From: Ruegeria lacuscaerulensis | GTDB taxonomy: Bacteria > Pseudomonadota > Alphaproteobacteria > Rhodobacterales > Rhodobacteraceae | DNA: 64,000 nucleotides | Direction: 5' to 3' | Assembly (NCBI RefSeq): GCF_013034685.1 | Contig: NZ_WQGO01000006.1 | Location: 248,001 to 312,000 of the forward strand | In this document: one piece after another, positions 1-64,000 of the stretch | Layout of the letters: the number at the start of each line of letters is the position of its first letter | Position numbering within the stretch: position 1 is the stretch's first letter | Position numbers and translations under genes: made by a program | The notes under the pieces: generated by a model | The model's database searches: none | What the model was told of the DNA's origin: nothing | The model's input: the letters and a program-made list of their open reading frames with translations, nothing else

Positions 1-62
1 ATCACGGGGTCATCTGCAAGGGCCGGAGTGGCCAGAAGGGCGCTCAGAACGAGATATCTCAT
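1..62 (-). CDS. N-terminus of an exported protein (cut by window edge)
   Basis: An ATG on the minus strand at 62 opens a frame running off the window start. The visible residues read MRYLVLSALLATPALADDPV, a textbook short Sec signal peptide (Arg near the start, a leucine-rich core, and an ALA cleavage site before DDP). Nothing of the mature protein beyond DDPV is visible, so its function cannot be named. It lies 35 bases downstream of the DUF599 gene on the same strand and may be co-transcribed with it. Confidence 0.6.
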   Translation of the reverse strand, partial: MRYLVLSALLATPALADDPV

Positions 63-97
63 GATATGAACTTAACCTTTTGTGGTGAGCTGAGGGA

Positions 98-796
98 TCA
101 CGATCCGGTGTTGAGGAGAATTGTGCGGGAATGCGATGCGAATTCACGCCGATAGAGCATGGCCAGCGTGATCACCGTGCCCGCAATCAGCGCATAGGGG
201 CCCAAGATCCATGCAACAGAAGCCAGCGCAAAATAGGTCGCCCGCAGACCACGATTGAAACTACGCGCGGCGGTGACGCAAATCTCGGCCGCTTGGGCGG
301 CGCGCGGATAGGCGGCGGGCTCTTCAGGGTCATTTGGCACAGCCGCCATCAATACGGCGCAATAGCCAAACAACCGGTGTGCCCAGACATATTTTAGAAA
401 AGCATTCGCCAAAAACAGCAGGATCACAAGAATTTTGACCTCCCACACCAGCGCGGGCGCGGTTCCCAGTGCCAGATCCTGCGCCAGCCCGGCCAGGCGC
501 TCTGTGTTGCCCAGCAGAGCTAGTCCACCCCCGATGGCAATCATCGTGGTTGAGGCAAAGAACGTGCTGCCCTGCCGCATCGTGCCGACGACCTGCGCGT
601 CAAACATGCGCGGCTGACGGGTCACCATTTCTTTCATCCAGTCTCGGCGGTAGTCGTCCATGATCATTCCGACCGAGGGCTTGTTCGGTGACGGGTTTTC
701 GATCCGCCAGCCGATCCCCAGCCACGCGCCGATCAGCAGGGCGATACCGACGAAATCCAACGGTGCGAAGGGCATTGATTGATAAATCCAGGACAT
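98..796 (-). CDS. DUF599 family inner-membrane protein
   Basis: The 232-residue product resembles the DUF599 family, integral membrane proteins of unknown function that are common in Alphaproteobacteria. It has an N-terminal hydrophobic segment (about residues 10-28), a soluble stretch containing RRDWMKEMVTRQPRMFDAQ, then hydrophobic segments near 75-95, 115-135 and 185-215. The ATG at 796 fits the expected N-terminus MSWIYQSMPFAPLD. The gene is divergent from glcD, so the 82-base intergenic region may serve both. The biochemical role is unknown; the family call is from recall of the pattern. Confidence 0.75.
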   Translation of the reverse strand: MSWIYQSMPFAPLDFVGIALLIGAWLGIGWRIENPSPNKPSVGMIMDDYRRDWMKEMVTRQPRMFDAQVVGTMRQGSTFFASTTMIAIGGGLALLGNTERLAGLAQDLALGTAPALVWEVKILVILLFLANAFLKYVWAHRLFGYCAVLMAAVPNDPEEPAAYPRAAQAAEICVTAARSFNRGLRATYFALASVAWILGPYALIAGTVITLAMLYRREFASHSRTILLNTGS

Positions 797-842
797 GCAT
801 TGGACCCTACGTTTTACGGGAAAAACTTGCCAGATCGGAAAA

Positions 843-863
843 TTGGTAATATTATTTTACCAA
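843..863. promoter_or_regulatory. Candidate GntR/FCD-type operator upstream of glcD
   Basis: Perfect inverted repeat with arms TTGGTAA (843-849) and TTACCAA (857-863) around a 7-base AT-only spacer. It ends 3 bases before the GGAGG ribosome binding site of glcD, so a bound protein would block initiation. The TGGT...ACCA arms resemble sites of GntR regulators of the FadR/LldR/GlcC group, which control glycolate and lactate oxidation genes. No regulator gene is adjacent, so the assignment is inferred. Confidence 0.5.
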
Positions 864-878
864 ACTGGAGGATCAGCC

Positions 879-2318
879 ATGGAAATGCCGACGCCTAACC
901 CTGACGTTCTGCGCCGAAAGGATGCGGTGTTGCGCCGTTTGCTGCAAGTGCTGCCTGAAGACGCCGTTATTCACGACCCGGCCGAGACGCGCGCTTATGA
1001 ATGCGACGCGCTGACAGCTTATCGTTGCCCTCCGATGCTGGCGGTGCTGCCGTCCACGACCGGCGAAGTTTCGGACGTGCTGCGCATCTGCAATGAAGAG
1101 GGGGTTCCGGTGGTGCCGCGCGGCTCGGGTACCTCGCTGGCGGGTGGGGCGTTGCCCACGGCTGACAGTGTTATTCTGGGCATTGCCCGGATGAACGATG
1201 TGTTGGAGACCGACTATGACAACCGCATCATCCGGGTGCAGACCGGCCGCACCAACCTGAGCGTGACCGGCGCGGTGGAGGCGGAAGACTTCTTCTATGC
1301 TCCTGATCCTTCATCGCAGCTGGCTTGTGCGATAGCGGGCAATATTGGAATGAATTCGGGCGGGGCGCATTGTTTGAAATATGGCGTGACCACAAATAAT
1401 CTGTTGGGCGTCAAAATGGTGATGATGGACGGCAGCGTGGTCGAGATCGGCGGCGCGCATCTGGACGCGGGCGGGTTGGACCTGCTGGGCGTGATCTGTG
1501 GTTCGGAAGGGCAGTTAGGCGTTGTGACCGAGGCAACGTTGCGAATTCTGCGAAAGCCCGAGGGTGCCCGGCCCGTGCTGATGGGGTTCGATGATAACGA
1601 AGTCGCCGGGCAATGTGTCTCTGACATCATCAAATCGGGCATTCTGCCGGTGGCGATCGAATTCATGGATACACTGTGCATCAAGGCGTGTGAGAATTTT
1701 GCGCAGGCGGGCTATCCCGATTGCCATGCTTTGCTGATTGTCGAGGTCGAAGGATCAGAGGCCGAGATCGACTATCAGCTGTCCAAAATCATAGAGATTG
1801 CCAAGCGTCACAATCCGGTCGAGCTGCGCGAAAGTCAGTCGGCTGAGGAAAGCGCGAAAATCTGGTTGGGTCGAAAATCCGCCTTTGGCGCGATGGGGCA
1901 GATGAACGATTACATGTGCCTCGATGGGACAATCCCAGTTTCTGCCTTGCCGCAGGTACTGCGCCGTATCGGAGAGCTGAGCGAGGAATATGGCCTTCCG
2001 GTGGGCAACGTATTCCACGCGGGCGACGGCAATATGCACCCGCTGATTCTGTTTGATGCCAACAAGCCTGGCGATCTTGAGAAATGCGAGACGTTCGGCG
2101 CGGAAATCCTGAAGCTGTGCGTGGATGTGGGTGGCTGCCTGACCGGCGAGCATGGTGTGGGCATCGAAAAGCGGGATCTGATGTCGCATCAATACGCGCC
2201 AGCGGACCTTGAAGCGCAGATGGCCGTCAAGGATGTGTTTGATCCGAACTGGTTGCTGAACCCGGCCAAGGTGTTCCCGCTGGATGTGTCTGAGGCGCGC
2301 CGGATTGCAGCCGAGTAA
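879..2318 (+). CDS. glcD: Glycolate oxidase FAD-linked subunit GlcD
   Basis: This is the catalytic subunit of glycolate dehydrogenase, oxidising glycolate (and often D-lactate) to glyoxylate with electrons passed to the membrane quinone pool. The 479-residue product has an FAD-binding PCMH domain with PRGSGTSLAGGA near residues 78-90, and a C-terminal FAD-oxidase domain with GDGNMHPL (about 382) and TGEHGVGIEKRD (about 422). I chose the ATG at 879 because GGAGG lies 7 bases upstream; the longer in-frame extension runs through the operator. It heads a glcD-glcE-glcF operon, which supplies the flavin and Fe-S parts of one complex. Length is normal for the family. Confidence 0.93.
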   Translation: MEMPTPNPDVLRRKDAVLRRLLQVLPEDAVIHDPAETRAYECDALTAYRCPPMLAVLPSTTGEVSDVLRICNEEGVPVVPRGSGTSLAGGALPTADSVILGIARMNDVLETDYDNRIIRVQTGRTNLSVTGAVEAEDFFYAPDPSSQLACAIAGNIGMNSGGAHCLKYGVTTNNLLGVKMVMMDGSVVEIGGAHLDAGGLDLLGVICGSEGQLGVVTEATLRILRKPEGARPVLMGFDDNEVAGQCVSDIIKSGILPVAIEFMDTLCIKACENFAQAGYPDCHALLIVEVEGSEAEIDYQLSKIIEIAKRHNPVELRESQSAEESAKIWLGRKSAFGAMGQMNDYMCLDGTIPVSALPQVLRRIGELSEEYGLPVGNVFHAGDGNMHPLILFDANKPGDLEKCETFGAEILKLCVDVGGCLTGEHGVGIEKRDLMSHQYAPADLEAQMAVKDVFDPNWLLNPAKVFPLDVSEARRIAAE

Positions 2319-2380
2319 GGGGGCGCTGCCCCCATCGCGGCAAGCCGCGATTCCCCCGAGGTATTTTTGAACAGAAGAAG
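2319..2380 (+). repeat. Intergenic hairpin repeat, long copy (glcD-glcE gap)
   Basis: Directly after the glcD stop lie GGGGGC-GCT-GCCCCC (2319-2333), then a perfect 8-bp hairpin ATCGCGGC-AA-GCCGCGAT (2334-2351), then CCCCC, and then a 23-base tail (2358-2380, starting GAGGTATTTTTGAACAG). The same 23 bases recur at 12631-12653. The first G-run can pair with either of two C-runs, so alternative folds are possible. It has the look of a dispersed intergenic element with terminator- or attenuator-like structure. Confidence 0.7.
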
Positions 2381-2384
2381 TGTC

Positions 2385-3485
2385 ATGAGACCTGAAACAG
2401 AGGCCAAAGTGGCCGAAATAGTGGCCGGGCTGCAGGGCCCCGTGCGAATTGCCGGTGGTGGATCCCGCGGGATCGGCGGGCCAGAGATGACCATCGAAAC
2501 CGGCGGACTGAGCGGTATTTCCCTGTATGAGCCGGGTGCGCTGACGATTGTGGCGCAGGCCGGTACTCCGGTGGCCGAGATCGAGGCCGCGTTGGAGGCC
2601 GAAGGGCAGCAATTGGCGTTCGAGCCGATGGATCATCGCGGTCTGTTGGGCACGAATGGTGCGCCGACCATTGGCGGTGTCGTGGCCGCTAATATCTCAG
2701 GCCCGCGCCGCATTCAGGCCGGGGCTTGCCGTGATTTCCTGTTGGGCGTGCGATATGTCGATGGCAAGGGCCATGTGGTCAAGAATGGCGGGCGGGTGAT
2801 GAAAAACGTCACCGGCTATGATCTTGTCAAACTGATGGGCGGGTCATGGGGCACGTTGGGTGTTCTGACCGAAGTGTCGCTGAAAGTGCTGCCCAAGCCA
2901 GAGGCGGTGGCGACATTGGCCTTGCGCGCTGATGATGTCAGCGAGGCTGTTGCGGTGATGTCAGCGGCGTTGAAATCCCCGTTCGAAGTGTCGGGTGCGG
3001 CCTATGACCCGCAAGAGATGCGGGTTCTTCTGAGGGTCGAAGGGTTCACGGACTCTGTCGCCTATCGCGTTGAGCAGTTGAAATCGACATTGGCCGGTTT
3101 CGGAGAGATTGCTGAGATCGATGGTTCGGTCGAGCGGTGGCAGGCCATTCGGGACGTATCTGCGTTTCATGGTGTGGATGGGGATGTGTGGCGGATTTCG
3201 GTCAAACCTTCGGATGCGACCGGGATTGCGCAGCGGATTGGAGCGGATCGAACCCTCTATGACTGGGGCGGCGGGCTGATCTGGGCGCTGGTGCCCAAAG
3301 GCACGGACCTGCGCGCACGTCTCGGCGCTTTTGAAGGTCACGCGACCCTGGTCAGGGCCGATGCCGAAACGGTTGAGGCCCTGGGGCGGTTTCAGCCGGA
3401 AAACGCCGGAATTCAGGCTCTGACACAGGGCATTCGACAGCGTTTCGACCCGCGCGGGTTATTCAACCCGGGTCTGATGGGGTAA
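2385..3485 (+). CDS. glcE: Glycolate oxidase FAD-binding subunit GlcE
   Basis: This is the second flavin-domain subunit of glycolate dehydrogenase; family members carry an FAD-binding fold but a shortened catalytic half. The 366-residue product shows the FAD-oxidase signature GGRVMKNVTGYDLVKLMGG near residues 133-151 and ends GIRQRFDPRGLFNPGLMG, typical of GlcE. The ATG at 2385 is preferred over an in-frame TTG at 2367, because the TTG lies inside the repeated intergenic element. The glcF start follows four bases after the stop, so the two are surely co-transcribed. Confidence 0.92.
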   Translation: MRPETEAKVAEIVAGLQGPVRIAGGGSRGIGGPEMTIETGGLSGISLYEPGALTIVAQAGTPVAEIEAALEAEGQQLAFEPMDHRGLLGTNGAPTIGGVVAANISGPRRIQAGACRDFLLGVRYVDGKGHVVKNGGRVMKNVTGYDLVKLMGGSWGTLGVLTEVSLKVLPKPEAVATLALRADDVSEAVAVMSAALKSPFEVSGAAYDPQEMRVLLRVEGFTDSVAYRVEQLKSTLAGFGEIAEIDGSVERWQAIRDVSAFHGVDGDVWRISVKPSDATGIAQRIGADRTLYDWGGGLIWALVPKGTDLRARLGAFEGHATLVRADAETVEALGRFQPENAGIQALTQGIRQRFDPRGLFNPGLMG

Positions 3486-3489
3486 GCAG

Positions 3490-4812
3490 ATGCAGACAAC
3501 ATTCACTGAAAAACAACTGCAAGACCCGGCGATTCAGCGCTCGAACGAGATCCTGCGTAACTGCGTCCATTGTGGGTTTTGCACCGCCACATGCCCCACC
3601 TATCAGGTGCTGGGCGATGAGCTGGACAGCCCGCGCGGGCGGATTTACCTGATCAAGGACATGCTGGAAAACGAGCGTGTGCCGGATGAGAAAACGGTCA
3701 AACATATCGACCGCTGCCTGTCCTGTCTGGCCTGCATGACCACGTGCCCGTCCGGTGTGCATTACATGCATCTGGTCGATCACGCGCGTGAATATATCGA
3801 ACAGAATTACAAACGGCCCTTCACCGACCGCGCCCTGCGCTGGGTGCTGGCGCAGATCCTGCCTTATCCGATGCGGTTCCGATGGGCTTTGATCGGGGCT
3901 AAGCTGGGCCGTCCGTTCAAATTCCTGATGCCAGATGCGCGGTTGCGGGCGATGCTGGATATGGCGCCAAAACATATCCCTCCGGTCAGTCGCAACGACG
4001 ACCCGCAAAGCTTTGCCCCCAAGGGTGCGCACAAAAAGCGTGTGGCGCTTATGACGGGGTGCGCGCAAAAGGCGCTGAACACTGATATCAACGATGCCAC
4101 TATCCGTTTGCTGACCCGGCTGGGGTGTGAGGTTGTCGTGGCCGAAGGTGCGGGCTGTTGTGGAGCGCTGACGCATCACATGGGCAAGTCCGATGACAGC
4201 CACAAAGCGGCCGCTGCCAATATCCGCGCTTGGGTGGCCGAGATGGACGGGGACGGGTTGGATGCCATCGTCATCAACACTTCGGGCTGTGGAACGACCG
4301 TGAAGGACTACGGGCATATGTTCCGCAATGACGCGTTGGCCAAAGATGCGGCGCGGGTGTCGGAGATTGCCATGGATATCAGCGAGCTACTGATGCAGCT
4401 GGATATGCCCGAAGGTGGCGAAAAGGGTCTGACTGTGGCCTATCACGCAGCCTGTTCGTTGCAGCATGGTCAGAAAATCAAAACCTATCCCAAGGACCTT
4501 TTGAAACGTGCAGGGTTTACTGTGGTCGAACCTGCGGACAGCCATCTGTGCTGTGGCAGCGCCGGAACCTACAACCTGATGCAGCCCGAGATTTCCGGGA
4601 AACTCAAACAACGCAAGGTCAGGACGCTGGAGGCTGGTAACCCTGATGTGATTGCCGCAGGCAACATCGGATGTATGATGCAGATCGGATCGGCTACCGA
4701 GGTTCCGATTCTGCACACGGTCGAGTTGTTGGACTGGACGACCGGAGGGCCCCTGCCAAGGGCCATGCAGCAGGACCACAGGCCGGACCGCGAGGTGCCG
4801 ATCTTAAGGTAG
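3490..4812 (+). CDS. glcF: Glycolate oxidase iron-sulfur subunit GlcF
   Basis: This subunit carries electrons from the GlcDE flavins toward quinone. The 440-residue product has two ferredoxin-type [4Fe-4S] motifs, CVHCGFCTATCP near residues 25-36 and CLSCLACMTTCP near 77-88, followed by two CCG cysteine-rich domains (GCCGALTHH about 223 and CCGSAG about 354), the standard GlcF layout. All cluster cysteines are present. The ATG at 3490 follows the glcE stop by four bases. It is the last gene of the glc operon; no clear intrinsic terminator follows in the 115-base gap. Confidence 0.94.
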   Translation: MQTTFTEKQLQDPAIQRSNEILRNCVHCGFCTATCPTYQVLGDELDSPRGRIYLIKDMLENERVPDEKTVKHIDRCLSCLACMTTCPSGVHYMHLVDHAREYIEQNYKRPFTDRALRWVLAQILPYPMRFRWALIGAKLGRPFKFLMPDARLRAMLDMAPKHIPPVSRNDDPQSFAPKGAHKKRVALMTGCAQKALNTDINDATIRLLTRLGCEVVVAEGAGCCGALTHHMGKSDDSHKAAAANIRAWVAEMDGDGLDAIVINTSGCGTTVKDYGHMFRNDALAKDAARVSEIAMDISELLMQLDMPEGGEKGLTVAYHAACSLQHGQKIKTYPKDLLKRAGFTVVEPADSHLCCGSAGTYNLMQPEISGKLKQRKVRTLEAGNPDVIAAGNIGCMMQIGSATEVPILHTVELLDWTTGGPLPRAMQQDHRPDREVPILR

Positions 4813-4927
4813 GTATCTGTTCCGGCGACGCACTGGTCGCGTTCAGAACCCGGCTGTCAAGCGAGCGCCCTAATTTCGCCTTACGCACTGCGTAGGAGGA
4901 TAAGTCGAAGCTACGCCGGAGAACCGC

Positions 4928-5716
4928 TTGCGAAACTGGATCAAGGTCTTAGCACTGGCGCTGATGCCCATGGCCGCAATGGCTCAGGATTCAAGGTTGA
5001 AAAGCCTGGAAACCACCGATGCCGGGCGCGAGTGGATGGCTGTTGGGCGGCTGGATATCGGCGGTGCCGGGTTTTGCACAGGCACCCTGATTTCGCCGAC
5101 TATTGTACTGACCGCCGCGCATTGTTTGTTTGACAAGGTTACTGGCCAACGCGTGGACTTGTCAGATGTCGAGTTTCTAGCCGCATGGCGCTTGGGTCGA
5201 GCGTCGGCCTATCGGGCGGCGCGGCGAGCTGTCATTCATCCCGAATACCAGTTTGGCGAGGACTCCACTGCCCGGATTGGCAGCGATATCGCGCTGGTCG
5301 AGCTGTGGCAACCGATCCGCAACACCACCGTCATCCCGTTTGAAACCGGCGCACGCCCGGCGCGAGGGGAAGAGGTTGGCGTGGTCTCATACGCGCAGGA
5401 CAGGGCTGAAGCGCCATCGTTGCAAGAGGTCTGCTCGGTCATGACCCGACGTTCGGACGTTTTGGTGATGTCCTGTGATGTGGAATTCGGCGCGTCCGGG
5501 GCGCCTGTGTTTTCGTTCGAAGGCGACCGCCCGCGCATCGTCTCGGTCGTGGCTGCCAAGGCCGAATTCAATGGCCAACGTGTGGCCGTGGGCACAACGG
5601 TCGAGGATTCACTGGATGTTCTGCACCGTGAATTATCCGCCGGGCGCGGGTTCATCGCCGACACGCCGCCAGGAGCGGCCCGCAACAATGTGGGTGCGAG
5701 GTTTGTCAAACCGTGA
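4928..5716 (+). CDS. Secreted trypsin-like serine protease (first of a tandem pair)
   Basis: The 262-residue product begins with a Sec signal peptide ending AMAAMA before QDS, followed by a chymotrypsin-fold (S1) domain. The catalytic triad is visible: His in TAAHC (about residue 65), Asp in GSDIALVEL (about 120) and Ser in GASGAP (about 191). It should act in the periplasm or outside the cell; the substrate is unknown. I chose the TTG at 4928 because the signal peptide starts there and GGAG lies six bases upstream; no better in-frame ATG exists. Its stop overlaps the start of a paralogue with the same geometry, suggesting a local duplication and coupled translation. Confidence 0.82.
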   Translation: MRNWIKVLALALMPMAAMAQDSRLKSLETTDAGREWMAVGRLDIGGAGFCTGTLISPTIVLTAAHCLFDKVTGQRVDLSDVEFLAAWRLGRASAYRAARRAVIHPEYQFGEDSTARIGSDIALVELWQPIRNTTVIPFETGARPARGEEVGVVSYAQDRAEAPSLQEVCSVMTRRSDVLVMSCDVEFGASGAPVFSFEGDRPRIVSVVAAKAEFNGQRVAVGTTVEDSLDVLHRELSAGRGFIADTPPGAARNNVGARFVKP

Positions 5717-6525
5717 CGCGTATTCTTGCGACCCTATTGTGTCTGCTGGTGATGGCGACAACCGCAAGCGCCCAAAGTGCCAAGCGCAAGCTGACCGACC
5801 GGGAAGACCTCTATGGTTGGGAAGCGGTCGGGCGTCTGGATATCGGAACCCAAGGCTTTTGCACTGGCACCCTGATCGCGCAGGACATTGTACTGACCGC
5901 CGCGCATTGTGCGCTGGATAGGGCAACGGGCCGACCCTATGCGCCGGGGCAGGTGACGTTCCGCGCGGGTCTAAGTCAGGGGCAATCGCTGGCAGACCGA
6001 AAGGTTGTACAGATCGCAGTTCATCCCGATTATGCCAAGCATCCATCGCTTTCGAATGCTGGCGTTCGGGCCGACGTTGCCCTGATGAAGCTGGAACAAC
6101 CGATCCCTCTTTCCATTGCGGACCCTTTTGCCTTGCACAGCGGGCGTGTGACGGGGGGTGAGGTCAGCCTGGCCTCGTACGGGCGGGGTCGATCCGAGGC
6201 GATTACCCGCGAACGGTCCTGCGATATTCTGCAAAGAGTGCAGGGGCTAATCCTGTTTAACTGCGATATCACCTTTGGGTCTTCGGGCTCGGCCCTGTTG
6301 GCGCGCAAAGGGTCGCGCTGGCAGATTCTGTCGGTGGTTTCGGCGGTTGGCGCAGTTAATGGCCGCAAGGTTGGGTTTGGCATGGAACTGGCCGGAATTG
6401 TCTCGGATCTGAAGGCCGATCTGCGCCGCGACGCACCGCAGCCCAAAGCCTCGATCAATCGTCTACAGGTCGGGTCGGGCAAGTCCAATTCCGGTGCGAA
6501 ATTCATCAGCCCCGGCGGGGGTTGA
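5713..6525 (+). CDS. Secreted trypsin-like serine protease (second of a tandem pair)
   Basis: This is a paralogue of the preceding gene. The signal peptide MTRILATLLCLLVMATTASAQ is followed by an S1 domain with His in TAAHC (about residue 65), Asp in ADVALMKL (about 121) and Ser in GSSGSA (about 191), the same spacing as its neighbour. The GTG start at 5713 sits in a four-base GTGA overlap with the upstream stop, so translation is probably coupled. It has 270 residues. The shared N-terminal pattern VGRLDIG.GFCTGTLI in both proteins supports tandem duplication; divergence in the C-terminal thirds may mean different substrates. Confidence 0.82.
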   Translation: MTRILATLLCLLVMATTASAQSAKRKLTDREDLYGWEAVGRLDIGTQGFCTGTLIAQDIVLTAAHCALDRATGRPYAPGQVTFRAGLSQGQSLADRKVVQIAVHPDYAKHPSLSNAGVRADVALMKLEQPIPLSIADPFALHSGRVTGGEVSLASYGRGRSEAITRERSCDILQRVQGLILFNCDITFGSSGSALLARKGSRWQILSVVSAVGAVNGRKVGFGMELAGIVSDLKADLRRDAPQPKASINRLQVGSGKSNSGAKFISPGGG

Positions 6526-6549
6526 ACTCGGCCAAATCGTTACCCATGT
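6521..6549 (+). promoter_or_regulatory. Candidate RpoH (heat-shock sigma) promoter of hsp20
   Basis: GTTGAA (6521-6526) and CCCATGT (6543-6549) are separated by 16 bases and match the heat-shock sigma pattern CTTGAA...CCCATnT at all but one or two positions. It overlaps the end of the upstream protease gene and would start transcripts about 90 bases before the Hsp20 start codon, leaving room for the structured leader described next. Confidence 0.55.
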
Positions 6550-6552
6550 GAA

Positions 6553-6644
6553 CTGTATCGGGTCGCCACGAACGGGGCCTGATACAGCAAACCGCCCGTC
6601 CGAACCGGAGGGCATATCGTAGATCGCTCAGACTTGAGGATATG
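6553..6644 (+). promoter_or_regulatory. Candidate RNA thermometer in the hsp20 leader
   Basis: Two hairpins fill the leader. Hairpin I pairs CTGTATCGGG (6553-6562) with CCTGATACAG (6578-6587), 10 bp with one G-U. Hairpin II pairs CATATC (6613-6618) and CTCA (6627-6630) with the continuous strand TGAGGATATG (6635-6644), leaving an 8-base bulge and a 4-base loop. That 3' strand contains the GAGGA ribosome binding site, eight bases before the ATG. A weak, bulged helix over the binding site of a small heat-shock gene is the design of ROSE-type thermosensors. Pairing is read from sequence; thermosensing is inferred. Confidence 0.55.
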
Positions 6645-6648
6645 ACAC

Positions 6649-7116
6649 ATGCGTACTTTTGATTTTGCTCCGCTGCACCGCGCAACCATTGGCTTTGACC
6701 AGATCGCCGACATGATGGATCGCGTTCTGACCAATGACGTGGCTCAGCCCAGCTATCCGCCTTATAACATCGAAAAAACCGACGCTGACGCCTATCGGAT
6801 TTCCGTCGCTGTCGCCGGTTTCGCCGAGGCCGATCTGTCGGTCGAGGTGAAGGAAAACGCCCTGATCGTGGCCGGCAAGAAAGCCGCCGAGGACAAGGAC
6901 CGTTCCTACCTGCACCGTGGCATCGCCACCCGCGCGTTCGAGCGCCGCTTTGCACTGGCTGACCACGTCCGCGTGACCGGTGCGAGCCATGAGAACGGCA
7001 TGCTGAACATCGACCTCAAGCGCGAGGTGCCCGAAGCGCTCAAACCGCGCCGGATTCAGATTTCGTCTGGTCAGGCCATCGAAAAGGACGTGGTTGACGC
7101 CAAAGCCGTGAACTAA
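6649..7116 (+). CDS. Small heat-shock protein, Hsp20/IbpA type
   Basis: This is an ATP-independent holdase chaperone that binds unfolding proteins in the cytoplasm. The 155-residue product has the class-A sHsp N-terminus (MRTFDFAPLHRATIGFD, near-identical in style to IbpA), an alpha-crystallin domain from about residue 40 to 125 containing YRISVAVAGFAEADLSVEV, and the A.FENGML-like segment ASHENGMLNIDLKREVPE. The ATG at 6649 has GAGGA eight bases upstream. A heat-shock promoter candidate and a leader hairpin over the binding site precede it, and an intrinsic terminator follows, so it is probably a single-gene unit. Confidence 0.92.
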   Translation: MRTFDFAPLHRATIGFDQIADMMDRVLTNDVAQPSYPPYNIEKTDADAYRISVAVAGFAEADLSVEVKENALIVAGKKAAEDKDRSYLHRGIATRAFERRFALADHVRVTGASHENGMLNIDLKREVPEALKPRRIQISSGQAIEKDVVDAKAVN

Positions 7117-7168
7117 GGCCGTCCGACCACCGCGATAGTCCTGCCTCTCGGGGCTATCGCAGACTGCA

Positions 7169-7200
7169 CGCCCCGCGTACCTCCAGACGCGGGGCGTTGT
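7169..7200 (+). terminator. Intrinsic terminator after hsp20
   Basis: Perfect 10-bp stem CGCCCCGCGT (7169-7178) with ACGCGGGGCG (7187-7196), an 8-base loop, then TTGTT. It lies 52 bases after the Hsp20 stop codon. Confidence 0.7.
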
Positions 7201-7371
7201 TCCCCAAACCAATATCGATCCTGCGCAATAGTGCAGAGGTTGAATGTTCAACGAGCTACTTGAACCCAGCCGTCTTGATCTGGGTCGGTTCCGTGGTGGG
7301 TAGGGGTTCGTTGGGTCTTACATGACCAAAAGTAAGGACAATTGAGTGCGAGTGAATGGAAGGAATCTGAA

Positions 7372-7614
7372 ATGAAGAAAGTAACTGTATCTTGCTTGCT
7401 TGTGGGCACGCTTGCGTTAGCGGCGTGCGGGGCGCCAACGACACCAACACAGGCCCAGGTCCAGCACGATGCGCGTTGCGCAGCAGGTATTTTGGGTGGC
7501 GCGGCTCTTGGTGGCGTTGTCGGCAATCGCTTTGGCGGCGGGTCAGGTCAAACACTGGCGACTGCGGCAGGTGCCGGACTTGGAATGTATGCAGGTCAGT
7601 CGGCTTGCAACTGA
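7372..7614 (+). CDS. Small glycine-zipper lipoprotein
   Basis: The 80-residue product has a lipoprotein signal peptide with a lipobox at LAAC (Cys about residue 19), a short polar linker (GAPTTPTQAQVQHDARC) and a glycine-rich segment with G-x3-G spacing (GGAALGGVVGNRFGGGSGQ), the pattern of glycine-zipper 2TM outer-membrane lipoproteins (SlyB/OsmB style). Two more cysteines flank the zipper. The ATG at 7372 is preferred over the longer frame because the signal peptide starts there and AAGGAA lies about nine bases upstream. It stands alone between two terminators. Exact role unknown; an envelope-stress or structural role is inference. Confidence 0.75.
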   Translation: MKKVTVSCLLVGTLALAACGAPTTPTQAQVQHDARCAAGILGGAALGGVVGNRFGGGSGQTLATAAGAGLGMYAGQSACN

Positions 7615-7639
7615 CGAAAAGTTACATGCTTAACAGTTT

Positions 7640-7670
7640 AGCGCCGCGCAGGTAATGCGCGGCGCTTTTA
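7640..7670 (+). terminator. Intrinsic terminator after the glycine-zipper lipoprotein
   Basis: Perfect 11-bp stem AGCGCCGCGCA (7640-7650) with TGCGCGGCGCT (7656-7666), a 5-base loop, then TTTTAATTT. It also separates the lipoprotein gene from the convergent esterase gene, whose stop lies about 20 bases further. Confidence 0.85.
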
Positions 7671-7687
7671 ATTTAGGAATATGTGCT

Positions 7688-9871
7688 TCAGTTCCCAGCC
7701 GTCACCTGTCCGATCGACCAGAACATCGTCTCGCCTGAGGCATCGTCGACGCCGTCATTGTCGGTCATCACAAACGCCTCGCCCGAGGGCAGGATGGCCA
7801 GACCTTCGATCTTGTCCAGAACGTACCCGCCGGTTGAGGTCAGGTCAGGTAGCAGGTCGCGAACCTCTTCCTTGGTGACCACTGGCAGCTCACCACCCAG
7901 CGGGGCAGGGGTCATTTCTGACAGCGGGATGCGATAGATCTTTTTGGTCACGGCGCGGTGGTCGTGCTGGTTGTCGCGTTCAATGACATAGACATGATCA
8001 CCAAAGGCCACGATCTCCGACAGACCGACCCAGCCTATTTCCGGGTCAGCCTTGGGATAGTGCACTGCACCCCATTCCTTGGTTTCCAGATTGTACGCGA
8101 CCAGTTTCACGTGGTTTTCCGGGTCGTCCTTCCATTCGCGCTGTACGGCCATCCACAGGGTTTCGCCGACTTTGGTTATGCCCTCGAAACCGAAACGCTT
8201 CTCGACTGCCATCAGTTCAGGCGGCAGGCCGATCTCGCCTTTGCGGTCCTTGATCTTGCCTTCAGCAGAGACGTGGTAGATCGCGTGCGGGATAACGCGG
8301 TCGGTCCGCCCTTCGGACGCGACATAGAAGCCACCCTTGCCATCCAGCGTGATGCCCTCAAGGTCCAGCTTTTGCGCCGGGTTGCCGTCCTGACGGTGAA
8401 TGCGGATCACGTCCACGATGCGGGCGGGCTGCTGGCTAGGGTCGATCTTGAAGATCGAGGGCTGGAAGCCGTAAAAGCTGTCATTGACCGCATAGATCAT
8501 GCCGTCTTCATCTGCGACCAGACCGGACAGCGCACCCCATCCAATCAGCTCATCCGCGCCTTCCGATGTCAGGTGCGGGTAGGCGGCGGGCGCATCCTGA
8601 TATTCGAAGATCGACACATGTGCACGCGGGCCACCATCTTTGATCAGGTCTTTTTCGTTGGCCGAGATCAGCAGGTTCCGCTCGGGGATCGCCACATAGC
8701 CTTCCGGTCCAACGCCTGATGGCAACAGTTGTTTCAGAACCGGGTTCGCGGGGTCAGTGGCGTCATAGACACCCACGACCGAGGCGCGCTCCGCCCCGAC
8801 AAAGATCATCGGCGTACCGCCAAAGGTGGCTGCGGTCACGCTTTCCGGCTCAACGCCTTTGCTGTCCGAGCGTTTGTCGGGGTAGTGACCGATCTGGATG
8901 ATGGCTTTCTCGAACTCGGTGCCGTTTTCGTAAATAACGGTGCCGTTCTTGTGGAAGATCGTCCAACCACGCGAGCCGCCCTCATAGTCGCCTTCATTGG
9001 CGGTGGCGAAGTGGTTGTCGTCGATCCATTTCACCGCGTCGGGTTCACGCAGGCGGCCCGGCTGACTTTCGGTGAAAATTAGCGCGCCACGTTCATCGGT
9101 GGCATCGATGCCTTCCAGATCCACGCTGCCGGCCGAGAAATGGCTGATCACGGTGCCATCTTTGGCAATAACCGCGATGTGGTTATTTTCTTGCAGGGTG
9201 ACGACGGTTTCACCCAAGCTGTTTATGTCCACGAACTCGGGCTCGGGGTCGGTCGGCGCAACCTCGGCCAAACCGGTCAGCGAGGCCATTTTCATGCCTG
9301 CACAATCCAGCGCGCCATCTTTCAATGGCACCAGAGCCAGCTCACCTGCAGGTTGCTGTGGGATGAAACCGTCGTTCAGATCTTCGTCACGCTCATTCTC
9401 AATGGCGACGGCGACAAAGCTGGCATCCGGGGCGATTGCGACGCTGTCAGGCTGACCGCCCAGATCACAAGCGCCGGTTTGCGCTTTGCCCGCAATATCG
9501 ACCGAGATCAGCTTGCCCGAGGGTGCGGTGTAGCTGTCCGACGTGTTCACGCCAACAAAAGCCGTCGAGCCAACGATTCCAACTGAGGTTGGCTCGCCAC
9601 CCACCTCCATCGCACCCAAAGGTGCCGGGTTCGCCGGGTCGGCGATGTCGACCATACCGATCACGCCCAGCGGGCTGTCGGTATAGACCAGCGTCATGCC
9701 ATCTGCAGTCGCCGCGATAATCTCAGGCGAGGTTTCGCGGTTCATATCCGCACCCTCAGCCATGTTCTTCACAACTGGAAATGACGCAATTCGGTTGAAA
9801 TTCATCTCTGCCACGGCCTGACCGGCGGTCAGGGCCAAGGCAGATGTCAGACAGACACAGCGCAATGACAT
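7688..9871 (-). CDS. Exported beta-propeller protein with phytase-like esterase domain
   Basis: The 727-residue product has a signal peptide (MSLRCVCLTSALALTAGQAVA), an N-terminal propeller-like region of choice-of-anchor-I style with repeated DPANP motifs (about residues 30-430), and a C-terminal phytase-like esterase domain (PF13449 type) with DLEGITLDGKGGFYVASEG and FGFEGITKVG. It is likely periplasmic or extracellular and may act on organic phosphoesters. I placed the start at the ATG at 9871, where the signal peptide begins with GAGAGG upstream, rather than at the longer frame from 9949, which would run through the candidate Pho box. Substrate unproven. Confidence 0.8.
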   Translation of the reverse strand: MSLRCVCLTSALALTAGQAVAEMNFNRIASFPVVKNMAEGADMNRETSPEIIAATADGMTLVYTDSPLGVIGMVDIADPANPAPLGAMEVGGEPTSVGIVGSTAFVGVNTSDSYTAPSGKLISVDIAGKAQTGACDLGGQPDSVAIAPDASFVAVAIENERDEDLNDGFIPQQPAGELALVPLKDGALDCAGMKMASLTGLAEVAPTDPEPEFVDINSLGETVVTLQENNHIAVIAKDGTVISHFSAGSVDLEGIDATDERGALIFTESQPGRLREPDAVKWIDDNHFATANEGDYEGGSRGWTIFHKNGTVIYENGTEFEKAIIQIGHYPDKRSDSKGVEPESVTAATFGGTPMIFVGAERASVVGVYDATDPANPVLKQLLPSGVGPEGYVAIPERNLLISANEKDLIKDGGPRAHVSIFEYQDAPAAYPHLTSEGADELIGWGALSGLVADEDGMIYAVNDSFYGFQPSIFKIDPSQQPARIVDVIRIHRQDGNPAQKLDLEGITLDGKGGFYVASEGRTDRVIPHAIYHVSAEGKIKDRKGEIGLPPELMAVEKRFGFEGITKVGETLWMAVQREWKDDPENHVKLVAYNLETKEWGAVHYPKADPEIGWVGLSEIVAFGDHVYVIERDNQHDHRAVTKKIYRIPLSEMTPAPLGGELPVVTKEEVRDLLPDLTSTGGYVLDKIEGLAILPSGEAFVMTDNDGVDDASGETMFWSIGQVTAGN

Positions 9872-9931
9872 CGGTTGGTATCCTCTCTTGCTTAGTTGCA
9901 AGGGGGGATGGACGTGGTTCATTACGCTGGC

Positions 9932-9960
9932 GTGACGGTTTTGTTTCAAATTGGTGACAA
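9932..9960 (-). promoter_or_regulatory. Candidate Pho box upstream of the phytase-like esterase
   Basis: Read on the minus strand, three 7-base units recur every 11 bases: TTGTCAC, TTGAAAC and CCGTCAC, each separated by 4 AT-rich bases. PhoB boxes are CTGTCA(T/C) repeats at exactly this 11-base spacing. The outer two units match well, the middle one poorly. CGTAAT, a plausible -10, follows about five bases downstream, and the start codon about 60. Together with the phosphoesterase-like product this suggests phosphate-starvation control. Confidence 0.5.
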
Positions 9961-10141
9961 GATGGGCTGCCTTCTTGCTGCCGCGATGCGATTGTTCGTT
10001 TCAGGTCGCGCCCAGATTGCAGGGTCTATCTTTTGCCATGTATTTTTGCCAGTCTTTGCAGGAATTTTCCGCCCAAGGGGATGTAAATAGGCGTAACATT
10101 GCCTATCTTATTGGGGATTTTAACAAAAAAAGGGATAGCAG

Positions 10142-11221
10142 ATGTCGAACCATCAATTTGACGCCTTGATCGAAGAAACGCAGACGAAAGTGCGTGAAAG
10201 CCAGTCGCAGATCGAAAGCCTGACCTCGCGGATTGACGCGGCGCGGGCCAAGATTGGCACGGCCGAGGCAGATATCGACATCGAAAACGCCACGCTTGAA
10301 GACGTACATGCCCATACCGAGGTGATGAACGCCAATATTGCTGAGCTGATTATGGGGCTGGATGACGTCACCAACGCGTTCTCCAAGGATTTCGACGAGA
10401 TGCGCTCGAAAACTGGATGGGAGAGCTTTGTGGGCATTTTCGCCAAAGCCAAGTCCGAGTCGATGCGGCAGGAACGGATGCGCACCGCCAATATCGACGA
10501 CAAGCTGCAGGACCTGATCGCCAAATCTGACGTGATCGTGAAACTGCTGGAAGGGCAACTATCTGTGCTGGAGGAACAGCGCGTCAAGGTTGAAGACAAC
10601 CTGACCGGCACGCTGGACGACCGTGAGGCCACCGTGGCCGAATTGGAGGCGTTGCGCGCAGAAATTCAGGGCATGGACCCGACCATTATTACTCTGGAAA
10701 ACAAGATCAGCGTCGAACAGGACGCCGCCGCGCGGACCCAGTTAGAGACTGAATTGGCCGAGCTGAACAAGCAATACAACGCCAAGGTTCAGGAGGAACA
10801 GGTCAAGCTGGCCAAATCCCAAACGCTGGAGCGTTATATCGAAAAGGGCAAGACCTGGGTCGATTCACTGCAGAACCAGGCGGCGACGCAGATGGTGCTG
10901 ATCAACAAGCTGCAGACAGACACGCAACAGCGCGTCGTGCTGTATGACGCCCTGACTAAATCGCTGAAAACGGCGCAGCAGCAAGACGTGGCCCACCGCA
11001 TCAACGAGATCGGCGTTCAGACCGACCAAGAAGCGCAAACCGCCATGGCCGCCATCGGCACCGCGACCAACCAGAAAATGGCCGACATGCTTGAGGCGCA
11101 CGAAGGCCACATGGTCTTTGCCCGCGACGTGTTGGAGAAAAAAGCTAAGGCGGATGAACGCTTTGCCCGCCGGTTTGCCTCGATTGTCGAGAAGCATGAT
11201 AAGAATTTGTACGGGGGATGA
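10142..11221 (+). CDS. Coiled-coil protein of unknown function, possibly TelA-like
   Basis: The 359-residue product is almost wholly helical by composition, with long heptad-like stretches (QTKVRESQSQIESLTSRI; later ETELAELNKQYNAKVQEEQ) and no signal peptide or membrane segment. The C-terminal third (MVLINKLQTDTQQRVVLYDALTKS, then DQEAQTAMAAIGTATNQ) loosely recalls the TelA toxic-anion-resistance fold, but I cannot confirm this. It starts a nine-gene run. A 270-base gap separates it from the divergent esterase, and AGGGA precedes the ATG. The stop overlaps the next start by four bases (ATGA). Likely a scaffold or partner of the AAA+ ATPase; this is inference. Confidence 0.6.
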   Translation: MSNHQFDALIEETQTKVRESQSQIESLTSRIDAARAKIGTAEADIDIENATLEDVHAHTEVMNANIAELIMGLDDVTNAFSKDFDEMRSKTGWESFVGIFAKAKSESMRQERMRTANIDDKLQDLIAKSDVIVKLLEGQLSVLEEQRVKVEDNLTGTLDDREATVAELEALRAEIQGMDPTIITLENKISVEQDAAARTQLETELAELNKQYNAKVQEEQVKLAKSQTLERYIEKGKTWVDSLQNQAATQMVLINKLQTDTQQRVVLYDALTKSLKTAQQQDVAHRINEIGVQTDQEAQTAMAAIGTATNQKMADMLEAHEGHMVFARDVLEKKAKADERFARRFASIVEKHDKNLYGG

Positions 11222-11502
11222 CTGATTTCGAGAAGAGAACCCTAAAGCTATTTGTCATCACTTCAGCCTTTGTCAGTGTGATCGCTTTGGCTTTTGGCAT
11301 TACTTATGAGAATGGATCTGCAATTGCGACTGGGTCACTCGTCGCAGCTGTGAGCGTGCTGGTCGCGTTCCTGGGGCTTGCTCAATTCTGTGCCGAAAAA
11401 CTCAGAGACTACGGTTTGGGAGAAGGTACAGAACACTTGTACGGCAAGGCCCATGCGAAGCGTGTTTTTGGCGAAAATTACAAAAAACCTCTAAATGACT
11501 GA
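11218..11502 (+). CDS. Small two-TM membrane protein inside the AAA+ operon
   Basis: The 94-residue product has two hydrophobic segments, about residues 9-28 (LFVITSAFVSVIALAFG) and 33-56 (AIATGSLVAAVSVLVAFLG), and a polar C-tail ending ENYKKPLND. It overlaps the upstream gene by four bases and the downstream gene by eight, so translation is tightly coupled. Its codon use is visibly less GC-rich than its neighbours (many TTT, ATC/ATT, AAA codons), which hints at a younger or faster-evolving gene slotted into the operon. No family recognised. Confidence 0.65.
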   Translation: MTDFEKRTLKLFVITSAFVSVIALAFGITYENGSAIATGSLVAAVSVLVAFLGLAQFCAEKLRDYGLGEGTEHLYGKAHAKRVFGENYKKPLND

Positions 11503-12613
11503 CCCTACCCAAGATCATGTCGGCCTGACCGACACCTTCGCCTCGCGCCGATATTTCCGCAAATTCGAGGTGATCTCCGTCCACCTCCTGCGCGTGGCTG
11601 CGACGATGGAGGCTGAGGGCGCGATCAGCAAGCAAGAGGTGCGGATCGTGTCGCGCTACCTCTCGGGGCTGCTTTACACCTTCCGCGCGCTGAGTATGAA
11701 ATACCTGCTGGTCGGTCGCGACACGGGGCGGTTCTTTGGCAGCCTTGCTATGGACAAGCGCGACAGCGGGTTTCCGGTGTCGGCCGAATTGCTGACCATG
11801 GCCAACGACGCGCAGCAGGCGAAGGTGCATCTGGCGAATATGCCCTCGGAAGACGATCTGAAAACCGACATGGTGCGGACGATCATTGGCGACCGGGAAA
11901 TTCCGACCAAGCTGCAGTTCGCGCTGTCTCAAAGGCTCTATTACGAGGAATTGCTGAAAGGTCAGTTGTTCTGGTCCCGCAACGATCCCGAGTGCCACTG
12001 GATTGGAAATGAGGGTGAGCGGCGCAAGTTCCTGATCCATTGGGCGGTCTATGACAGCCAGATCAACCTGCCGGTCATCTACATGATGCAGGTGGAGGAC
12101 AGTGGCAGGACAGCTCTGCCCAAAGACCAACGCCGCTGGCCCGAGGTGCAGGCGCATCTGATGGCGCAATCCTTGGGCGGGTTGAAGCTGGTGACGATTG
12201 CCAAGGGGTTCGATCAGGATTTCGACGACCTGCACCCCAAACACCTGCGCCGCATCCATGTGGGGCCGATGTATTCCTCGGCCTATACGGAACAATCCGG
12301 GCCCCTGCGGCAAGTGCTGGAGGACGCGCAGGCCCCCGAGGGTCAGGATTGGGCGCTGGCCTGGACCACCGAGGAGTTGGAGAGCGAGGATGTCACCGAG
12401 GAACGCGCTGGGTGGTTCTCGACCGTTGAGCGCGAAATTTTTGCTTTGGATCCGTTCGGCGCGCAAGGGGCCGAGACTGGGGCCACGCGCACGCAGCGGT
12501 CGATCATCCTGCCTCAGCGCCCGTTTCAGGTTCTGGCAGAGCGCGACCCGCCGGGTTTTGGTGACGTGCGCAAATTCGTTGTCAGCAAGACGGGGCAAGT
12601 GTTGCGCTATTAG
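11495..12613 (+). CDS. Conserved protein of unknown function in the AAA+ operon
   Basis: The 372-residue soluble product shows no motif I recognise. It begins with a polar segment and a helical region (FRKFEVISVHLLRVAATMEAEG...KQEVRIVSRYLSGLLYTFRA) and continues as a mixed alpha-beta protein with FLIHWAVYDSQINLPVIYMMQVEDSG, an acidic stretch near residues 290-310 and a C-terminus ending FVVSKTGQVLRY. No signal peptide or membrane segment. Its start overlaps the preceding small membrane gene by eight bases. The high GC, full-length frame and position next to the ATPase argue it is a real operon partner. Confidence 0.65.
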   Translation: MTDPTQDHVGLTDTFASRRYFRKFEVISVHLLRVAATMEAEGAISKQEVRIVSRYLSGLLYTFRALSMKYLLVGRDTGRFFGSLAMDKRDSGFPVSAELLTMANDAQQAKVHLANMPSEDDLKTDMVRTIIGDREIPTKLQFALSQRLYYEELLKGQLFWSRNDPECHWIGNEGERRKFLIHWAVYDSQINLPVIYMMQVEDSGRTALPKDQRRWPEVQAHLMAQSLGGLKLVTIAKGFDQDFDDLHPKHLRRIHVGPMYSSAYTEQSGPLRQVLEDAQAPEGQDWALAWTTEELESEDVTEERAGWFSTVEREIFALDPFGAQGAETGATRTQRSIILPQRPFQVLAERDPPGFGDVRKFVVSKTGQVLRY

Positions 12614-12621
12614 ATTTTTTG

Positions 12622-12653
12622 CCTCCGGCGGAGGTATTTTTGAACAGAAGAAG
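12622..12653 (+). repeat. Intergenic hairpin repeat, short copy
   Basis: A short palindrome CCTCC-GGC-GGAGG (12622-12634) runs into TATTTTT and a tail identical over 23 bases (12631-12653) to the element in the glcD-glcE gap. As there, it lies just after a stop codon and just before the next start. The stem plus T-run could act as a weak terminator, tuning the AAA+ gene relative to the three genes before it. Confidence 0.7.
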
Positions 12654-12670
12654 CAAGGGCAGTTTTTGAG

Positions 12671-14602
12671 ATGAGTTTGACGTCAGATCAGATGGAATTG
12701 CGCGAAGACGATATTCGTAAGCATTACCCGGCAGCGACCGCCTTGCTGAACGGGTTCGAGCATGCGCCGCGGATTGCCAAACCGGTTGAGGCGGCGGTCG
12801 AGCGGTCCTCGGGCGTGTCGACGGGGCGGCGGTTTCGATCCACCACACCGGGGTTGGTGACTCGGCGTACCGTACGCGTGGATGGGGTGCATCTGGTCGA
12901 GCGGATCGAGGCTGCGGATGATGGCGATGCGTTGGTTTCTCCGCAACAGGCCACGACGCAGCAGGCTGTGCGCCGCGCGATTGCCATCGCCCTGGCCGTG
13001 GCCGAGGCTTATGCGGAGCAAACCGCTCTGGCCGATCTGAAGCGCGCCAATCTGGCGGGGGATTTGCCCGCTGCGCGCAAGAGCGAGTTTTCGGAATTGC
13101 TGACGGCTGAGGCTTTGATTACATCTCACACCTTCGGCAATGCACTGGCGTATCTGATGTCGTCCCATCTGGGCGAAACCACCGTTGATCTGGGCGAGAT
13201 TGAAGAAATTCTGACCGACAATGGCCAGCTTGCGCTGCACGGTGCCTTGTGGGAGCTGGATCAGATGTTGGCGAAACACGCCCCGGACGATGCGCATCTG
13301 ATCGCGGCCACCAGCGCCTATGCCGAACAACTGATGGACAAGGCCGCCCTACGCGCGCAGTCGGCGGGTCATTTGACCCCGTTCCAGAACGCCGCCTGGC
13401 ATATCGAGGCGGATGACTTGACGATCCGGGGGTTCGAACCCGCCTCCAAAGCCAAATCCACCACCCTGACCATGACGTTCAAGAAACCGAACGAAGTGGT
13501 GGGCAACCATATCGCGAAATATCAAGCGATGAAACTGGCCAAGATGGTGATGGCCTACGACTTTGACCGCCGCCTGAACCCGTTTGCGGAACTCGGTGGG
13601 TTCATCTTTACCTTCATGGGCGACGGCAAACCGGGCACCGGCAAGACCACCCTGATCCAGATGATGGCCGGGTTGATTAACGACTATTGCCAGAACGCGG
13701 GCTATCCGTTCCGCTATCAAAACCTGAGCACCGACAATATAGACAGCTATCAGGGCAAATCCGGTCAGAACGCCAAGGCGTTTATCAACACGATCATCGA
13801 CCCCTCGGTTATCGGCTTTGGCACCATCGATGATATCGACCAATTGGCAGGCAAACGCGGCGACCGGCAGTCCAGCGCGGGCCAACTGGAAATCACCGCC
13901 GTGCTGATGGAAAGCTTTGCAGGTGCCAACACTGTTGTGCGCGGCAATTGCACCTTTGGCATGTTCTCGAACTACCCCGAGAATGTGGACGACGCCCTAC
14001 GCCAGCGGGCGGGCGCGCGGTTCCTGGTGGACGGGCCGCAAACGCGCGAGGATTACATCGACATCCTGCACCTGTTAATGGGCCGCAACCACGATATCCC
14101 GCTGGGTGAACACGACGCCTATGCCGCGCAGGAGATTAAAAAGGCCGTCGCCGCCAGTTTCGAAAGCCACTCCCGCCCGCATGAGGACGCCTTGCTACAG
14201 GTCTATGACCGGGTTTCCGGTGAGATCGGCCAGATGGACACAATTGCCAAGCTGGGCACCTACCTCAAGGCGATCCAGCAGGCGGACGAGCGGTTTACGG
14301 GTCGCGCGATCAAGAACATCACCGACGCGGTCAAGGTCCGTGCGATGGATTTCGAACTGCCGGATGAGTGGATGGAGAACCCCGACCTGTTCCTGTTCCG
14401 CGACTACGACACCAAGAAGGGCATGATCGAGGAGCTGCGCCAGCCGATCACGGTCGAGATGGTGATGCAGGAAATCAACCGCTACGCCGACAGCGAGTTC
14501 CGCTATGCCGACAAGAGCGATGAGATCGCGATTGAGGACGCCGTGCGAGAGATGGGCCGAATGGAAGAGGCCAAGCGGCGATATCTGGAGGGGAAAGGGT
14601 GA
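12671..14602 (+). CDS. AAA+ family ATPase with large helical N-terminal domain
   Basis: The 643-residue product has a roughly 300-residue helical, ATPase-free N-terminal part and one AAA+ module: Walker A GKPGTGKTT near residues 319-327, Walker B VIGFGTIDDID near 380-390, and a likely arginine finger in RQRAGARFL near 443. A further helical C-terminal region ends in an acidic, charged tail. The double Asp (DD) replaces the usual DE of Walker B, so the catalytic glutamate needs checking. No membrane segment. It sits in the middle of the nine-gene operon and is the only obvious energy source there; MoxR- or remodelling-type activity is inferred. Confidence 0.8.
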   Translation: MSLTSDQMELREDDIRKHYPAATALLNGFEHAPRIAKPVEAAVERSSGVSTGRRFRSTTPGLVTRRTVRVDGVHLVERIEAADDGDALVSPQQATTQQAVRRAIAIALAVAEAYAEQTALADLKRANLAGDLPAARKSEFSELLTAEALITSHTFGNALAYLMSSHLGETTVDLGEIEEILTDNGQLALHGALWELDQMLAKHAPDDAHLIAATSAYAEQLMDKAALRAQSAGHLTPFQNAAWHIEADDLTIRGFEPASKAKSTTLTMTFKKPNEVVGNHIAKYQAMKLAKMVMAYDFDRRLNPFAELGGFIFTFMGDGKPGTGKTTLIQMMAGLINDYCQNAGYPFRYQNLSTDNIDSYQGKSGQNAKAFINTIIDPSVIGFGTIDDIDQLAGKRGDRQSSAGQLEITAVLMESFAGANTVVRGNCTFGMFSNYPENVDDALRQRAGARFLVDGPQTREDYIDILHLLMGRNHDIPLGEHDAYAAQEIKKAVAASFESHSRPHEDALLQVYDRVSGEIGQMDTIAKLGTYLKAIQQADERFTGRAIKNITDAVKVRAMDFELPDEWMENPDLFLFRDYDTKKGMIEELRQPITVEMVMQEINRYADSEFRYADKSDEIAIEDAVREMGRMEEAKRRYLEGKG

Positions 14603-14711
14603 CGGCTACTTTGATCAAGCAATCAAACTGTCCAGATCAGTTGGCTGAAATGCCTTCACGTTTTCTTGGTCGGCCGTTGTTACCTCATGTGATCGCGCAG
14701 ACTTTGAGCGT

Positions 14712-14735
14712 CAGAGCGCGCACTGATGCGCTCTG
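14712..14735 (+). other. Hairpin in the gap after the AAA+ ATPase gene
   Basis: The 154-base gap holds one clear structure: CAGAGCGC (14712-14719) pairing with GCGCTCTG (14728-14735) over an 8-base loop. No T-run follows, so it is not a standard terminator; it may be an RNA processing or stability element ahead of the small membrane gene. Nothing else is recognisable in the gap. Confidence 0.4.
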
Positions 14736-14756
14736 TCAGTCAAAGGAGAAAGAGAC

Positions 14757-15053
14757 ATGACGTTGACAGTCGCAATCACCGGTTTGGCCCTTGTTCTGGG
14801 CCTGATTTTGCCTTTGCGCTGGGGTGTGATCGGTTTTTTGGCTGCCGTAGCGGTACTGTTCCTGACCCAATTCGGCGTGAACGCGGGTGGCGGGTTCGAG
14901 GGCACCTCATGGGAAGAGACGCTGATCCTGTTTGAGGGCAGCGTGGTGTCTTACATCGGGTTCAACCTGCAAATCACCGCGCGGGCGTTTGCGTTGCCGT
15001 TGTTGGTGTTGGCGGTTGTTTTTGTACGCCGTGCGACAGCGAGTGCAGATTAG
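14757..15053 (+). CDS. Small membrane protein (98 aa) in the AAA+ operon
   Basis: Two to three hydrophobic segments: about residues 4-18, 21-40 (WGVIGFLAAVAVLFLTQFGV) and 78-92 (ALPLLVLAVVFVRR), separated by an extracytoplasmic-looking loop with GGGFEGTSWEE. Positive charges after the last segment place the C-terminus in the cytoplasm. AAAGGAGAAAGAG gives a strong ribosome binding site before the ATG. No family recognised. It is one of four small membrane proteins in this operon, unrelated to the others by eye. Confidence 0.65.
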   Translation: MTLTVAITGLALVLGLILPLRWGVIGFLAAVAVLFLTQFGVNAGGGFEGTSWEETLILFEGSVVSYIGFNLQITARAFALPLLVLAVVFVRRATASAD

Positions 15054-15091
15054 TCGATATTCATTCAACAAAAAGGAAAGGATAGGGCCAT

Positions 15092-15367
15092 TTGAAATCC
15101 AAAGGACTGAAAAGGATCATCTACATTCTAGCGCTGCCTTTGTCGGGCGCGTGGCTTATAGTCTTCGCCGAGTTCGGAGAGTTATGGCCGTTTTCCAACA
15201 TTCCAGTCGAGTTGGACGGTCAAACGCCTTCGAGCGCTTTTAGGAAGAGCTTTTTTGGGTTGGCCGTCGTCGTTTTCGTGATTGTAGACTTACCTAACAT
15301 TCTGGGATGGAACGACCGTGCGAAGCGACTGGGCTCCCATTCAAACGAAGATACGACCAATGCTTGA
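15092..15367 (+). CDS. Small two-TM protein (91 aa), low-GC, in the AAA+ operon
   Basis: The product starts MKSKGLKRIIYILALPLSGAW and has hydrophobic segments near residues 9-27 and 55-70 with a short loop between, then a polar C-terminus (RAKRLGSHSNEDTTNA). The only sensible start is a TTG at 15092 preceded by AAGGA. Codon use is distinctly less GC-rich than in neighbouring genes, like the 94-residue gene near the start of the operon, suggesting insertion of a lineage-specific gene. Real but weakly supported; a non-coding relic is possible. Confidence 0.5.
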   Translation: MKSKGLKRIIYILALPLSGAWLIVFAEFGELWPFSNIPVELDGQTPSSAFRKSFFGLAVVVFVIVDLPNILGWNDRAKRLGSHSNEDTTNA

Positions 15368-15424
15368 TGTACGAAACGTTGTCTGTGAACTCCCAGCGCG
15401 AATTCTACTCTTGGAGGCCTTCCA

Positions 15425-16762
15425 ATGATCCGCCTCATCGAAAAAGGCCTGATGTTCGGCAATCTCGTCCACATCTCCAGCCCGGCTTTGGTCGAGCGGT
15501 ATAACCGCGCGTTGCAGCATCTGGCGGGCAAGGCCACTCAGCTGACGGATTTCCACGTGGATATCTCGGGCTATTCCCCAGAGATCGGGCAGGAATTGGA
15601 CGACCCGCTCTACCTCAATCCAAACGGGGTGAACCGGCAGTTCATCCTGCTGACGACCGAGCAGAAACGCGCGCCTTTGCTGAACGTCAAATTCTCGACC
15701 TCGCGCGACATTCTGCGCGAGTTTATCGAGATGAACGAGGCGCAGTTGTTCGCCCTGACCGCCACCGATGCCGTGGCCGGAGAGCTGGTGAACTCGGTCT
15801 TCAAACTCAGCACGCCCAATGATCTGCTGAACCTGCGCAAGATTGAGATCGAGGCCGATACGGTCGGCGGCACCTTGCGCAAGGCTGAACAGCTTGCGGG
15901 TTTGGTCGAACGGTTCAAGACCGAACAGGACGCCTGGTTCGATGATGTTCTGATTGCCGAGATGATCGATACCGCCAAGGACACCGGTGACGTCACGCGC
16001 AACCCGGTTCGGCTGCGCCACACAGCCTTTGAGCAGCCGAATTTCTGGACCGCGCATTATGGCGGGCTTTACCTTTTTCCGGACCTCGACCATCCGGCGG
16101 CGATCTGTATGGGTGATACGCCTGACGATCTGTCGATGAAGTATGTGTTCCACAAATCGCAGCGCAATCAGATCGCCAAGTTTCTGGGCTACAACAATCT
16201 TGTCGAAACGGTCATCGAGGCGCGCGGCGTGGATTCCGCCGCCATTCTGCAACAAAAGATGGATTTTCTGACCGTGGCGGCGGCTGCGGGTTCAGGGGTT
16301 GATCTGACAGGGTTGGAGCGCCGCGACATGCGTCGTCTGGCCCGAAACCACGCCGACCACCTGCCCGATGCCTATCACGGGTTGGCGCAATTGCTGCGCT
16401 GGGCGACCGATGGCGGGCCGTGGCCGCGAATCACTTCGGACCATCCGGCCTATTTCTACACCCTGCGCGCAAAGGACACCCCGCATCGGGATCTGGTGAA
16501 TATGCTGCTGGCCGAATTGGCCCCGTTGGACCCGCGCCAGTTGTTCATCTGCCACAAGGAATTGTTCTACAGCACCTACAAAACCTGGCCTGAGAACAAG
16601 AAAACCTATGTTGCCGACTTTCTCGCGCGCGAGTATCAGGTGGACAAGGCTGGGGCTCGCGCCGCCTTGTTTGGGCATGAGCCCGACATGAGCGGCCAGG
16701 ACCGGGTCAGTGAGGCGGTGATTGCGCGGGTCGGCCCCTGGGGCGCATTGGAGAGAGGGTGA
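15425..16762 (+). CDS. Conserved protein, DUF6638-like, of unknown function
   Basis: The 445-residue soluble product begins MIRLIEKGLMFGNLVHISSP and matches, from memory, the DUF6638 family confined mainly to Rhodobacterales; I cannot check this. It contains NRQFILLTTEQKRAPLLNVKF, a helical middle region (about 130-180) and a C-terminal part with LFICHKELFYSTYKTWPENKK. No membrane segment or catalytic motif is evident. TTGGAGG lies eight bases before the ATG. The following gene starts immediately after its stop, so it is tied into the same operon as the AAA+ ATPase and DUF1523. Confidence 0.65.
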   Translation: MIRLIEKGLMFGNLVHISSPALVERYNRALQHLAGKATQLTDFHVDISGYSPEIGQELDDPLYLNPNGVNRQFILLTTEQKRAPLLNVKFSTSRDILREFIEMNEAQLFALTATDAVAGELVNSVFKLSTPNDLLNLRKIEIEADTVGGTLRKAEQLAGLVERFKTEQDAWFDDVLIAEMIDTAKDTGDVTRNPVRLRHTAFEQPNFWTAHYGGLYLFPDLDHPAAICMGDTPDDLSMKYVFHKSQRNQIAKFLGYNNLVETVIEARGVDSAAILQQKMDFLTVAAAAGSGVDLTGLERRDMRRLARNHADHLPDAYHGLAQLLRWATDGGPWPRITSDHPAYFYTLRAKDTPHRDLVNMLLAELAPLDPRQLFICHKELFYSTYKTWPENKKTYVADFLAREYQVDKAGARAALFGHEPDMSGQDRVSEAVIARVGPWGALERG

Positions 16763-17029
16763 ATGTTCGTCGCGTTACGATTTCTGATCCCCCTGTTGAT
16801 TGTCCTGACCGTGATCTATGTTGGGCTGTCGATCTATTCCCGTCTGGTGCGTCGCCGCAAGCTGATTGCCCATTGGGAAAAGAAAGGGTTGCGCGGTGAT
16901 CGTGACGCATTTCTTGAACGTGGGATGCGGCAGTATGACAACTCGTTTCGCAAGAAACTGTTGTTGGGTGTCTATGTCATCCCGCTTGGGGCGATTGCCC
17001 TGTTGATCTATATAACAAATTTCATGTGA
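16763..17029 (+). CDS. Small two-TM protein (88 aa) in the AAA+ operon
   Basis: The product has an N-terminal hydrophobic segment (about residues 4-24, FLIPLLIVLTVIYVGLSIY), a basic cytoplasmic loop (RRRKLIAHWEKKGLRGDRDAFL style) and a second hydrophobic segment at the C-terminus (LLLGVYVIPLGAIALLIYI). The ATG directly abuts the stop of the preceding gene, and DUF1523 starts 11 bases later. The charged cytoplasmic loop of about 40 residues may be the contact point with soluble operon partners. No family recognised. Confidence 0.7.
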   Translation: MFVALRFLIPLLIVLTVIYVGLSIYSRLVRRRKLIAHWEKKGLRGDRDAFLERGMRQYDNSFRKKLLLGVYVIPLGAIALLIYITNFM

Positions 17030-17040
17030 GGACCGGATAG

Positions 17041-17688
17041 ATGGTCTATGTCAAATGGGCGTTCATCATTGTGTTCTGGGGGCTGATTGCCTCGGTTTTG
17101 GAATACACTCTGCCACAACAGGATGTGGTGCGTATCGTGAAGACCGAGGTGCGGCGCGTCGATTTCGGTGAGAATTCGATCTTTTGGGCGCAGCAGGACA
17201 CTGGGCAAGAAGGTGCGCAGACCGTCAACCGCGACGTGCGCTTTGTCGAAACCTTCCGCCCCAACGGCAAGCCGCGCGTCTATCGCAACGAAGATACCGG
17301 TTGGGGCTGGCCACCCTATTTCAAGTTGGATAGTTCCAACTTGCAGGCCGAGTTGACCAACCTTGTTTCGACAGCAGACAACCCGCAATGGGTGGTTTTG
17401 CGCCACTATGGCTGGCGCAATCAGCTGATGTCGATCTTTCCCAACGCTGTTTCCGTGCGCCCCGTCGACAGCCCGGATGTGCGCCTGATCCCCTGGTTCA
17501 ACATCATTTTTCTGACGGTGCTCGCAGCGCTGATCTGGGCCATTTGGGTGCGCTGGCGACGCTTCCGCGCGGCGCGGGTCGATCCGGTGATCGAGAATGT
17601 TGAGGATGGGCTCTACGCTGCCGGCGACGCGATCGGCGAACAAAGCAGCCGTTTCAAAAAGTGGCTGAATTCCTGGAAATCGAAGTAA
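17041..17688 (+). CDS. DUF1523 family membrane protein
   Basis: The 215-residue product resembles DUF1523, a Rhodobacterales-enriched family of unknown function. It has an N-terminal membrane anchor (about residues 4-22), a periplasmic domain of about 125 residues with VRFVETFRPNGKPRVYRNED and NPQWVVLRHYGWRNQLMSIF, a second membrane segment (about 155-175) and a basic cytoplasmic tail ending KKWLNSWKSK. The family is known for this pattern; no activity has been assigned. It closes the nine-gene operon and is followed by a terminator-like hairpin. Confidence 0.75.
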   Translation: MVYVKWAFIIVFWGLIASVLEYTLPQQDVVRIVKTEVRRVDFGENSIFWAQQDTGQEGAQTVNRDVRFVETFRPNGKPRVYRNEDTGWGWPPYFKLDSSNLQAELTNLVSTADNPQWVVLRHYGWRNQLMSIFPNAVSVRPVDSPDVRLIPWFNIIFLTVLAALIWAIWVRWRRFRAARVDPVIENVEDGLYAAGDAIGEQSSRFKKWLNSWKSK

Positions 17689-17704
17689 CGTATTCCAGAT
17701 ACCG

Positions 17705-17740
17705 GGTCTGCTGCCATTCTTTGCTGCAGCAGACCTCTCT
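17705..17740. terminator. Hairpin between convergent DUF1523 and flgI
   Basis: Perfect 10-bp stem GGTCTGCTGC (17705-17714) with GCAGCAGACC (17726-17735) and an 11-base loop, lying between the two converging stop codons. T-runs are weak on both sides (TCTCTATATCT on plus), so it may end transcription from either side with limited efficiency. Confidence 0.6.
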
Positions 17741-17744
17741 ATAT

Positions 17745-18839
17745 CTAGCGAACAACAAATTCCGCATGGAGCGCCCCAGCGGCTTTGATTGTCTTGAGGA
17801 TGTCGATCATATCACGCGGCGACACACCAAGCGCGTTCAGGCCGGCGACAACCTCGGACAAGGTTGTCGCCTCGGGAATTTCGGCCAATCCCGTGCCTTC
17901 TTCCTCTTCGATCCCGGCGATCGTGCGGGACACCACAACAGTTTCTCCCCGCGCAAATGGGTTGGGCTGTATCGCAATTGGGGCTTCCTCGACCGTTAGG
18001 GTCAGGTTTCCTTGAGAGACCGCAACGCGCGAAATGCGCACCTCTTGTCCCATTACGATTGTGCCTGACCTTTGATCAACGACCACGCGGGCCTTTGTTT
18101 CGGGCTCGACCAGTATGTTCTCGATCCGACCAATCGCGTGTGCTGTTGATATGGCCTGAGTGGCGGCGATGTTCAGCTCAACGGTGCCCGAATCCCGCAT
18201 GATGGCAACAGGTCGGTTGAATTCGGTATTGATTGCCACTTCGATCCGGCCTGCGGTGGTGAAATCCGGTTCGCGCAGGGCCAATCGCATCTGTGTCAGG
18301 GTCGACAGATCAAAGTCGATTTCCCGTTCCACCCGCGCACCCGAAGGGATCACGCCCGCGGTCGGCACGCCTTGCACCACCGTTGCGGCCTGACCTTCAG
18401 CCGAGGCACCGCCCGCAAGAACTGTACCCTGCGCGACCGCATAGATCTGCCCGTCGGCGGCGTTCAGCGGGGTCATGATCAACGTCCCACCCAACAGGCT
18501 GCTGGAATCCCCTATGGCAGAGACTGTCACGTCAATCTGCCCACCTACCCGCGCAAATGGCGGCAGGCTGGCTGTCACCAGCACAGCCGCTACGTTTTTG
18601 GGACGAAAATCTTCGCCGGTGACGTTCACGCCCAGCCGTTCCAGAATGTTCGACATGATCTCTTCGGTGAAGGGCGAGTTGCGCAACCCATCCCCGGTTC
18701 CGTTCAGCCCGACCACAAGACCATAACCGACCAGATCGTTGCCGCGCACTCCGTCGAAATCCACCAGGTCTTTCAGGCGGATTGCACCGGCAGATGCCAG
18801 GCTGGGCAGCAACATTAAAAGGAAAACAAGAACTCTCAT
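17745..18839 (-). CDS. flgI: Flagellar P-ring protein FlgI
   Basis: FlgI forms the periplasmic P ring around the flagellar rod in the peptidoglycan layer. The 364-residue length is typical. A signal peptide (MRVLVFLLMLLPSLASAG) leads into the family hallmark IRLKDLVDFDGVRGNDLVGYGLVVGL-type start, with VVGLNGTGDGLRNSPFT near residues 42-58. The start ATG overlaps the flgL stop by four bases, so it is the last gene of flgE-flgK-flgL-flgI. FlgA, its assembly chaperone, is in the rightward block of the same cluster. Confidence 0.97.
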   Translation of the reverse strand: MRVLVFLLMLLPSLASAGAIRLKDLVDFDGVRGNDLVGYGLVVGLNGTGDGLRNSPFTEEIMSNILERLGVNVTGEDFRPKNVAAVLVTASLPPFARVGGQIDVTVSAIGDSSSLLGGTLIMTPLNAADGQIYAVAQGTVLAGGASAEGQAATVVQGVPTAGVIPSGARVEREIDFDLSTLTQMRLALREPDFTTAGRIEVAINTEFNRPVAIMRDSGTVELNIAATQAISTAHAIGRIENILVEPETKARVVVDQRSGTIVMGQEVRISRVAVSQGNLTLTVEEAPIAIQPNPFARGETVVVSRTIAGIEEEEGTGLAEIPEATTLSEVVAGLNALGVSPRDMIDILKTIKAAGALHAEFVVR

Positions 18840-19843
18840 CTCAGGAAATTCACCAGTGACAGGTTGGCGTTGCGGACGGTGACGGAATACAGGCTTTCCA
18901 ACTGGAACTGGACCGTTTGCAGCTGTGCCGCCGTTTCATAAGGGTCTGCGGCGATCAGTTTGTTGCGGCTGTATTCCAAACTGGTGCGGGCGGCATTGTT
19001 GCGCGTGGCGGCTTGTTCAATCCGCGCCTCGGCCACACCGACCCTGGCCCGCAGATTGACGGTTTCGTTCTGGGTGTTGGCCAGATCGACCCCGAGTTGC
19101 TTGAAGAGATCTGTTCGCTGATCCCTTGTAATTCCCAGGGCTGGATCTGCAACAGCGGCTGCGACAGCGATATCGCGCAAGGCCGCCTTGAGCGCAGGAT
19201 CGGTTGCCGTCACCGGGACTCTGACGCTTTCTGATTCCGATATTTGCATTGGGGACAGCGTCGTTGCAGAGCCCTGATAGATCACCGCATCAAAACCTGC
19301 TGGATCGTTGAACCAATCCTCGGCGCGCTGACGGATATCGGTCACTGCGACCGCGCCTGTTAGCTCGGTCTTGAGCGCGGTCAGCAAAGTTTGCGCAGAC
19401 GGCAAAGGAGATACATCGGTCGCCGTTCCGGAAAACAGGCTGCGCCCGCCCGCCCGCGTGTTCAGCGCAGAAATAACCGTGTCCAACTCATTCTGCGCCT
19501 GAACCGAGGCGTTTTCGTGGGTCACGGCCTGGTTGGATGTTCCGAAAGACAGCAGAGATGCAGTGATTTCCGAGACGGAATGGTCAACGGTTGTCAGGCT
19601 CAGCTGCATGGCATCGGTGAACAACCCGGCCTCGGACGTGGCGACCTGAAAGGCATCAAGTCGGGCAAGGCTGCGATCCAGATCCAAGAGATGCGAATAA
19701 TCTCCGTCCAAACGGCCCGATACATCCTGCACTTTGCCGGTGGCCATTTCGTAGGACAGTGTTTCGATCTGGTTTTTGATGTCGGTCGCGCGAGTTTTCA
19801 ACGTCAAACCCCGCGCCAGATCTCCGATAGACGTCAGAACCAT
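18836..19843 (-). CDS. flgL: Flagellar hook-filament junction protein FlgL
   Basis: FlgL (HAP3) links the hook cap FlgK to the flagellin filament and is exported by the flagellar type III system. The 335-residue product has the flagellin-like N-terminal helical domain (residues 1-140, with SLLSFGTSNQAVTHENASVQ) and a C-terminal helix ending VTVRNANLSLVNFLR. No signal peptide, as expected. It lies two bases after flgK and overlaps flgI, a tight operon. Divergent for the family overall, but the position and both terminal domains fit. Confidence 0.9.
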   Translation of the reverse strand: MVLTSIGDLARGLTLKTRATDIKNQIETLSYEMATGKVQDVSGRLDGDYSHLLDLDRSLARLDAFQVATSEAGLFTDAMQLSLTTVDHSVSEITASLLSFGTSNQAVTHENASVQAQNELDTVISALNTRAGGRSLFSGTATDVSPLPSAQTLLTALKTELTGAVAVTDIRQRAEDWFNDPAGFDAVIYQGSATTLSPMQISESESVRVPVTATDPALKAALRDIAVAAAVADPALGITRDQRTDLFKQLGVDLANTQNETVNLRARVGVAEARIEQAATRNNAARTSLEYSRNKLIAADPYETAAQLQTVQFQLESLYSVTVRNANLSLVNFLR

Positions 19844-19845
19844 TC

Positions 19846-21297
19846 TTACAACCTCAACAGGGTTTCCATCAGCTCATCCACTACCGAGATCAGCCGCGCA
19901 TTGGCGGCGTAGGTCTGCTCGATCTGGATGAGGCGCTGTAATTCCTGATCCGTGTCGACGCCCTGCTCGGCTTCGATCCGGGTCATCTCTTCTTGCGTGC
20001 TGTTGGCGAAAACCAGACGCTGATTGGCCGTATGCGCGTCGGCCCCGGTTTTGGACATAAGCGCTTCGGTCAAGTCCGAGGCGCGCATATCTCCGGTGCC
20101 GAAAACCGGGTTTGCAACCGGCCGGGCCGCACTGAGGATGGCGCTGAACGCATGCAATTGCGAGGCATCCCCCGGATCACCCGGAGCCGCCGCCCCAAGC
20201 CCCGCGCGCAGCCGCCAGCTTTGGCCACCCGCATCAGGATCGACGATTTGGTTCAGACTGATCCGCGACGCAAGTCCAGCCGCAGCAGCCGGGTCAAACC
20301 GATTGCTTGCATCCGTAAACACCCCTGCGTCAGTGGCGAGGGCGGTCGGGTCCAGCCCCGGTGTTTCGAACCGTTCGATCAGGTCTTGGGCCACCGTGTC
20401 CAGATTGGACTGAACCTCAACTGCAAGCGCGTCGCGGATATGGAACTGCGCGGCCAGTGCGCCGCCTCGGATCTGCGCGTTGTCGCCTAATGTTCGAACC
20501 GAGTTACCGTTTAGTGTCAGACCCGAAAGCAGCCCGTTGTCGACGGTCATATGGGGCTTGGTGTCACCGGTCGTGGTGTAAGAGAACTCGGCCGCGCTGC
20601 CCTCTAAGAGGATCAAGCCGCCGTCAGAATAGATCGATACCTGATCATTCGCGCGCGGCACGACGTTGACGGGTAAGATCTGGTTCACCTGATCAATCAG
20701 TACTTGGCGCTGATCCAGAAGCGCGCCGATGTCGCCCCCCACATATTTCACGGCGGGGATTTTGGCGTTGATCTCTTCCAGATCTTTGAGCGTCTGGTTC
20801 AGGCTGTCCACCTGTTTGCCGATTGTGCGATCAGCGTCCGATCGCATCTGACGCAACCCTTCCGAGGTCGCGTTCAATTTGTCTGCAAGATCGCGCCCCG
20901 TACGCGCCACCTGATCCAACCGTTCGGACGACTCGGGCAGGCTGGCGGCGGTAATCAGACTGCCGTCGAAATCGGCAAGCCTAGCCGCGAGCGAGGTCGC
21001 ATCGTCGGGTCCGCCCACCAGACGTTCGAGTTGAGTGTGAAACCCCGAAACTACCGTTTGAAGGGAAAGATCCGCGTCCGCGCTTCGCCTATTGGCCGTC
21101 AGGACCGGGTCCTGGTGCCGAACCACGCCGACAGTTCGAACGCCGTGGCCGGAAATCGTGTTGGTCGTCAGCTCCAGCGACCTGCGCGCGTATCCCGGTG
21201 TCAGCGCATTGGCGATATTGCCGGAGACAACAGCGGCGCCACGGCTGGCGGCGGTCAGGCCGCCGATGGCGTTGTTCAAGGCTGTCGACATGTTCAT
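19846..21297 (-). CDS. flgK: Flagellar hook-associated protein FlgK
   Basis: FlgK (HAP1) forms the first junction ring between hook and filament. The 483-residue product begins MNMSTALNNAIGGLTAASRG with the rod/hook N-terminal motif VVSGNIANALTPGYARRSLEL, carries a long variable middle, and ends with IQIEQTYAANARLISVVDELMETLL, the conserved C-terminal helix. I favour the first ATG (21297) because GGGGGA lies eight bases upstream. The flgE stop is 18 bases before it, consistent with one operon. Confidence 0.95.
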   Translation of the reverse strand: MNMSTALNNAIGGLTAASRGAAVVSGNIANALTPGYARRSLELTTNTISGHGVRTVGVVRHQDPVLTANRRSADADLSLQTVVSGFHTQLERLVGGPDDATSLAARLADFDGSLITAASLPESSERLDQVARTGRDLADKLNATSEGLRQMRSDADRTIGKQVDSLNQTLKDLEEINAKIPAVKYVGGDIGALLDQRQVLIDQVNQILPVNVVPRANDQVSIYSDGGLILLEGSAAEFSYTTTGDTKPHMTVDNGLLSGLTLNGNSVRTLGDNAQIRGGALAAQFHIRDALAVEVQSNLDTVAQDLIERFETPGLDPTALATDAGVFTDASNRFDPAAAAGLASRISLNQIVDPDAGGQSWRLRAGLGAAAPGDPGDASQLHAFSAILSAARPVANPVFGTGDMRASDLTEALMSKTGADAHTANQRLVFANSTQEEMTRIEAEQGVDTDQELQRLIQIEQTYAANARLISVVDELMETLLRL

Positions 21298-21315
21298 GAG
21301 ACAGATCCCCCTGGG

Positions 21316-22611
21316 TTAACGTTTGATATTGGTGGTTTCCTGAAGCATCTCATCCACCGTCTGGATCACCTTGGCACTTGAGGAATAGGCCCTTTGTGTC
21401 TGGATCATCGAGGTCAGTTCGGTCGCCACATCGGTCGTGGATTCCTCGCGCGCGAATGAGACCAGATCGCCGGTTGGACCCTCGCCCGCGTTCCACAGGA
21501 AAAAGGTCCCGCTTTCACGGGAGGGGGCGTAGGTCTGGCTGTCCAGTGCCGTCAGCCCGTTCGGGTTGGGCACATCCGCCAGCGGGATCTGGAACATGCG
21601 GCGACTGACGCCTGTGTCATAAAACGCGTAGACATATCCGTTCTCGTCGACCTGAACGCTGGTCATCGTTCCAACCGCCGAACCATCTCGGGTGATCGAG
21701 ACCGGAGCAAACGTATCCGACAACTGCGTGATGCCATCGGCGTCGCCAATCCGACCGATATTGATCTCCATCGGGCCGCCCGCCACGTTCACCATCAGGC
21801 TTCCCGTCGCCGGGTCATAAGCACCACCGGAAACCGCTGTCACGCTGGCCAGTGTTCCGCCCGCGGTGCGACTGTCGGTGAAAGTCAGGGTATATTCCCC
21901 GACGATTGCCCAACCCGACGCGGAGTCGCGCAGGATCATAGTCCACTCATTACTACTGCCTGTGGCGGGAACCGTTGGGACCAGCTCAATATCCACGCTT
22001 TCCGATTTGCCCAAATTGTCGAAATATTCAACCGACAGGGGCTGTGTGTCGCCCGGTGCCCCGGCATCGGTGGCCGTGGCGGGCAGGTTCATACGCAGGT
22101 TCATCTGTGTGGTTGGCGCACCGGACAGTTGGTTGACGCTCAGCTGGATTGGTTCCAGCGCGGCAGGTGTGTCGCGCGGTACAGCCGGGATTGTCCCGTC
22201 CGGATTGGCGCGCCAGCCCAGCAGCACCAGCCCGGATTCTGTAACCAGATACCCTTCTTCATTTGTGCGAAACGAGCCAGTAGTGGTCAGCAGCATCTCA
22301 TTCGAACCACCTGCTATCTGAGAGCTGGACCGCACCGGCAACATCCCACGCCCGCGCACGGCCAGATCGGTCGAGTTGTTGGTGGTCACAAGCGAGCCGC
22401 GTTGGTCGATAAGGCGCTGGCTGGTGGTGCGAACCCCGCCTGCCGAATAGCTGCCGCCTTGACCGGACGTGACCATGGAATGAAAATCCGTCTCGACCCG
22501 TTTGTATCCGAAAGTCGATGAGTTCGCGATGTTGTCGGAAATGGTCGCCAGCCGGTTGGCATTGGCCTTCAATGCGGCCACACCGGCATTCAGCGAAGAA
22601 GAAATAGTCAT
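21316..22611 (-). CDS. flgE: Flagellar hook protein FlgE
   Basis: FlgE builds the flexible hook. The 431-residue product starts MTISSSLNAGVAALKANANR and has the N-terminal motif LATISDNIANSSTFGYKR, an FlgE D2-type domain in the middle (residues about 150-290) and a C-terminal end YSSSAKVIQTVDEMLQETTN, all standard. The start at 22611 is preferred over an in-frame upstream ATG because the family N-terminus begins there. It is the first gene of flgE-K-L-I, and a CtrA-like half-palindrome lies in the 97-base gap upstream. Confidence 0.95.
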   Translation of the reverse strand: MTISSSLNAGVAALKANANRLATISDNIANSSTFGYKRVETDFHSMVTSGQGGSYSAGGVRTTSQRLIDQRGSLVTTNNSTDLAVRGRGMLPVRSSSQIAGGSNEMLLTTTGSFRTNEEGYLVTESGLVLLGWRANPDGTIPAVPRDTPAALEPIQLSVNQLSGAPTTQMNLRMNLPATATDAGAPGDTQPLSVEYFDNLGKSESVDIELVPTVPATGSSNEWTMILRDSASGWAIVGEYTLTFTDSRTAGGTLASVTAVSGGAYDPATGSLMVNVAGGPMEINIGRIGDADGITQLSDTFAPVSITRDGSAVGTMTSVQVDENGYVYAFYDTGVSRRMFQIPLADVPNPNGLTALDSQTYAPSRESGTFFLWNAGEGPTGDLVSFAREESTTDVATELTSMIQTQRAYSSSAKVIQTVDEMLQETTNIKR

Positions 22612-22665
22612 TGGCACGCCCTTCTGTTGCGTCAATTCTTGATGCAACAGCTAACGCGCTGGGCC

Positions 22666-22681
22666 TTAACAGCGCGCTAAC
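22666..22681 (-). promoter_or_regulatory. Degenerate CtrA-like box upstream of flgE
   Basis: TTAA (22666-22669), seven bases, then CTAAC (22677-22681): one mismatch from the CtrA consensus TTAA-N7-TTAAC. It lies about 55 bases before the flgE start. A better copy of the motif is upstream of motB, and CtrA drives flagellar genes in Rhodobacterales, which raises the plausibility of this one. Confidence 0.35.
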
Positions 22682-22708
22682 AGGTAAAATGCGTCCTACC
22701 TTTTGCGG

Positions 22709-23545
22709 TCAAGGATTGCGTAGAAAGATGACCTCAACCCTGTTATTGCGCACGGCCATCGGGTTTTTGGCCGTCAATTCTCGGTCAGCATGTCCCGTGA
22801 CGCGATCCAGTCGAGACGGCGTAACCCCTTTATCTTGAAGCATTTGCCGCACTTTCTGAGCGCGCGCGGTTGATACGTCCCAGGCCGGGTTCTGCGCCAG
22901 AACCACGGGCGAGGCGCGCACATGCCCTTCGACGGCCACCGTATTTGTCACCAAGTCCGAGGACCGCGCCACCAAAAGTGCCAGCGCCCGCATCATCGCC
23001 GTTGGTGTGTCACTATCCGATTCGAACAGGGGCTGGTCTTCGGTATCGAACAGCTCGACCACAAGACCTTCGTCGGTGACGCGCGTGACGATGTGCTGCA
23101 AGACCTTGTTCGAGACCATGCTTTCGCCTGTCCGCCCCATCAGTTCGGCCTCAAGCGTGGTGAAATCCTGAACCTCGCGCTCGCCGCCATCTGCACTGAC
23201 CCCGATGGAGCCCTGCGCCTGCCTTGCTTCGGTCGGTCTGCGTTGGCTGGCGCCGGAACCGCTCATCGCCAGGGTTTTTTCCGAGAACATATTGTCGCCG
23301 CCAAAGGCCCCGTCGCCCCCACCCGAAAACGGATTCACCGGAATCGTCGGCGAAAAATAGTCCGCCAGCCCTTTGCGTTGTTTTTCCGTCGTTGCATTCA
23401 GCAGCCACATCAACATGAAGAACGCCATCATGGCCGTGACAAAGTCGGCATATGCGACTTTCCACGCGCCACCGTGGTGACCATCGCCACCTGACACACG
23501 TTTCTTCTTGATGATGATTGGCGCCGCATTGGATTGCGCACCCAT
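22709..23545 (-). CDS. motB: Flagellar stator protein MotB
   Basis: MotB anchors the proton-driven stator to peptidoglycan and lines the ion channel with MotA. The 278-residue product has the N-terminal membrane segment with the essential channel aspartate in YADFVTAMMAFFMLMWLL (about residues 33-50) and a C-terminal OmpA-like domain (about 150-275) with VEGHVRASP and TGHADRE. I chose the ATG at 23545, with AAGG eight bases upstream, over a GTG seven codons earlier. A perfect CtrA box lies about 50 bases upstream. MotA is not adjacent, so the stator pair is split in this genome. Confidence 0.92.
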   Translation of the reverse strand: MGAQSNAAPIIIKKKRVSGGDGHHGGAWKVAYADFVTAMMAFFMLMWLLNATTEKQRKGLADYFSPTIPVNPFSGGGDGAFGGDNMFSEKTLAMSGSGASQRRPTEARQAQGSIGVSADGGEREVQDFTTLEAELMGRTGESMVSNKVLQHIVTRVTDEGLVVELFDTEDQPLFESDSDTPTAMMRALALLVARSSDLVTNTVAVEGHVRASPVVLAQNPAWDVSTARAQKVRQMLQDKGVTPSRLDRVTGHADRELTAKNPMAVRNNRVEVIFLRNP

Positions 23546-23593
23546 CTCCACCACCTTTTCTATCACCCGACTACAGGGGTAGCCGGGCAGGTC

Positions 23594-23609
23594 TTAAGGT
23601 GGGCTTAAC
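23594..23609. promoter_or_regulatory. CtrA box upstream of motB
   Basis: TTAA-GGTGGGC-TTAAC is a perfect match to the CtrA consensus TTAA-N7-TTAAC, in the 83-base gap between fliI (ending at 23629) and the motB start at 23545. CtrA is the response regulator that activates motility genes in Rhodobacterales. A second TTAA half-site overlaps nearby (23612-23615). Confidence 0.65.
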
Positions 23610-23628
23610 ACTTAAAACTGTTCGGATT

Positions 23629-24969
23629 TCACTGTCGCGCCAGCGTGGACCCGGCCCGTCGCAGGATCAGCTGCAGGTGGTTGAAGCTGTTCTTGATTCC
23701 ATCTGATTCAGATTTAGCAAAGAAAGCATCCAGTTCCTCATGCACCCGCACGGCCTGATCCAGCAGCGGGTCCGCGCCTTCGGAATACAGCCCTGCCTTG
23801 ATCATAACCTCGGATTGCTCATAGCTGCCGACCAGTTTGCGGGCCTCGGCGATCATTCGGTTTTCATCTTGGGTCGCCGCACCAGGCAGGCTGCGCGAGA
23901 CCGAGCGGCTGAGGTCGATGGCTGGGAAACGCCCGCGCTCGGCAATTTCGCGGCTCAGGACAATATGGCCGTCCAGCACGCCGCGCAGAATGTCGGCCAC
24001 GGGTTCGTCCATGTCCGATCCGGCCACCAGAACACTGAACACGGCGGTGATATCGCCCTGTTCCGCCGTCCCCGGTCCGGCGCGTTCGCATAGACCGGCG
24101 ATCAGCGGCGTGACCGACGGAGGGAAACCGCGAAGGGACGGGGATTCGCCCATGGCGACGGCGATTTCGCGATGCGCCTCGGCAAAGCGAGTGACCGAAT
24201 CGGCCAGAAACAGCACGTTCAGCCCCTGATCGCGCAGATATTCAGCCACCGACATCGCCGACCAGGCGCAGCGTCGGCGGGCCAGCGCGGACTGATCCGA
24301 GGTCGCGGCCACCACAACCGACCGTTTCATCCCCTCGGCCCCAAGCGCGTGTTCGACGAATTCATTCACCTCGCGCCCGCGTTCACCAACCAATGCGACG
24401 ACAACGGCATCCGCCTGCATCGACTTGGCCAGCGTGGCCAACAGCGTCGACTTGCCCACGCCCGAACCCGCGAACAACCCCACGCGCTGCCCCTGTACCA
24501 CCGGCAGCATGGTGTTGAGCATGGCCAGCCCGGTCTCCATCCGCGTGCCCAGCGGTTTGCGGGCGACGGCAGCGGGTGGGGCCTGCATGATGTCGCGATC
24601 CTGTGTGCCGGGCAGCAGAGGCTTGCCATCCAGTGGTTTCCCGAACGGATCAACCACCCGTCCAAGCCAATGCATCCCCGGCGCAAACTCAGGCGTCTGC
24701 TCTAGAATCACCCGGTCGCCCAGACAAACACCATCGGGCGCGGCCGCGGGCATCATATGAATCAAATCCGATTCGACATGCAGCACCTCCCCGCCCAGAT
24801 CCGAACCGCTGCGTCGCCGAAGGGTCAGGTGGTCGCCGATCCGTGCCTGCCCTTCAAGTCCTTGAATTTCAACAACTCCACGCGCCACGCTGGACACGCG
24901 CCCCATATGACGAACGGCGGAAAGACGGTCGAATTCGCATTTCAGCAAGCTTGGGTCGAGATCGGACAT
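23629..24969 (-). CDS. fliI: Flagellar export ATPase FliI
   Basis: FliI is the hexameric ATPase at the cytoplasmic face of the flagellar type III export gate. The 446-residue product has a beta-barrel N-domain (about 1-90), Walker A GLFAGSGVGKSTLL near residues 172-185, Walker B NVLFLADSVTRFAEAHREIA near 245-265, and a C-terminal helical region. The ATG at 24969 gives the family's usual length; the longer frame upstream has no support. Divergent from flgB. FliJ, its partner, may be the 127-residue gene at 29629-30012. Confidence 0.95.
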   Translation of the reverse strand: MSDLDPSLLKCEFDRLSAVRHMGRVSSVARGVVEIQGLEGQARIGDHLTLRRRSGSDLGGEVLHVESDLIHMMPAAAPDGVCLGDRVILEQTPEFAPGMHWLGRVVDPFGKPLDGKPLLPGTQDRDIMQAPPAAVARKPLGTRMETGLAMLNTMLPVVQGQRVGLFAGSGVGKSTLLATLAKSMQADAVVVALVGERGREVNEFVEHALGAEGMKRSVVVAATSDQSALARRRCAWSAMSVAEYLRDQGLNVLFLADSVTRFAEAHREIAVAMGESPSLRGFPPSVTPLIAGLCERAGPGTAEQGDITAVFSVLVAGSDMDEPVADILRGVLDGHIVLSREIAERGRFPAIDLSRSVSRSLPGAATQDENRMIAEARKLVGSYEQSEVMIKAGLYSEGADPLLDQAVRVHEELDAFFAKSESDGIKNSFNHLQLILRRAGSTLARQ

Positions 24970-25056
24970 CGTGGGTTCTCCAACGGGTTTCTGAAAACGG
25001 TTTCTAAAGGAATCGGGGTTAAGCCTTGATTGAAATTGATCGAGGGAGAAGCCCCG

Positions 25057-25443
25057 ATGTTCTATGACCTGAACGTCTTTAAGACAGCGCACGCAATGGC
25101 AACCCATGCCGGGCAACGGCAGGCAGTAGTTGCGCGCAACATGGCCAATGCGGATACGCCGGGCTACCAGCCTCGCGATCTTGAAGCCTTTAAAAAAGCA
25201 TTCGAAAAATCTGGGGGTGAGGTCGCGATGACCGCAACCCGAGCTGCGCATCTGAACGGTGCAAGCGCCCCGCAGCCCTGGGCCGAATATGATGTCGCGC
25301 CCTCGGGCGATCCCAATGGCAACGGCATCTCGGTTGAGGAAGAGATGTTCAAGGCGGTCGAGGTCAAGCGCCAGCATGACCGCGCGCTGACCATCTACAA
25401 ATCCTCGATGAACATCCTGCGCACCAGTCTTGGCCGGTCATAA
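25057..25443 (+). CDS. flgB: Flagellar proximal rod protein FlgB
   Basis: FlgB forms part of the proximal rod. The 128-residue product carries the rod signature VVARNMANADTPGYQPRDLEAF near residues 28-49 and the C-terminal motif RALTIYKSSMNILRTSLGRS. The ATG at 25057 has GAGGGAGA six to twelve bases upstream and gives the conserved N-terminus MFYDLNVFKTA. It opens the rightward nine-gene rod and ring operon (flgB-C-fliE-fliQ-flgF-G-A-H-fliL). A weak TTAA-N7-TTGA CtrA-like site (25019-25033) lies in the gap to fliI. Confidence 0.95.
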   Translation: MFYDLNVFKTAHAMATHAGQRQAVVARNMANADTPGYQPRDLEAFKKAFEKSGGEVAMTATRAAHLNGASAPQPWAEYDVAPSGDPNGNGISVEEEMFKAVEVKRQHDRALTIYKSSMNILRTSLGRS

Positions 25444-25455
25444 AGGGGTAGTGAG

Positions 25456-25842
25456 ATGAGTGATTTTTCCCATTCCCTTGCCGCCTCGACCAGCGCCCTG
25501 CGCGCGCAATCGGCGCGTCTGCGACACGTGTCCGAGAATATCTCGAACGCCGATACGCCGGGGTATCGCCGCAAGACTGTACCGTTCGAAACCGTGCAAA
25601 AAGACGGGCGTGAGGTGGTACAGGCCGGGAGGGTCAAGCTGGACCGCCGCGACGCGTCGCGCGTTTACGACCCCGGTCATCCGATGGCGGATAAGACCGG
25701 CCATTATCGCGGCTCGAATGTCGATCTGATGATCGAGATCGCCGACGCCCGCGAGGCACAGCGCAGTTACGAAGCCAATCTCAAGATGTTCGACCAGACA
25801 CGTCAGATGTCGTCGAGCCTGATGGAACTCCTCAGGAAATAA
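25456..25842 (+). CDS. flgC: Flagellar proximal rod protein FlgC
   Basis: FlgC is a rod subunit exported before rod completion. The 128-residue product has the motif RLRHVSENISNADTPGYRRK near residues 22-41 and ends with a conserved helix (AREAQRSYEANLKMFDQTRQ, then MSSSLMELLRK). AGTGAG precedes the ATG, twelve bases after flgB. Order flgB-flgC-fliE matches almost all flagellated bacteria, which makes this assignment secure. Confidence 0.95.
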   Translation: MSDFSHSLAASTSALRAQSARLRHVSENISNADTPGYRRKTVPFETVQKDGREVVQAGRVKLDRRDASRVYDPGHPMADKTGHYRGSNVDLMIEIADAREAQRSYEANLKMFDQTRQMSSSLMELLRK

Positions 25843-25853
25843 AGGACACCAGA

Positions 25854-26144
25854 ATGGATATCCGAGCCCTCAATGCTGCCCAGAACTATGCTGGCGCGCG
25901 CTCTGCAACGCAGGCCGATCCCGATCACGCCGGAATGGCGCAGGGATTGCGCAGCACGTTTCAGGATTTTGCCGCGACGCTGAAACAGTCCGAGGCCATC
26001 TCGCAGACCGCGATGACCGGCCAGGCTGATCCGCACGCGCTGGTGCAGGCGCTGGCGCAGACCGAACTGGCGGTCGAGACGGCCGTGGTCGTGCGCAACA
26101 AAGTGGTCGAGGCCTATCAGGAAATCCTGCGGATGCCGGTCTGA
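25854..26144 (+). CDS. fliE: Flagellar rod adapter FliE
   Basis: FliE couples the MS ring to the rod. The 96-residue product has a disordered N-terminus and the conserved C-terminal helix QALAQTELAVETAVVVRNKV, then YQEILRMPV. Length and position between flgC and fliQ are typical. AAAGGACACC lies upstream of the ATG, 11 bases after flgC. Confidence 0.93.
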   Translation: MDIRALNAAQNYAGARSATQADPDHAGMAQGLRSTFQDFAATLKQSEAISQTAMTGQADPHALVQALAQTELAVETAVVVRNKVVEAYQEILRMPV

Positions 26145-26148
26145 CGCG

Positions 26149-26421
26149 ATGCTCAGCGAAGGTCTGTTCTATGACATCGTGCGTCAGGCGCTGTGGGTCG
26201 CGGTGATCACCTCGGTCCCGATCCTGGCTGTGGCGTTGGTTTCGGGCCTGATCGTGGGCCTGTTCCAGGCGCTGACCTCGGTGCAGGAGATGACGCTGAC
26301 CTTCGTGCCCAAGCTGATCGCCATCGTCATCGTGTTCTGGATTTCCATGGGGTTCATGACCCAGACGCTGGTGACGTTTTTCACCACAACCCTTGTCCCG
26401 CTGATCGCCGGAGGTCGCTGA
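26149..26421 (+). CDS. fliQ: Flagellar export gate protein FliQ
   Basis: FliQ is an integral component of the type III export gate with FliP and FliR. The 90-residue product has two membrane segments (about residues 14-38 and 52-75), including FVPKLIAIVIVFWISMGFMT, the family's highly conserved block. It starts four bases after fliE and its stop shares one base with the flgF start. The other gate genes fliR, flhB and flhA lie in the leftward block about 5 kb on; fliP is not in the window. Confidence 0.95.
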   Translation: MLSEGLFYDIVRQALWVAVITSVPILAVALVSGLIVGLFQALTSVQEMTLTFVPKLIAIVIVFWISMGFMTQTLVTFFTTTLVPLIAGGR

Positions 26422-27131
26422 TGGATACCGCCTATACCACCTTGTCCCGCCAGTCGGGGCTGATGAACGAAATGCGGCTGGTGGCGAACAATATCGCCAA
26501 TGCCAACACCACCGGATACCGCGCGCAAGGCTTGGTGTTTTCCGAATTCGTGCGCGACATGCCCGGCAATCCGTCCTTGTCAATGGCGCGGGCCGAGGTG
26601 CGCAACACGTCATTGCAGCAAGGGGTTCTGACTGAGACTGGAGGCGATTTTGATTTCGCCATCGAAGGCGATGGATTCTTCATGGTCGAAACTCCGGCCG
26701 GCAATCGATTGACACGGGCAGGGGCGTTCTCGCCAAGCGCCGAGGGAGATTTGGTCACGATGGATGGCCACCGTGTGCTGGATAGCAACGGCGCGCCGGT
26801 TTTTGTACCCCCCGACGCGGCCTCGATCGACGTCGGCAGCGATGGCACACTCAGTATTGAGGGGCAATTGCTGGGACAGCTTGGTGTCTACCGGGTCGAA
26901 GATCCCAAGTCCCTGGTGCGCGAAGGCAGCACGCAGTTCCGTAGCGAAGGCGACGTAGTGCCGATCGAAGAGCCGGTTATCGTTCATCGCTTTCTCGAAG
27001 GGTCCAACGTCAACGCGATCGAACAAGTGACACGGCTGGTCGAAATCCAGCGCGCCTACGAGCTGGGCCAGAGCTTTCTTGAAACCGAAGACGAACGGGT
27101 GCGTGGCGCGCTCAAGGCGCTGATGCGCTGA
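26421..27131 (+). CDS. flgF: Flagellar proximal rod protein FlgF
   Basis: FlgF is a proximal rod subunit. The 236-residue product begins MDTAYTTLSRQSGLMNEMRL with NNIANANTTGYRAQGLVFSE, and has the mid-domain motif GDFDFAIEGDGFFMVETPAG near residues 74-93 and the C-terminal LVEIQRAYELGQSFLETEDE. The ATG at 26421 overlaps the fliQ stop by one base and has GGAGG upstream; the longer frame is a shadow. It directly precedes flgG, the usual order. Confidence 0.93.
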   Translation: MDTAYTTLSRQSGLMNEMRLVANNIANANTTGYRAQGLVFSEFVRDMPGNPSLSMARAEVRNTSLQQGVLTETGGDFDFAIEGDGFFMVETPAGNRLTRAGAFSPSAEGDLVTMDGHRVLDSNGAPVFVPPDAASIDVGSDGTLSIEGQLLGQLGVYRVEDPKSLVREGSTQFRSEGDVVPIEEPVIVHRFLEGSNVNAIEQVTRLVEIQRAYELGQSFLETEDERVRGALKALMR

Positions 27132-27152
27132 CTTTAGAACGGAGGATCTGAC

Positions 27153-27938
27153 ATGCGGGCATTGAAAATCGCAGCGACGGGTATGACCGCGCAGCAGATG
27201 CGGGTTGAGACGATCTCGAACAACCTCGCGAATATGAACACCACCGGCTACAACGCGCGGCGGGCTGAATTTGCCGATCTGCACTATCAGCAGATGGCGC
27301 GGGCCGGGTCGGTGAATGCCAATGACGGCACGCTTTTGCCGACGGGTATTCAGTTGGGGCTTGGCGTCCGACCCGCTGCCGTAACGGTGCAACTTGCGCA
27401 AGGTGCGTTGTCGGCGACGGGCAGCGATCTGGATGTGGCGATCGAAGGGCGTGGGTATCTGGAGGTGACGTTGCCCAACGGTCAGTCTGCCTTTACCCGC
27501 GACGGTAGCCTTAAGCGGTCAGCCGAGGGTCTGATTGTCACCTCGGACGGGTTCGCCGTTGCGCCCGAGATTACAATCCCCGACGACGCGCGCTCAATCT
27601 CGATCAACGCAGCGGGCGAGGTCTACGCCTATTTCGACGATGCCGCCGAAGGGCAGCTGCTGGGTGAATTCACCCTGGCAAGTTTTTCAAATGCCAAAGG
27701 CTTAGAGGCCATCGGCAGTAACCTGTTCAAAGAGACCGAAGCTTCGGGCGCACCAGTTGTCGGATCTCCGGGCGAGGATGGCCTGGGCACGCTGCGACAG
27801 GGCTATCTTGAGGACAGTTCCGTCGACGCCGTGCGCGAGGTCACCGAACTGATCGAAGCCCAGCGGGGATACGAGATGAACGCCAAGGTGATCTCGGCCG
27901 TCGATCAGATGATGGGCGCAACCACACAGGTGCGCTGA
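27153..27938 (+). CDS. flgG: Flagellar distal rod protein FlgG
   Basis: FlgG forms the distal rod. The 261-residue length is the standard size. It starts MRALKIAATGMTAQQMRVET, continues with ISNNLANMNTTGYNARRAEF, has GSDLDVAIEGRGYLEVTLPN near residues 90-109, and ends VTELIEAQRGYEMNAKVIS and DQMMGATTQ. All are signature blocks of FlgG. CGGAGG lies nine bases before the ATG. Its stop shares one base with the flgA start. Confidence 0.97.
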   Translation: MRALKIAATGMTAQQMRVETISNNLANMNTTGYNARRAEFADLHYQQMARAGSVNANDGTLLPTGIQLGLGVRPAAVTVQLAQGALSATGSDLDVAIEGRGYLEVTLPNGQSAFTRDGSLKRSAEGLIVTSDGFAVAPEITIPDDARSISINAAGEVYAYFDDAAEGQLLGEFTLASFSNAKGLEAIGSNLFKETEASGAPVVGSPGEDGLGTLRQGYLEDSSVDAVREVTELIEAQRGYEMNAKVISAVDQMMGATTQVR

Positions 27939-28354
27939 TGCGGGTATTGCTTTTTATTCTTGTGATGGCCGGACCCTGCGCGGCGATGGCCGATATTGTT
28001 GTCCCGACCCGTACGATCCGCGCGAAAGAGATCATCGCGGCCGCCGATCTGGCCACCAAGGAACAGGACATACCCGGGGCGATTTCCAACCCGGACGTGC
28101 TGGTTGGGCAGGAGGCACGCGTGGCGCTCTATCCCGGCCGTCCCATTCGCGCGGGCGATTTCGGACCGCCAGCAATCGTCGACCGCAATGATCTGGTGGT
28201 TCTGATTTTTGATCGCCAACCGCTGTCGATCACTGCCGAAGGGCGCGCGTTGGGCCGTGGGGCTGTGGGCGATCGCATTCGGGTGATGAACCTGTCGTCC
28301 CGAACCACCGTGACCGGCTTTATCCGAACCGACGGACAAATCGAGGTGAAATGA
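27938..28354 (+). CDS. flgA: Flagellar P-ring assembly chaperone FlgA
   Basis: FlgA escorts FlgI in the periplasm for P-ring assembly. The 138-residue product has a signal peptide (MRVLLFILVMAGPCAAMA) and a SAF-type domain with TRTIRAKEIIAAADLATKEQ and LYPGRPIRAGDF, and ends with VMNLSSRTTVTGFIRTDGQI. It is the short form of FlgA found in many Alphaproteobacteria. It overlaps flgG by one base and flgH by four, so translation is coupled. Confidence 0.93.
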   Translation: MRVLLFILVMAGPCAAMADIVVPTRTIRAKEIIAAADLATKEQDIPGAISNPDVLVGQEARVALYPGRPIRAGDFGPPAIVDRNDLVVLIFDRQPLSITAEGRALGRGAVGDRIRVMNLSSRTTVTGFIRTDGQIEVK

Positions 28355-29085
28355 TGTCAGTATATACCAAATCACTCCTACTGGGCGCGTTGGTTCTGAC
28401 CGCCTGTGGCCGCGTCGATCACCTGGGTAAACCCCCCAGCTTCACACCCAATGAGGATTCGCCCGAACATGTCGCCATGCTTTGGCCCGGCCTGCCACTG
28501 CATACGCAGCCCCAACGCACGGTCGATCAATCGTCGCTGTGGACGGGCGGGCAGCAATCGCTGCTGGGCGATCAGCGGGCGATCAAGAAAGGCGATATCC
28601 TGACGGTCGTGATCGAGTTGGATGAAAAAGCCGAGATTTCCAACGACACCAACCGGTCCCGCGCGGGATCTGAAAGCCTTTCGGTGCCCGGTCTGTTCGG
28701 GCTGCCGCAAAGAGCGGCAGAGCAACTGCCCGAAGGCGCCTCCTTGGATGAGGCGGTGTCGATTGATTCAGCCTCCAACAGTCGCGGCAAAGGGTCGGTA
28801 AAGCGCAAAGAGAAACTGACGCTGCGCGTTGCAGCAACCGTGATTGATGTGCTGCCCAATGGCGTATTGGCCATCTCGGGTTCGCAGGAATTACGGGTGA
28901 ATTTCGAACTGCGCGAGCTGCTGGTAACCGGCTATGTGCGCCCGCAGGATATCTCGCGCCAGAACGAAATCACGTATGACAAGATTGCCTCTGCGCGGGT
29001 GTCCTATGGGGGGCGCGGTCAGATTACCGATGTGCAGCAGCCGCGCTATGGGCAGCAGGTTCTAGACACTCTTCTACCGTTTTGA
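28351..29085 (+). CDS. flgH: Flagellar L-ring lipoprotein FlgH
   Basis: FlgH forms the outer-membrane L ring. The 244-residue product has a lipobox LVLTAC (Cys about residue 20), then SLWTGGQQSLLGDQRAIKKG and DILTVVIELDEKAEISNDTN, and the conserved C-terminal block ELRVNFELRELLVTGYVRPQ, then DISRQNEITYDKIASARVSY. Two adjacent ATGs (28351, 28354) are possible starts; either keeps the signal. Overlaps flgA by four bases. Confidence 0.96.
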   Translation: MMSVYTKSLLLGALVLTACGRVDHLGKPPSFTPNEDSPEHVAMLWPGLPLHTQPQRTVDQSSLWTGGQQSLLGDQRAIKKGDILTVVIELDEKAEISNDTNRSRAGSESLSVPGLFGLPQRAAEQLPEGASLDEAVSIDSASNSRGKGSVKRKEKLTLRVAATVIDVLPNGVLAISGSQELRVNFELRELLVTGYVRPQDISRQNEITYDKIASARVSYGGRGQITDVQQPRYGQQVLDTLLPF

Positions 29086-29095
29086 GGGTTGATTG

Positions 29096-29623
29096 ATGAA
29101 AAAACTGATCCCCGTTTTCTTTCTGTTGGCAGGCCTTGGCGTAGGTGTCGGGGCCGGGCTTTTCCTCGCCCCATCCGACGCGCCCGCACAAGAGGGCAAG
29201 GAATATGCGTCCGCGGAAAAGGAGCCCAAGGACAAAAAGGCCAAAGATGAGAAACCCAAACCGAAGTCCAAAACGTCGGAGAAAGACGACAAGAGCAGCG
29301 ATGTGGAATATCTGAAACTGACCAAACAGTTTGTGATACCAGTTGTTGAAGCCGAGCGCATTTCGGCCATGGTAACGATGTCCGTTAGTCTTGAGGCTAA
29401 ACCGGGCATGACCGACACTTTCTATGCCATAGAGCCGAAATTGCGCGACCGCTTCCTGCAAGTTCTGTTCGATCACGCGAACACAGGTGGGTTTGACGGC
29501 AATTTCACCACTTCGGAAAATCTGGACACGCTGCGTAAGTCCTTGTTGGAAGTGGCGCAGAAAGACCTGGGCAAGGAAATCTCGAACGTGATGATCCTGA
29601 GCGTGAACCGGCAGGATGCCTGA
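29096..29623 (+). CDS. fliL: Flagellar basal body-associated protein FliL
   Basis: FliL is a single-pass membrane protein that surrounds the stator and supports torque. The 175-residue product has an N-terminal membrane anchor (residues 3-22, LIPVFFLLAGLGVGVGAGLF), a highly charged linker (about 35-65, repeated Lys-Asp-Glu) and a stomatin-like periplasmic domain ending RKSLLEVAQKDLGKEISNVM. The ATG at 29096 is preferred to the TTG one codon upstream. It ends the rightward block; five bases separate its stop from that of the leftward FliJ-like gene. Confidence 0.88.
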   Translation: MKKLIPVFFLLAGLGVGVGAGLFLAPSDAPAQEGKEYASAEKEPKDKKAKDEKPKPKSKTSEKDDKSSDVEYLKLTKQFVIPVVEAERISAMVTMSVSLEAKPGMTDTFYAIEPKLRDRFLQVLFDHANTGGFDGNFTTSENLDTLRKSLLEVAQKDLGKEISNVMILSVNRQDA

Positions 29624-29628
29624 GCGCA

Positions 29629-30012
29629 TTAAGGTATCTGTTTCTTCTGCAAAGCGCGGCGTCGGTTTTCCGTTTCGATATCAGACAGCCGGGTAACCGC
29701 CTGCTGGCGCCCAAACGCGGAGCGCAACGCGTCCAGAGCTGCAAGCTTTTGCGATCTCACCCGCGCCAGTTCCATGTTCAACTGACGACGGGTATTGGAT
29801 TCCCACCCATGCCACAGGATATCTGTTCCGGTGACACGATATCCTTCGGTGTCGTTGGTATCCCAGCGCGTTTGCCGAACTTGACCGTCCAATCGTGCCA
29901 GCTGGTTTTGGATACGGATCTCGGCCTGCAAGATGGGTGCCAGGGCTTGATGCTCTTTCTGGAAGAGTGCGTCTGTGGCTATTTGCAAGTTTGAAAGCTT
30001 TTGGCGTTTCAT
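29629..30012 (-). CDS. Flagellar cluster coiled-coil protein, FliJ-like candidate
   Basis: The 127-residue product (starting MKRQKLSNLQIATDALFQKE) is soluble, helical and charged, with two long helices around a short central break (about residues 50-70), the shape and length of FliJ, the export ATPase stalk. Sequence similarity to known FliJ is not obvious by eye, so the name is inferred from context: the last gene of flhA-fliR-flhB, overlapping the flhB stop by one base. No other fliJ candidate is in the cluster. Confidence 0.55.
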   Translation of the reverse strand: MKRQKLSNLQIATDALFQKEHQALAPILQAEIRIQNQLARLDGQVRQTRWDTNDTEGYRVTGTDILWHGWESNTRRQLNMELARVRSQKLAALDALRSAFGRQQAVTRLSDIETENRRRALQKKQIP

Positions 30013-31094
30013 CAAATCTGCCCTTTTGCTTTTTTGCGCATTGCCTCGGCAAACCGAATAGCCGCAGCGACGGGTTTATAGTGTTCCTCTGCAATCTCCT
30101 GCCCGATCTCGACGGTCGCGTGCAGCGCGCGCGCGGTTGGCGGGTCCGAGTGTATTGGAACGCCCGCTGTTCCAGCCGTCGATCGAATGGCGGCTGCGAC
30201 CTCGTCCACGCCCTTGGCAACACAGACCGGGGCCGAGCCGGCGGCCCGCGACCACTTTAGCGCGACTGCAAAATGGGTTGGGTTGACAACAACCACATCT
30301 GCCTTGGGCACGTCCGCCATCATCTGATTTGTCGCGATCTCTTGCGCGCGCTGGCGGCGCTGCTGTTTGACATGCGGATCGCCCTCGGCGTCCTTGGTTT
30401 CGTCCTGAATTTCTTTGCGCGACATCCGGTTTTTGCGGATATGCTCGGCATATTGCCAAAGGTAATCCACCGCTCCGATCGCGAGAGCCACGGCGACGAC
30501 GATAAACAGGAACCGAAACAACAAATTCATCATCAAAAGCAAAGATGCCTTGGCCGGTGCCGCGCTGGCTGACAAGATCTGGTCCAGATTGGCGCGCAGA
30601 AACAGGGCAAGGCAGGTGCCGTAGATCACCAGTTTCACAAAGCTCTTGGCAAATTCGAACAGACCGCCACGCCCGAACTTGTTCTTGGCGTTGGATGGGA
30701 TCGAAATACGCGAGAGTTTGGGCTTCAGCTTGCTAGGCGCAAAAATCAGGGCCCGCTGGGCAATCAGGCAGAGCAATACGGCCGCGGCGGGCAGGGCGAA
30801 CAGGATGGACATCGCCACCAGAGCGGTTTGTAGTAGCCCAGCGACCGGATTGACGGCTGGACCCTCGATCAACAATTCTGACAAGTCGCTGGCTTGATCG
30901 ACCAGAACGACAAATAGTGTCCCCATTTGCTGGACGCCATAACTGCCTGCGGCCAGCAGAGCCACCAGTAACCCCGAATAGGCCGCGACAACCGACAGGT
31001 CGTTAGACTTGGCAACTTCGCCCTTCTCGCGTGCTTTCTGAAGCTTCTGTGGCGTTGGCTCGAATGACTTGTCACTGTCGTCATCACTGCTCAT
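30012..31094 (-). CDS. flhB: Flagellar export switch protein FlhB
   Basis: FlhB switches export specificity from hook to filament. The 360-residue product has an acidic, charged N-terminus (SSDDDSDKSFEPTPQKLQKA), four membrane segments (about 30-215) and a cytoplasmic domain with the autocleavage motif NPTH (VVVNPTHFAVALKW, about residue 270). Cleavage site intact. It follows fliR with a four-base overlap and is followed by the FliJ-like gene with a one-base overlap. Confidence 0.95.
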   Translation of the reverse strand: MSSDDDSDKSFEPTPQKLQKAREKGEVAKSNDLSVVAAYSGLLVALLAAGSYGVQQMGTLFVVLVDQASDLSELLIEGPAVNPVAGLLQTALVAMSILFALPAAAVLLCLIAQRALIFAPSKLKPKLSRISIPSNAKNKFGRGGLFEFAKSFVKLVIYGTCLALFLRANLDQILSASAAPAKASLLLMMNLLFRFLFIVVAVALAIGAVDYLWQYAEHIRKNRMSRKEIQDETKDAEGDPHVKQQRRQRAQEIATNQMMADVPKADVVVVNPTHFAVALKWSRAAGSAPVCVAKGVDEVAAAIRSTAGTAGVPIHSDPPTARALHATVEIGQEIAEEHYKPVAAAIRFAEAMRKKAKGQI

Positions 31095-31864
31095 CTGCTG
31101 GCTCCGACCGGGTTGACGATGAAGGAAAACAGCGCGTCGGCCCAGACCGACAAGATCAAAGGCGTGCCGGCAAACAACAGGAACAGACCGGCAAAGGTAA
31201 TCGCGGGGGCGCCGACAAAAGCCACCATAAGCTGTGGCATGGCGCGGTTGATCACGCCCAGCGCGAGGTTATAGATCAATGATGCGATGACGAACGGCAT
31301 GGCGAGGCTGAAGGCAAGGCTGAAACTGCGCGCGATCCGCTGCACGCCCCATTCCGACAGGTCCGAGGCTGCTGGGGCCACGCCCATCGGAAACAGCATG
31401 TAGCTGTGGATCAGGAATTGCGCGACGTGAACATGCAGCCCCAGCAATACAGCCAGGGTCAGGCCGGCCAGGGTGAGCATGTAGCCCATAGCCGGAACCG
31501 GGTCAGCGGCCGCGCCACCCAGGATCTGGGACAGAGAGGTCGCTTGCGCGGCGATAGAGCCGGCGGTTTGCAGGGCCAGCACGAAAAGTCGCAACCCCAG
31601 CCCCAGTGCCACGCCGACCAATATCTCGGTCACGATAAGCCGTACCATCGGCAGTAGGCCGGGGGACGGGATTGGTGCCGGGGTGGCAGGCAGGATGATC
31701 AGTGTGAACGCCACCGAGATGCCCAGTTTTACGCGGGTCGGAATGCTGCGCTCGCCAAATGCGGGCAGCAGAGAAACCAGTGCAGAGACACGCAGGAACA
31801 CGGCAAAGAGGTGCCACAGCCCATCCCCCAATTGAGGTAGAAGCTCGGGTGGCAGGGCGATCAC
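31091..31864 (-). CDS. fliR: Flagellar export gate protein FliR
   Basis: FliR is an integral export-gate protein. The 257-residue product starts VIALPPELLPQLGDGLWHLF and has about six hydrophobic segments with FGERSIPTRVKLGISVAFTL and GVALGLGLRLFVLALQTAGS, typical FliR blocks. I chose the GTG at 31864, in a GTGA overlap with the flhA stop; the long frame upstream is shadow sequence. Length matches the family (about 260). Confidence 0.93.
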   Translation of the reverse strand: MIALPPELLPQLGDGLWHLFAVFLRVSALVSLLPAFGERSIPTRVKLGISVAFTLIILPATPAPIPSPGLLPMVRLIVTEILVGVALGLGLRLFVLALQTAGSIAAQATSLSQILGGAAADPVPAMGYMLTLAGLTLAVLLGLHVHVAQFLIHSYMLFPMGVAPAASDLSEWGVQRIARSFSLAFSLAMPFVIASLIYNLALGVINRAMPQLMVAFVGAPAITFAGLFLLFAGTPLILSVWADALFSFIVNPVGASR

Positions 31865-33948
31865 GCGGGCACCGTTCCGACCAGGGCAGGGCGTGCTTCC
31901 AGCCCGATTTCCTCGAACGAGAGGACCGGGTTCGCGACGCCGCGCGCGTGCATGATCGTGCGCAGCAATCGCCGTCGCCGGGTCGAGGTCACAACCGCTG
32001 GATAAAGCCCATGATCGGCCGATTGTGACACCGTGTTGACGACCCCATCGGCCAGTTTGTTGAACAGGTTGGGCGGCAGCGCCACGTCCTGCCCCGCATT
32101 TGGCGCGTCGATCTGGTAGGTCGAGAACCTCTCCTCCCATTCCGGGGCCAGCTGGATCAGCGGGATCGAGCCATCCTCGCGCTTCATCTCGGCCACCAGT
32201 TGGAAGCCCAAGCGCTGACGGACCAGTTCGCAGATACCTTCGGGCTGTGTCGTGGTCAGGCGCGCCTCGGCCACGCTTTCCAAGATCAGGGCCATGTTGC
32301 GGATCGAAACACGCTCATCCAGCAGCAGCCGCAACACCGCGTGTAGCGTGTCGATCGGCACTTTGTCGGGGATCAACTCGTCCAGCAGCTTGCGGTTGGC
32401 CTCGGCCCGGATCGGATCGCTGAGCTTGGTCATCTCGGCTAGCAATCGGCGCAGAGATTTCAGCGTCAGCAGGCGCGAGAAGTTCTGTTTGATGATCTCA
32501 AGCAGGTGCGTGGCCAGAATCTCTGGAGGAGAGACGATCGTGGCCCCGCTCATCGCCGCGGCCTCTTGATCTTTGGGCAGAATCCATCGGGCAGGGGCGC
32601 CATAGACGGGTTCGGTCACGTCGGTGCCGTCGGGCAGCAAATCACGGTCATCTTGCACCAGCGCCAGCACCAGATCTGGGTTCAATTCGCCACGCGCCTG
32701 TTCAACCCCGTGGACCTTGACCACATATGTGCCCATGGGCAGATCGGCGCGGTCGGTCAGGCGGATGTCTGGCAGGATCAGACCAAATGTCGAGGCCACA
32801 TAGGTCCGCATATTGGCGATCCGGGCATCCAGCCCGGTGCCGGGGTTCAGCACCATGCTGACCAGATCCGGCGCAAATTCCAGATGCACGTCGTCCAGAT
32901 CCAGAATGTCTCCAATCGCCTGAGAAACCGGCGTGTCGTCGGTGGTCGCTGGGGCGATGGCGGCGTCAGCCTCGGCCTTTTGTTTGCGGTGCACGCTATA
33001 GGCGGCATAGCCCAGAACACAGGCCCCAAGGATGAAGGGCAGGAAGGGCAGACCCGGCACCAGAGCAAACAGCACCATCAGCATTGCCACCGTTCCCAGC
33101 GCCGCTGGATGCTTGCCCAGTTGTGAGAAAATAGCGTTGTCCGTGGCCCCCTGCGTGCCGCCACGCGCCAGCAGCAGCGCCGAGGCGATCGAGATGATCA
33201 CGGCTGGGATTTGCGACACCAACCCGTCGCCCACGGTCAGGATGGCATAGGTTTCAAACGCCGAGGATATCGGCATCCCATGCACGATCACCCCCATGAT
33301 CAGACCCATCACAAGGTTTAGCAGGGTGATCAGCAGACCAGCAACCGCATCGCCTTTGACGAATTTCGAAGCACCGTCGAGCGAGCCGAAGAATGTCGTC
33401 TCTTGCTGTTCGCGTTCGCGCCGTTCCTTGGCTTGCTGGTGGTCGATGGCCCCGGCGGACATGTCGCTGTCAATGGCCAGCTGTTTACCCGGCATCCCGT
33501 CCAGCGCAAAGCGCGCACCGACCTCGGCCATGCGGGCGGCACCCTTGGTGATGACCATGAAGTTCACGATCAGCAGCACGCCGAACACCACCAGCCCCAG
33601 GAAGATGCTGCCGCCCATGACGAACTGAGCGAACCCTTCGATCACATCCCCGGCAGCGTTTGGGCCGGTATGACCCTGACCGATGATCAGCTTGGTTGAC
33701 GACACGTTCAGCGACAGCCGCAGCATCAGTGAGGCCAGCAGGATCGTGGGGAAGGATGAGAAATCCAGTGGCCGTTCGATGAACAGGGTCAGGGTGAAGA
33801 TCAGAATGGCCAGCGCGAAAGACGCCGCCAGACCCACATCCAGCACCCAGGCGGGCATCGGCAGGATCATCATCACGATGACCGTCATCAGCGCCAGCGC
33901 CAGCAGGACGGTGGGCGAGAACAGGGAACGGGGGTCGATCTTGGGCAC
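31861..33948 (-). CDS. flhA: Flagellar export gate protein FlhA
   Basis: FlhA forms the nonameric ring that receives export substrates. The 695-residue product has about eight N-terminal membrane segments (residues 15-320) with the conserved FHIPEP-type cytoplasmic loop (ARFALDGMPGKQLAIDSDMS, about 150) and a large cytoplasmic domain from about 360, with LDELIPDKVPIDTLHAVLRL and DERVSIRNMALILESVAEAR. Highly conserved, identification certain. It heads flhA-fliR-flhB-FliJ-like, nine bases downstream of the lytic transglycosylase. Confidence 0.97.
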   Translation of the reverse strand: MPKIDPRSLFSPTVLLALALMTVIVMMILPMPAWVLDVGLAASFALAILIFTLTLFIERPLDFSSFPTILLASLMLRLSLNVSSTKLIIGQGHTGPNAAGDVIEGFAQFVMGGSIFLGLVVFGVLLIVNFMVITKGAARMAEVGARFALDGMPGKQLAIDSDMSAGAIDHQQAKERREREQQETTFFGSLDGASKFVKGDAVAGLLITLLNLVMGLIMGVIVHGMPISSAFETYAILTVGDGLVSQIPAVIISIASALLLARGGTQGATDNAIFSQLGKHPAALGTVAMLMVLFALVPGLPFLPFILGACVLGYAAYSVHRKQKAEADAAIAPATTDDTPVSQAIGDILDLDDVHLEFAPDLVSMVLNPGTGLDARIANMRTYVASTFGLILPDIRLTDRADLPMGTYVVKVHGVEQARGELNPDLVLALVQDDRDLLPDGTDVTEPVYGAPARWILPKDQEAAAMSGATIVSPPEILATHLLEIIKQNFSRLLTLKSLRRLLAEMTKLSDPIRAEANRKLLDELIPDKVPIDTLHAVLRLLLDERVSIRNMALILESVAEARLTTTQPEGICELVRQRLGFQLVAEMKREDGSIPLIQLAPEWEERFSTYQIDAPNAGQDVALPPNLFNKLADGVVNTVSQSADHGLYPAVVTSTRRRRLLRTIMHARGVANPVLSFEEIGLEARPALVGTVPA

Positions 33949-33957
33949 GCGACCCTC

Positions 33958-34644
33958 CTAGTTGAATGGGATAAAGGCGGTGGCGGTTCCGGTGGCAGGA
34001 ACCAGCGAGCCAAGTGCAGTGCCGCGCGTTTGGTCGGTGTCCCGCGGGATCAGCGGCGCAGCCGCTCCGGTGAACGGGTCTCGCGCCGCCAGAGGCGCGT
34101 CGATACCCTGCTCTAACCCGGCCAGAACGCGCCTGAACCGGCCGGAATAGGCCTGCGCCAGATCCGGCGTGCGCGAGTGATAGGCACCGGCGGCAGCGGT
34201 CCATGACCCAAGCTCGGCATGCAGTTTTTTCAGGAACCGGGCGGCGTATTGTGCGTTTTCGAGTGGGTCGAACATCGCGTCGATCGACCGAAAAGCCTTA
34301 CCGTGCCACCGGTAGTTGATCTGAAAGCAGCCGACATCAAAGCTGCGTTTGCCTGCTTTGAAGATGTTGAAAAGATAGGTTTTCGCCTCGTATTCCGAAG
34401 TAAACCAGAACCCCTTGCCCTCAACATTGATGGCCCAAGGCCATGGGGCAAGCTGGCCGTCCACCGCACGGCCTGTTTCGACCCGCGATATGGCGCGCAG
34501 CACGTCCAGCGGCACGTCATGCGTGCGTGCAGCGCGTCGGGCGGCATGGTCGCAGATCCCGGCAGTGCGGGCATCTGGCGCGGCGGCCAGCGGTTGCGCG
34601 ACGAAAAGCGCGACAACCAGTCCTGAGATGAAACGATGGGGCAT
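33958..34644 (-). CDS. Lytic transglycosylase SLT-domain protein, flagellar-linked
   Basis: This periplasmic muramidase probably opens peptidoglycan for the flagellar rod, since the cluster shows no flgJ. The 228-residue product has a signal peptide (MPHRFISGLVVALFVAQPLA) and an SLT/lysozyme-like domain with the catalytic glutamate in ISRVETGR (about residue 53) and the supporting block FDVGCFQINYRWHGKAF (about 100), then NAQYAARFLKKLHAELG. The C-terminal 60 residues are low-complexity and rich in Ala and Pro. Nine bases before flhA on the same strand, so probably first gene of that operon. Confidence 0.85.
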   Translation of the reverse strand: MPHRFISGLVVALFVAQPLAAAPDARTAGICDHAARRAARTHDVPLDVLRAISRVETGRAVDGQLAPWPWAINVEGKGFWFTSEYEAKTYLFNIFKAGKRSFDVGCFQINYRWHGKAFRSIDAMFDPLENAQYAARFLKKLHAELGSWTAAAGAYHSRTPDLAQAYSGRFRRVLAGLEQGIDAPLAARDPFTGAAAPLIPRDTDQTRGTALGSLVPATGTATAFIPFN

Positions 34645-34717
34645 TCTGCCGGTCCGGGATTCTGATCAGTCCCGGCCAAGCTAGTCCCGCTTAGGTTTAC
34701 AGAGGGTTATCGGCCAA

Positions 34718-35146
34718 TCAGATTCGATCAATCCGCCGCCCGAACACGACGCTGGTATTGGTGCGCAGAACGCCGGGGATTTTGGCCAGCTCATCCACCA
34801 GAATGTCCAAATCTTCCAATCTTGGGGCTTCGGCGGATAGCAACAGGTCGAACTCTCCGTTAATGGACAGGCACAGTTTGACCTCGGGGTAGGCCTCGAG
34901 CCGCTTGATGATGCGCGTGGTTTCCTTTTGCTGCACCTCCAGCAGGACAACGACCTGTACGCGGGGGCTGTCTTCGGGTGTGGTCAGTACGACGGAGTAA
35001 CCCGCGATCACGCCGCGCTCTTCCATGCGGTTGATCCGCTCGTGCACGGTGGTGCGGGCCACGCCCAGCTTGGCCGCGATCTTGGTCGTCGACTCACGAG
35101 CGTTGTGTTGCAGGGCGGCGATGATGCGGCGGTCCAGTTGATCCAT
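34718..35146 (-). CDS. Lrp/AsnC family transcriptional regulator
   Basis: The 142-residue product begins MDQLDRRIIAALQHNARES with a winged-helix HTH (residues 5-60, TKIAAKLGVARTTVHERINR) and a C-terminal RAM/ligand domain (about 65-140). Lrp-family proteins sense amino acids and form octamers; the effector here is unknown. It lies 33 bases downstream of the MFS transporter stop on the same strand and may control it (exporters are common targets), but co-transcription alone is what the sequence shows. Confidence 0.92.
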   Translation of the reverse strand: MDQLDRRIIAALQHNARESTTKIAAKLGVARTTVHERINRMEERGVIAGYSVVLTTPEDSPRVQVVVLLEVQQKETTRIIKRLEAYPEVKLCLSINGEFDLLLSAEAPRLEDLDILVDELAKIPGVLRTNTSVVFGRRIDRI

Positions 35147-35179
35147 GACGCCAGATGTAGTGCAAGGGCGGGCTGAGGC

Positions 35180-36400
35180 TCAAGGCTTGTTATGGGGCGC
35201 ACGGGTCAGGGACCGGGGCCACAGAAAGCCCATAAACCCGATCCCCCAGGCCGCCGCAAAGGTCATCCAGGCAAAGGTTTGGGTTGTGCCCTTGTCTGTC
35301 ATCAGCCAGCCCGCAAGGGGATAGAGCACCAACCAGCATAGATGCGACAGTGTGAATTGCGCGGCGAAAAGCGCAGGGCGATCCTCAGGCGGGGCCGAGC
35401 GGGTCAGTAAGCGGCCTGCCGGGGTCAGCGTTGCCGAATAGCCAAACCCGACGCAGGCCCAGATCAGCGCGAGGCTGGGCAGCGAGATCAGTGACAGCGC
35501 CGACATCGCGGCGGCCACGGCCATCGACAACGTGCCAAAGCTCGCGCCGGTCAGCATGACGTCGCGGTCCCGTAGTTTCTCTAACAGGACGGGCAGGGCA
35601 AAAGCGGCCAGCATCGAACCGCCTCCGAACCCGGCCAGAGCCGTTGCCACTGCGCTTTCCGACAGTCCCAGATCGCCGCGCACGATAACCACCGTGTTGA
35701 CAATAACCGTCGCGCTGAGGGCTGCAGCCGTCCAGTTCAGCGCCAGCAACCCCCTGAGGCGTGGTGTGGCCAAATAGATGCGCAGGCCGCGGGTGGTGCG
35801 GTCAAAGATACCGCGGGGTTGTTTGGGTTTGGGCGAGGGCAGGACGACCGAAACCACCAGCAGGGCCGAGGCGACAAAACCAACCCCAGTGCCCCAGAAC
35901 AGGCTGTCAAAACTGACAATCGTCAGCAAAGCAGCGGCAAGCAGTGGGCTTACGACGCTCTCCAGATCATAGGCCAGCCGGGACAACGATAGAGCCTTTG
36001 TATAGTCGTGCTCATCCGTAAGCACATCCGGGATCGTGGCCTGAAACGCGGGCGTGAACCCGGCCGAGGCCGATTGTAGGATGAAAATCAGCACAAAAAC
36101 CTGCCAGATCTCGGTTACGAAGGGCAAGCAGACAGCCACAGCCGCACGGACCAGATCCAACACCACCAGCATTTTGCGGCGATCGAGCCGCTCGGCCACG
36201 GCGGCAGCAATGGGCGCGACCAGCACATAGGCGACCATCTTGATCGTCAGCGCCGTGCCCAGCACCATGCCTGCAGCATTACCTGCAAGATCAAATGCCA
36301 GAAGCCCTAGCGCAACCGTCGCCAAACCGGTGCCGGTCAGCGCCACTATCTGGGCGGCCAACAGGTGGCGGTAAACGCGGTTTCGCAAGATGCTCAGCAT
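35180..36400 (-). CDS. MFS transporter
   Basis: The 406-residue product has about twelve hydrophobic segments and the MFS loop 2-3 motif AAVAERLDRRKMLVVLDLVR (about residues 62-81), with a second half from about 215. Residues VLTDEHDYTKALSLSRLAYD fit the DHA/MdtH-like exporter group. Substrate unknown; drug or metabolite export is the usual role. The ATG at 36400 gives the normal N-terminus. An Lrp-type regulator gene follows on the same strand. Confidence 0.88.
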   Translation of the reverse strand: MLSILRNRVYRHLLAAQIVALTGTGLATVALGLLAFDLAGNAAGMVLGTALTIKMVAYVLVAPIAAAVAERLDRRKMLVVLDLVRAAVAVCLPFVTEIWQVFVLIFILQSASAGFTPAFQATIPDVLTDEHDYTKALSLSRLAYDLESVVSPLLAAALLTIVSFDSLFWGTGVGFVASALLVVSVVLPSPKPKQPRGIFDRTTRGLRIYLATPRLRGLLALNWTAAALSATVIVNTVVIVRGDLGLSESAVATALAGFGGGSMLAAFALPVLLEKLRDRDVMLTGASFGTLSMAVAAAMSALSLISLPSLALIWACVGFGYSATLTPAGRLLTRSAPPEDRPALFAAQFTLSHLCWLVLYPLAGWLMTDKGTTQTFAWMTFAAAWGIGFMGFLWPRSLTRAPHNKP

Positions 36401-36563
36401 GGGCCGGGCGGTCCTTTCCAGTGGAAACGGATACTTGGTTGGTTTTCCCAGCCCAGTCTCGGATGGTCAAGAATCGCGTATCGTGATTGCATTCTATGGA
36501 TGGCGTTGAGTTCACGGGCCAAACCGCCTATCTCGGGGGCGATACCGCACAAAGGAAGACCCC

Positions 36564-37178
36564 GTGGCGAACCATCTTTATCAAAACGACCTGCCGGACG
36601 GGTTGGACCTTGGCCCTGTCGTGGCCATCGACTGCGAAACCATGGGGCTTAACCCGCATCGCGACCGTCTGTGTGTGATCCAGATGTCGGGCGGCGATGG
36701 CAACAGCCATATTGTGCAGGTCGCCAAAGGTCAGACCGAGGCCCCAAACCTGTGCGCGATGCTGGAAAACCCCGACGTACTGAAGCTGTTCCATTTCGGT
36801 CGCTTCGATATCGCCGCGATGTATCACGCCTTTGGTGCGCTGGCCGCACCTGTCTATTGCACCAAGATCGCCAGCCGTTTGGTGCGCACCTATACCGACC
36901 GCCACGGGCTGAAAAACCTGTGCCAGGAACTGATCGGGGTCGATATCTCGAAACAGCAACAGATGAGCGATTGGGGTGCCGAAACCCTGACAGAGGCGCA
37001 GCTGGACTATGCGGCCTCGGACGTTTTGTATCTGCACCGTCTGCGCGAGGCGCTGGACGGTCGGCTGGCCCGCGAAGGCCGGACGGAAATGGCCCAGGCC
37101 TGTTTTGACTTCTTGCCGATGCGAGCGAAGCTTGACCTCGCCGGTTGGCCCGAAACGGATATTTTTGCGCACTCATGA
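36564..37178 (+). CDS. Ribonuclease D-type 3'-5' exonuclease
   Basis: The 204-residue product is a DEDDy exonuclease: Exo I in AIDCETMGLNP (Asp and Glu, about residues 21-23), Exo II in KLFHFGRFDIAAM (Asp about 82) and Exo III in LDYAASDVLYLHRL (Tyr and Asp about 150-154). It lacks the HRDC domain of full-length E. coli RNase D, as is usual in Alphaproteobacteria. The GTG at 36564 has AAGGAAGA about six bases upstream. The stop overlaps the next gene by four bases, linking it to the LPS genes downstream. Confidence 0.88.
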   Translation: MANHLYQNDLPDGLDLGPVVAIDCETMGLNPHRDRLCVIQMSGGDGNSHIVQVAKGQTEAPNLCAMLENPDVLKLFHFGRFDIAAMYHAFGALAAPVYCTKIASRLVRTYTDRHGLKNLCQELIGVDISKQQQMSDWGAETLTEAQLDYAASDVLYLHRLREALDGRLAREGRTEMAQACFDFLPMRAKLDLAGWPETDIFAHS

Positions 37179-38143
37179 CCGATACAGACGCCTTCCTGAA
37201 AACCGCCCGACAGGTGATCACCGACGAAGCCCGCGCGCTGGACGTGCTGGCCGACAGCCTGAACGAAGACTTTGCCGAGGCCGTGCAGCTGATCCTGCAA
37301 GCCACAGGCCGCATTATCATCAGCGGCATCGGCAAATCAGGTCATATCGGCCACAAAATCGCGGCAACTTTGGCCAGCACCGGCACGCCCGCCTATTTCG
37401 TTCACCCTGCCGAGGCCAGCCATGGCGATCTGGGCATGGTGTCCAAGGGCGACGTTGTTCTGGCTATTTCGAATTCTGGCGAAGCGCCGGAACTGGCAAA
37501 CTTGCTGGCCTTTACCCGCCGGTTTGGGATTCCGCTGATCGGCCTGTCCAGCAAGCCTGAAAGCACGCTGATGAAACAGGCGGATGTGCACTTGCTGATA
37601 CCCTCGATGGGCGAGGCATGTGGATTTGGCATGGTGCCCTCGATCTCGACCACGCTGACATTGGCGATGGGCGACGCGCTGGCGATCGCGCTGATGAAAC
37701 ATCGCGATTTCAAGCCCGAGGATTTCCGTGCTTTCCACCCCGGAGGCAAGCTGGGCGCGCGGCTCAGCACGGTGCGTGACCTGATGCATACGGGCGAGGC
37801 CCTGCCCCTGCTGGCATCCGATGTCGCCATGAGTGATGCGCTGATAGAGATCAGCCAGAAAGGGTTCGGCGTCGCGGGCGTGACAGAAAGCGGTGGCCAG
37901 CTTTCGGGGATTATCACCGATGGGGATCTGCGCCGTCACATGGATGGTTTGCTGTCCAAAACAGCCGCGCAGGTGATGACCGAGAACCCGACGACAATCG
38001 GACCCGATGCATTGGCTGAAGAAGCCGTGGCGATCATGAATGACCGCAAGATCACCTCGTTGTTTGTGGTCGAACCGGATACGGACGGCCCCGCGCTGGG
38101 TCTGCTGCACATTCACGATTGCCTGCGCGTCGGACTGGGATAA
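37175..38143 (+). CDS. kdsD: Arabinose-5-phosphate isomerase, KdsD/KpsF/GutQ family
   Basis: This enzyme converts ribulose-5-phosphate to arabinose-5-phosphate, the first step of Kdo synthesis for LPS. The 322-residue product has an SIS domain (about residues 30-165, with ISGIGKSGHIGHKIAATLAS and AISNSGEAPELANLL) and two C-terminal CBS domains (about 200-320, with IITDGDLRRHMDG). The ATG at 37175 overlaps the RNase D stop by four bases. The downstream lptC, lptA and lptB support an LPS role rather than a GutQ-type sugar role. Confidence 0.9.
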   Translation: MTDTDAFLKTARQVITDEARALDVLADSLNEDFAEAVQLILQATGRIIISGIGKSGHIGHKIAATLASTGTPAYFVHPAEASHGDLGMVSKGDVVLAISNSGEAPELANLLAFTRRFGIPLIGLSSKPESTLMKQADVHLLIPSMGEACGFGMVPSISTTLTLAMGDALAIALMKHRDFKPEDFRAFHPGGKLGARLSTVRDLMHTGEALPLLASDVAMSDALIEISQKGFGVAGVTESGGQLSGIITDGDLRRHMDGLLSKTAAQVMTENPTTIGPDALAEEAVAIMNDRKITSLFVVEPDTDGPALGLLHIHDCLRVGLG

Positions 38144-38155
38144 GAGGGCGGGGCC

Positions 38156-38755
38156 GTGGACAGCCACTCTCGGATGGTGCAGTTCTTGAAGGTGGTCCTG
38201 CCGCTGGCGGCCATTGTGCTGTTGTCCACCGTGTTCCTGCTGTCGCGCAGCATCGAAACCGACGTGACGGTCCCCTTCACCCAACGCGATATCGAGGAAC
38301 GTCTGGCCGATCAGGTGGTCACCAATCCGAGCTACCGTGGCACCACGCGCAAGGGCGAAGAGGTACTGATCGAAGCCACGCAAGCCACGCAAGGAACCGA
38401 GAACTCTGTGCCCACGGCATCCGAGTTTCAGGGCAGGCTGGGGCTTTTGAATGGCGGTATCATCACGCTGGATTCCAATTCGGGCACGATCCGCCCTGAC
38501 AAGAACACGGCAACCTTCGTGGGAGATGTCGTGATTACCACGACCGACGGTATTCGGGTGACAACCGATCACCTGAACACGGCCTTGGACGAAATTCGGG
38601 GTGATACGCCGGGTCAGATTGACGGAACCGGCGCGATCGGCGATTTCTCGGCCGGTCGCATGACATTCGGGGCGGAAAAAAAGGACGGTCCGGTCCATAT
38701 TCTTTTTACAGATGGCGTGAAGCTGATATACCAGCCGCAACAAGCAGAAAGATAA
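38156..38755 (+). CDS. lptC: LPS export protein LptC
   Basis: LptC receives LPS from LptBFG at the inner membrane and hands it to LptA. The 199-residue product has a single N-terminal membrane segment (FLKVVLPLAAIVLLSTVFLL, about residues 10-29) and a periplasmic beta-jellyroll with NATFVGDVVITTTDGIRVTT-like repeats. The GTG at 38156 follows a GA-rich ribosome binding site (GAGGGCGGGG). The lptA start lies four bases after its stop. Confidence 0.9.
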   Translation: MDSHSRMVQFLKVVLPLAAIVLLSTVFLLSRSIETDVTVPFTQRDIEERLADQVVTNPSYRGTTRKGEEVLIEATQATQGTENSVPTASEFQGRLGLLNGGIITLDSNSGTIRPDKNTATFVGDVVITTTDGIRVTTDHLNTALDEIRGDTPGQIDGTGAIGDFSAGRMTFGAEKKDGPVHILFTDGVKLIYQPQQAER

Positions 38756-38758
38756 GCT

Positions 38759-39250
38759 GTGTTCGATTTTCGTACTGTCCTTCTTACCGTCTCTTTGCTG
38801 ACCGGTGCCAATCTGGCTGCGGCGCAGGGAACCCAGGTCGCGTTTGGTGCCGTCAAGGCAGACCCCAGCCTGCCGGTCGAGGTGACATCGGAATCGCTGA
38901 ACGTGAACCAGGAGGACGGCTCGGCCGAGTTCGTAGGCGACGTGATCGTCATCCAGGGAGAAATGCGGCTGACTGCGGGTCGGGTACTAGTGATCTACAA
39001 TGAGGACCGCTCGGGTATCGAGCGGATGGAGGCCACGGAAGACGTTGTTCTGGTCAGCCCGCCCGATGCGGCGGAAGGGGATTGGGCGGAATATACTATC
39101 GACTCGGGCCAGATCGTCATGCGCGGTAACGTTCTGCTGACCCAGGGCCCCAGCACGATCAGCGGCGATCAGATGAATGCAAACCTGACCTCTGGGTCGG
39201 CAACGGTGACGGGCAACGTCAAGACGATCCTTCAGCAGGGGGCCAACTGA
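38759..39250 (+). CDS. lptA: LPS periplasmic bridge protein LptA
   Basis: LptA polymerises across the periplasm to carry LPS. The 163-residue product has a signal peptide (MFDFRTVLLTVSLLTGANLA ending AAA-Q) and the OstA beta-jellyroll with SLNVNQEDGSAEFVGDVIVI, then GEMRLTAGRVLVIYNEDRSG and ISGDQMNANLTSGSATVTGN. A GTG at 38759 starts it. The stop shares one base with the lptB start. Confidence 0.92.
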   Translation: MFDFRTVLLTVSLLTGANLAAAQGTQVAFGAVKADPSLPVEVTSESLNVNQEDGSAEFVGDVIVIQGEMRLTAGRVLVIYNEDRSGIERMEATEDVVLVSPPDAAEGDWAEYTIDSGQIVMRGNVLLTQGPSTISGDQMNANLTSGSATVTGNVKTILQQGAN

Positions 39251-40008
39251 TGGCGCGACCCAGTCTGAGCGTGACCGAGGGCACATCGGGGCTCAGGATC
39301 GAAAAGCTGCGTAAATCCTACCGGAAGAAAACGGTTATCCGCGATGTCTCGATGACATTGGGCCGGTCCGAGGTTGTGGCGCTGTTGGGGCCCAACGGGT
39401 CGGGCAAGACCACGACCTTTTATTCCGTGGCTGGGCTGGTTTTTCCCGAGGCTGGAACCGTGACCATCGACGGTCAGGTGGTGACGACCCTGCCCATGTA
39501 CCGCCGCGCACGGCTTGGCATCGGGTATCTGCCGCAGGAGATGTCGATTTTCCGGGGTATGAGCGTTGAAGACAACATATTAGCCGTGCTGGATATCACC
39601 GTAAAACACGCGCATCGCCGCAAAGAACGGCTGGAAGAGCTGTTGTCCGATTTCTCGATCGAACATCTGCGTCGCGCGCCTGCGCTGGCCCTGTCTGGTG
39701 GCGAACGGCGCCGGGTCGAGATCGCGCGTTGTCTGGCGGCTGACCCCAAGTATTTGCTGCTGGACGAACCTTTTGCCGGTGTGGACCCGATCAGCGTGGG
39801 CGATATCCGTCACCTTGTGGCCGATCTGAAAAAGCGCGGGATCGGTGTTCTGATCACCGATCACAACGTGCGCGAGACGCTCGAGATCGTGGATCGCGCC
39901 TATATTCTGCATGATGGTCAGGTACTTATGTCCGGAACGCCGGACGAAGTAGTCGAAAACGAAAACGTGCGCCGCGTCTATCTGGGCGAAAACTTCCGTA
40001 TTTCATAG
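39250..40008 (+). CDS. lptB: LPS export ABC transporter ATPase LptB
   Basis: LptB powers LPS extraction with LptFG. The 252-residue product has Walker A GPNGSGKTTTFYS (about residues 46-58), the ABC signature ALSGGERRRVEIAR (about 144-157), Walker B KYLLLDEPFAGVDPIS (about 165-180) and the switch His in ITDHNVRETLEIV. In most proteobacteria rpoN follows lptB; here hpf does. Confidence 0.96.
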   Translation: MARPSLSVTEGTSGLRIEKLRKSYRKKTVIRDVSMTLGRSEVVALLGPNGSGKTTTFYSVAGLVFPEAGTVTIDGQVVTTLPMYRRARLGIGYLPQEMSIFRGMSVEDNILAVLDITVKHAHRRKERLEELLSDFSIEHLRRAPALALSGGERRRVEIARCLAADPKYLLLDEPFAGVDPISVGDIRHLVADLKKRGIGVLITDHNVRETLEIVDRAYILHDGQVLMSGTPDEVVENENVRRVYLGENFRIS

Positions 40009-40260
40009 GTTTGCGTGGTATTGCGCCGGATGCATGGCGGAAATCTCGTATATACACGCCTGTTTTGATTGACTCTTCCTCCGTCTCTTGCCTCAATTGG
40101 GGCATGGCATTTCCTCGGTTCCAGTCTGGATCACGATGCCCCTTCTTCGAAGGGATCAAGTTCCGGCTACCGCGGAACATGTCGATACCCCCCACCCGAT
40201 AAAAAAAAGCGCGTTGTATTTCACAGCGTCTAAATGGGTGTGAATTGTGAAGGAGATCAC

Positions 40261-40824
40261 ATGCGTTACCAAATCAGCGGAAAACAGATCGACATCGGCG
40301 AAGCACTTCAGACCCATGTGCAGACCGAACTTGGCGAGGTGGTGGGCAAATACGCCCAGCGACCGACCGACGCCAATGTCGTCTTTTCCCGTTCTGCGCA
40401 TGAATATGTGTGCGAGACCACCGTACATCTTTCCACCGGCCTGACGGCGCAGGCCAAAGCCCACGCAACCGAGATTTACGCAGCATTCGAGGGGTGCTGT
40501 GACAAGATGGAAACACAATTGCGCCGATACAAACGCCGTCTCAAGGACCATCACAAGGATCGGTCCGAGCCGGTTGAACTCTTTGGAGCTTCCTCTTATA
40601 TCCTCGCCTCTGACGAATCTGAGTCGGCGGATGAGCCTGAAACTCTGCAGCCGATGATCGTGGCTGAGATGGAAACCAAGATCCCATCGCTGAGTGTTGG
40701 TGAAGCCGTTATGCAGATGGAACTGGCTGGTGCCCCGGTGCTGGTGTTCCGGAATGAGAACAAGGATGGATTGAATGTCGTGTATCGTCGGGAAGACGGA
40801 AACATCGGCTGGATTGATCCGTAA
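40261..40824 (+). CDS. hpf: Ribosome hibernation promoting factor, long form
   Basis: Long HPF dimerises ribosomes into 100S particles in stationary phase. The 187-residue product has an S30AE/HPF N-terminal domain (residues 1-110, MRYQISGKQIDIGEALQTHV) and the C-terminal ribosome-dimerisation domain (about 125-187, VVYRREDGNIGWIDP at the end). The ATG at 40261 has AAGGAGA six bases upstream, better than the GTG at 40234. The 252-base gap before it holds no gene; it is AT-richer near 40198-40220 and probably contains the promoter, which I cannot place with confidence. Confidence 0.93.
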   Translation: MRYQISGKQIDIGEALQTHVQTELGEVVGKYAQRPTDANVVFSRSAHEYVCETTVHLSTGLTAQAKAHATEIYAAFEGCCDKMETQLRRYKRRLKDHHKDRSEPVELFGASSYILASDESESADEPETLQPMIVAEMETKIPSLSVGEAVMQMELAGAPVLVFRNENKDGLNVVYRREDGNIGWIDP

Positions 40825-40884
40825 CAGGCAAGATTAGAAAGACGTGCCCCTGCGCCAGTGGGGGCATCGTCATGGAGCGTTATC

Positions 40885-41349
40885 ATGGAGCTTTCGAGCA
40901 TTCTGAAGCCCGAAGCAGTGCGTGTGTTATCCGCCGCATCCAGCAAGAAGCGGTTGTTTCAGGAAATCGGCGATGTTGCGGCTGCGACACTGGGTTTGGA
41001 CGCGCAGGTCGTTGTGGATGCGCTTCTGGAGCGTGAAAGCCTTGGGCCCACAGGCGTGGGCCATGGCGTTGCTCTGCCTCATGCGCGGCTGACCGAGCTA
41101 CAGGATGTCTCGGGCGTGTTTGTCATGCTGGAAAAGCCGATTGATTTCGGGTCGGTAGACCGGCAGCCTGTTGATATCGCTTTTGCATTGTTCGCCCCCG
41201 AAGAGGCGGGAGTGGATCACCTGAAGGCACTGGCGCTGGTATCTCGGACGCTGCGCGATACCTCGGTTTGCGCCAAGCTGCGGGCCAATCCCGATCCAGT
41301 CAAGCTCTATGCGATTTTGACCGAAGCGCAATCCATGCAGGCGGCTTAA
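40885..41349 (+). CDS. ptsN: Nitrogen-PTS EIIA protein PtsN
   Basis: PtsN is the terminal phosphoryl acceptor of the nitrogen phosphotransferase system, regulating potassium and nitrogen physiology. The 154-residue product is an EIIA-Ntr domain with the phosphorylated His in GVALPHARL (about residue 66) and IDFGSVDRQPVDIAFALFAP downstream. The ATG at 40885 has GGAG eight bases upstream. Adjacent to hpf as in many proteobacteria; a terminator follows. Confidence 0.92.
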   Translation: MELSSILKPEAVRVLSAASSKKRLFQEIGDVAAATLGLDAQVVVDALLERESLGPTGVGHGVALPHARLTELQDVSGVFVMLEKPIDFGSVDRQPVDIAFALFAPEEAGVDHLKALALVSRTLRDTSVCAKLRANPDPVKLYAILTEAQSMQAA

Positions 41350-41368
41350 TCGTTTGATTGAAAAAGAA

Positions 41369-41395
41369 AAGCCCCCGAATATCGGGGGCTTCTTA
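41369..41395. terminator. Bidirectional terminator between ptsN and the CAP lipoprotein gene
   Basis: Ten-bp stem AAGCCCCCGA (41369-41378) with TCGGGGGCTT (41382-41391), a 3-base loop, a T-run after it and an A-run before it, between convergent genes. Confidence 0.85.
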
Positions 41396-41410
41396 TGTAA
41401 GTGGCTGTGG

Positions 41411-41926
41411 TCAGCCGCCGGTTCCCATTTCCAGAGTCCACCAGATTTTCCCGCCATTCTCCTGATGCCAGGCAAAGCCCATTTGTGTGGCCTTTGGGTC
41501 CAGAATAACCGAGCGTGGCCCCGGTTCCTGCATCCAGGCGGCCAGCGTTTCGGTTTCGGTTTCGAATGTCTCGGAAATTGCCTCGCCCAGAAATGTGCCG
41601 AAATATCCCACACGCGCCGCCCGGTCGATTGGCGAAGAGCCGTCGGACCCGAAATGCCATGGCCGGTTCTGACGCGCCATGTCCTTGGAGTGGGTCGCGG
41701 CAGCGGCGTTCAGCTGCGCATTCAGTTGAACCGGTTGTAGTCCCGACGCCTGACGCAGCGCGTTGACCGAATCAAGCATGCGGAATTGCAGTTTTTCGGG
41801 ATTGCCTCGAATCTTGTAGACAGTCGGCAAAGGACGCCCGTCGGCACCGTAAGTCGGCGTGCTGCTGGGGGTACATGCTGCCAGAGCAACGAGGCAAGCA
41901 AACAATAAAGAAATAATACGCGTCAT
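41411..41926 (-). CDS. CAP/SCP-domain lipoprotein
   Basis: The 171-residue product has a lipoprotein signal peptide with lipobox ALAAC (Cys about residue 18) and a CAP domain (about 50-165) with LQPVQLNAQLNAAAATHSKD, then FGSDGSSPIDRAARVGY and TLAAWMQEPGPRSVILDPKA. This is the bacterial YkwD-like family, of unknown enzymatic role and possibly an envelope or cell-wall factor. The conserved His of CAP domains is plausible in THSKDM. Monocistronic by context. Confidence 0.82.
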   Translation of the reverse strand: MTRIISLLFACLVALAACTPSSTPTYGADGRPLPTVYKIRGNPEKLQFRMLDSVNALRQASGLQPVQLNAQLNAAAATHSKDMARQNRPWHFGSDGSSPIDRAARVGYFGTFLGEAISETFETETETLAAWMQEPGPRSVILDPKATQMGFAWHQENGGKIWWTLEMGTGG

Positions 41927-42095
41927 GGTGGGCCTGATGTTTCTGTTGTCCTAGGGCATAGCGCGCTCGACGGGGTTGGGCAAACCTGCAATAGCCGATT
42001 CTCGCGTGATTTTGCCGGTTTGGTTTGCGAAAGACGCATTCTGGCAATAAAATACGTCAGTTTTTCAGATTTGGTATAGAGAGGGACCGCTCGAT

Positions 42096-42695
42096 ATGGT
42101 CAAGAAACCTATTCCGGCGACAAGTCGCCGCGTATTTCTGACGACCGCCACGGCGGCGCTGGCGTCACCTGCGATTGCGCAATACATCCCCGGTGATCCG
42201 CTAAGGCCGGCCCCAGAGCCCGAACCTCAGGTGCGCCGCAATATTTCTGGCTTCCGCGCTTTGGATTGGAAACCCTATTTCGACAACACTCGAAACGGCG
42301 CAATTTTGGTCGATACCATCTCACGGGCGCTACATTATTGGTCAGAAGATCAAAGTGTGTACAAACTGTATCCGTCTTCAGTGCCCTTGACCGAGGAATT
42401 GACCCGCCGGGGACGCACCAGCGTGATCCGAAAAGTCGAAGGTCCAAGCTGGGCGCCGACGCCGTCGATGAAGAAACGCAACCCGGAATGGCCGGACTAT
42501 ATTCCACCGGGTCCGGATAACCCGTTGGGAACGCACGCTTTATATCTAAGCTGGAAATACTATCGCATTCATGGAACCCACGATACGCGCAAAATCGGGC
42601 GTAGATCATCCAATGGCTGCATCGGTCTTTTCAACGAAGATATTGCCGAGTTGTTTTCGATGGCCAATGTTGGCACGCAAGTGTTGCTAATTTGA
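42096..42695 (+). CDS. L,D-transpeptidase (YkuD domain), Tat-type signal
   Basis: This enzyme cross-links peptidoglycan 3-3 or attaches proteins to it. The 199-residue product has a twin-arginine signal (SRRVFLTTATAALASPAIAQ, residues about 10-29) and a YkuD domain with HGTHDTRKIG and the catalytic Cys in SSNGCIGL (about residue 175). All catalytic residues present. It stands alone between the CAP lipoprotein (divergent) and a small exported protein. Confidence 0.88.
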   Translation: MVKKPIPATSRRVFLTTATAALASPAIAQYIPGDPLRPAPEPEPQVRRNISGFRALDWKPYFDNTRNGAILVDTISRALHYWSEDQSVYKLYPSSVPLTEELTRRGRTSVIRKVEGPSWAPTPSMKKRNPEWPDYIPPGPDNPLGTHALYLSWKYYRIHGTHDTRKIGRRSSNGCIGLFNEDIAELFSMANVGTQVLLI

Positions 42696-42834
42696 CGACA
42701 AAATCGCGCGTGAACCCGCTTGCGACGCAAGTTCCATTTGCATTCCAGTCGGATAGCTGGTTAGAAAAATATACGAGGTAAGTCTTGGGTGTGCGGTTTC
42801 GCTAGTTGGAGCCGTACTTATTCTGGAGGTTAAT

Positions 42835-43017
42835 ATGAAGAAACTCGTTCTCGCCGCTGCACTGACCGCTGCTGCATCGACCGCTTTTGCTGGCAACCTG
42901 GAAGAGCCGGTTGTTGAAGCACCTGTTGTAGTCGAAGAAACTCAGGGTTCGTCGCAGGGCATCATCCTGCCGCTGGTCCTGCTGGTTGTGGTTGCCGCAG
43001 CTGTTGCAGCAAGCTAA
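42835..43017 (+). CDS. Small exported protein with C-terminal hydrophobic segment
   Basis: The 60-residue product has a signal peptide (MKKLVLAAALTAAASTAFA), a short acidic and proline-containing stretch (LEEPVVEAPVVVEETQ) and a C-terminal hydrophobic segment (GIILPLVLLVVVAAAVAAS). A strong GGAGG site precedes the ATG and a strong terminator follows, so it is surely expressed. I know similar small proteins in Rhodobacterales but no function. An inverted repeat CTTGCG-A-CGCAAG (42719-42731) lies in its upstream region. Confidence 0.75.
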   Translation: MKKLVLAAALTAAASTAFAGNLEEPVVEAPVVVEETQGSSQGIILPLVLLVVVAAAVAAS

Positions 43018-43038
43018 TTCGACGAGCATAATACACAG

Positions 43039-43071
43039 AAAAGGCGGTGGAGCATTCCACCGCCTTTTTTT
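43039..43071 (+). terminator. Strong intrinsic terminator after the small exported protein
   Basis: GGCGGTGGA (43043-43051) pairs with TCCACCGCC (43056-43064) over a GCAT loop, flanked by A4 and T7. Works in both directions, also ending hemH transcripts. Confidence 0.9.
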
Positions 43072-43104
43072 ATGCGCTCATGCAGGCGCCGGATCAGGTC
43101 GGGT

Positions 43105-44154
43105 TTAGTCGAGCCAGCCCTTCAGATTGTCTTCGATGACCTTGCCAAGAGCTGCGATATGCGCGTCGTCGTCATTGAGGCAGGGGATGTAGGTAAAGCT
43201 CTCGCCGCCGGCTTCTTCAAAGCTTTCCTTGATCTCTTCGTTGATTTCTTCCAGCGTCTCGATGCAATCGGCGGAAAAGGCCGGAGCGATCACGGCGATG
43301 TTTTTCTTCCCCTGACGTGCCAGGTCCGCCACGTGATCGACCGTATAGGGTTTCAACCATTCCTCGGGCCCGAATCGCGACTGGAAGGTTGATACAAGCT
43401 GATCATCCGCCCAGCCCAACCGTTCTTTCAGCAGGCGAGAGGTTTTTGCACATTGGCAGTGATAGGGATCGCCCTGCTGCAAATAGCGGTCCGGCATCCC
43501 GTGATATGAGCAGACCAGAATATCAGGCTTGGTTTCCATCGCGGCGTAAGCCTGTTCCACAGATCCGGCCAGCGCGTCGATATAAGCGGGTTCGTCGAAA
43601 TAGGCAGGCACGGTGCGTGACGCAGGTTGCCAGGCTTCTTCCATCAGGGCGCGGAAGAACTGGTCATTGGCGGTGGCGGTCGTGGCGCCCGCATATTGCG
43701 GATAGAGCGGGAAGAACAGGATGCGGTCACAGCCCGCTGCCACCATTTCGCGCACCTTGGATTTGGTCGAGGGATTGCCGTAGCGCATACAGAAATCGAC
43801 CATCACCCGATCGCCATAGCGCGCTTGCATCGCATCGCGCATCTTGGCGGTTTGATCCTTGGTGATCGTCATCAGCGGGCTTTCGCCTTTTTCGTGATTC
43901 CAGATCGATTTGTAGGCCTCGCCCGAACTGAAGGGCCGCTTGCTGAGGATGATCCCCTGCAAGATCGGCTGCCATTTCCATTTCGGATAGTCGATGACGC
44001 GCTGGTCCGAAAGAAACTCGTTCAGATATCGGCGCATTGGCCAATAGGTGTAATCGTCCGGAGTGCCCAGATTGGCCAGCAGGATGCCGACGCGGCCCAT
44101 TTTGACCTTGGGGTGGTCTTCGGGGGCATGAGCGGGTCGAGTGGCGTCAAACAT
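43105..44154 (-). CDS. hemH: Ferrochelatase HemH
   Basis: HemH inserts ferrous iron into protoporphyrin IX, the last step of protoheme synthesis. The 349-residue product has the N-terminal ILLANLGTPDDY-type start (VGILLANLGTPDDYTYWPMR) and the metal-binding His block ILVCSYHGMPDRYLQQGDPY (about 195), then YTVDHVADLARQGKKNIAVI and the C-terminal CIETLEEINEEIKE, with a Glu-rich region. The ATG at 44154 has AGGAAAC upstream. Followed on the same strand by nothing; a terminator lies beyond its stop. Confidence 0.95.
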   Translation of the reverse strand: MFDATRPAHAPEDHPKVKMGRVGILLANLGTPDDYTYWPMRRYLNEFLSDQRVIDYPKWKWQPILQGIILSKRPFSSGEAYKSIWNHEKGESPLMTITKDQTAKMRDAMQARYGDRVMVDFCMRYGNPSTKSKVREMVAAGCDRILFFPLYPQYAGATTATANDQFFRALMEEAWQPASRTVPAYFDEPAYIDALAGSVEQAYAAMETKPDILVCSYHGMPDRYLQQGDPYHCQCAKTSRLLKERLGWADDQLVSTFQSRFGPEEWLKPYTVDHVADLARQGKKNIAVIAPAFSADCIETLEEINEEIKESFEEAGGESFTYIPCLNDDDAHIAALGKVIEDNLKGWLD

Positions 44155-44212
44155 GGGATTGTTTCCTGAATTCGTCGTGTTCCGGGCTGAGATAAACGGA
44201 AATGGTCCGCCG

Positions 44213-45043
44213 TCAATCGGACAGTTTGCCTTCTTTTGTCCCCAATGCATCGGCAAGGCGGGTTTGGGCCGATCCCGGGCGAAGGGGCTTTTGCTGACTG
44301 TCATCTGGGGACCAGCCGGTCAGGCAAATCAGTTCATAGGTGGTTTTCAACCGCCCTTGGGGGGTTGCGAAGTGTTCGGCGTATATCTGCTGGGCGCGGT
44401 CAAAGACCTGTCGCCGAGTGGGGCGTCTGATGCGGTCGGTTAGGCTGTTGGTCTCGCCCATTACGCGCAGATCCTGCATCAGATGTCGCAGGTCGCGGTA
44501 TTCGGCCGTCAGTCGCGCCGTGTCGGCCACCGGCAGGGCCAGCCCGGCCCGTTGCAGCAAGCCGCCCATATCACGCAGCTCTCCCATCGGCGCGATGCGT
44601 GGGCTGAGCCCGCCCGAGACCTCGATCTCGGCCTGACCCAATGCTGCGCGCAGCTCGTGCAGGGTTTCTCCGCCCAGACAGACCACCAGCAGCAGCCCGT
44701 CAGGCTTTAGCGCCCGATGGCATTGGATCAACTGGCCTACGGGGTCGTTGGCCCAGTGCAGCGCCATTGCGTGAATCACCAGATCATGCGCACCGGGGGC
44801 CAGGGCCAGCACCTCATCATCGGCCACGATCTGTGCCTCTGGGAACACATCCCGCCAGATATGGGCAAACGGCGTCACCACAGCCGGGGCCGTAAAGGTT
44901 TTGTTAACCATGCTGAGTCGATCCTGAACCTCGTCCACGGCGGCGCGGTGCAGGAACAGGGCCTCGTCCCGGGTGCGGGCGCGACGCAGGGTCAGGGCCT
45001 CGCGGTCGAACAGAGAGGGTGCGTTGGAAGCAGGCAGTTTCAT
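44213..45043 (-). CDS. Methyltransferase-like protein, NDUFAF5/BioC type, lacking SAM motif I
   Basis: The 276-residue product has the later part of a class I methyltransferase fold of the NDUFAF5 (C20orf7) group: HDLVIHAMALHWANDPVGQL, then HRALKPDGLLLVVCLGGETL and SPRIAPMGELRDMGGLLQRA. However, the glycine-rich SAM-binding motif (LDLGxGxG) expected between residues about 45 and 60 is missing; the sequence there reads TAPAVVTPFAHIWRDVFP. SAM binding is therefore doubtful. The ATG at 45043 is the best start. Possibly an assembly factor for complex I, by analogy only. Confidence 0.75.
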   Translation of the reverse strand: MKLPASNAPSLFDREALTLRRARTRDEALFLHRAAVDEVQDRLSMVNKTFTAPAVVTPFAHIWRDVFPEAQIVADDEVLALAPGAHDLVIHAMALHWANDPVGQLIQCHRALKPDGLLLVVCLGGETLHELRAALGQAEIEVSGGLSPRIAPMGELRDMGGLLQRAGLALPVADTARLTAEYRDLRHLMQDLRVMGETNSLTDRIRRPTRRQVFDRAQQIYAEHFATPQGRLKTTYELICLTGWSPDDSQQKPLRPGSAQTRLADALGTKEGKLSD

Positions 45044-45089
45044 AAGGCGCAAGTATCGCATCTGGCCGCGGATTCAAACCGCCCTTCAG

Positions 45090-45788
45090 ATGATCTATCC
45101 ACCGCGTTGCATGGGCTGCGGCGAGTTGACCGAGTCTGACTTTGGCCTTTGCGGCGCGTGCTGGCGTGACACGCCGTTCATCGGCGGGGTCGTCTGCGAA
45201 AGCTGCGGGTTGCCTCTGCCGGGCGAGGCGGATGGGTACCGGATCGAATGCGATGACTGCATGAAGACGCCCCGGCCATGGCGGGATGGACGGTCGGCAT
45301 TGTTGTATGACGGCAAGGCGCGAGGACTGATTTTGGCGTTCAAACACGGGGACCGGCCCGAACTGGCGCGCCCCGCTGCGCGCTGGATGACCGAGGCAGG
45401 TCGGGATTTGTTCCGCGAAGACATGCTTGTGGTGCCGGTGCCCTTGCATTGGTCCCGATTGCTGAAGCGACGCTACAATCAATCCGCTCTGTTGGCGCAG
45501 CATTTGGGCCAGCAAACCGGGCTGGAGGTCTGCCCCGATCTTCTGACCCGCCGGGTCAAAACGCCGGTTCTGGACGGGAAAACCGCCGCGCAAAGGGCCG
45601 AGACGCTGGAAAACGCCATCGCGCCCCATCCCAGGCGCATCAGCCGGATACAGGGTCGGGATGTCCTGCTTGTCGATGACGTGATGACCTCGGGTGCGAC
45701 GCTGGCGGCCTGTGCGCGTGTCTGCATGGATGCAGGGGCAAATCATATTTTCGTGTTGACCCTAGCGCGCGTTGCCAAGGATGCCTAA
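45090..45788 (+). CDS. comF: ComF family phosphoribosyltransferase-like protein
   Basis: ComF proteins are needed for DNA uptake in competent bacteria. The 232-residue product has two Cys pairs forming a zinc site (PPRCMGCGE...GLCGACW; CESCGLPLP...CDDCM) and a C-terminal PRTase domain with VLLVDDVMTSGATLAACARV. The ATG at 45090 is the first clear start, though the family often has about ten more residues; an upstream TTG exists at 45024. Divergent from the methyltransferase-like gene. Natural transformation in this organism is inference. Confidence 0.88.
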   Translation: MIYPPRCMGCGELTESDFGLCGACWRDTPFIGGVVCESCGLPLPGEADGYRIECDDCMKTPRPWRDGRSALLYDGKARGLILAFKHGDRPELARPAARWMTEAGRDLFREDMLVVPVPLHWSRLLKRRYNQSALLAQHLGQQTGLEVCPDLLTRRVKTPVLDGKTAAQRAETLENAIAPHPRRISRIQGRDVLLVDDVMTSGATLAACARVCMDAGANHIFVLTLARVAKDA

Positions 45789-45825
45789 TTCGCGCAGGAT
45801 TACGCGAAACCCGAAGGGATGATTT

Positions 45826-46083
45826 ATGAAACCGGTTGAGATCTACACATCGCCTCTGTGCGGCTTCTGCCATGCCGCCAAGCGCCTGCTGAAGCAGAAA
45901 GGCGTCGAGTTCAAAGAGGTTGACGTCTTCATGCACCCCAAACGCAAGCCCGAGATGATCAAGCGCGCCGGCGGCAAACGCACCGTGCCGCAAATCTTCA
46001 TCGGCACCCAGCACGTTGGCGGCTGTGATGAATTGTACGAGTTGGACCGTCAGGGCAAGTTGGATCGCCTGCTGGCGGCATGA
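45826..46083 (+). CDS. grxC: Glutaredoxin 3 GrxC
   Basis: The 85-residue glutaredoxin reduces protein and glutathione disulfides. The active site reads CGFC rather than the usual CPYC, in YTSPLCGFCHAAKRLLKQKG (about residues 11-14), followed by the cis-Pro motif GKRTVPQIFIG and GGCDEL for glutathione binding. The stop overlaps the next gene (nitrilase-type amidase) by four bases, linking glutathione chemistry in both products. Confidence 0.93.
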   Translation: MKPVEIYTSPLCGFCHAAKRLLKQKGVEFKEVDVFMHPKRKPEMIKRAGGKRTVPQIFIGTQHVGGCDELYELDRQGKLDRLLAA

Positions 46084-46910
46084 AGACTGCGCTGCTGCAG
46101 ATCACCTCGTCGGATGATCCGTCTGACAATCTGAACATGGTGCGCGCCCTGATGGCTGAGGCGGCCGCGCGGGGCGCGCAATTCATCCTGACACCCGAGG
46201 TGACGAACTGCGTCTCGACCTCGACCACGCGGCAACGCGAGGTGTTGCAGCACGAAGAAGATGACCAGACGCTGGCGGGCTTGCGTGAACAGGCTGCTGC
46301 GCTGGGCGTGTGGCTGCTGATCGGCTCGCTTGGGATCAAGACGCACGACGCCGATGGGCGCTTTGCCAACCGGTCGTTCATGATCGACCCGCAAGGGCAG
46401 ATCGTGGCGCGCTATGACAAGATCCATATGTTCGACGTGCAGGTCTCGGAAACCGAAACCTTCCGCGAGTCGAAGAACTATCGCCCCGGCGACCGGGCCG
46501 TGATTGCGCAGACCGATTTCGGTAAGGTCGGCATGGCCATTTGCTATGACATCCGTTTTCCGCACCTCTTTGCTGCCTTGGCGCAGGCGGGTGCGCGAAT
46601 TCTGACCGTTCCGGCGGCGTTTTCTCCGGTCACGGGCAAGGCGCATTGGGAATCGCTGCTGCGCGCGCGGGCGATTGAGACCGGCTGTTGGGTGCTGGCC
46701 CCGGCGCAAACGGGTGCGCACCCGAAAACGCGCGGAAAAACACGACATACGCATGGCCACACCATGGCCATTGCCCCGTGGGGAGAGGTCGTCATCGACG
46801 CAGGCACCGATCCGGGCATTCACATTTTCGATTTGGATGATAGTTCTGTGTCAGAGGCGCGCCGCCGCGTGCCCTCATTGACGCACCTGCGGCCCTTCGA
46901 AGGGCCCTGA
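46080..46910 (+). CDS. Nitrilase-superfamily amidase, Nit1-like
   Basis: The 276-residue product is a carbon-nitrogen hydrolase with the catalytic triad visible: Glu in LTPEVTN (about residue 40), Lys in RYDKIHMFDV (about 114) and Cys in GMAICYDIRFP (about 152). Closest to Nit1, which hydrolyses deaminated glutathione, a metabolite-repair role that fits the tight coupling to grxC upstream (four-base overlap). Substrate inferred. An N-acyl amidase or omega-amidase is the alternative. Confidence 0.85.
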   Translation: MKTALLQITSSDDPSDNLNMVRALMAEAAARGAQFILTPEVTNCVSTSTTRQREVLQHEEDDQTLAGLREQAAALGVWLLIGSLGIKTHDADGRFANRSFMIDPQGQIVARYDKIHMFDVQVSETETFRESKNYRPGDRAVIAQTDFGKVGMAICYDIRFPHLFAALAQAGARILTVPAAFSPVTGKAHWESLLRARAIETGCWVLAPAQTGAHPKTRGKTRHTHGHTMAIAPWGEVVIDAGTDPGIHIFDLDDSSVSEARRRVPSLTHLRPFEGP

Positions 46911-46924
46911 CCCAAGATCGGACC

Positions 46925-47365
46925 ATGGCAGACGACACCAATGCCCTTGCGGTCACGCTGTTCAGCGAGATCCTGACCGCAGACCAACTATTGCGCAACC
47001 GGCTCAGCCGGGTGCTGCCCAAGGGCATGGAGATCTCGCATTTCTCGGTGCTGAACCATCTGGTGTTCGTGGGCGATGAGCGAACGCCCGCGCAACTGGC
47101 CAGCACATTCCACGTCACGCGCGGGGCGATGACCAATACCTTGGCTAAGCTGGAATGGGCCGGATACATCCACATCCGCCCCGACTGGGACGATGCCCGC
47201 CGCAAGATGGTCGCCATCAGCCCCGCCGGTCGTCGCGCGCGCGATCAGGCGATTTCGTCGATAGCCCCGCTGATCAACCGTGTGGTCGGAGAGCTTGGGC
47301 CGGAACGCGTCCGCAGCACGTTGCCGGTGCTGCGGGATTTACGATTGCAGTTGGAGGGGGAGTAG
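46925..47365 (+). CDS. MarR family transcriptional regulator
   Basis: The 146-residue product is a winged-helix regulator with the MarR pattern (residues 30-110, TPAQLASTFHVTRGAMTNTL and GYIHIRPDWDDARRKMVAIS). It lies 15 bases after the Nit1-like gene on the same strand and converges on ubiG with a two-base gap. Targets and ligand unknown. No cysteine stands out as a redox sensor. Confidence 0.9.
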   Translation: MADDTNALAVTLFSEILTADQLLRNRLSRVLPKGMEISHFSVLNHLVFVGDERTPAQLASTFHVTRGAMTNTLAKLEWAGYIHIRPDWDDARRKMVAISPAGRRARDQAISSIAPLINRVVGELGPERVRSTLPVLRDLRLQLEGE

Positions 47366-47367
47366 CC

Positions 47368-48114
47368 TCAGGCAGGCTTCACACTCGCCGTCACATAATT
47401 CACGCTCAGATCTCGGTCCGAGATCGACCAGCTCCACAGGATCGGATTAAACACAAATCCCTTGCGGTCCACTGGCTCCAGCCCGGCTTGGCGCAGCAGG
47501 TCGAACAGCTCATCGGGTGTGATGAACTTGTTCCACTCATGCGTGCCCCGCGGCAGCCAGCGCATAACAACCTCGGCCCCGAAGATGGCCATAGCGTAGG
47601 ATTTCGGGTTGCGGTTGATGGTCGAACAAACTTGCAGTCCGCCGGGTTTCAACAATTGCTGAGTGGCGGTGAGATAGCCCAGCGGGTCGGCCACATGCTC
47701 GACCACTTCCATGTTCAGCACCACGTCGAACTGTTCGCCCGCGGCGGCCATGTCCTCGGCGGTGGTGTGGCGATAGTCGATGTCCAGCCCCGATTGTTCG
47801 GCATGGATGCGGGCGACGGGCAGGTTGCGTTCAGCAGCGTCGGCGCCCACGACCGTCGCGCCCAAACGCGCCATCGGTTCGCTCAGCAGCCCTCCGCCGC
47901 AGCCGATATCCAGCAGGCGCAGCCCCTCAAAGGGCTTCGCGGTCGTCAGGTCACGGTCAAATTCACCGGCAATCTGCTGCGTGATATAGTCCAGACGGCA
48001 CGGATTGAGCATGTGCAGAGGTTTGAATTTCCCATGCGGGTCCCACCATTCTGCGGCCATTGCCTCGAATTTTGCGATCTCGGACGGGTCAACCGTGTTC
48101 GGATGCGCTTGCAT
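47368..48114 (-). CDS. ubiG: Ubiquinone biosynthesis O-methyltransferase UbiG
   Basis: UbiG performs both O-methylations in ubiquinone synthesis. The 248-residue product has the start [23 protein letters not shown] motif [19 protein letters not shown] (about residues 65-82), [19 protein letters not shown] and the [15 protein letters not shown] block, all typical of UbiG. A 50-base divergent gap separates it from pip. Confidence 0.95.
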
Positions 48115-48164
48115 TCCTGTCTCCGTGTGCTCTTTTACGTTTAAAGACTATATATAGGGCCCTA

Positions 48165-49142
48165 ATGGATAAGTACCCGGACCAAAAGCGCGCAGTTCAA
48201 TATCTGTACCCGCCGATCGACCCGTTCGATCAGCGCATGGTCGATGTGGGCGATGGGCACCGTATTTATATGGAGCAATGCGGCAATCCCGAAGGCTTGC
48301 CGGTCGTGATCCTGCATGGCGGCCCCGGTGGCGGGTGCAGCCCAGCGATGCGGCGCTATTTCGATCCGCGTGTGTTCCGGGTGATTCTGTTTGATCAACG
48401 CGGGTGCGGGCGGTCGCGGCCCCATGCGTCGGTGGTGGACAACACGACGTGGGATCTGGTGGAGGACATCGAGCGGTTGCGGACGCTGCTGGATATCGAC
48501 GACTGGACGGTGTTTGGCGGCAGCTGGGGGGCGACCTTGGCGCTGATCTATGCACAGGCGCATCCAGACCGCGTCAATCGGCTGGTGCTGCGCGGCGTAT
48601 TTCTGGCCACTCAGGCCGAGCTGGATTGGTTCTATGGCGGCGGCGCGGGCAAGTTCTGGCCCGAGCAATGGGCGAAATTCACCGCTTTGCTGACCGAGGA
48701 TGAATTGTCGGACACAATCGGCGCTTATCACAAACGCCTGTTCTCGGGCGATCGGGCGACGGAAATCCTGTATGCGCGGGCCTGGTCGGCGTGGGAGAAC
48801 GCGCTAGCTTCGATCCACTCGCACGGGTCCACGGGGGAAAGCCCCGGAGAATACGCGCGTGCCTTTGCGCGGCTTGAGAATCATTACTTCACCCATGGCG
48901 CGTTTCTTGAGAAGGACGGTCAGATTTTGGATCAGGTGGATCGGATCGCCCATATCCCCTGCCATATCGTGCAGGGGCGCTATGACATGATCTGCCCGCC
49001 GCAGGCCGCGTGGTCTTTGGCCGAACGTTGGCCCAATGCTGAGCTGAAGATGGTGCGACAAGCAGGCCATGCCCTGTCCGAACCCGGCATCAGCGCCGAG
49101 CTGGTGCGCATCATGGACCGCGTGGCGGAGGGCATCGCATGA
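48165..49142 (+). CDS. pip: Prolyl aminopeptidase (proline iminopeptidase)
   Basis: This alpha/beta hydrolase removes N-terminal proline from peptides. The 325-residue product has LYPPIDPFDQRMVDVGDGHR, the oxyanion motif HGGPGGGCSP (about residues 44-53), the nucleophile elbow GGSWGATLAL (Ser about 117), the Asp in RYDMICPP and the His in RQAGHALSE. The ATG at 48165 gives the family N-terminus; the longer frame crosses the ubiG promoter. The stop overlaps the next gene by four bases. Confidence 0.93.
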   Translation: MDKYPDQKRAVQYLYPPIDPFDQRMVDVGDGHRIYMEQCGNPEGLPVVILHGGPGGGCSPAMRRYFDPRVFRVILFDQRGCGRSRPHASVVDNTTWDLVEDIERLRTLLDIDDWTVFGGSWGATLALIYAQAHPDRVNRLVLRGVFLATQAELDWFYGGGAGKFWPEQWAKFTALLTEDELSDTIGAYHKRLFSGDRATEILYARAWSAWENALASIHSHGSTGESPGEYARAFARLENHYFTHGAFLEKDGQILDQVDRIAHIPCHIVQGRYDMICPPQAAWSLAERWPNAELKMVRQAGHALSEPGISAELVRIMDRVAEGIA

Positions 49143-49957
49143 CCCGGATGGACCGTCGTGCCTTATTTGCCTCGGGTGCTGCGGCGGCTTTGCTGGCGGC
49201 CACAGGGACCTCGCTGGCGGATACGCCCAAAAAGGGCGGAACGCTGCGGCTGGCCGTGCCACGTGATGACAGTTTGGAGCAGATTGCGCGTGGGGCTGTC
49301 TTTGACACTCTGACCGAGATCGCGCCTGATGGCACTCTGCGCGGCGAATTGGCGACCGGGTGGCACACCGATGCGGATGCGCGAGTCTGGAGCTTTGACC
49401 TGCGCGGCGATGTGACCTTCCATGACGGCGGGGCGCTGGATGTGGCGGATGTGGTGTCGGTGCTGCAACAGGTCGGACGGGCCGAGGCGCTGACGGCGGC
49501 TTCGGTGCGGCTGGAACTGACCGAGGCCAATCCCGGCCTGCCGTTCCTGCTGGCCGATACGCGGTTCGTCATCACGCGCGATGGGCAGGGCGTGACGCCC
49601 TTGCACGCCGCCAATGGCACCGGGTGCTACCGGGTTGAACGGGCCCAGGATAATCGGCATTTTCTGGGCCGCCGGGTGGCGGATCACTACAAGGATGGAC
49701 AGGCCGGTTGGGCCGACGCGCTTGAGGTGATCGTGATCCCTGACGCCCGCGTCCGGGCCGAGGCGTTGCGCGACGGGTACGTGGATGTCGCGGCGCTGCC
49801 AGATCGTGATGGGCTGATGGATCAGCGCGGCCTGCGCTATCACCCCAGCCAAGATGACATGGCGCTGGCCGTGGCCGGACAGGTGGGTATGCCACGCCAG
49901 ATCGGGGGTCGCGCGCTGGACGACGGGCGGATCGCCGAACGGTGGTGGCTGGCCTGA
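49139..49957 (+). CDS. Short solute-binding protein, peptide-ABC (SBP_bac_5) type
   Basis: The 272-residue product has a Tat-like signal (RMDRRALFASGAAAALLAAT) and the start of an SBP_bac_5 domain: KKGGTLRLAVPRDDSLEQ, then LATGWHTDADARVWSFDLRG, DVTFHDGGALDVADVVSVLQ. Normal family members are about 500 residues; this one ends after the first lobe plus a short tail, so it cannot close on a peptide the usual way. It may be a truncated derivative that still has some role, or a remnant. It overlaps pip by four bases; no permease genes are nearby. Confidence 0.7.
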   Translation: MTRMDRRALFASGAAAALLAATGTSLADTPKKGGTLRLAVPRDDSLEQIARGAVFDTLTEIAPDGTLRGELATGWHTDADARVWSFDLRGDVTFHDGGALDVADVVSVLQQVGRAEALTAASVRLELTEANPGLPFLLADTRFVITRDGQGVTPLHAANGTGCYRVERAQDNRHFLGRRVADHYKDGQAGWADALEVIVIPDARVRAEALRDGYVDVAALPDRDGLMDQRGLRYHPSQDDMALAVAGQVGMPRQIGGRALDDGRIAERWWLA

Positions 49958-49981
49958 CCTGATCACGTTTCACGCCGGGGG

Positions 49982-50010
49982 TTGCAGACTCGGGAAAGCC
50001 TGCGTATATG
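49982..50010 (+). promoter_or_regulatory. Weak candidate promoter for rimP-nusA-ylxR-infB
   Basis: TTGCAG (49982-49987) and TATATG (50005-50010) with a 17-base spacer. Each hexamer matches the sigma-70 consensus only partly, but spacing is ideal and it is the best placed pair upstream of the leader terminator. Transcripts would start near 50017. Confidence 0.35.
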
Positions 50011-50065
50011 CAGTTGCAACAGCGGCGCGTTGGACTTCTGGTTCAAGGCTCCACCGGAAAATACG

Positions 50066-50088
50066 ACGGGCCGCGCGCCCGTTTTTTT
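50066..50088 (+). terminator. Intrinsic terminator in the rimP leader (possible attenuator)
   Basis: Stem ACGGGC (50066-50071) with GCCCGT (50077-50082), a 5-base loop and a run of T (50082-50088). It lies only 27 bases before the rimP start, too close for a full promoter in between, so the rimP-nusA-infB transcript must read through it. GGCGCG (50024-50029) can pair with CGCGCC (50074-50079) in the downstream arm, a possible antiterminator. Confidence 0.7.
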
Positions 50089-50115
50089 GTGCCCGATTGA
50101 AGGGTAGAGATCTGA

Positions 50116-50706
50116 ATGACAAACGACCTGATTGCCAAAGCTGCCATCGACCGGCGACTGGCCGAGATCATCACCCCTGTGATCGAGGATCTGGGGTATG
50201 AGCTTGTGCGCATCCGCCTGATGAGCGGCAAGACCACCACGTTGCAGATCATGGCCGACAAGCCCGATGGCGGCATCGAAGTGGATGATTGCGCGGAAAT
50301 CTCGAACGCCGTCAGCGCTACGCTGGACGTCGAGGATCCGATTTTGGACGCCTATACGCTAGAGGTGTCCAGCCCCGGTATCGATCGCCCGCTGACCCGT
50401 CTCAAGGATTTTGAGAATTTCGAAGGGTATGAAGCGAAGATCGAAACCGCCGAACTGATCGACGGTCGCCGCCGCTTTAAGGGTGAGCTGGCCGGGATCG
50501 AAGGGGATGAAGTTCTGATCAACATCCCCGAGGGAGATGAGACGATCACCATCGGTCTGCAATTCGACTGGCTGAGCGACGCCAAGCTGGTTCTGACCGA
50601 TGATCTGATCAAGGAAATGCTGCGCCAGCGCAAAGACGCTGGATCCTTAAACGAAAACGCTTTCGACGAGATTGAGACCGAAGGGTCCGAAGAGGAGACG
50701 AACTGA
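50116..50706 (+). CDS. rimP: Ribosome maturation factor RimP
   Basis: RimP is needed for 30S subunit assembly. The 196-residue product has the N-terminal alpha-beta domain ([20 protein letters not shown], then [20 protein letters not shown]), the [11 protein letters not shown] block and an Sm-like C-terminal domain, plus an acidic Glu-rich tail ([11 protein letters not shown]). First gene of rimP-nusA-ylxR-infB; its stop shares a base with the nusA start. Confidence 0.95.
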
Positions 50707-52316
50707 TGGCAATCACCTCAGCCAACCAGCTGGAGCTGCTGCAGACCGCCGAGGCCGTGGCCCGCGAAAAGATGATCGACCCCAGTCTGGTTGTCGAAGC
50801 GATGGAAGAATCGCTCGCCCGTGCCGCCAAGAGCCGCTACGGCGCCGAGATGGACATCCGTGTCAGCATCGACCGCAAGACCGGTAAGGCGACCTTTACC
50901 CGCGTCCGCACCGTGGTTGAGGATGAGGAGCTGGAAAACTATCAGGCCGAGTTCACCGTCGAACAAGCCAAGCAGTACATGGAAAACCCTGAGGTCGGTG
51001 ACGTCTTCGTCGAAGAAGTTCCTCCGGTTGAAATGGGCCGTATCGCGGCACAATCCGCTAAGCAGGTGATCCTGCAGAAGGTCCGCGAAGCGGAACGTGA
51101 CCGTCAGTACGAAGAGTTCAAGGATCGCGCAGGCACCATCATCAACGGTGCGGTCAAGCGCGAGGAATTCGGCAATGTCATCGTCGATCTGGGCGGTGCC
51201 GAGGCCGTTCTGCGCCGCAATGACAAGATCGGCCGTGAAAGCTATCGCCCGAATGACCGCGTACGCGCCTATATCAAAGAGGTTCGCCGCGAGGTTCGTG
51301 GCCACCAGATCTTCCTGTCGCGCACCGCGCCGGAATTCATGGCCGAGCTGTTCAAAATGGAAGTGCCGGAAATCTATGACGGCATCATCGAGGTCAAGGC
51401 CGTGGCTCGTGACCCCGGTTCGCGCGCCAAGATCGCCGTGATCTCGTATGACGGCTCGATCGATCCTGTCGGCGCCTGCGTTGGTATGCGCGGCAGCCGC
51501 GTGCAGGCCGTTGTGAACGAGCTGCAGGGCGAAAAGATCGACATCATCCCGTGGAACGAAGATCAGCCGACCTTCCTTGTGAACGCTCTGCAACCCGCCG
51601 AAGTGTCCAAGGTGGTTCTGGATGAAGAAGCCGGCAAAATCGAAGTTGTGGTGCCTGAGGAGCAGCTCTCGCTGGCAATCGGTCGCCGCGGTCAGAACGT
51701 GCGTCTGGCCAGCCAGCTGACCAACCTGGACATCGACATCATGACCGAAGCCGAAGAATCGGCACGTCGTCAGAAGGAATTCGAAGCCCGCACGCAGCTG
51801 TTCATGGAGACGCTGGATCTGGACGAATTCTTCGCGCAATTGCTGGTTTCCGAAGGCTTCACCAACCTTGAAGAGGTCGCTTATGTCGAGATCGACGAGC
51901 TGCTGGTGATCGACGGCGTCGATGAAGGCACCGCGCAGGAATTGCAGACCCGCGCGCGTGAATTCCTGGAAGCACAGGCCAAGGCGGCTCTGGATGCAGC
52001 CCGCGCGCTTGGAGTCGAGGATAGCCTTATTGAATTCGAAGGCCTCACACCCCAGATGGTAGAGGCGCTGGCCAAGGATGACGTGAAGACTCTGGAAGAC
52101 TTCGCCACCTGCGCCGACTGGGAACTGGCCGGTGGCTGGACCACGGTCGACGGCGAGCGCATCAAGGATGATGGTGTTCTGGAACCTTTCGGCGTGACGC
52201 TGGAAGAGGCACAGGACTTGGTCATGACGGCACGCATCATGCTGGGCTGGGTTGATCCGGCCGAGTTGGAGCAAGCCGACGAAGAAGGCGAGATCGAAGA
52301 GGAGGCCGAGGCCTGA
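50706..52316 (+). CDS. nusA: Transcription termination/antitermination factor NusA
   Basis: NusA binds RNA polymerase and modulates pausing and termination. The 536-residue product has the polymerase-binding N-domain (1-125), S1 domain (about 135-200), tandem KH domains (about 210-345, with [34 protein letters not shown]-type motif) and two C-terminal acidic helix-hairpin-helix repeats (about 360-515), as in other Alphaproteobacteria. Ends with an acidic tail. The upstream leader terminator could be its own regulatory target. Confidence 0.97.
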
Positions 52317-52340
52317 TCTCAGGGCCTCGGGGTGGCGTGA

Positions 52341-52964
52341 ATGGGTCGCGGTGGCGTCCATAAGGATCGGTCGGACGGACCCGAACGCAAGTGCATCGCC
52401 ACGGGTGAGGTTCAGCCCAAATACGGGCTGATCCGCTTTGTGATGGGGCCGGATGGTCAGGTCTTTCCCGATGTCGCGGCGAAATTGCCGGGGCGCGGGG
52501 TCTATGTGGCGGCGGATCGTACCGCGCTGGACAAGGCCGTTGGCAAAAAGCTGTTCTCGCGCGGGTTCAAGACGCAGGCGACTGCGCAAACGGACCTGGC
52601 GGATGAGGTCGAAAAGCAAGTCGCGCGGCGGGTGATCGAGCTGATCAGTCTGGCGCGCAAATCCGGTGACGCGGTTGCCGGGTATGAAAAGGTCAAGACG
52701 TGGCTGGACCGGGAAGAGGCCCAGGTACTGATTCAGGCCAGCGATGGATCGGGGCGCGGCAAGTCGAAACTCAGCACGCCGCACTTCGGAAAATACATCG
52801 GATGGCTGACTGCGGATGAATTAGGGGCGGCATTTGGGCGCCAAACCGTGATTCATGCGGCGCTGGCCTCTGGCGGACTCGCCAAACGTGTTGTAGAGGA
52901 AGCGCAGCGCCTGCGTGGCTTGCGCGAAACGGATGACGGCGGCAAGGGCCGCACGGAAGGGTAA
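52341..52964 (+). CDS. YlxR/DUF448-L7Ae fusion RNA-binding protein
   Basis: The 207-residue product joins an N-terminal YlxR (DUF448) domain (about residues 10-80, [20 protein letters not shown], then [12 protein letters not shown]) to a C-terminal L7Ae-like RNA-binding domain (about 100-190, [20 protein letters not shown]). This fusion is normal in Alphaproteobacteria between nusA and infB. It probably binds RNA or ribosomes. The ATG at 52341 lies 24 bases after nusA. Confidence 0.88.
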
Positions 52965-52972
52965 GAAGCTTT

Positions 52973-55447
52973 ATGAGCGATAGTGACGGCAAAAAGACAT
53001 TGGGTCTTCGTGGCGGGGCACGCCCCGGAAATGTGAAACAGAGTTTCAGCCACGGACGCACCAAGAATGTCGTGGTGGAAACCAAACGCAAACGCGTGGT
53101 GGTCCCCAAGCCGGGTGCCGGAAAGCCGAGCGGCGGTGCAACGCCTTCGGGTGATCCGTCGCGCCGTCCTGCCGGGATTTCCGACGCCGAAATGGCCCGC
53201 CGGATGAAGGCGCTGCAGGCCGCTAAAGCGCGCGAGGTCGAAGAGGCCGCCGCCCGTGAGGCTGCTGAAAAGGCGCGTGAAGAAGAACGCGCCCGTCGCC
53301 GCGCGGAACAGGAAGCCAAGGAACGCGAACAGCGTGAGGCTGAAGAAAAGGCACGTGCCAAGGCCGAGGAAGAAGAGCGAAAGCGTCAGGAGGCAGAAGA
53401 AGCCGCCAAACGCGCCGCCGCTGCCCCCGCGCCCGAAGAGCCCAAAGCCGCGCGCAGCCCAGCCAGCAAGCCCGCACCTGCGGCTGCTCCGCGCAAGCAG
53501 GATCGCGAGCGTGAACAGCGCGGTCGTGGCAAGGGCCGTGATGACAACCGCCGCTCGGGTAAACTGACTCTGGGTCAGGCCACCGGTGGCGAAGGCAACC
53601 GCCAACGCTCGATGGCTGCGATGAAGCGCAAGCAGGAACGTGCGCGCCAGAAAGCCATGGGTGGTTCGGTTGAACGCGAAAAGGTGATCCGCGACGTTCA
53701 GCTGCCCGAGGCGATCATGGTTTCGGAACTGGCCAACCGTATGGCCGAGCGTGTCGCTGATGTTGTCAAATCGCTGATGCAGATGGGCATGATGGTCACG
53801 CAAAACCAGACCATCGACGCCGATACCGCGGAACTGATCATCGAAGAGTTTGGCCACAAGGTCACTCGTGTCTCCGATTCGGATGTGGAAGACGTCATCA
53901 AAGAGGTCGAGGACAAGGACGAGGACCTGCAGCCGCGTCCGCCGGTCATCACCATCATGGGTCACGTTGACCACGGTAAAACCTCGCTGCTGGATGCGAT
54001 CCGCGACGCGCGCGTTGTGGCCGGTGAAGCCGGAGGCATCACCCAGCATATCGGCGCCTATCAGGTGAAAACCGATGGCGGCACCACGCTGACCTTCCTG
54101 GATACTCCGGGCCACGCGGCCTTTACCTCGATGCGCTCGCGCGGGGCTCAGGTCACGGATATCGTGGTTCTGGTGGTTGCCGCCGACGACGCGGTGATGC
54201 CGCAGACCATCGAGGCGATCAACCACGCTAAAGCGGCCGAAGTGCCGATGATCGTGGCGATCAACAAGGTCGACAAGCCGGATGCAAATCCGGACAAGGT
54301 GCGCACCGATCTGCTTCAGCATGAAGTGATCGTCGAGAAAATGTCAGGTGAGGTTCAGGACGTCGAAGTCTCCGCCATCACCGGTCAGGGTCTGGACGAA
54401 TTGTTGGAAGCCATCGCGCTGCAGGCTGAGATTCTGGAACTGAAAGCCAACCCCGACCGCGCCGCCCAAGGTGCTGTGATCGAGGCGCAGCTAGATGTGG
54501 GTCGTGGCCCCGTGGCCACCGTTCTGGTTCAGAACGGTACGCTGCGTCAGGGCGATATCTTTGTTGTGGGTGAGCAATACGGTAAGGTCCGTGCGCTGAT
54601 CAACGACAAGGGCGACCGCGTCAAAGAGGCAGGCCCCTCGGTTCCGGTTGAGGTTCTGGGTCTCAACGGCACGCCCGAAGCCGGTGACGTTCTGAACGTG
54701 ACCGAGACCGAAGCGCAGGCCCGCGAGATTGCTGCCTATCGTGAGCAAGCCGCCAAGGACAAACGCGCCGCCGCCGGTGCCGCGACCACCCTTGAGCAGC
54801 TGATGCAGAAGGCCAAGGAAGACGAAAATGTCACCGAGCTGCCGATTCTGATGAAGGCGGACGTACAAGGTTCGGCCGAAGCCATCGTTCAGGCGATGGA
54901 GAAGATCGGCAACGAAGAAGTGCGCGTGCGCGTTCTGCATTCGGGTGTCGGTGCAATCACCGAGACGGATGTCGGTCTGGCCGAAGCCTCCGGCGCGCCG
55001 ATCTTTGGCTTCAACGTCCGTGCGAACGCCTCGGCGCGGAACACTGCGAACCAGAAGGGTGTGGAAATCCGCTATTACTCGGTGATCTATGACCTCGTGG
55101 ATGACGTGAAAGCAGCTGCTTCGGGCCTGCTGAGTGCCGAGATCCGCGAGAAGTTCATCGGTTACGCCGAGATTCGCGAAGTCTTCAAGGTCACTGGCGT
55201 CGGCAAGGTTGCTGGTTGTCTGGTTACAGAAGGTGTCGCACGTCGTTCCGCAGGTGTCCGCTTGCTGCGCGACAACGTGGTGATCCACGAAGGCACGCTG
55301 AAAACGCTGAAGCGCTTCAAGGACGAAGTGACCGAGGTTCAGTCGGGTCAGGAATGCGGTATGGCGTTCGAAAATTACGACGACATCCGCGCCGGCGACG
55401 TGATCGAGATCTTCGAGCGCGAAGAGGTCACGCGGACGCTGGACTGA
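52973..55447 (+). CDS. infB: Translation initiation factor IF-2
   Basis: IF-2 delivers initiator tRNA to the 30S subunit. The 824-residue product has a long, very charged N-domain (about 80-250, Ala/Glu/Arg-rich coiled coil), an IF2 N-terminal subdomain (about 245-300), and the GTPase core with G1 [12 protein letters not shown] (about 329), G3 DTPGHAAF, G4 NKVDKP, followed by IF2-type C domains. It ends the rimP-nusA-ylxR-infB operon and is followed by a strong terminator. Confidence 0.98.
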
Positions 55448-55472
55448 TCCGATTGCTACAGAAGAAATCGAC

Positions 55473-55501
55473 AAAAGCGGTCCCATTGGGCCGCTTTTTT
55501 T
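55473..55501 (+). terminator. Intrinsic terminator after infB
   Basis: AAAAGCGG (55473-55480), a bulged T, CCC, an ATT loop, GGG, then CCGC and seven T (55491-55501). Clear rho-independent structure 26 bases after infB. Confidence 0.88.
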
Positions 55502-55873
55502 GCCTTTGTTAAGCTCCAACGACTGCACTGCGGGACAAAGCGGAAATCGCAATGCGTATCGACTGGCCTTTGCGGCCACTTACTTGGCAAAGCCGCTGCC
55601 GCGGCGCGGCCGTAAAAGCAGCCGTTTGCTGTAGATGCCAGAACCTAATTCAACAAAACTCTCGGCCTGCGGGACAGGTGTTACGTCACCATTCTGTTCA
55701 AATGGCGCTGAGCGACCGGCAGAAATTTGTTCGCACTACACTCTTCGGGAAAACAAACCCTTGGGAGACTGTTTCAAGTAACCTTGTCACTTCATCCGCA
55801 GATTGGTGAAAACCTCGTTTGGTATATGGTCGGAAAAAGCTCTAGCTTTCTGATCACTAAACACAGACCAAAG
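55502..55873. other. Gene-free stretch after infB
   Basis: About 370 bases with no convincing gene. The one open frame (55552-55809) lacks a ribosome binding site, gives a Cys/Arg/Gln-rich product unlike real proteins here and resembles no family. CTGCGGGACA occurs twice (about 55529 and 55668), and TGTTACGTCAC-like and GC-palindromic runs are present but form no recognisable element. It marks the boundary between conserved housekeeping genes and the accessory block. Confidence 0.6.
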
Positions 55874-56242
55874 TCATCGCTTTAAGCCGTTAGGCAGCTT
55901 CTCGCTCCACTTTCGCAATTCGTCGAGAAACCCAAGTGCCGTGCGGCCAAGGTCAGTGATAGAATACTGCACGGAAACCGGCGCGGTATCCATCACGTGT
56001 CGGCTCACCAGCCCCTGATCCTCTAGTTGGCGCAGCCGCTCGGCAATCATCTTTTTGCTGGCCCCGCCCAGCAACCGAGCAAGATCGTTGAAACGCACCG
56101 GACGATCCTTCAGGTGCCATAGGATGGACCCGGTCCATTTGCCCCCGATGATCCGCATGCCCTGCTCAATTGCGCATGGCTCCTGACAGGCCTCTGTCAC
56201 AATTTTGCGCCCTTTTACATCTTCGTCCACCCGCGCCCGCAT
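55874..56242 (-). CDS. HxlR family transcriptional regulator
   Basis: The 122-residue product is a winged-helix HxlR regulator: CAIEQGMRIIGGKWTGSILW (about residues 23-42) and FNDLARLLGGASKKMIAERL, then the wing VSVQYSITDLGRTALGFLDE. Two cysteines sit just before the DNA-binding domain (EACQEPC, residues about 19-23), the region that senses quinones or hypochlorite in YodB- and HypR-type members, so redox sensing is plausible. Divergent from the mdaB-GST operon; a 14-base palindrome lies 12 bases upstream of its start. Confidence 0.9.
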   Translation of the reverse strand: MRARVDEDVKGRKIVTEACQEPCAIEQGMRIIGGKWTGSILWHLKDRPVRFNDLARLLGGASKKMIAERLRQLEDQGLVSRHVMDTAPVSVQYSITDLGRTALGFLDELRKWSEKLPNGLKR

Positions 56243-56254
56243 CGCTATCCATTT

Positions 56255-56268
56255 CCTTATGCATAAGG
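56255..56268. promoter_or_regulatory. Palindromic operator candidate for the HxlR regulator
   Basis: CCTTATGCATAAGG is a perfect 14-bp palindrome 12 bases upstream of the regulator start in the 129-base divergent region; a second small palindrome AGTATACT lies at 56277-56284. Autoregulation plus control of mdaB is likely. Confidence 0.5.
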
Positions 56269-56371
56269 TTACAAAAAGTATACTAGTTGATTTTCTTCAC
56301 CTCAATACTCAAATGCTCTCAACCCCCTCATTCGTCAAGGGGTTCATACAGTGCACATATAGGATATGGAC

Positions 56372-56980
56372 ATGAGCAAAATCCTGATCGTGAACGGCAC
56401 TCAGCCGTATGAGTTCGCCCCCGGACAATTGAACGCTAGCCTGGTCGAACGCGCAGGCAACACGTTGGCCTCAATGGGCCACGAAGTACGTATGACCACC
56501 GTTGCGGATGGCTATGACGCAAATTCAGAGGTTGAGGCGCATGTTTGGGCCGATACGGTCATCATGCAGTTCCCGGTAAACTGGATGGGCGTCCCATGGA
56601 TCTTCAAGAAATATATGGATGAGGTCTACACAGCCGGGATGGATGGCCGCCTATGCGATGGTGACGGTCGCACCACCAACGCACCAAAGGCCAATTACGG
56701 CATGGGTGGGTCACTGCACGGCAAGACATACATGCTTTCGGTGACATTTAATGCGCCGAAGGAAGCATTCGACAACCCCACCGAGCCGTTCTTTGCCGGG
56801 GCAAGCGTTGACGATCTGCTGCGCCCCATGCATCTGAACGCCAAGTTCTTTGGTATGCAGGCCCTGCCGACATTCGCTGCCTTCGATGTTATGAAGAACC
56901 CCGAAATCGAGGCTGATTTCGCTCGATTTGACGCGCATCTGAAAACCACTTTTTCCGAGGTCGAACATGTCCCAGCCTGA
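56372..56980 (+). CDS. mdaB: NADPH:quinone oxidoreductase MdaB-like
   Basis: This flavodoxin-fold enzyme makes two-electron reductions of quinones, preventing redox cycling. The 202-residue product has MSKILIVNGTQPYEFAPGQL, the flavin-binding phosphate loop region and the MdaB-typical segment FPVNWMGVPWIFKKYMDEV (about residues 70-88). The ATG at 56372 is preferred over 56366, since AGGA sits seven bases upstream of it. It overlaps the GST start by 14 bases. Control by the divergent HxlR gene is likely. Confidence 0.88.
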   Translation: MSKILIVNGTQPYEFAPGQLNASLVERAGNTLASMGHEVRMTTVADGYDANSEVEAHVWADTVIMQFPVNWMGVPWIFKKYMDEVYTAGMDGRLCDGDGRTTNAPKANYGMGGSLHGKTYMLSVTFNAPKEAFDNPTEPFFAGASVDDLLRPMHLNAKFFGMQALPTFAAFDVMKNPEIEADFARFDAHLKTTFSEVEHVPA

Positions 56981-57686
56981 TATTCACCTTTATACTGCAG
57001 GCACGATGAACGGCTACAAACCGGTCATTTTTTTGGAGGAGGCAGGTGTTCCCTACAGCCTGACTCATATCAATTTTTCCAAACAGGAACAAAAGGCGCC
57101 GGACTATCTGGCGCTGAACCCAAATGGAAAGATCCCGACAATCGAGGATCGTTCGGAAGGCCGCGCGATCTTCGAATCCGGTGCGATCCTGTGGCATCTG
57201 GCTGAGAAATACGGAAAATTCCTGCCGTCGGACCCGGTCAAGCGGTCCGAGGTTATGCAGTGGATGCTGTTTCAGGTCGGCCACGTGGGACCAATGATGG
57301 GACAGGCAATGTATTTCCAGCATATCGCCGCCCCCAATGGCCATGAAGAGCCATTCTCGATCCGTCGCTACGTGGACGAAAGCCGCCGGTTGATGGAGGT
57401 GATGAATACACGTCTGGAGGGGCGTGAATGGATCGCAGCGGACGAATACACAATTGCCGACATGATGCTGTACCCGTGGGCGCGTGCCTATGTCTGGGCC
57501 CGAGTGGATGTGTCGGACTTTCCGCATTTGAACGCCTGGTTCGACCGGATTGATGCCCGACCCGCTGTGCAGCGAGCGCTGACCATCCCCAAGGCCAACC
57601 CACAATTCTGGGATGCTGACGCAGATGCCAGCGCTTTTGCCAAGGAAAACGCAGCGCGTTTTTCCGGCGACGTGAAAGGAACCTAA
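56967..57686 (+). CDS. Glutathione S-transferase
   Basis: The 239-residue product has the thioredoxin-like N-domain with the glutathione-binding block LALNPNGKIPTIEDRSEGRA and ESGAILWHLAEKYGKFLP (about residues 45-80), and an all-helical C-domain with IADMMLYPWARAYVW. The N-terminal Tyr/Ser/Cys catalytic residue is not certain: residues TAGTMNGYKPVIF give candidate Thr/Asn. It resembles the YfcG/disulfide-bond GST group. Translation is coupled to mdaB upstream; the broken DsbA-type gene follows after three bases. Confidence 0.88.
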   Translation: MSQPDIHLYTAGTMNGYKPVIFLEEAGVPYSLTHINFSKQEQKAPDYLALNPNGKIPTIEDRSEGRAIFESGAILWHLAEKYGKFLPSDPVKRSEVMQWMLFQVGHVGPMMGQAMYFQHIAAPNGHEEPFSIRRYVDESRRLMEVMNTRLEGREWIAADEYTIADMMLYPWARAYVWARVDVSDFPHLNAWFDRIDARPAVQRALTIPKANPQFWDADADASAFAKENAARFSGDVKGT

Positions 57687-57689
57687 GCC

Positions 57690-58343
57690 ATGCCAGTTGC
57701 GCCCTCTATCCGTGTCGATGTCGTGTCAGACGTTGTTTGTCCATAGTGTGTGATTGGCTACCACCAGCTCGCCAAGGCCGCCCGCGACACAGGCGTCGAA
57801 CTTGATATCCACTGGCACCCATTCGAGCTGAACCCTCAGATGACAGAAGGCGGAGAGAACCTGCGCGACCATCTGGTACCGAAATACGGGACCACTTTGG
57901 AAGGCTCGAACCAGGCGAGAGCCCGCCTGACCGAGATGGGCGCGGCACTGGGATTCACGTTCAATTACGCCGATGACATGCGGATGTATAACACCTTCCG
58001 CGCGCATCAATTGATTGACTGTGCAGCCGAGCAAGGCAAAGGCCACGACATGTAGCAGGCCCTCTTTTCGGCGTTCTTTACACGTTGCGAAAACGTCTCT
58101 GATGTACAGGTTCTGGCCGAAGTGGCTGCAGGCATCGGGCTGAACCGAGCGGATGCGTTGGACATGTTGCAAAGCCAAGATCGAGCCAATCTCGTGCGCC
58201 AGAAAGAGCAATTCTGGATCAGCCAAGGTGTTCGGGGCGTGCCCGCAATGGTGTTCGACCAACGTTACCTTGTGACCGGCGCACAGGGCGAGCAAAACTA
58301 CGCCCGCATCTTGCGGGATCTACAAGACGACAGGGCTGCGTAA
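57690..58343 (+). pseudogene. DsbA/FrnE-family oxidoreductase with two in-frame TAG codons
   Basis: From the ATG at 57690 one frame runs 217 codons to a TAA, broken only by TAG at 57744-57746 (codon 19) and 58053-58055 (codon 122). Around the first stop the frame reads VVSDVVCP-stop-CVIGYHQL; FrnE-type proteins have CPWC there, so TGG has become TAG within the active-site CxxC. After the second it reads QALFSAFFTRCENVSDVQVL and ends VRGVPAMVFDQRYLVTGAQG. No frameshift or deletion is visible. It is most likely a recently inactivated gene of the HxlR-mdaB-GST cassette; amber suppression or a sequence error cannot be excluded. Confidence 0.8.
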
Positions 58344-58542
58344 AACCCGTGAATACCAGGCGCTTCCAGCGCAAAAACCCACGATCGGACGGGTGTTGCC
58401 CGGCATGCCACCGCTGAGAAACCATAGCGGGGGGTCGCATGACGTAAGTCTCCGCGACAACCTTCCTCTTGTAGAAAAAACCTAGTCGGAGTGGCCGCAT
58501 GTCGGCCACCATAGCCTTTCAATCTTGAAGAGTTCCCAATTT

Positions 58543-59733
58543 ATGACACAGCATGACCACCCCATGTGGCGAAAGCCCCAACATCACCAGGACCTCGACC
58601 ACGCACATGATCATGTCCACTGGGCCGAGCTGTTCTACGACCTGATCCATGTCGTGACGATCTTTCTGCTGGGCAACTACTTGTCGCATCATCTTGATCT
58701 GCATGGTTTTCTTGTCTTCGCTGGGGTCTTCATCACGCTCTGGTACGCGTGGGGCGAACTCAGCATATTCAACTCGATCTACGTCAGCACCGACTTCTGG
58801 CACCGGCTGATTATGGCCGTGATGGTCTGCACGGTGATGTTCATGGCAGCGGCGATCCCGGCTATTGAAGGAAAGGGTTGGGTTTTCTTCGCGCTAGGAT
58901 TTGCAGCGAACCGGGCCATGATCGCAGCGCTGTACTATCGCGCTCGGCGGGCCAATTCATCAGGCGAGTCAATGTCCTCGGCGCAAATCCGCAATTTCTC
59001 GGTCTTTGCGGTGATCTTTGCGATTACAGCCTCTTTGCCCACACCTCTTGCTTACTGGGCGTTTGCCGCCGCAATGGTGGCTACACAGGCAATGTACATG
59101 ATCCCCGGTGTAACAGTCCTGCGTTTCGAGAGGTTTGTCCCGCGCCTTGGTCATATGGCTGAGCGGTTTGCTCTGTTGACGTTGATCGTATTGGGGGAAG
59201 GGTTCTTCAAACTGGTCGTTACCCTGTCCGAAAAAGGAATTTACAAAGTATCGCCGGACGTATTGGTCAACTTCGTCATCGGCGGCGTCTCGATGTTCGT
59301 GATGTGTTGGGTCTATTTCGACTTTGTCGGCAATGCCAAACCAAAGGACAAAAAGGTATCGACGTTGGTCATCTGGTGGCTTGCGCACCTGATCTTGATG
59401 CTTTGCGGCGTCATGGTCGGCGTGGCTCTTGCTGCCGAGGTGAAAGTCGGATTTTGGGAACCATACCCAACAGAATATGCTGCCATTGGCTGTTTCGGAC
59501 TTGCCGGTTACATCGCCATGCTGTGGGTGCTGCAAAACGTCATAGAACATCGTTTGGCAACGGATTTCGGGCGATGGGATGTGCGTGTATTCGGGATAGT
59601 GCTGGCAATCATCTGTTTCTTTATCGTCCCACATGTCCCCTCCTTGGTTGGCAATCTGATCTGGGGGACAGCTTTGCTATCGCAAATCGCGATCCCCCTC
59701 ACGCGCGCCTGGACGCAGTTTCGACATGAGTGA
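58543..59733 (+). CDS. LtrA family membrane protein (low temperature requirement A)
   Basis: The 396-residue product has many membrane segments and the LtrA core AELFYDLIHVVTIFLLGNYL (about residues 26-45) with later MVGVALAAEVKVGFWEPYPT. The N-terminus is unusually His-rich (QHDHPMWRKPQHHQDLDHAH, about 3-22), a possible metal-binding tail. The ATG at 58543 is preferred over a TTG at 58525. LtrA was named for cold growth in Listeria; the molecular role is unknown. It overlaps the ion channel gene by eight bases. Confidence 0.85.
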   Translation: MTQHDHPMWRKPQHHQDLDHAHDHVHWAELFYDLIHVVTIFLLGNYLSHHLDLHGFLVFAGVFITLWYAWGELSIFNSIYVSTDFWHRLIMAVMVCTVMFMAAAIPAIEGKGWVFFALGFAANRAMIAALYYRARRANSSGESMSSAQIRNFSVFAVIFAITASLPTPLAYWAFAAAMVATQAMYMIPGVTVLRFERFVPRLGHMAERFALLTLIVLGEGFFKLVVTLSEKGIYKVSPDVLVNFVIGGVSMFVMCWVYFDFVGNAKPKDKKVSTLVIWWLAHLILMLCGVMVGVALAAEVKVGFWEPYPTEYAAIGCFGLAGYIAMLWVLQNVIEHRLATDFGRWDVRVFGIVLAIICFFIVPHVPSLVGNLIWGTALLSQIAIPLTRAWTQFRHE

Positions 59734-60688
59734 GGCAGTCACAAGTTCGGGCTATCTAAGAAGGAAAGTATATTGGTGGCTCGAGCGCCCGGACCGGGCG
59801 GCCATCGGTCCCTGGTTGCTTGAGATAGCACTGATTGCCCTAATCACGCTGAATGTGGCCGCCGTTATCCTAGAGACGGTCGATTCCATATACACCCGCT
59901 GGGGCCTGGCGCTGAACCTCTTTGAGGGTCTTTCTCTGTTCGTATTCGTGGTCGAATACTCGGCAAGGCTGTGGGTCGCCACCGAAAATCCAAAGTACAA
60001 ATCGCGCGCTGCTTGGGCCGTTTCCCCGATCGCCATCATCGATTTACTAGCGATTTTACCTGCGCTGCTCTATTTGATCTTCCCGGTTGATCTGCGTCTA
60101 CTCCGGACCTTCCGCATGCTGCGACTACTCAAACTTACTCGGTACTCGCCTGCACTCGGCATGCTGCTTGCTGTGTTTGAGGAAGAGGCCGGCGCATTCT
60201 TTGCAGGTTTCTTCATCCTGATGGTGATGCTGATCTTTGCGGCCAGTGGTGCTTGGCTGGCAGAGCACGAGGCGCAACCGGAGGCATTCGGCTCGATCCC
60301 AGCGGCGATGTGGTGGGCGATGGCAACGCTGACGACCGTTGGTTATGGCGACGTGACGCCCGTGACAGTTGCCGGTAAGGTCTTCGGCGCTGCGATCACG
60401 GTGATTGGCATTGGTATGGCTGCGTTGCCTGCAGGGATCATTGCCAGCGGCCTAAACGACCAGTTGCACCGCCGACGGGCCAGTCTGGAACGTGAATTTC
60501 GAAGGGCCTTGGAAGATGGCGATATCTGCGAAGCCGATGAGAAGGAAATCGACGCAGTTCGCAAGCAATTGGGTCTCTCGCGCCGCGCTGCAGATCATAT
60601 CCGAAACCGCGTGCATGCCGAAACGATGCCACAGGTTGATCACTGTCCCACCTGCGGTCAGCCAACGAAGCAAAGTGACAAGCCCTGA
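59726..60688 (+). CDS. Voltage-gated-type potassium channel
   Basis: The 320-residue product has six membrane segments, an S4 with regularly spaced Arg (DLRLLRTFRMLRLLKLTRYS, about residues 122-141) and the pore filter TTVGYGDVTP (about 208-217), the signature of six-TM K+ channels. After the pore comes a charged helical cytoplasmic domain ending with a C-x2-C knuckle (HCPTCGQPTK), perhaps zinc-binding. Eight-base overlap with LtrA implies coupled translation and possibly joint function. Selectivity is inferred from GYG. Confidence 0.92.
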   Translation: MSEAVTSSGYLRRKVYWWLERPDRAAIGPWLLEIALIALITLNVAAVILETVDSIYTRWGLALNLFEGLSLFVFVVEYSARLWVATENPKYKSRAAWAVSPIAIIDLLAILPALLYLIFPVDLRLLRTFRMLRLLKLTRYSPALGMLLAVFEEEAGAFFAGFFILMVMLIFAASGAWLAEHEAQPEAFGSIPAAMWWAMATLTTVGYGDVTPVTVAGKVFGAAITVIGIGMAALPAGIIASGLNDQLHRRRASLEREFRRALEDGDICEADEKEIDAVRKQLGLSRRAADHIRNRVHAETMPQVDHCPTCGQPTKQSDKP

Positions 60689-60712
60689 ACGGTCACTTCC
60701 GTTCGGCACGCG

Positions 60713-61303
60713 TCAGCTTGACCGCCCGAACAAGCTGTCAACCGTGTCTGAGATTTGTTTTGAAAACCGAGCCGTCAATTCACTGGCCTGCGTTTTGCCG
60801 TACATCCCACCAATCGCATTCATTGAAATGGCAAAATACTGCACTGCTCCGATCAATTGAAATACCCGGGCGCGCAGTTCGGTTTCACTTGCTTCTTGCC
60901 CGACCGGGGTATGACTGGCGATCTCAATCAAACTGTCCAGATAGACCTTCATCGGCCAAACTTTGGCATTCGTCTGAACGTCTAGTAACGCTCGAACAGT
61001 CAGCCGCGCGTCATCGGGCAGCGATAAGTTGGACGCCAGAAATCGATCAAAATAGGTCTTTAGGTGCATCACTGGATCGGGCTGTTTCGCCGCTTCGATT
61101 TCAGCAAATTGCCTGTTGGCGAGACCGGATAGAACCTCGGAATACAGCTTTTGCTTCGTTCCGAAGAAATGCAACAAGGCCTGTTTTGACACACCTGCTT
61201 CGCCGGCCAAAGCGGCAAGGCTTGCGCCATGATATCCGTGGGTTGCAAACTGTTTTGAGGCGACCGTCAAATAGCCTGCCCTGGGATCGTTTTGCCTATT
61301 CAT
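60713..61303 (-). CDS. TetR/AcrR family transcriptional regulator
   Basis: The 196-residue product has the TetR HTH near the N-terminus (residues about 10-55, FATHGYHGASLAALAGEAGV, then SKQALLHFFGTKQKLYSEVL) and a helical ligand domain. Divergent from the Rieske oxygenase gene, with two tandem palindromes in the shared 92-base region, so it probably represses both. Ligand unknown; a substrate of the oxygenase is the natural guess. Confidence 0.92.
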   Translation of the reverse strand: MNRQNDPRAGYLTVASKQFATHGYHGASLAALAGEAGVSKQALLHFFGTKQKLYSEVLSGLANRQFAEIEAAKQPDPVMHLKTYFDRFLASNLSLPDDARLTVRALLDVQTNAKVWPMKVYLDSLIEIASHTPVGQEASETELRARVFQLIGAVQYFAISMNAIGGMYGKTQASELTARFSKQISDTVDSLFGRSS

Positions 61304-61347
61304 GGAACGCTCTCCTTTTGTGACGCTACGTATCAGATGAATTTTGG

Positions 61348-61382
61348 CTTACCAAGCGGTAAGACGCTTACCGATTGGTAAG
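61348..61382. promoter_or_regulatory. Tandem TetR operators in the TetR-Rieske divergent region
   Basis: Two 16-bp palindromes share identical arms, CTTACC-N4-GGTAAG, at 61348-61363 and 61367-61382, three bases apart and 19 bases start to start. The second ends 13 bases before the Rieske start codon, so binding would block its initiation. Strong candidate for a cooperative TetR site. Confidence 0.75.
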
Positions 61383-61395
61383 TGAGGGCGGATTG

Positions 61396-62544
61396 ATGGA
61401 CAGACAAACAGAAATCGAACTGATAAAAGAGATCATCGGACTGGCCGATCAGAAATCGGCTTTCCTGGATGATTCGATCGCGCATTCCCCGATTTCACGC
61501 TACTCCAGCTCGGAACGATTCGAGCGTGAGCGGGCTATGATCTTCACGCGGCGCCCTGTTATCGTCGCGCAAAGCTCGGAGCTTGAAGTGCCTCGTGCTT
61601 TTCTGACCAAACGGTTTTTAGACTTGCCTGTTTTGCTGACACGCGACGAAAATGGGAATGTTCGTGCTTTCCTTAACGTTTGCCGTCACCGCGGCGCGAA
61701 ATTGGAACGCGAGGCAAAGGGCTGCAAGCGAGTCTTTACTTGCCCCTACCACGCCTGGAGCTGGACCAACGAAGGTGAATTGCGTGCAGTGCCGCAAGAA
61801 GCGCAGGGTTTTCCTGACCTTCCACGTGCTGAGCGCGGCCTGCGTCGATTGCCCTGCGCCGAGAAAAATGGGTTCATTTGGATCGTTGCAGACCCAGATA
61901 TCGCTGAGATGCCGGATATTGATGGCTGGCTTGCGGGGATCGGTGCGGAGCTGGATTGGATCGGGCTGGATCAGCACCGTATCGCCGCGATCGAAGAGAT
62001 TGACATTAAGGCAAACTGGAAGTTGTTGATGGAAGGTGGAATGGAAGCTTATCACTTCCGGGTCGCCCACAAGAACACGATAGGTCCCTATTTCCCCGAC
62101 AATCTGCTGACCTACCAGATGTTCGGTCCGCATATGCGCGCAATTCTGCCTCGGATTTCAATGCCAGATATGCGCGATACGCCCGAAGACAAGTGGGAAA
62201 TACGATGGGATGCCAATATGGTGTATACCTTGATGTCAAACTCTCAGCTTTTAGTGCAACAGGACCATGTTATGTGGTTCCATTTCGAACCCATTGCCCA
62301 TGACTTGACCCATGTCCGAATGGCAACGCTGGTTCCACGTGCCTTGCCAGATACGGAGGAGATGCAAGCACATTGGGACAAGAACCAAAAAATCACAGTG
62401 ACAGCATTGATGGAGGATTTCGAATTGGGCGAAGAAATCCAATCCGGCTTTGCCTCGCGCGGCAACCCAAGCCATCTATTCGGACGTTTCGAAGGCGCGC
62501 TACACCGATTTAACGCGAGCGTCGAAGAAATGCTTGCAGGCTAA
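61396..62544 (+). CDS. Rieske non-heme iron oxygenase, alpha subunit
   Basis: The 382-residue product has a Rieske [2Fe-2S] site C96-x-H98-x17-C116-x2-H119 and a catalytic domain with the 2-His-1-Asp iron triad H220, H225 and D341 (YHFRVAHKNT and LMEDFELGEE). These enzymes hydroxylate or demethylate aromatic and quaternary-amine substrates. Ferredoxin and reductase partners are not adjacent. The ATG at 61396 has GAGGG eight bases upstream. Regulated by the divergent TetR gene. Substrate unknown. The 150 bases after it contain no gene. Confidence 0.92.
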   Translation: MDRQTEIELIKEIIGLADQKSAFLDDSIAHSPISRYSSSERFERERAMIFTRRPVIVAQSSELEVPRAFLTKRFLDLPVLLTRDENGNVRAFLNVCRHRGAKLEREAKGCKRVFTCPYHAWSWTNEGELRAVPQEAQGFPDLPRAERGLRRLPCAEKNGFIWIVADPDIAEMPDIDGWLAGIGAELDWIGLDQHRIAAIEEIDIKANWKLLMEGGMEAYHFRVAHKNTIGPYFPDNLLTYQMFGPHMRAILPRISMPDMRDTPEDKWEIRWDANMVYTLMSNSQLLVQQDHVMWFHFEPIAHDLTHVRMATLVPRALPDTEEMQAHWDKNQKITVTALMEDFELGEEIQSGFASRGNPSHLFGRFEGALHRFNASVEEMLAG

Positions 62545-62694
62545 AAACCTTTGACCTTCTTGTTAGCGGCCTGGAAACTCACAGCTACACGGGCTTTGTG
62601 CAGTCGTTCGCTGCGGAATGGCGCAGTTTTGTCAATTGAAGGTCCGCTAAGGGCTCGAACCGGACGCTCCTGGCGTCGCAGAAAATGCCCTTGC

Positions 62695-63522
62695 CTATTT
62701 CGTCGCCGCCCAAAACGTCCCCGGATGCATGATGATATCGAAATGCTGCAAGCCCTTTTGCAGATCGAAATTGACTGAATGCCCACCCTTGCGCAGCAGT
62801 TCAGCATAGTCCCGGCTTTGGCGAATGAATTCGGGTGTGTCTCGTTCGCCGACGGTTACTCGATAGCGCGGGCCGGGTGCTGGGAGGTGCAGGATGGGGG
62901 ACAGGTCGTGCACTTCGACAGGGGTTAGTTGCAGAGGATCGTTGACAGGCGTCAGGCTGATCGGCTCCAGATCGTACACCCCGCTGATCAGGATCACATC
63001 GCGCACGCGCAGTCCGGCGCGGGCCAGCGCGTCAGCTGAGGTGGCCATGACCATCGCTGCCAGATGCGCCCCGGCGCTGTGACCAGACAGAGTGATGCGC
63101 GCAGGGTCAAACCCCAGATTACCGGCGTTTGCGGCCAGCCATAGCAGGGCGGTGCGGCATTCTTCGATCATGTCGCCGATCCGCGCATCGGGGGCCAGAG
63201 TGTAGTTGAGGGTGGCAAAGGATTGCTCGGCCTCGATCATCGCCGGGGCCACCATGGCGGATTCACGCTGGCTGAGCGCCTGCCAATAGCCGCCGTGGAT
63301 GAACACATGCAACGGTGCGCCTGTGCCTTTTGCGGGGAAGAAATCCAGCACCTGCGTGGGGCTATCACCGTACGCGAGGTTCTCATGACAGTCCAATTGC
63401 GCCCGGTGCTGCGCGCTGAGCGCGGCCCAGCTTTCGACATAGGGCGTTAGGTCGCCGCCAATCATCGAGCGGGGGGAATATTCCTGATCCAGTTCGGCCT
63501 GTGTGAAACCTCGGTACAGCAT
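62695..63522 (-). CDS. Kynurenine formamidase, alpha/beta hydrolase type
   Basis: This enzyme hydrolyses N-formylkynurenine to kynurenine, the second step of tryptophan breakdown. The 275-residue product has the oxyanion motif FIHGGYWQ (about residue 74), nucleophile elbow LSGHSAGAHLAA (Ser about 143), Asp in GERDTPEF (about 230) and His in QHFDIIMHP (about 262). It is the eukaryote-like alpha/beta hydrolase class, not the metal-dependent KynB. It lies three bases after kynA on the same strand, which settles the role. Confidence 0.9.
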   Translation of the reverse strand: MLYRGFTQAELDQEYSPRSMIGGDLTPYVESWAALSAQHRAQLDCHENLAYGDSPTQVLDFFPAKGTGAPLHVFIHGGYWQALSQRESAMVAPAMIEAEQSFATLNYTLAPDARIGDMIEECRTALLWLAANAGNLGFDPARITLSGHSAGAHLAAMVMATSADALARAGLRVRDVILISGVYDLEPISLTPVNDPLQLTPVEVHDLSPILHLPAPGPRYRVTVGERDTPEFIRQSRDYAELLRKGGHSVNFDLQKGLQHFDIIMHPGTFWAATK

Positions 63523-63525
63523 GGG

Positions 63526-64000
63526 CTACTCCTGATCCGCATACATCAATTCGGTGCGTACATCGTAGAGATCATGAAAGAACCGCAAGTCCAAGGCTTT
63601 GCGCAGGAATGAAACGCCGCTGGAACCTCCGGTACCCGGTTGGTTGCCGATTACGCGCTCGACCGCGGTGACGTGGTCAAAGCGCCAGCGCTGGAACAGG
63701 GATTCAACGTCCATCAGTTTTTCGGCCAGCGCATAGAGGTCCCAATACTGCGCGGTGTTGCGGAAGACCTGTACCCACAGTTTCACAACGCGCGGATCGC
63801 CTGAATAGGGCTGCGCATAGTCTCGGTCCAGCAGGTCCTGGGGCACATCAAATCCCTGCCGGGCCAGCATAAACAGAACCTCATCATAGAGGGATGGTTT
63901 GGTCAGCGCGGCGGTCAGCATCTCCATCACTTCGAGGTCATGGGCGTGAACTTTCAGGGTCGCGGCGTCCTTGTTGCCCAGAATGAACTCGATCTGACGG
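63526..64000 (-). CDS. kynA: Tryptophan 2,3-dioxygenase (N-terminus cut by window edge)
   Basis: This heme enzyme opens the indole ring of tryptophan to give N-formylkynurenine. The visible C-terminal part has FILGNKDAATLKVHAHDLEV, then LFQRWRFDHVTAVERVIGNQ with the heme-ligand His (FDHVTAVER) and PGTGGSSGVSFLRKALDLRF, both TDO hallmarks. About the first 100 residues lie beyond 64000. It is followed three bases on by the formamidase gene. Confidence 0.95.
   Translation of the reverse strand, partial: RQIEFILGNKDAATLKVHAHDLEVMEMLTAALTKPSLYDEVLFMLARQGFDVPQDLLDRDYAQPYSGDPRVVKLWVQVFRNTAQYWDLYALAEKLMDVESLFQRWRFDHVTAVERVIGNQPGTGGSSGVSFLRKALDLRFFHDLYDVRTELMYADQE

What the first reader, a model, noticed from the sequence alone, without database searches (positions are those of the whole stretch)
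10142..17688. Nine-gene operon of unknown function built around an AAA+ ATPase
Nine same-strand genes with start-stop overlaps or short gaps encode one AAA+ ATPase, a long coiled-coil protein, two large soluble proteins of unknown function (one DUF6638-like), DUF1523 and four small membrane proteins. None has an assigned activity. The set has the parts of a membrane-associated remodelling machine: an energy source, a scaffold, soluble partners and several membrane anchors. Known: AAA+ proteins remodel partners. Inferred: the nine act together.
Basis: partly seen in the sequence, partly recalled or inferred. Interest (0 to 1): 0.8.

Follow-up and report, generated by a model that had tools for sequence, protein, structure and literature searches.

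The report
Modular AAA+ operon with swappable parts
A marine bacterium carries an undescribed four-gene engine built on an ATP-driven AAA+ protein, joined to a pair of membrane genes and interrupted by gene slots whose contents differ between close relatives; it may be an unknown machine at the inner membrane.

Summary
The nine same-strand ORFs are present, but not as one unit. Four genes form the core: coiled-coil protein (CC1), soluble protein S3, AAA+ ATPase, DUF6638. ATPase, CC1 and DUF6638 occur in the identical 89 of 149 genomes of the order. The four are collinear in all 122 non-identical loci that hold all of them (125 of 130 loci read), up to rhizobia and Vibrio plasmids. TM8-DUF1523 is a separate module: DUF1523 is in 143 of 149 genomes; at 20 sites fetched away from the core, TM8 precedes it in 17. 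Rhizobial-type loci have DUF2333 instead. The other three small membrane ORFs fill two hypervariable slots (18 slot-2 types in 21 Ruegeria-type genomes), rich in membrane proteins (55 of 68 called genes against 167 of 887 flanking ones). S3 has a confident model without fold match. Best reading, mechanism inferred: an ATPase-driven machine docked on an inner-membrane adaptor, CC1 being its scaffold or substrate. Membership in PspA/Snf7, Vps4 or TelA families was not met by sequence; defence enrichment and allele exchange were not supported.

The parts
10142..11221 (+). CC1, 359-aa all-helical coiled-coil protein; core gene, in most loci the most conserved of the nine by identity
   Evidence: same 89 of 149 genomes as the ATPase
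11222..11494 (+). slot 1 (CC1/S3 junction): variable insertion site
   Evidence: gap of 150 nt or more in 71 of 122 loci; 15 types in 21 Ruegeria-type genomes
11218..11502 (+). TM2, 94-aa two-segment membrane ORF, occupant of slot 1; not part of the conserved system
   Evidence: no relative in the slots of 122 loci; weak sub-threshold SLATT_1 match
11495..12613 (+). S3, 372-aa soluble protein, core gene, no Pfam match at E up to 10, confident model without fold match
12616..12636 (+). hairpin followed by T-run in the S3/AAA gap; copy of a dispersed genome repeat (16 places with up to 1 mismatch, 7 exact)
12671..14602 (+). AAA+ ATPase, 643 aa, classical AAA domain at residues 319-452, about 300-aa N-terminal region without Pfam match
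13619..13651 (+). Walker A motif GDGKPGTGKTT (residues 317-327), ten of eleven positions invariant in 29 rows
   Evidence: motif name recalled
13811..13834 (+). Walker B region IGFGTIDD (residues 381-388), seven of eight positions invariant in 29 rows
   Evidence: motif name recalled
13979..14020 (+). second region of homology with arginine-finger candidates R444, R446, R450 (invariant in 29 rows)
   Evidence: assignment recalled
14603..15424 (+). slot 2 (AAA/DUF6638 junction): hypervariable insertion site
   Evidence: gap of 150 nt or more in 99 of 122 loci; 18 types in 21 Ruegeria-type genomes
14757..15053 (+). TM5, 98-aa membrane protein, occupant of slot 2
   Evidence: relatives in slot 2 of nine other loci
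15092..15367 (+). TM6, 91-aa ORF (TTG start), weak hydrophobic segments, occupant of slot 2; coding status unproven
   Evidence: no relative found in the slots of 122 loci
15425..16762 (+). DUF6638 protein, core gene
   Evidence: PF20343, 757.5 bits; same 89 of 149 genomes
16733..16744 (+). C-terminal GPWG tail of the DUF6638 protein, after a variable linker; in 24 of 30 aligned rows; possible docking peptide (inference)
16763..17029 (+). TM8, 88-aa membrane protein with two hydrophobic segments; pairs with DUF1523
17041..17688 (+). DUF1523 protein, hydrophobic segments at residues 2-20 and 152-170 with a long region between them
   Evidence: PF07509, 247.4 bits; 143 of 149 genomes

Best explanation
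The run is a modular AAA+ machine. Shown: CC1, ATPase and DUF6638 are inherited all-or-none in the order and lie collinear with S3; the core sits before a membrane module that is TM8-DUF1523 or DUF2333 (neither in the two Vibrio loci); two junctions are variable slots whose recognisable genes are mostly small membrane proteins. Inferred: the ATPase, which keeps the residues of an active classical AAA protein, forms a ring that remodels or disassembles an assembly of the coiled-coil protein CC1; S3 and DUF6638 are adaptors, DUF6638 being the one that docks the engine on the membrane module, because its gene is tightly joined to it and its product often ends in a conserved peptide; the outcome is an ATP-driven rearrangement at the inner membrane. 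The slot proteins would be exchangeable membrane clients or partners of this engine, or merely insertions tolerated there.
For: ATPase, CC1 and DUF6638 in the identical 89 of 149 genomes of the order; in one of them, G123, all three are decayed together on one contig. S3 was found in 48 of 48 long loci fetched up. Of 130 loci read 125 hold all four genes; of the other five, four are cut by contig ends. The four genes are collinear on one strand in all 122 non-identical complete loci. DUF6638 and the membrane module are tightly joined: a gap of 150 nt or more at DUF6638-TM8 in 0 of 97, TM8-DUF1523 0 of 97, DUF6638-DUF2333 1 of 19, against 99 of 122 at AAA-DUF6638. Module swap: 101 DUF1523, 19 DUF2333, 2 neither, of 122. 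Key Walker A, Walker B, sensor and arginine positions invariant in 29 of 29 ATPase rows and kept in Vibrio. Strong purifying selection in eight genomes of the genus (median dN/dS 0.037-0.039 for CC1, S3, AAA). CC1 model all-helical with two long consecutive helices 118-191 and 195-289.
Against: No physical contact was tested. The CC1 model is only moderately confident (pLDDT 77, pTM 0.67) and its solved-structure matches are weak. TM8-DUF1523 exists without the core in the AAA-minus genomes fetched, so it need not be the machine's own anchor. Vibrio carries the core with neither membrane module. L129 has CC1, S3 and AAA without DUF6638 downstream. A terminator-like hairpin lies between S3 and AAA (terminator-like sites overall 11 against 8.9 expected), so one transcript is not assured. 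The 149 genomes are related, so co-occurrence counts are not independent.
Confidence: 0.45

Rival explanations
1. A phage-defence or bacterial-conflict system: the core senses or executes, and the slots carry exchangeable effectors (small membrane proteins, nucleases).
For: Patchy inheritance (89 of 149 genomes), repeated gain or loss beside DUF1523, presence on Vibrio and rhizobial plasmid records (10 records), slot genes such as an Mrr-type nuclease, a DnaQ-type exonuclease with BRCT and a DUF2971 protein with PADLOC matches of E 7e-34, 1e-31 and 5e-20, weak sub-threshold SLATT_1 match of TM2.
Against: Core proteins give no full-length PADLOC match: the ATPase matches TRIP13 over its AAA domain at E 4e-6 and CC1 long coiled-coil models at E 7e-4. 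66 length-matched flanking genes scanned the same way also gave PADLOC matches (10 families, one at E 4e-51) against 20 families in 66 slot ORFs picked by hand, so enrichment is not shown. Neighbours recognised by eye are flagellar, metabolic or stress genes, not a defence island.
Confidence: 0.22
2. An envelope-stress or membrane-homeostasis system in the manner of PSP or ESCRT-III with Vps4: CC1 polymerises on the membrane and the ATPase recycles it.
For: Coiled-coil protein plus classical AAA ATPase plus inner-membrane partners; the published PSP survey reports PspA or Snf7 genes beside AAA ATPases (PMC11237479, passages read).
Against: No PspA_IM30 or Snf7 match for CC1 and no MIT or Vps4 C-terminal domain in the ATPase in a scan at E up to 10, whose filters drop most matches above 0.1; no PspA, Vipp1 or ESCRT-III chain among the 50 matches shown of 974 for the CC1 model.
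Confidence: 0.2
3. Two unrelated neighbours: a conserved four-gene AAA+ system of any cytoplasmic function happens to be co-transcribed with a resident TM8-DUF1523 pair; the slots are neutral insertion sites.
For: TM8-DUF1523 stands without core genes at all 20 sites fetched (TM8 recognised in 17), and core-linked and solo DUF1523 are interleaved in the tree (12 changes, at least 6 forced); slots are nearly empty in some loci.
Against: All 89 ATPase genomes have DUF1523 (chance 0.0036 given 143 of 149, kinship ignored), DUF6638-TM8-DUF1523 junctions are tight in 97 of 97 loci, and G119 has a solo pair besides the core-linked one. The called slot genes are co-oriented (70 of 75) and membrane-rich, which a neutral site would not predict.
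Confidence: 0.13

Closest known systems
ESCRT-III/Vps4 and PspA/Snf7 operons with AAA+ ATPases
   Same: a coiled-coil protein next to a classical AAA ATPase, with membrane partners (PMC11237479, passages)
   Different: CC1 matches neither PspA nor Snf7 by sequence, nor do such chains appear in the 50 structure matches shown; the ATPase lacks MIT and Vps4 C-terminal domains by Pfam; DUF1523 does not occur in that paper's main text (S3, DUF6638 and DUF2333 were not looked up there)
TelA/XpaC (toxic anion resistance) pair
   Same: cytoplasmic coiled-coil protein of about 360-400 aa (resemblance recalled); a TelA gene exists elsewhere in this genome
   Different: CC1 has no PF05816 match; hhalign CC1-TelA E 0.011 is no better than the S3-TelA control at 0.0083
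Alpha-pore-forming toxin B components (SmhB, AhlB) and SMC coiled coils
   Same: highest-ranked solved-structure matches of the CC1 model: long helices
   Different: best E 8e-4, TM-scores of SmhB/AhlB at most 0.43, no hydrophobic segment in CC1; most likely generic coiled-coil resemblance
DUF1523 and DUF2333 membrane protein families
   Same: Pfam members form the 3' membrane modules
   Different: no function given by Pfam; DUF1523 also exists without the core

Membership tests
classical AAA ATPase (PF00004) | Pfam match above the curated cut-off | tested here: met
   45.6 bits against 21.2
classical AAA ATPase (PF00004) | conserved Walker A, Walker B, sensor 1 and arginine-finger region | tested here: met
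   key positions invariant in 29 of 29 rows; motif assignment recalled
classical AAA ATPase (PF00004) | ATP hydrolysis and ring assembly | not testable with these tools
   needs protein
[quoted passage not shown]
   not among Pfam matches at E up to 10
PspA/ESCRT-III (for CC1) | PspA_IM30 or Snf7 sequence profile | tested here: not met
   no such match at E up to 10
PspA/ESCRT-III (for CC1) | ESCRT-III fold | tested here: inconclusive
   model pLDDT 77; no PspA or ESCRT-III chain in the 50 matches shown of 974
TelA (for CC1) | PF05816 match or significant profile-profile match | tested here: not met
   no match; hhalign E 0.011 against control 0.0083
DUF6638 | PF20343 match over full length | tested here: met
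   757.5 bits, profile 1-439 of 439
DUF1523 | PF07509 match over full length | tested here: met
   247.4 bits, profile 4-176 of 176
SLATT_1 (for TM2) | score above curated cut-off | tested here: not met
   15.1 bits against 41 in NCBIfam, 12.3 against 26.3 in Pfam
known anti-phage system | full-length match of core proteins to PADLOC models | tested here: not met
   only partial AAA-domain and coiled-coil matches; none for S3, DUF6638, DUF1523 at E up to 1

The most novel reading that the evidence does not exclude
A so far undescribed class of AAA+ machine in which one conserved cytoplasmic engine (CC1-S3-ATPase-DUF6638) is docked on interchangeable inner-membrane adaptors (TM8-DUF1523 or DUF2333) and inserts, extracts or fires a rapidly exchanged set of small membrane proteins carried in two built-in operon slots.
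Probability: 0.2. Interest if true: 0.85.

Novelty: new variant of a known kind. Interest (0 to 1): 0.6.

Why it matters
Three of the four core proteins (CC1, S3, DUF6638) and both membrane families have no assigned function, S3 has a confident model without a usable match among solved structures, and the set is common in the order sampled (89 of 149 genomes). The separation of engine, membrane adaptor and cargo slots gives a clear set of knock-outs, and closely related AAA-plus and AAA-minus genomes exist (G120 in the window's genus lacks the core), so the role of the machine can be tested directly.

Tried and rejected
Diversifying allele exchange at the membrane end: TM8 and DUF1523 show raised dS in the window's genus (medians 1.5 and 1.8 against 0.52-0.58 in CC1, S3 and AAA), but the flagellar neighbours flgI, flgL and flgK show the same (1.8-2.0), likewise in 12 Ruegeria loci, and the three other groups tested show no clear contrast (Sulfitobacter-like and Tateyamaria for TM8 and DUF1523; a rhizobial group for DUF2333). 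Claim dropped; only faster amino-acid change of TM8 and DUF1523 stands.

Foreign origin of slots from low GC: slots are 5-7 points lower than the core, but the stable gene TM8 is 5.7 points lower too, so not decisive.

Slots as defence-gene hot spot: individual matches are real, but the 66 slot ORFs were picked by hand from about 80 candidates plus the window, and 66 randomly drawn flank genes also match PADLOC; no enrichment claimed.

Slot types: 18 and 15 types in 21 genomes rest on 60% mutual coverage; if any shared 150-nt stretch counts as the same type there are 11 (slot 2) and 14 (slot 1). The slot gene caller found genes in only 48 of 125 loci; slot ORFs with unusual codon use are missed.

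CC1 as TelA: not supported. S3 related to DUF6638: no. S3 fold: best PDB match E 0.15, best viral match E 1.2e-3 with TM-score 0.10, neither usable. No relative of the ATPase in viral contigs by pattern scan. In the class of G568 (taken to be Gammaproteobacteria) 1 of 274 genomes, G568 itself, at E 1e-40. Promoter and terminator scans gave numbers near chance. Papers: searches for DUF6638/DUF1523 (4 papers, listing only), DUF2333 (1 paper, listing only), Pfam numbers and family names (1 paper, listing only) and ESCRT-III/PspA terms (5 papers, listing; one read in passages); nothing seen there describes this cluster. The library lacks most subscription journals.
Full report
What is there. Nine same-strand ORFs lie at 10142-17688. 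Pfam gives a classical AAA domain (gene 4), DUF6638 (gene 7) and DUF1523 (gene 9); the coiled-coil protein CC1 and the soluble protein S3 match nothing above cut-off. By hydropathy TM2, TM5, TM6 and TM8 are small membrane proteins, TM6 weakly so. The ATPase is 93.6-96.3% identical to that of 13 named loci, 12 of them Ruegeria and one an unnamed MAG, then drops to 80%, so the window is from Ruegeria or a close relative.

The core. The ATPase was sought in 149 genomes of the order and found in 89. DUF6638 and CC1 were sought in the same 149 and found in the identical 89 (handles compared). In one of the 89, G123, all three are present only as fragments on one contig: they decayed together. S3 was not sought genome-wide, but was found in 48 of 48 long loci. 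Of 130 loci read, 125 hold all four genes; of the five that do not, four lack a gene at a contig end (L117, L138, L144, L151) and one, L129, truly lacks DUF6638 in the 9 kb downstream. After removal of three identical ones, the four genes are collinear on one strand in all 122 remaining loci. These span Rhodobacterales, Hellea and Robiginitomaculum, Roseibium, Aestuariispira, rhizobial genera such as Mesorhizobium, Aminobacter, Nitratireductor, Shinella and Sinorhizobium, and 0.9-Mb Vibrio plasmids, where CC1 and S3 are confirmed by profile comparison (E 4e-53 and 1e-48). In a sample drawn evenly from the class 7 of 385 genomes have CC1 and the same 7 have DUF6638 above cut-off, with one more below it. 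In a sample of the phylum 24 of 299 have a CC1 match, one of them (G568) outside the class, the weakest four being distant relatives without the other core genes. G568 alone of 274 genomes of its class has the ATPase.

The membrane module. Of the 122 loci 101 continue with DUF1523 (TM8 recognised in 97), 19 with DUF2333 (rhizobial genera and relatives, plus two MAGs without genus name), and the two Vibrio loci with neither; none has both. DUF1523 itself is in 143 of 149 genomes of the order, including all 89 with the ATPase, so 54 have it without the ATPase. I fetched 20 DUF1523 sites not linked to the core, 19 from AAA-minus genomes (19 of 54) and one from G119: none holds a core gene, and TM8 precedes DUF1523 in 17 of 20. 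One of them, G120, is in the window's genus and keeps the flagellar neighbour. Seven genomes have two DUF1523 genes; only the second copy of G119 was looked at, and it is a solo pair. In a tree of 45 core-linked and 20 solo DUF1523 proteins the labels are interleaved: 12 changes, at least 6 forced by well supported branches, though fewer than in shuffles (mean 17). So the engine has joined or left the TM8-DUF1523 pair repeatedly.

The slots. Junction lengths show where insertions are tolerated: a gap of 150 nt or more occurs at CC1-S3 in 71 of 122 loci, S3-AAA 15 of 122, AAA-DUF6638 99 of 122, DUF6638-TM8 0 of 97, TM8-DUF1523 0 of 97, DUF6638-DUF2333 1 of 19. In 21 Ruegeria-type genomes slot 1 has 15 and slot 2 has 18 different contents at 60% mutual coverage, 14 and 11 if any shared 150 nt counts. 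A codon-based caller found 75 slot genes in 48 of 125 loci: 70 run with the operon and 57 of those 70 have a hydrophobic segment. For non-identical loci it is 55 of 68, against 167 of 887 genes of 40-400 aa called in the same way in the flanks (Fisher p 1e-25; related loci are not independent). Of 15 same-strand ORF families found in three or more loci 12 are membrane proteins, and 55 of their 97 members start within about 15 nt of the preceding stop; of all 35 families in two or more loci, some of them probably not coding, 19 are. Soluble ones include an Mrr-type nuclease, DUF559, an exonuclease with BRCT and DUF2971. Pieces of the neighbouring core genes are duplicated inside four slots (AAA C-terminus in L052 and L172, S3 N-terminus in L150 and L181), perhaps a trace of how cassettes enter. 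TM5 of the window belongs to a family seen in nine other loci; TM2 and TM6 have no relative there.

Proteins. The ATPase keeps the key Walker A, Walker B, sensor and arginine positions in 29 of 29 rows, Vibrio included in a second alignment. CC1 is modelled as an all-helical protein with two long consecutive helices (pLDDT 77); residues 281-325, modelled with low confidence, are as conserved as most of the rest (0.83 mean column identity in 30 rows), which would fit a part that folds on a partner (inference). Solved-structure matches are weak and generic. S3 gives a good model (pLDDT 88, pTM 0.87) without usable match in the PDB (best E 0.15) or among viral proteins. DUF6638 ends in a conserved GPWG tail in 24 of 30 rows.

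How it most likely works. Inferred: a ring of the ATPase acts on CC1 assemblies; S3 and DUF6638 connect the engine to the membrane module; slot proteins are exchangeable partners at the membrane. None of these contacts was tested. Rivals are a conflict system, a PSP/ESCRT-like homeostasis system, and mere neighbourhood. The conflict reading is weakened by the control scan of flanking genes and by neighbours that look like housekeeping genes (most names by eye). The PSP/ESCRT reading is weakened by failed sequence tests, though it may still work in a similar way. The published survey of PSP partners describes AAA ATPases beside PspA or Snf7 and does not mention DUF1523 (PMC11237479, passages).

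Selection. In eight genomes of the window's genus CC1, S3 and AAA have median dN/dS near 0.04, DUF6638 0.085, TM8 and DUF1523 0.11-0.12. The raised dS of TM8 and DUF1523 is shared by the flagellar neighbours and is therefore not taken as evidence about this operon.

Verdict. The new points are the all-or-none core, the detachable membrane module with a second type in rhizobia, and the two hypervariable slots.

Noticed in passing
L113:12310-21423 and L114:9311-18423: Vibrio plasmids of 0.88-0.93 Mb carry the four-gene core and, right after it, an mfd gene (and a secA gene about 8 kb further on in L113).
   Followed up: no
window 12616-12636: Hairpin with T-run between S3 and AAA is one of 16 copies (7 exact) of a dispersed repeat in this genome.
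   Followed up: partly
window 17745-21297 and L142:13847-17399: Flagellar genes (flgI, flgL, flgK; names recalled, not from a call) show raised synonymous divergence within the genus compared with genes upstream.
   Followed up: partly
L056:12229-13151: TM8 resembles one allele group and DUF1523 another: a mosaic of two types within the genus.
   Followed up: no
   Followed up: partly
L103:5647-18587: In G568 the six-gene set lies between genes that look like ectoine catabolism (doe genes, names recalled); L129 has some similar neighbours.
   Followed up: no
L115:12106-13851: Slot 2 on Sinorhizobium meliloti pSymB holds a DUF559 endonuclease gene and an IS4-like transposase.
   Followed up: no
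L197:479-3570: Elsewhere in this genome a TelA gene lies in a run of three same-strand ORFs.
   Followed up: partly
G123 contig C52:21372-24806: Decayed copy: fragments of CC1, ATPase and DUF6638 with stops, all in 3.4 kb.
   Followed up: no
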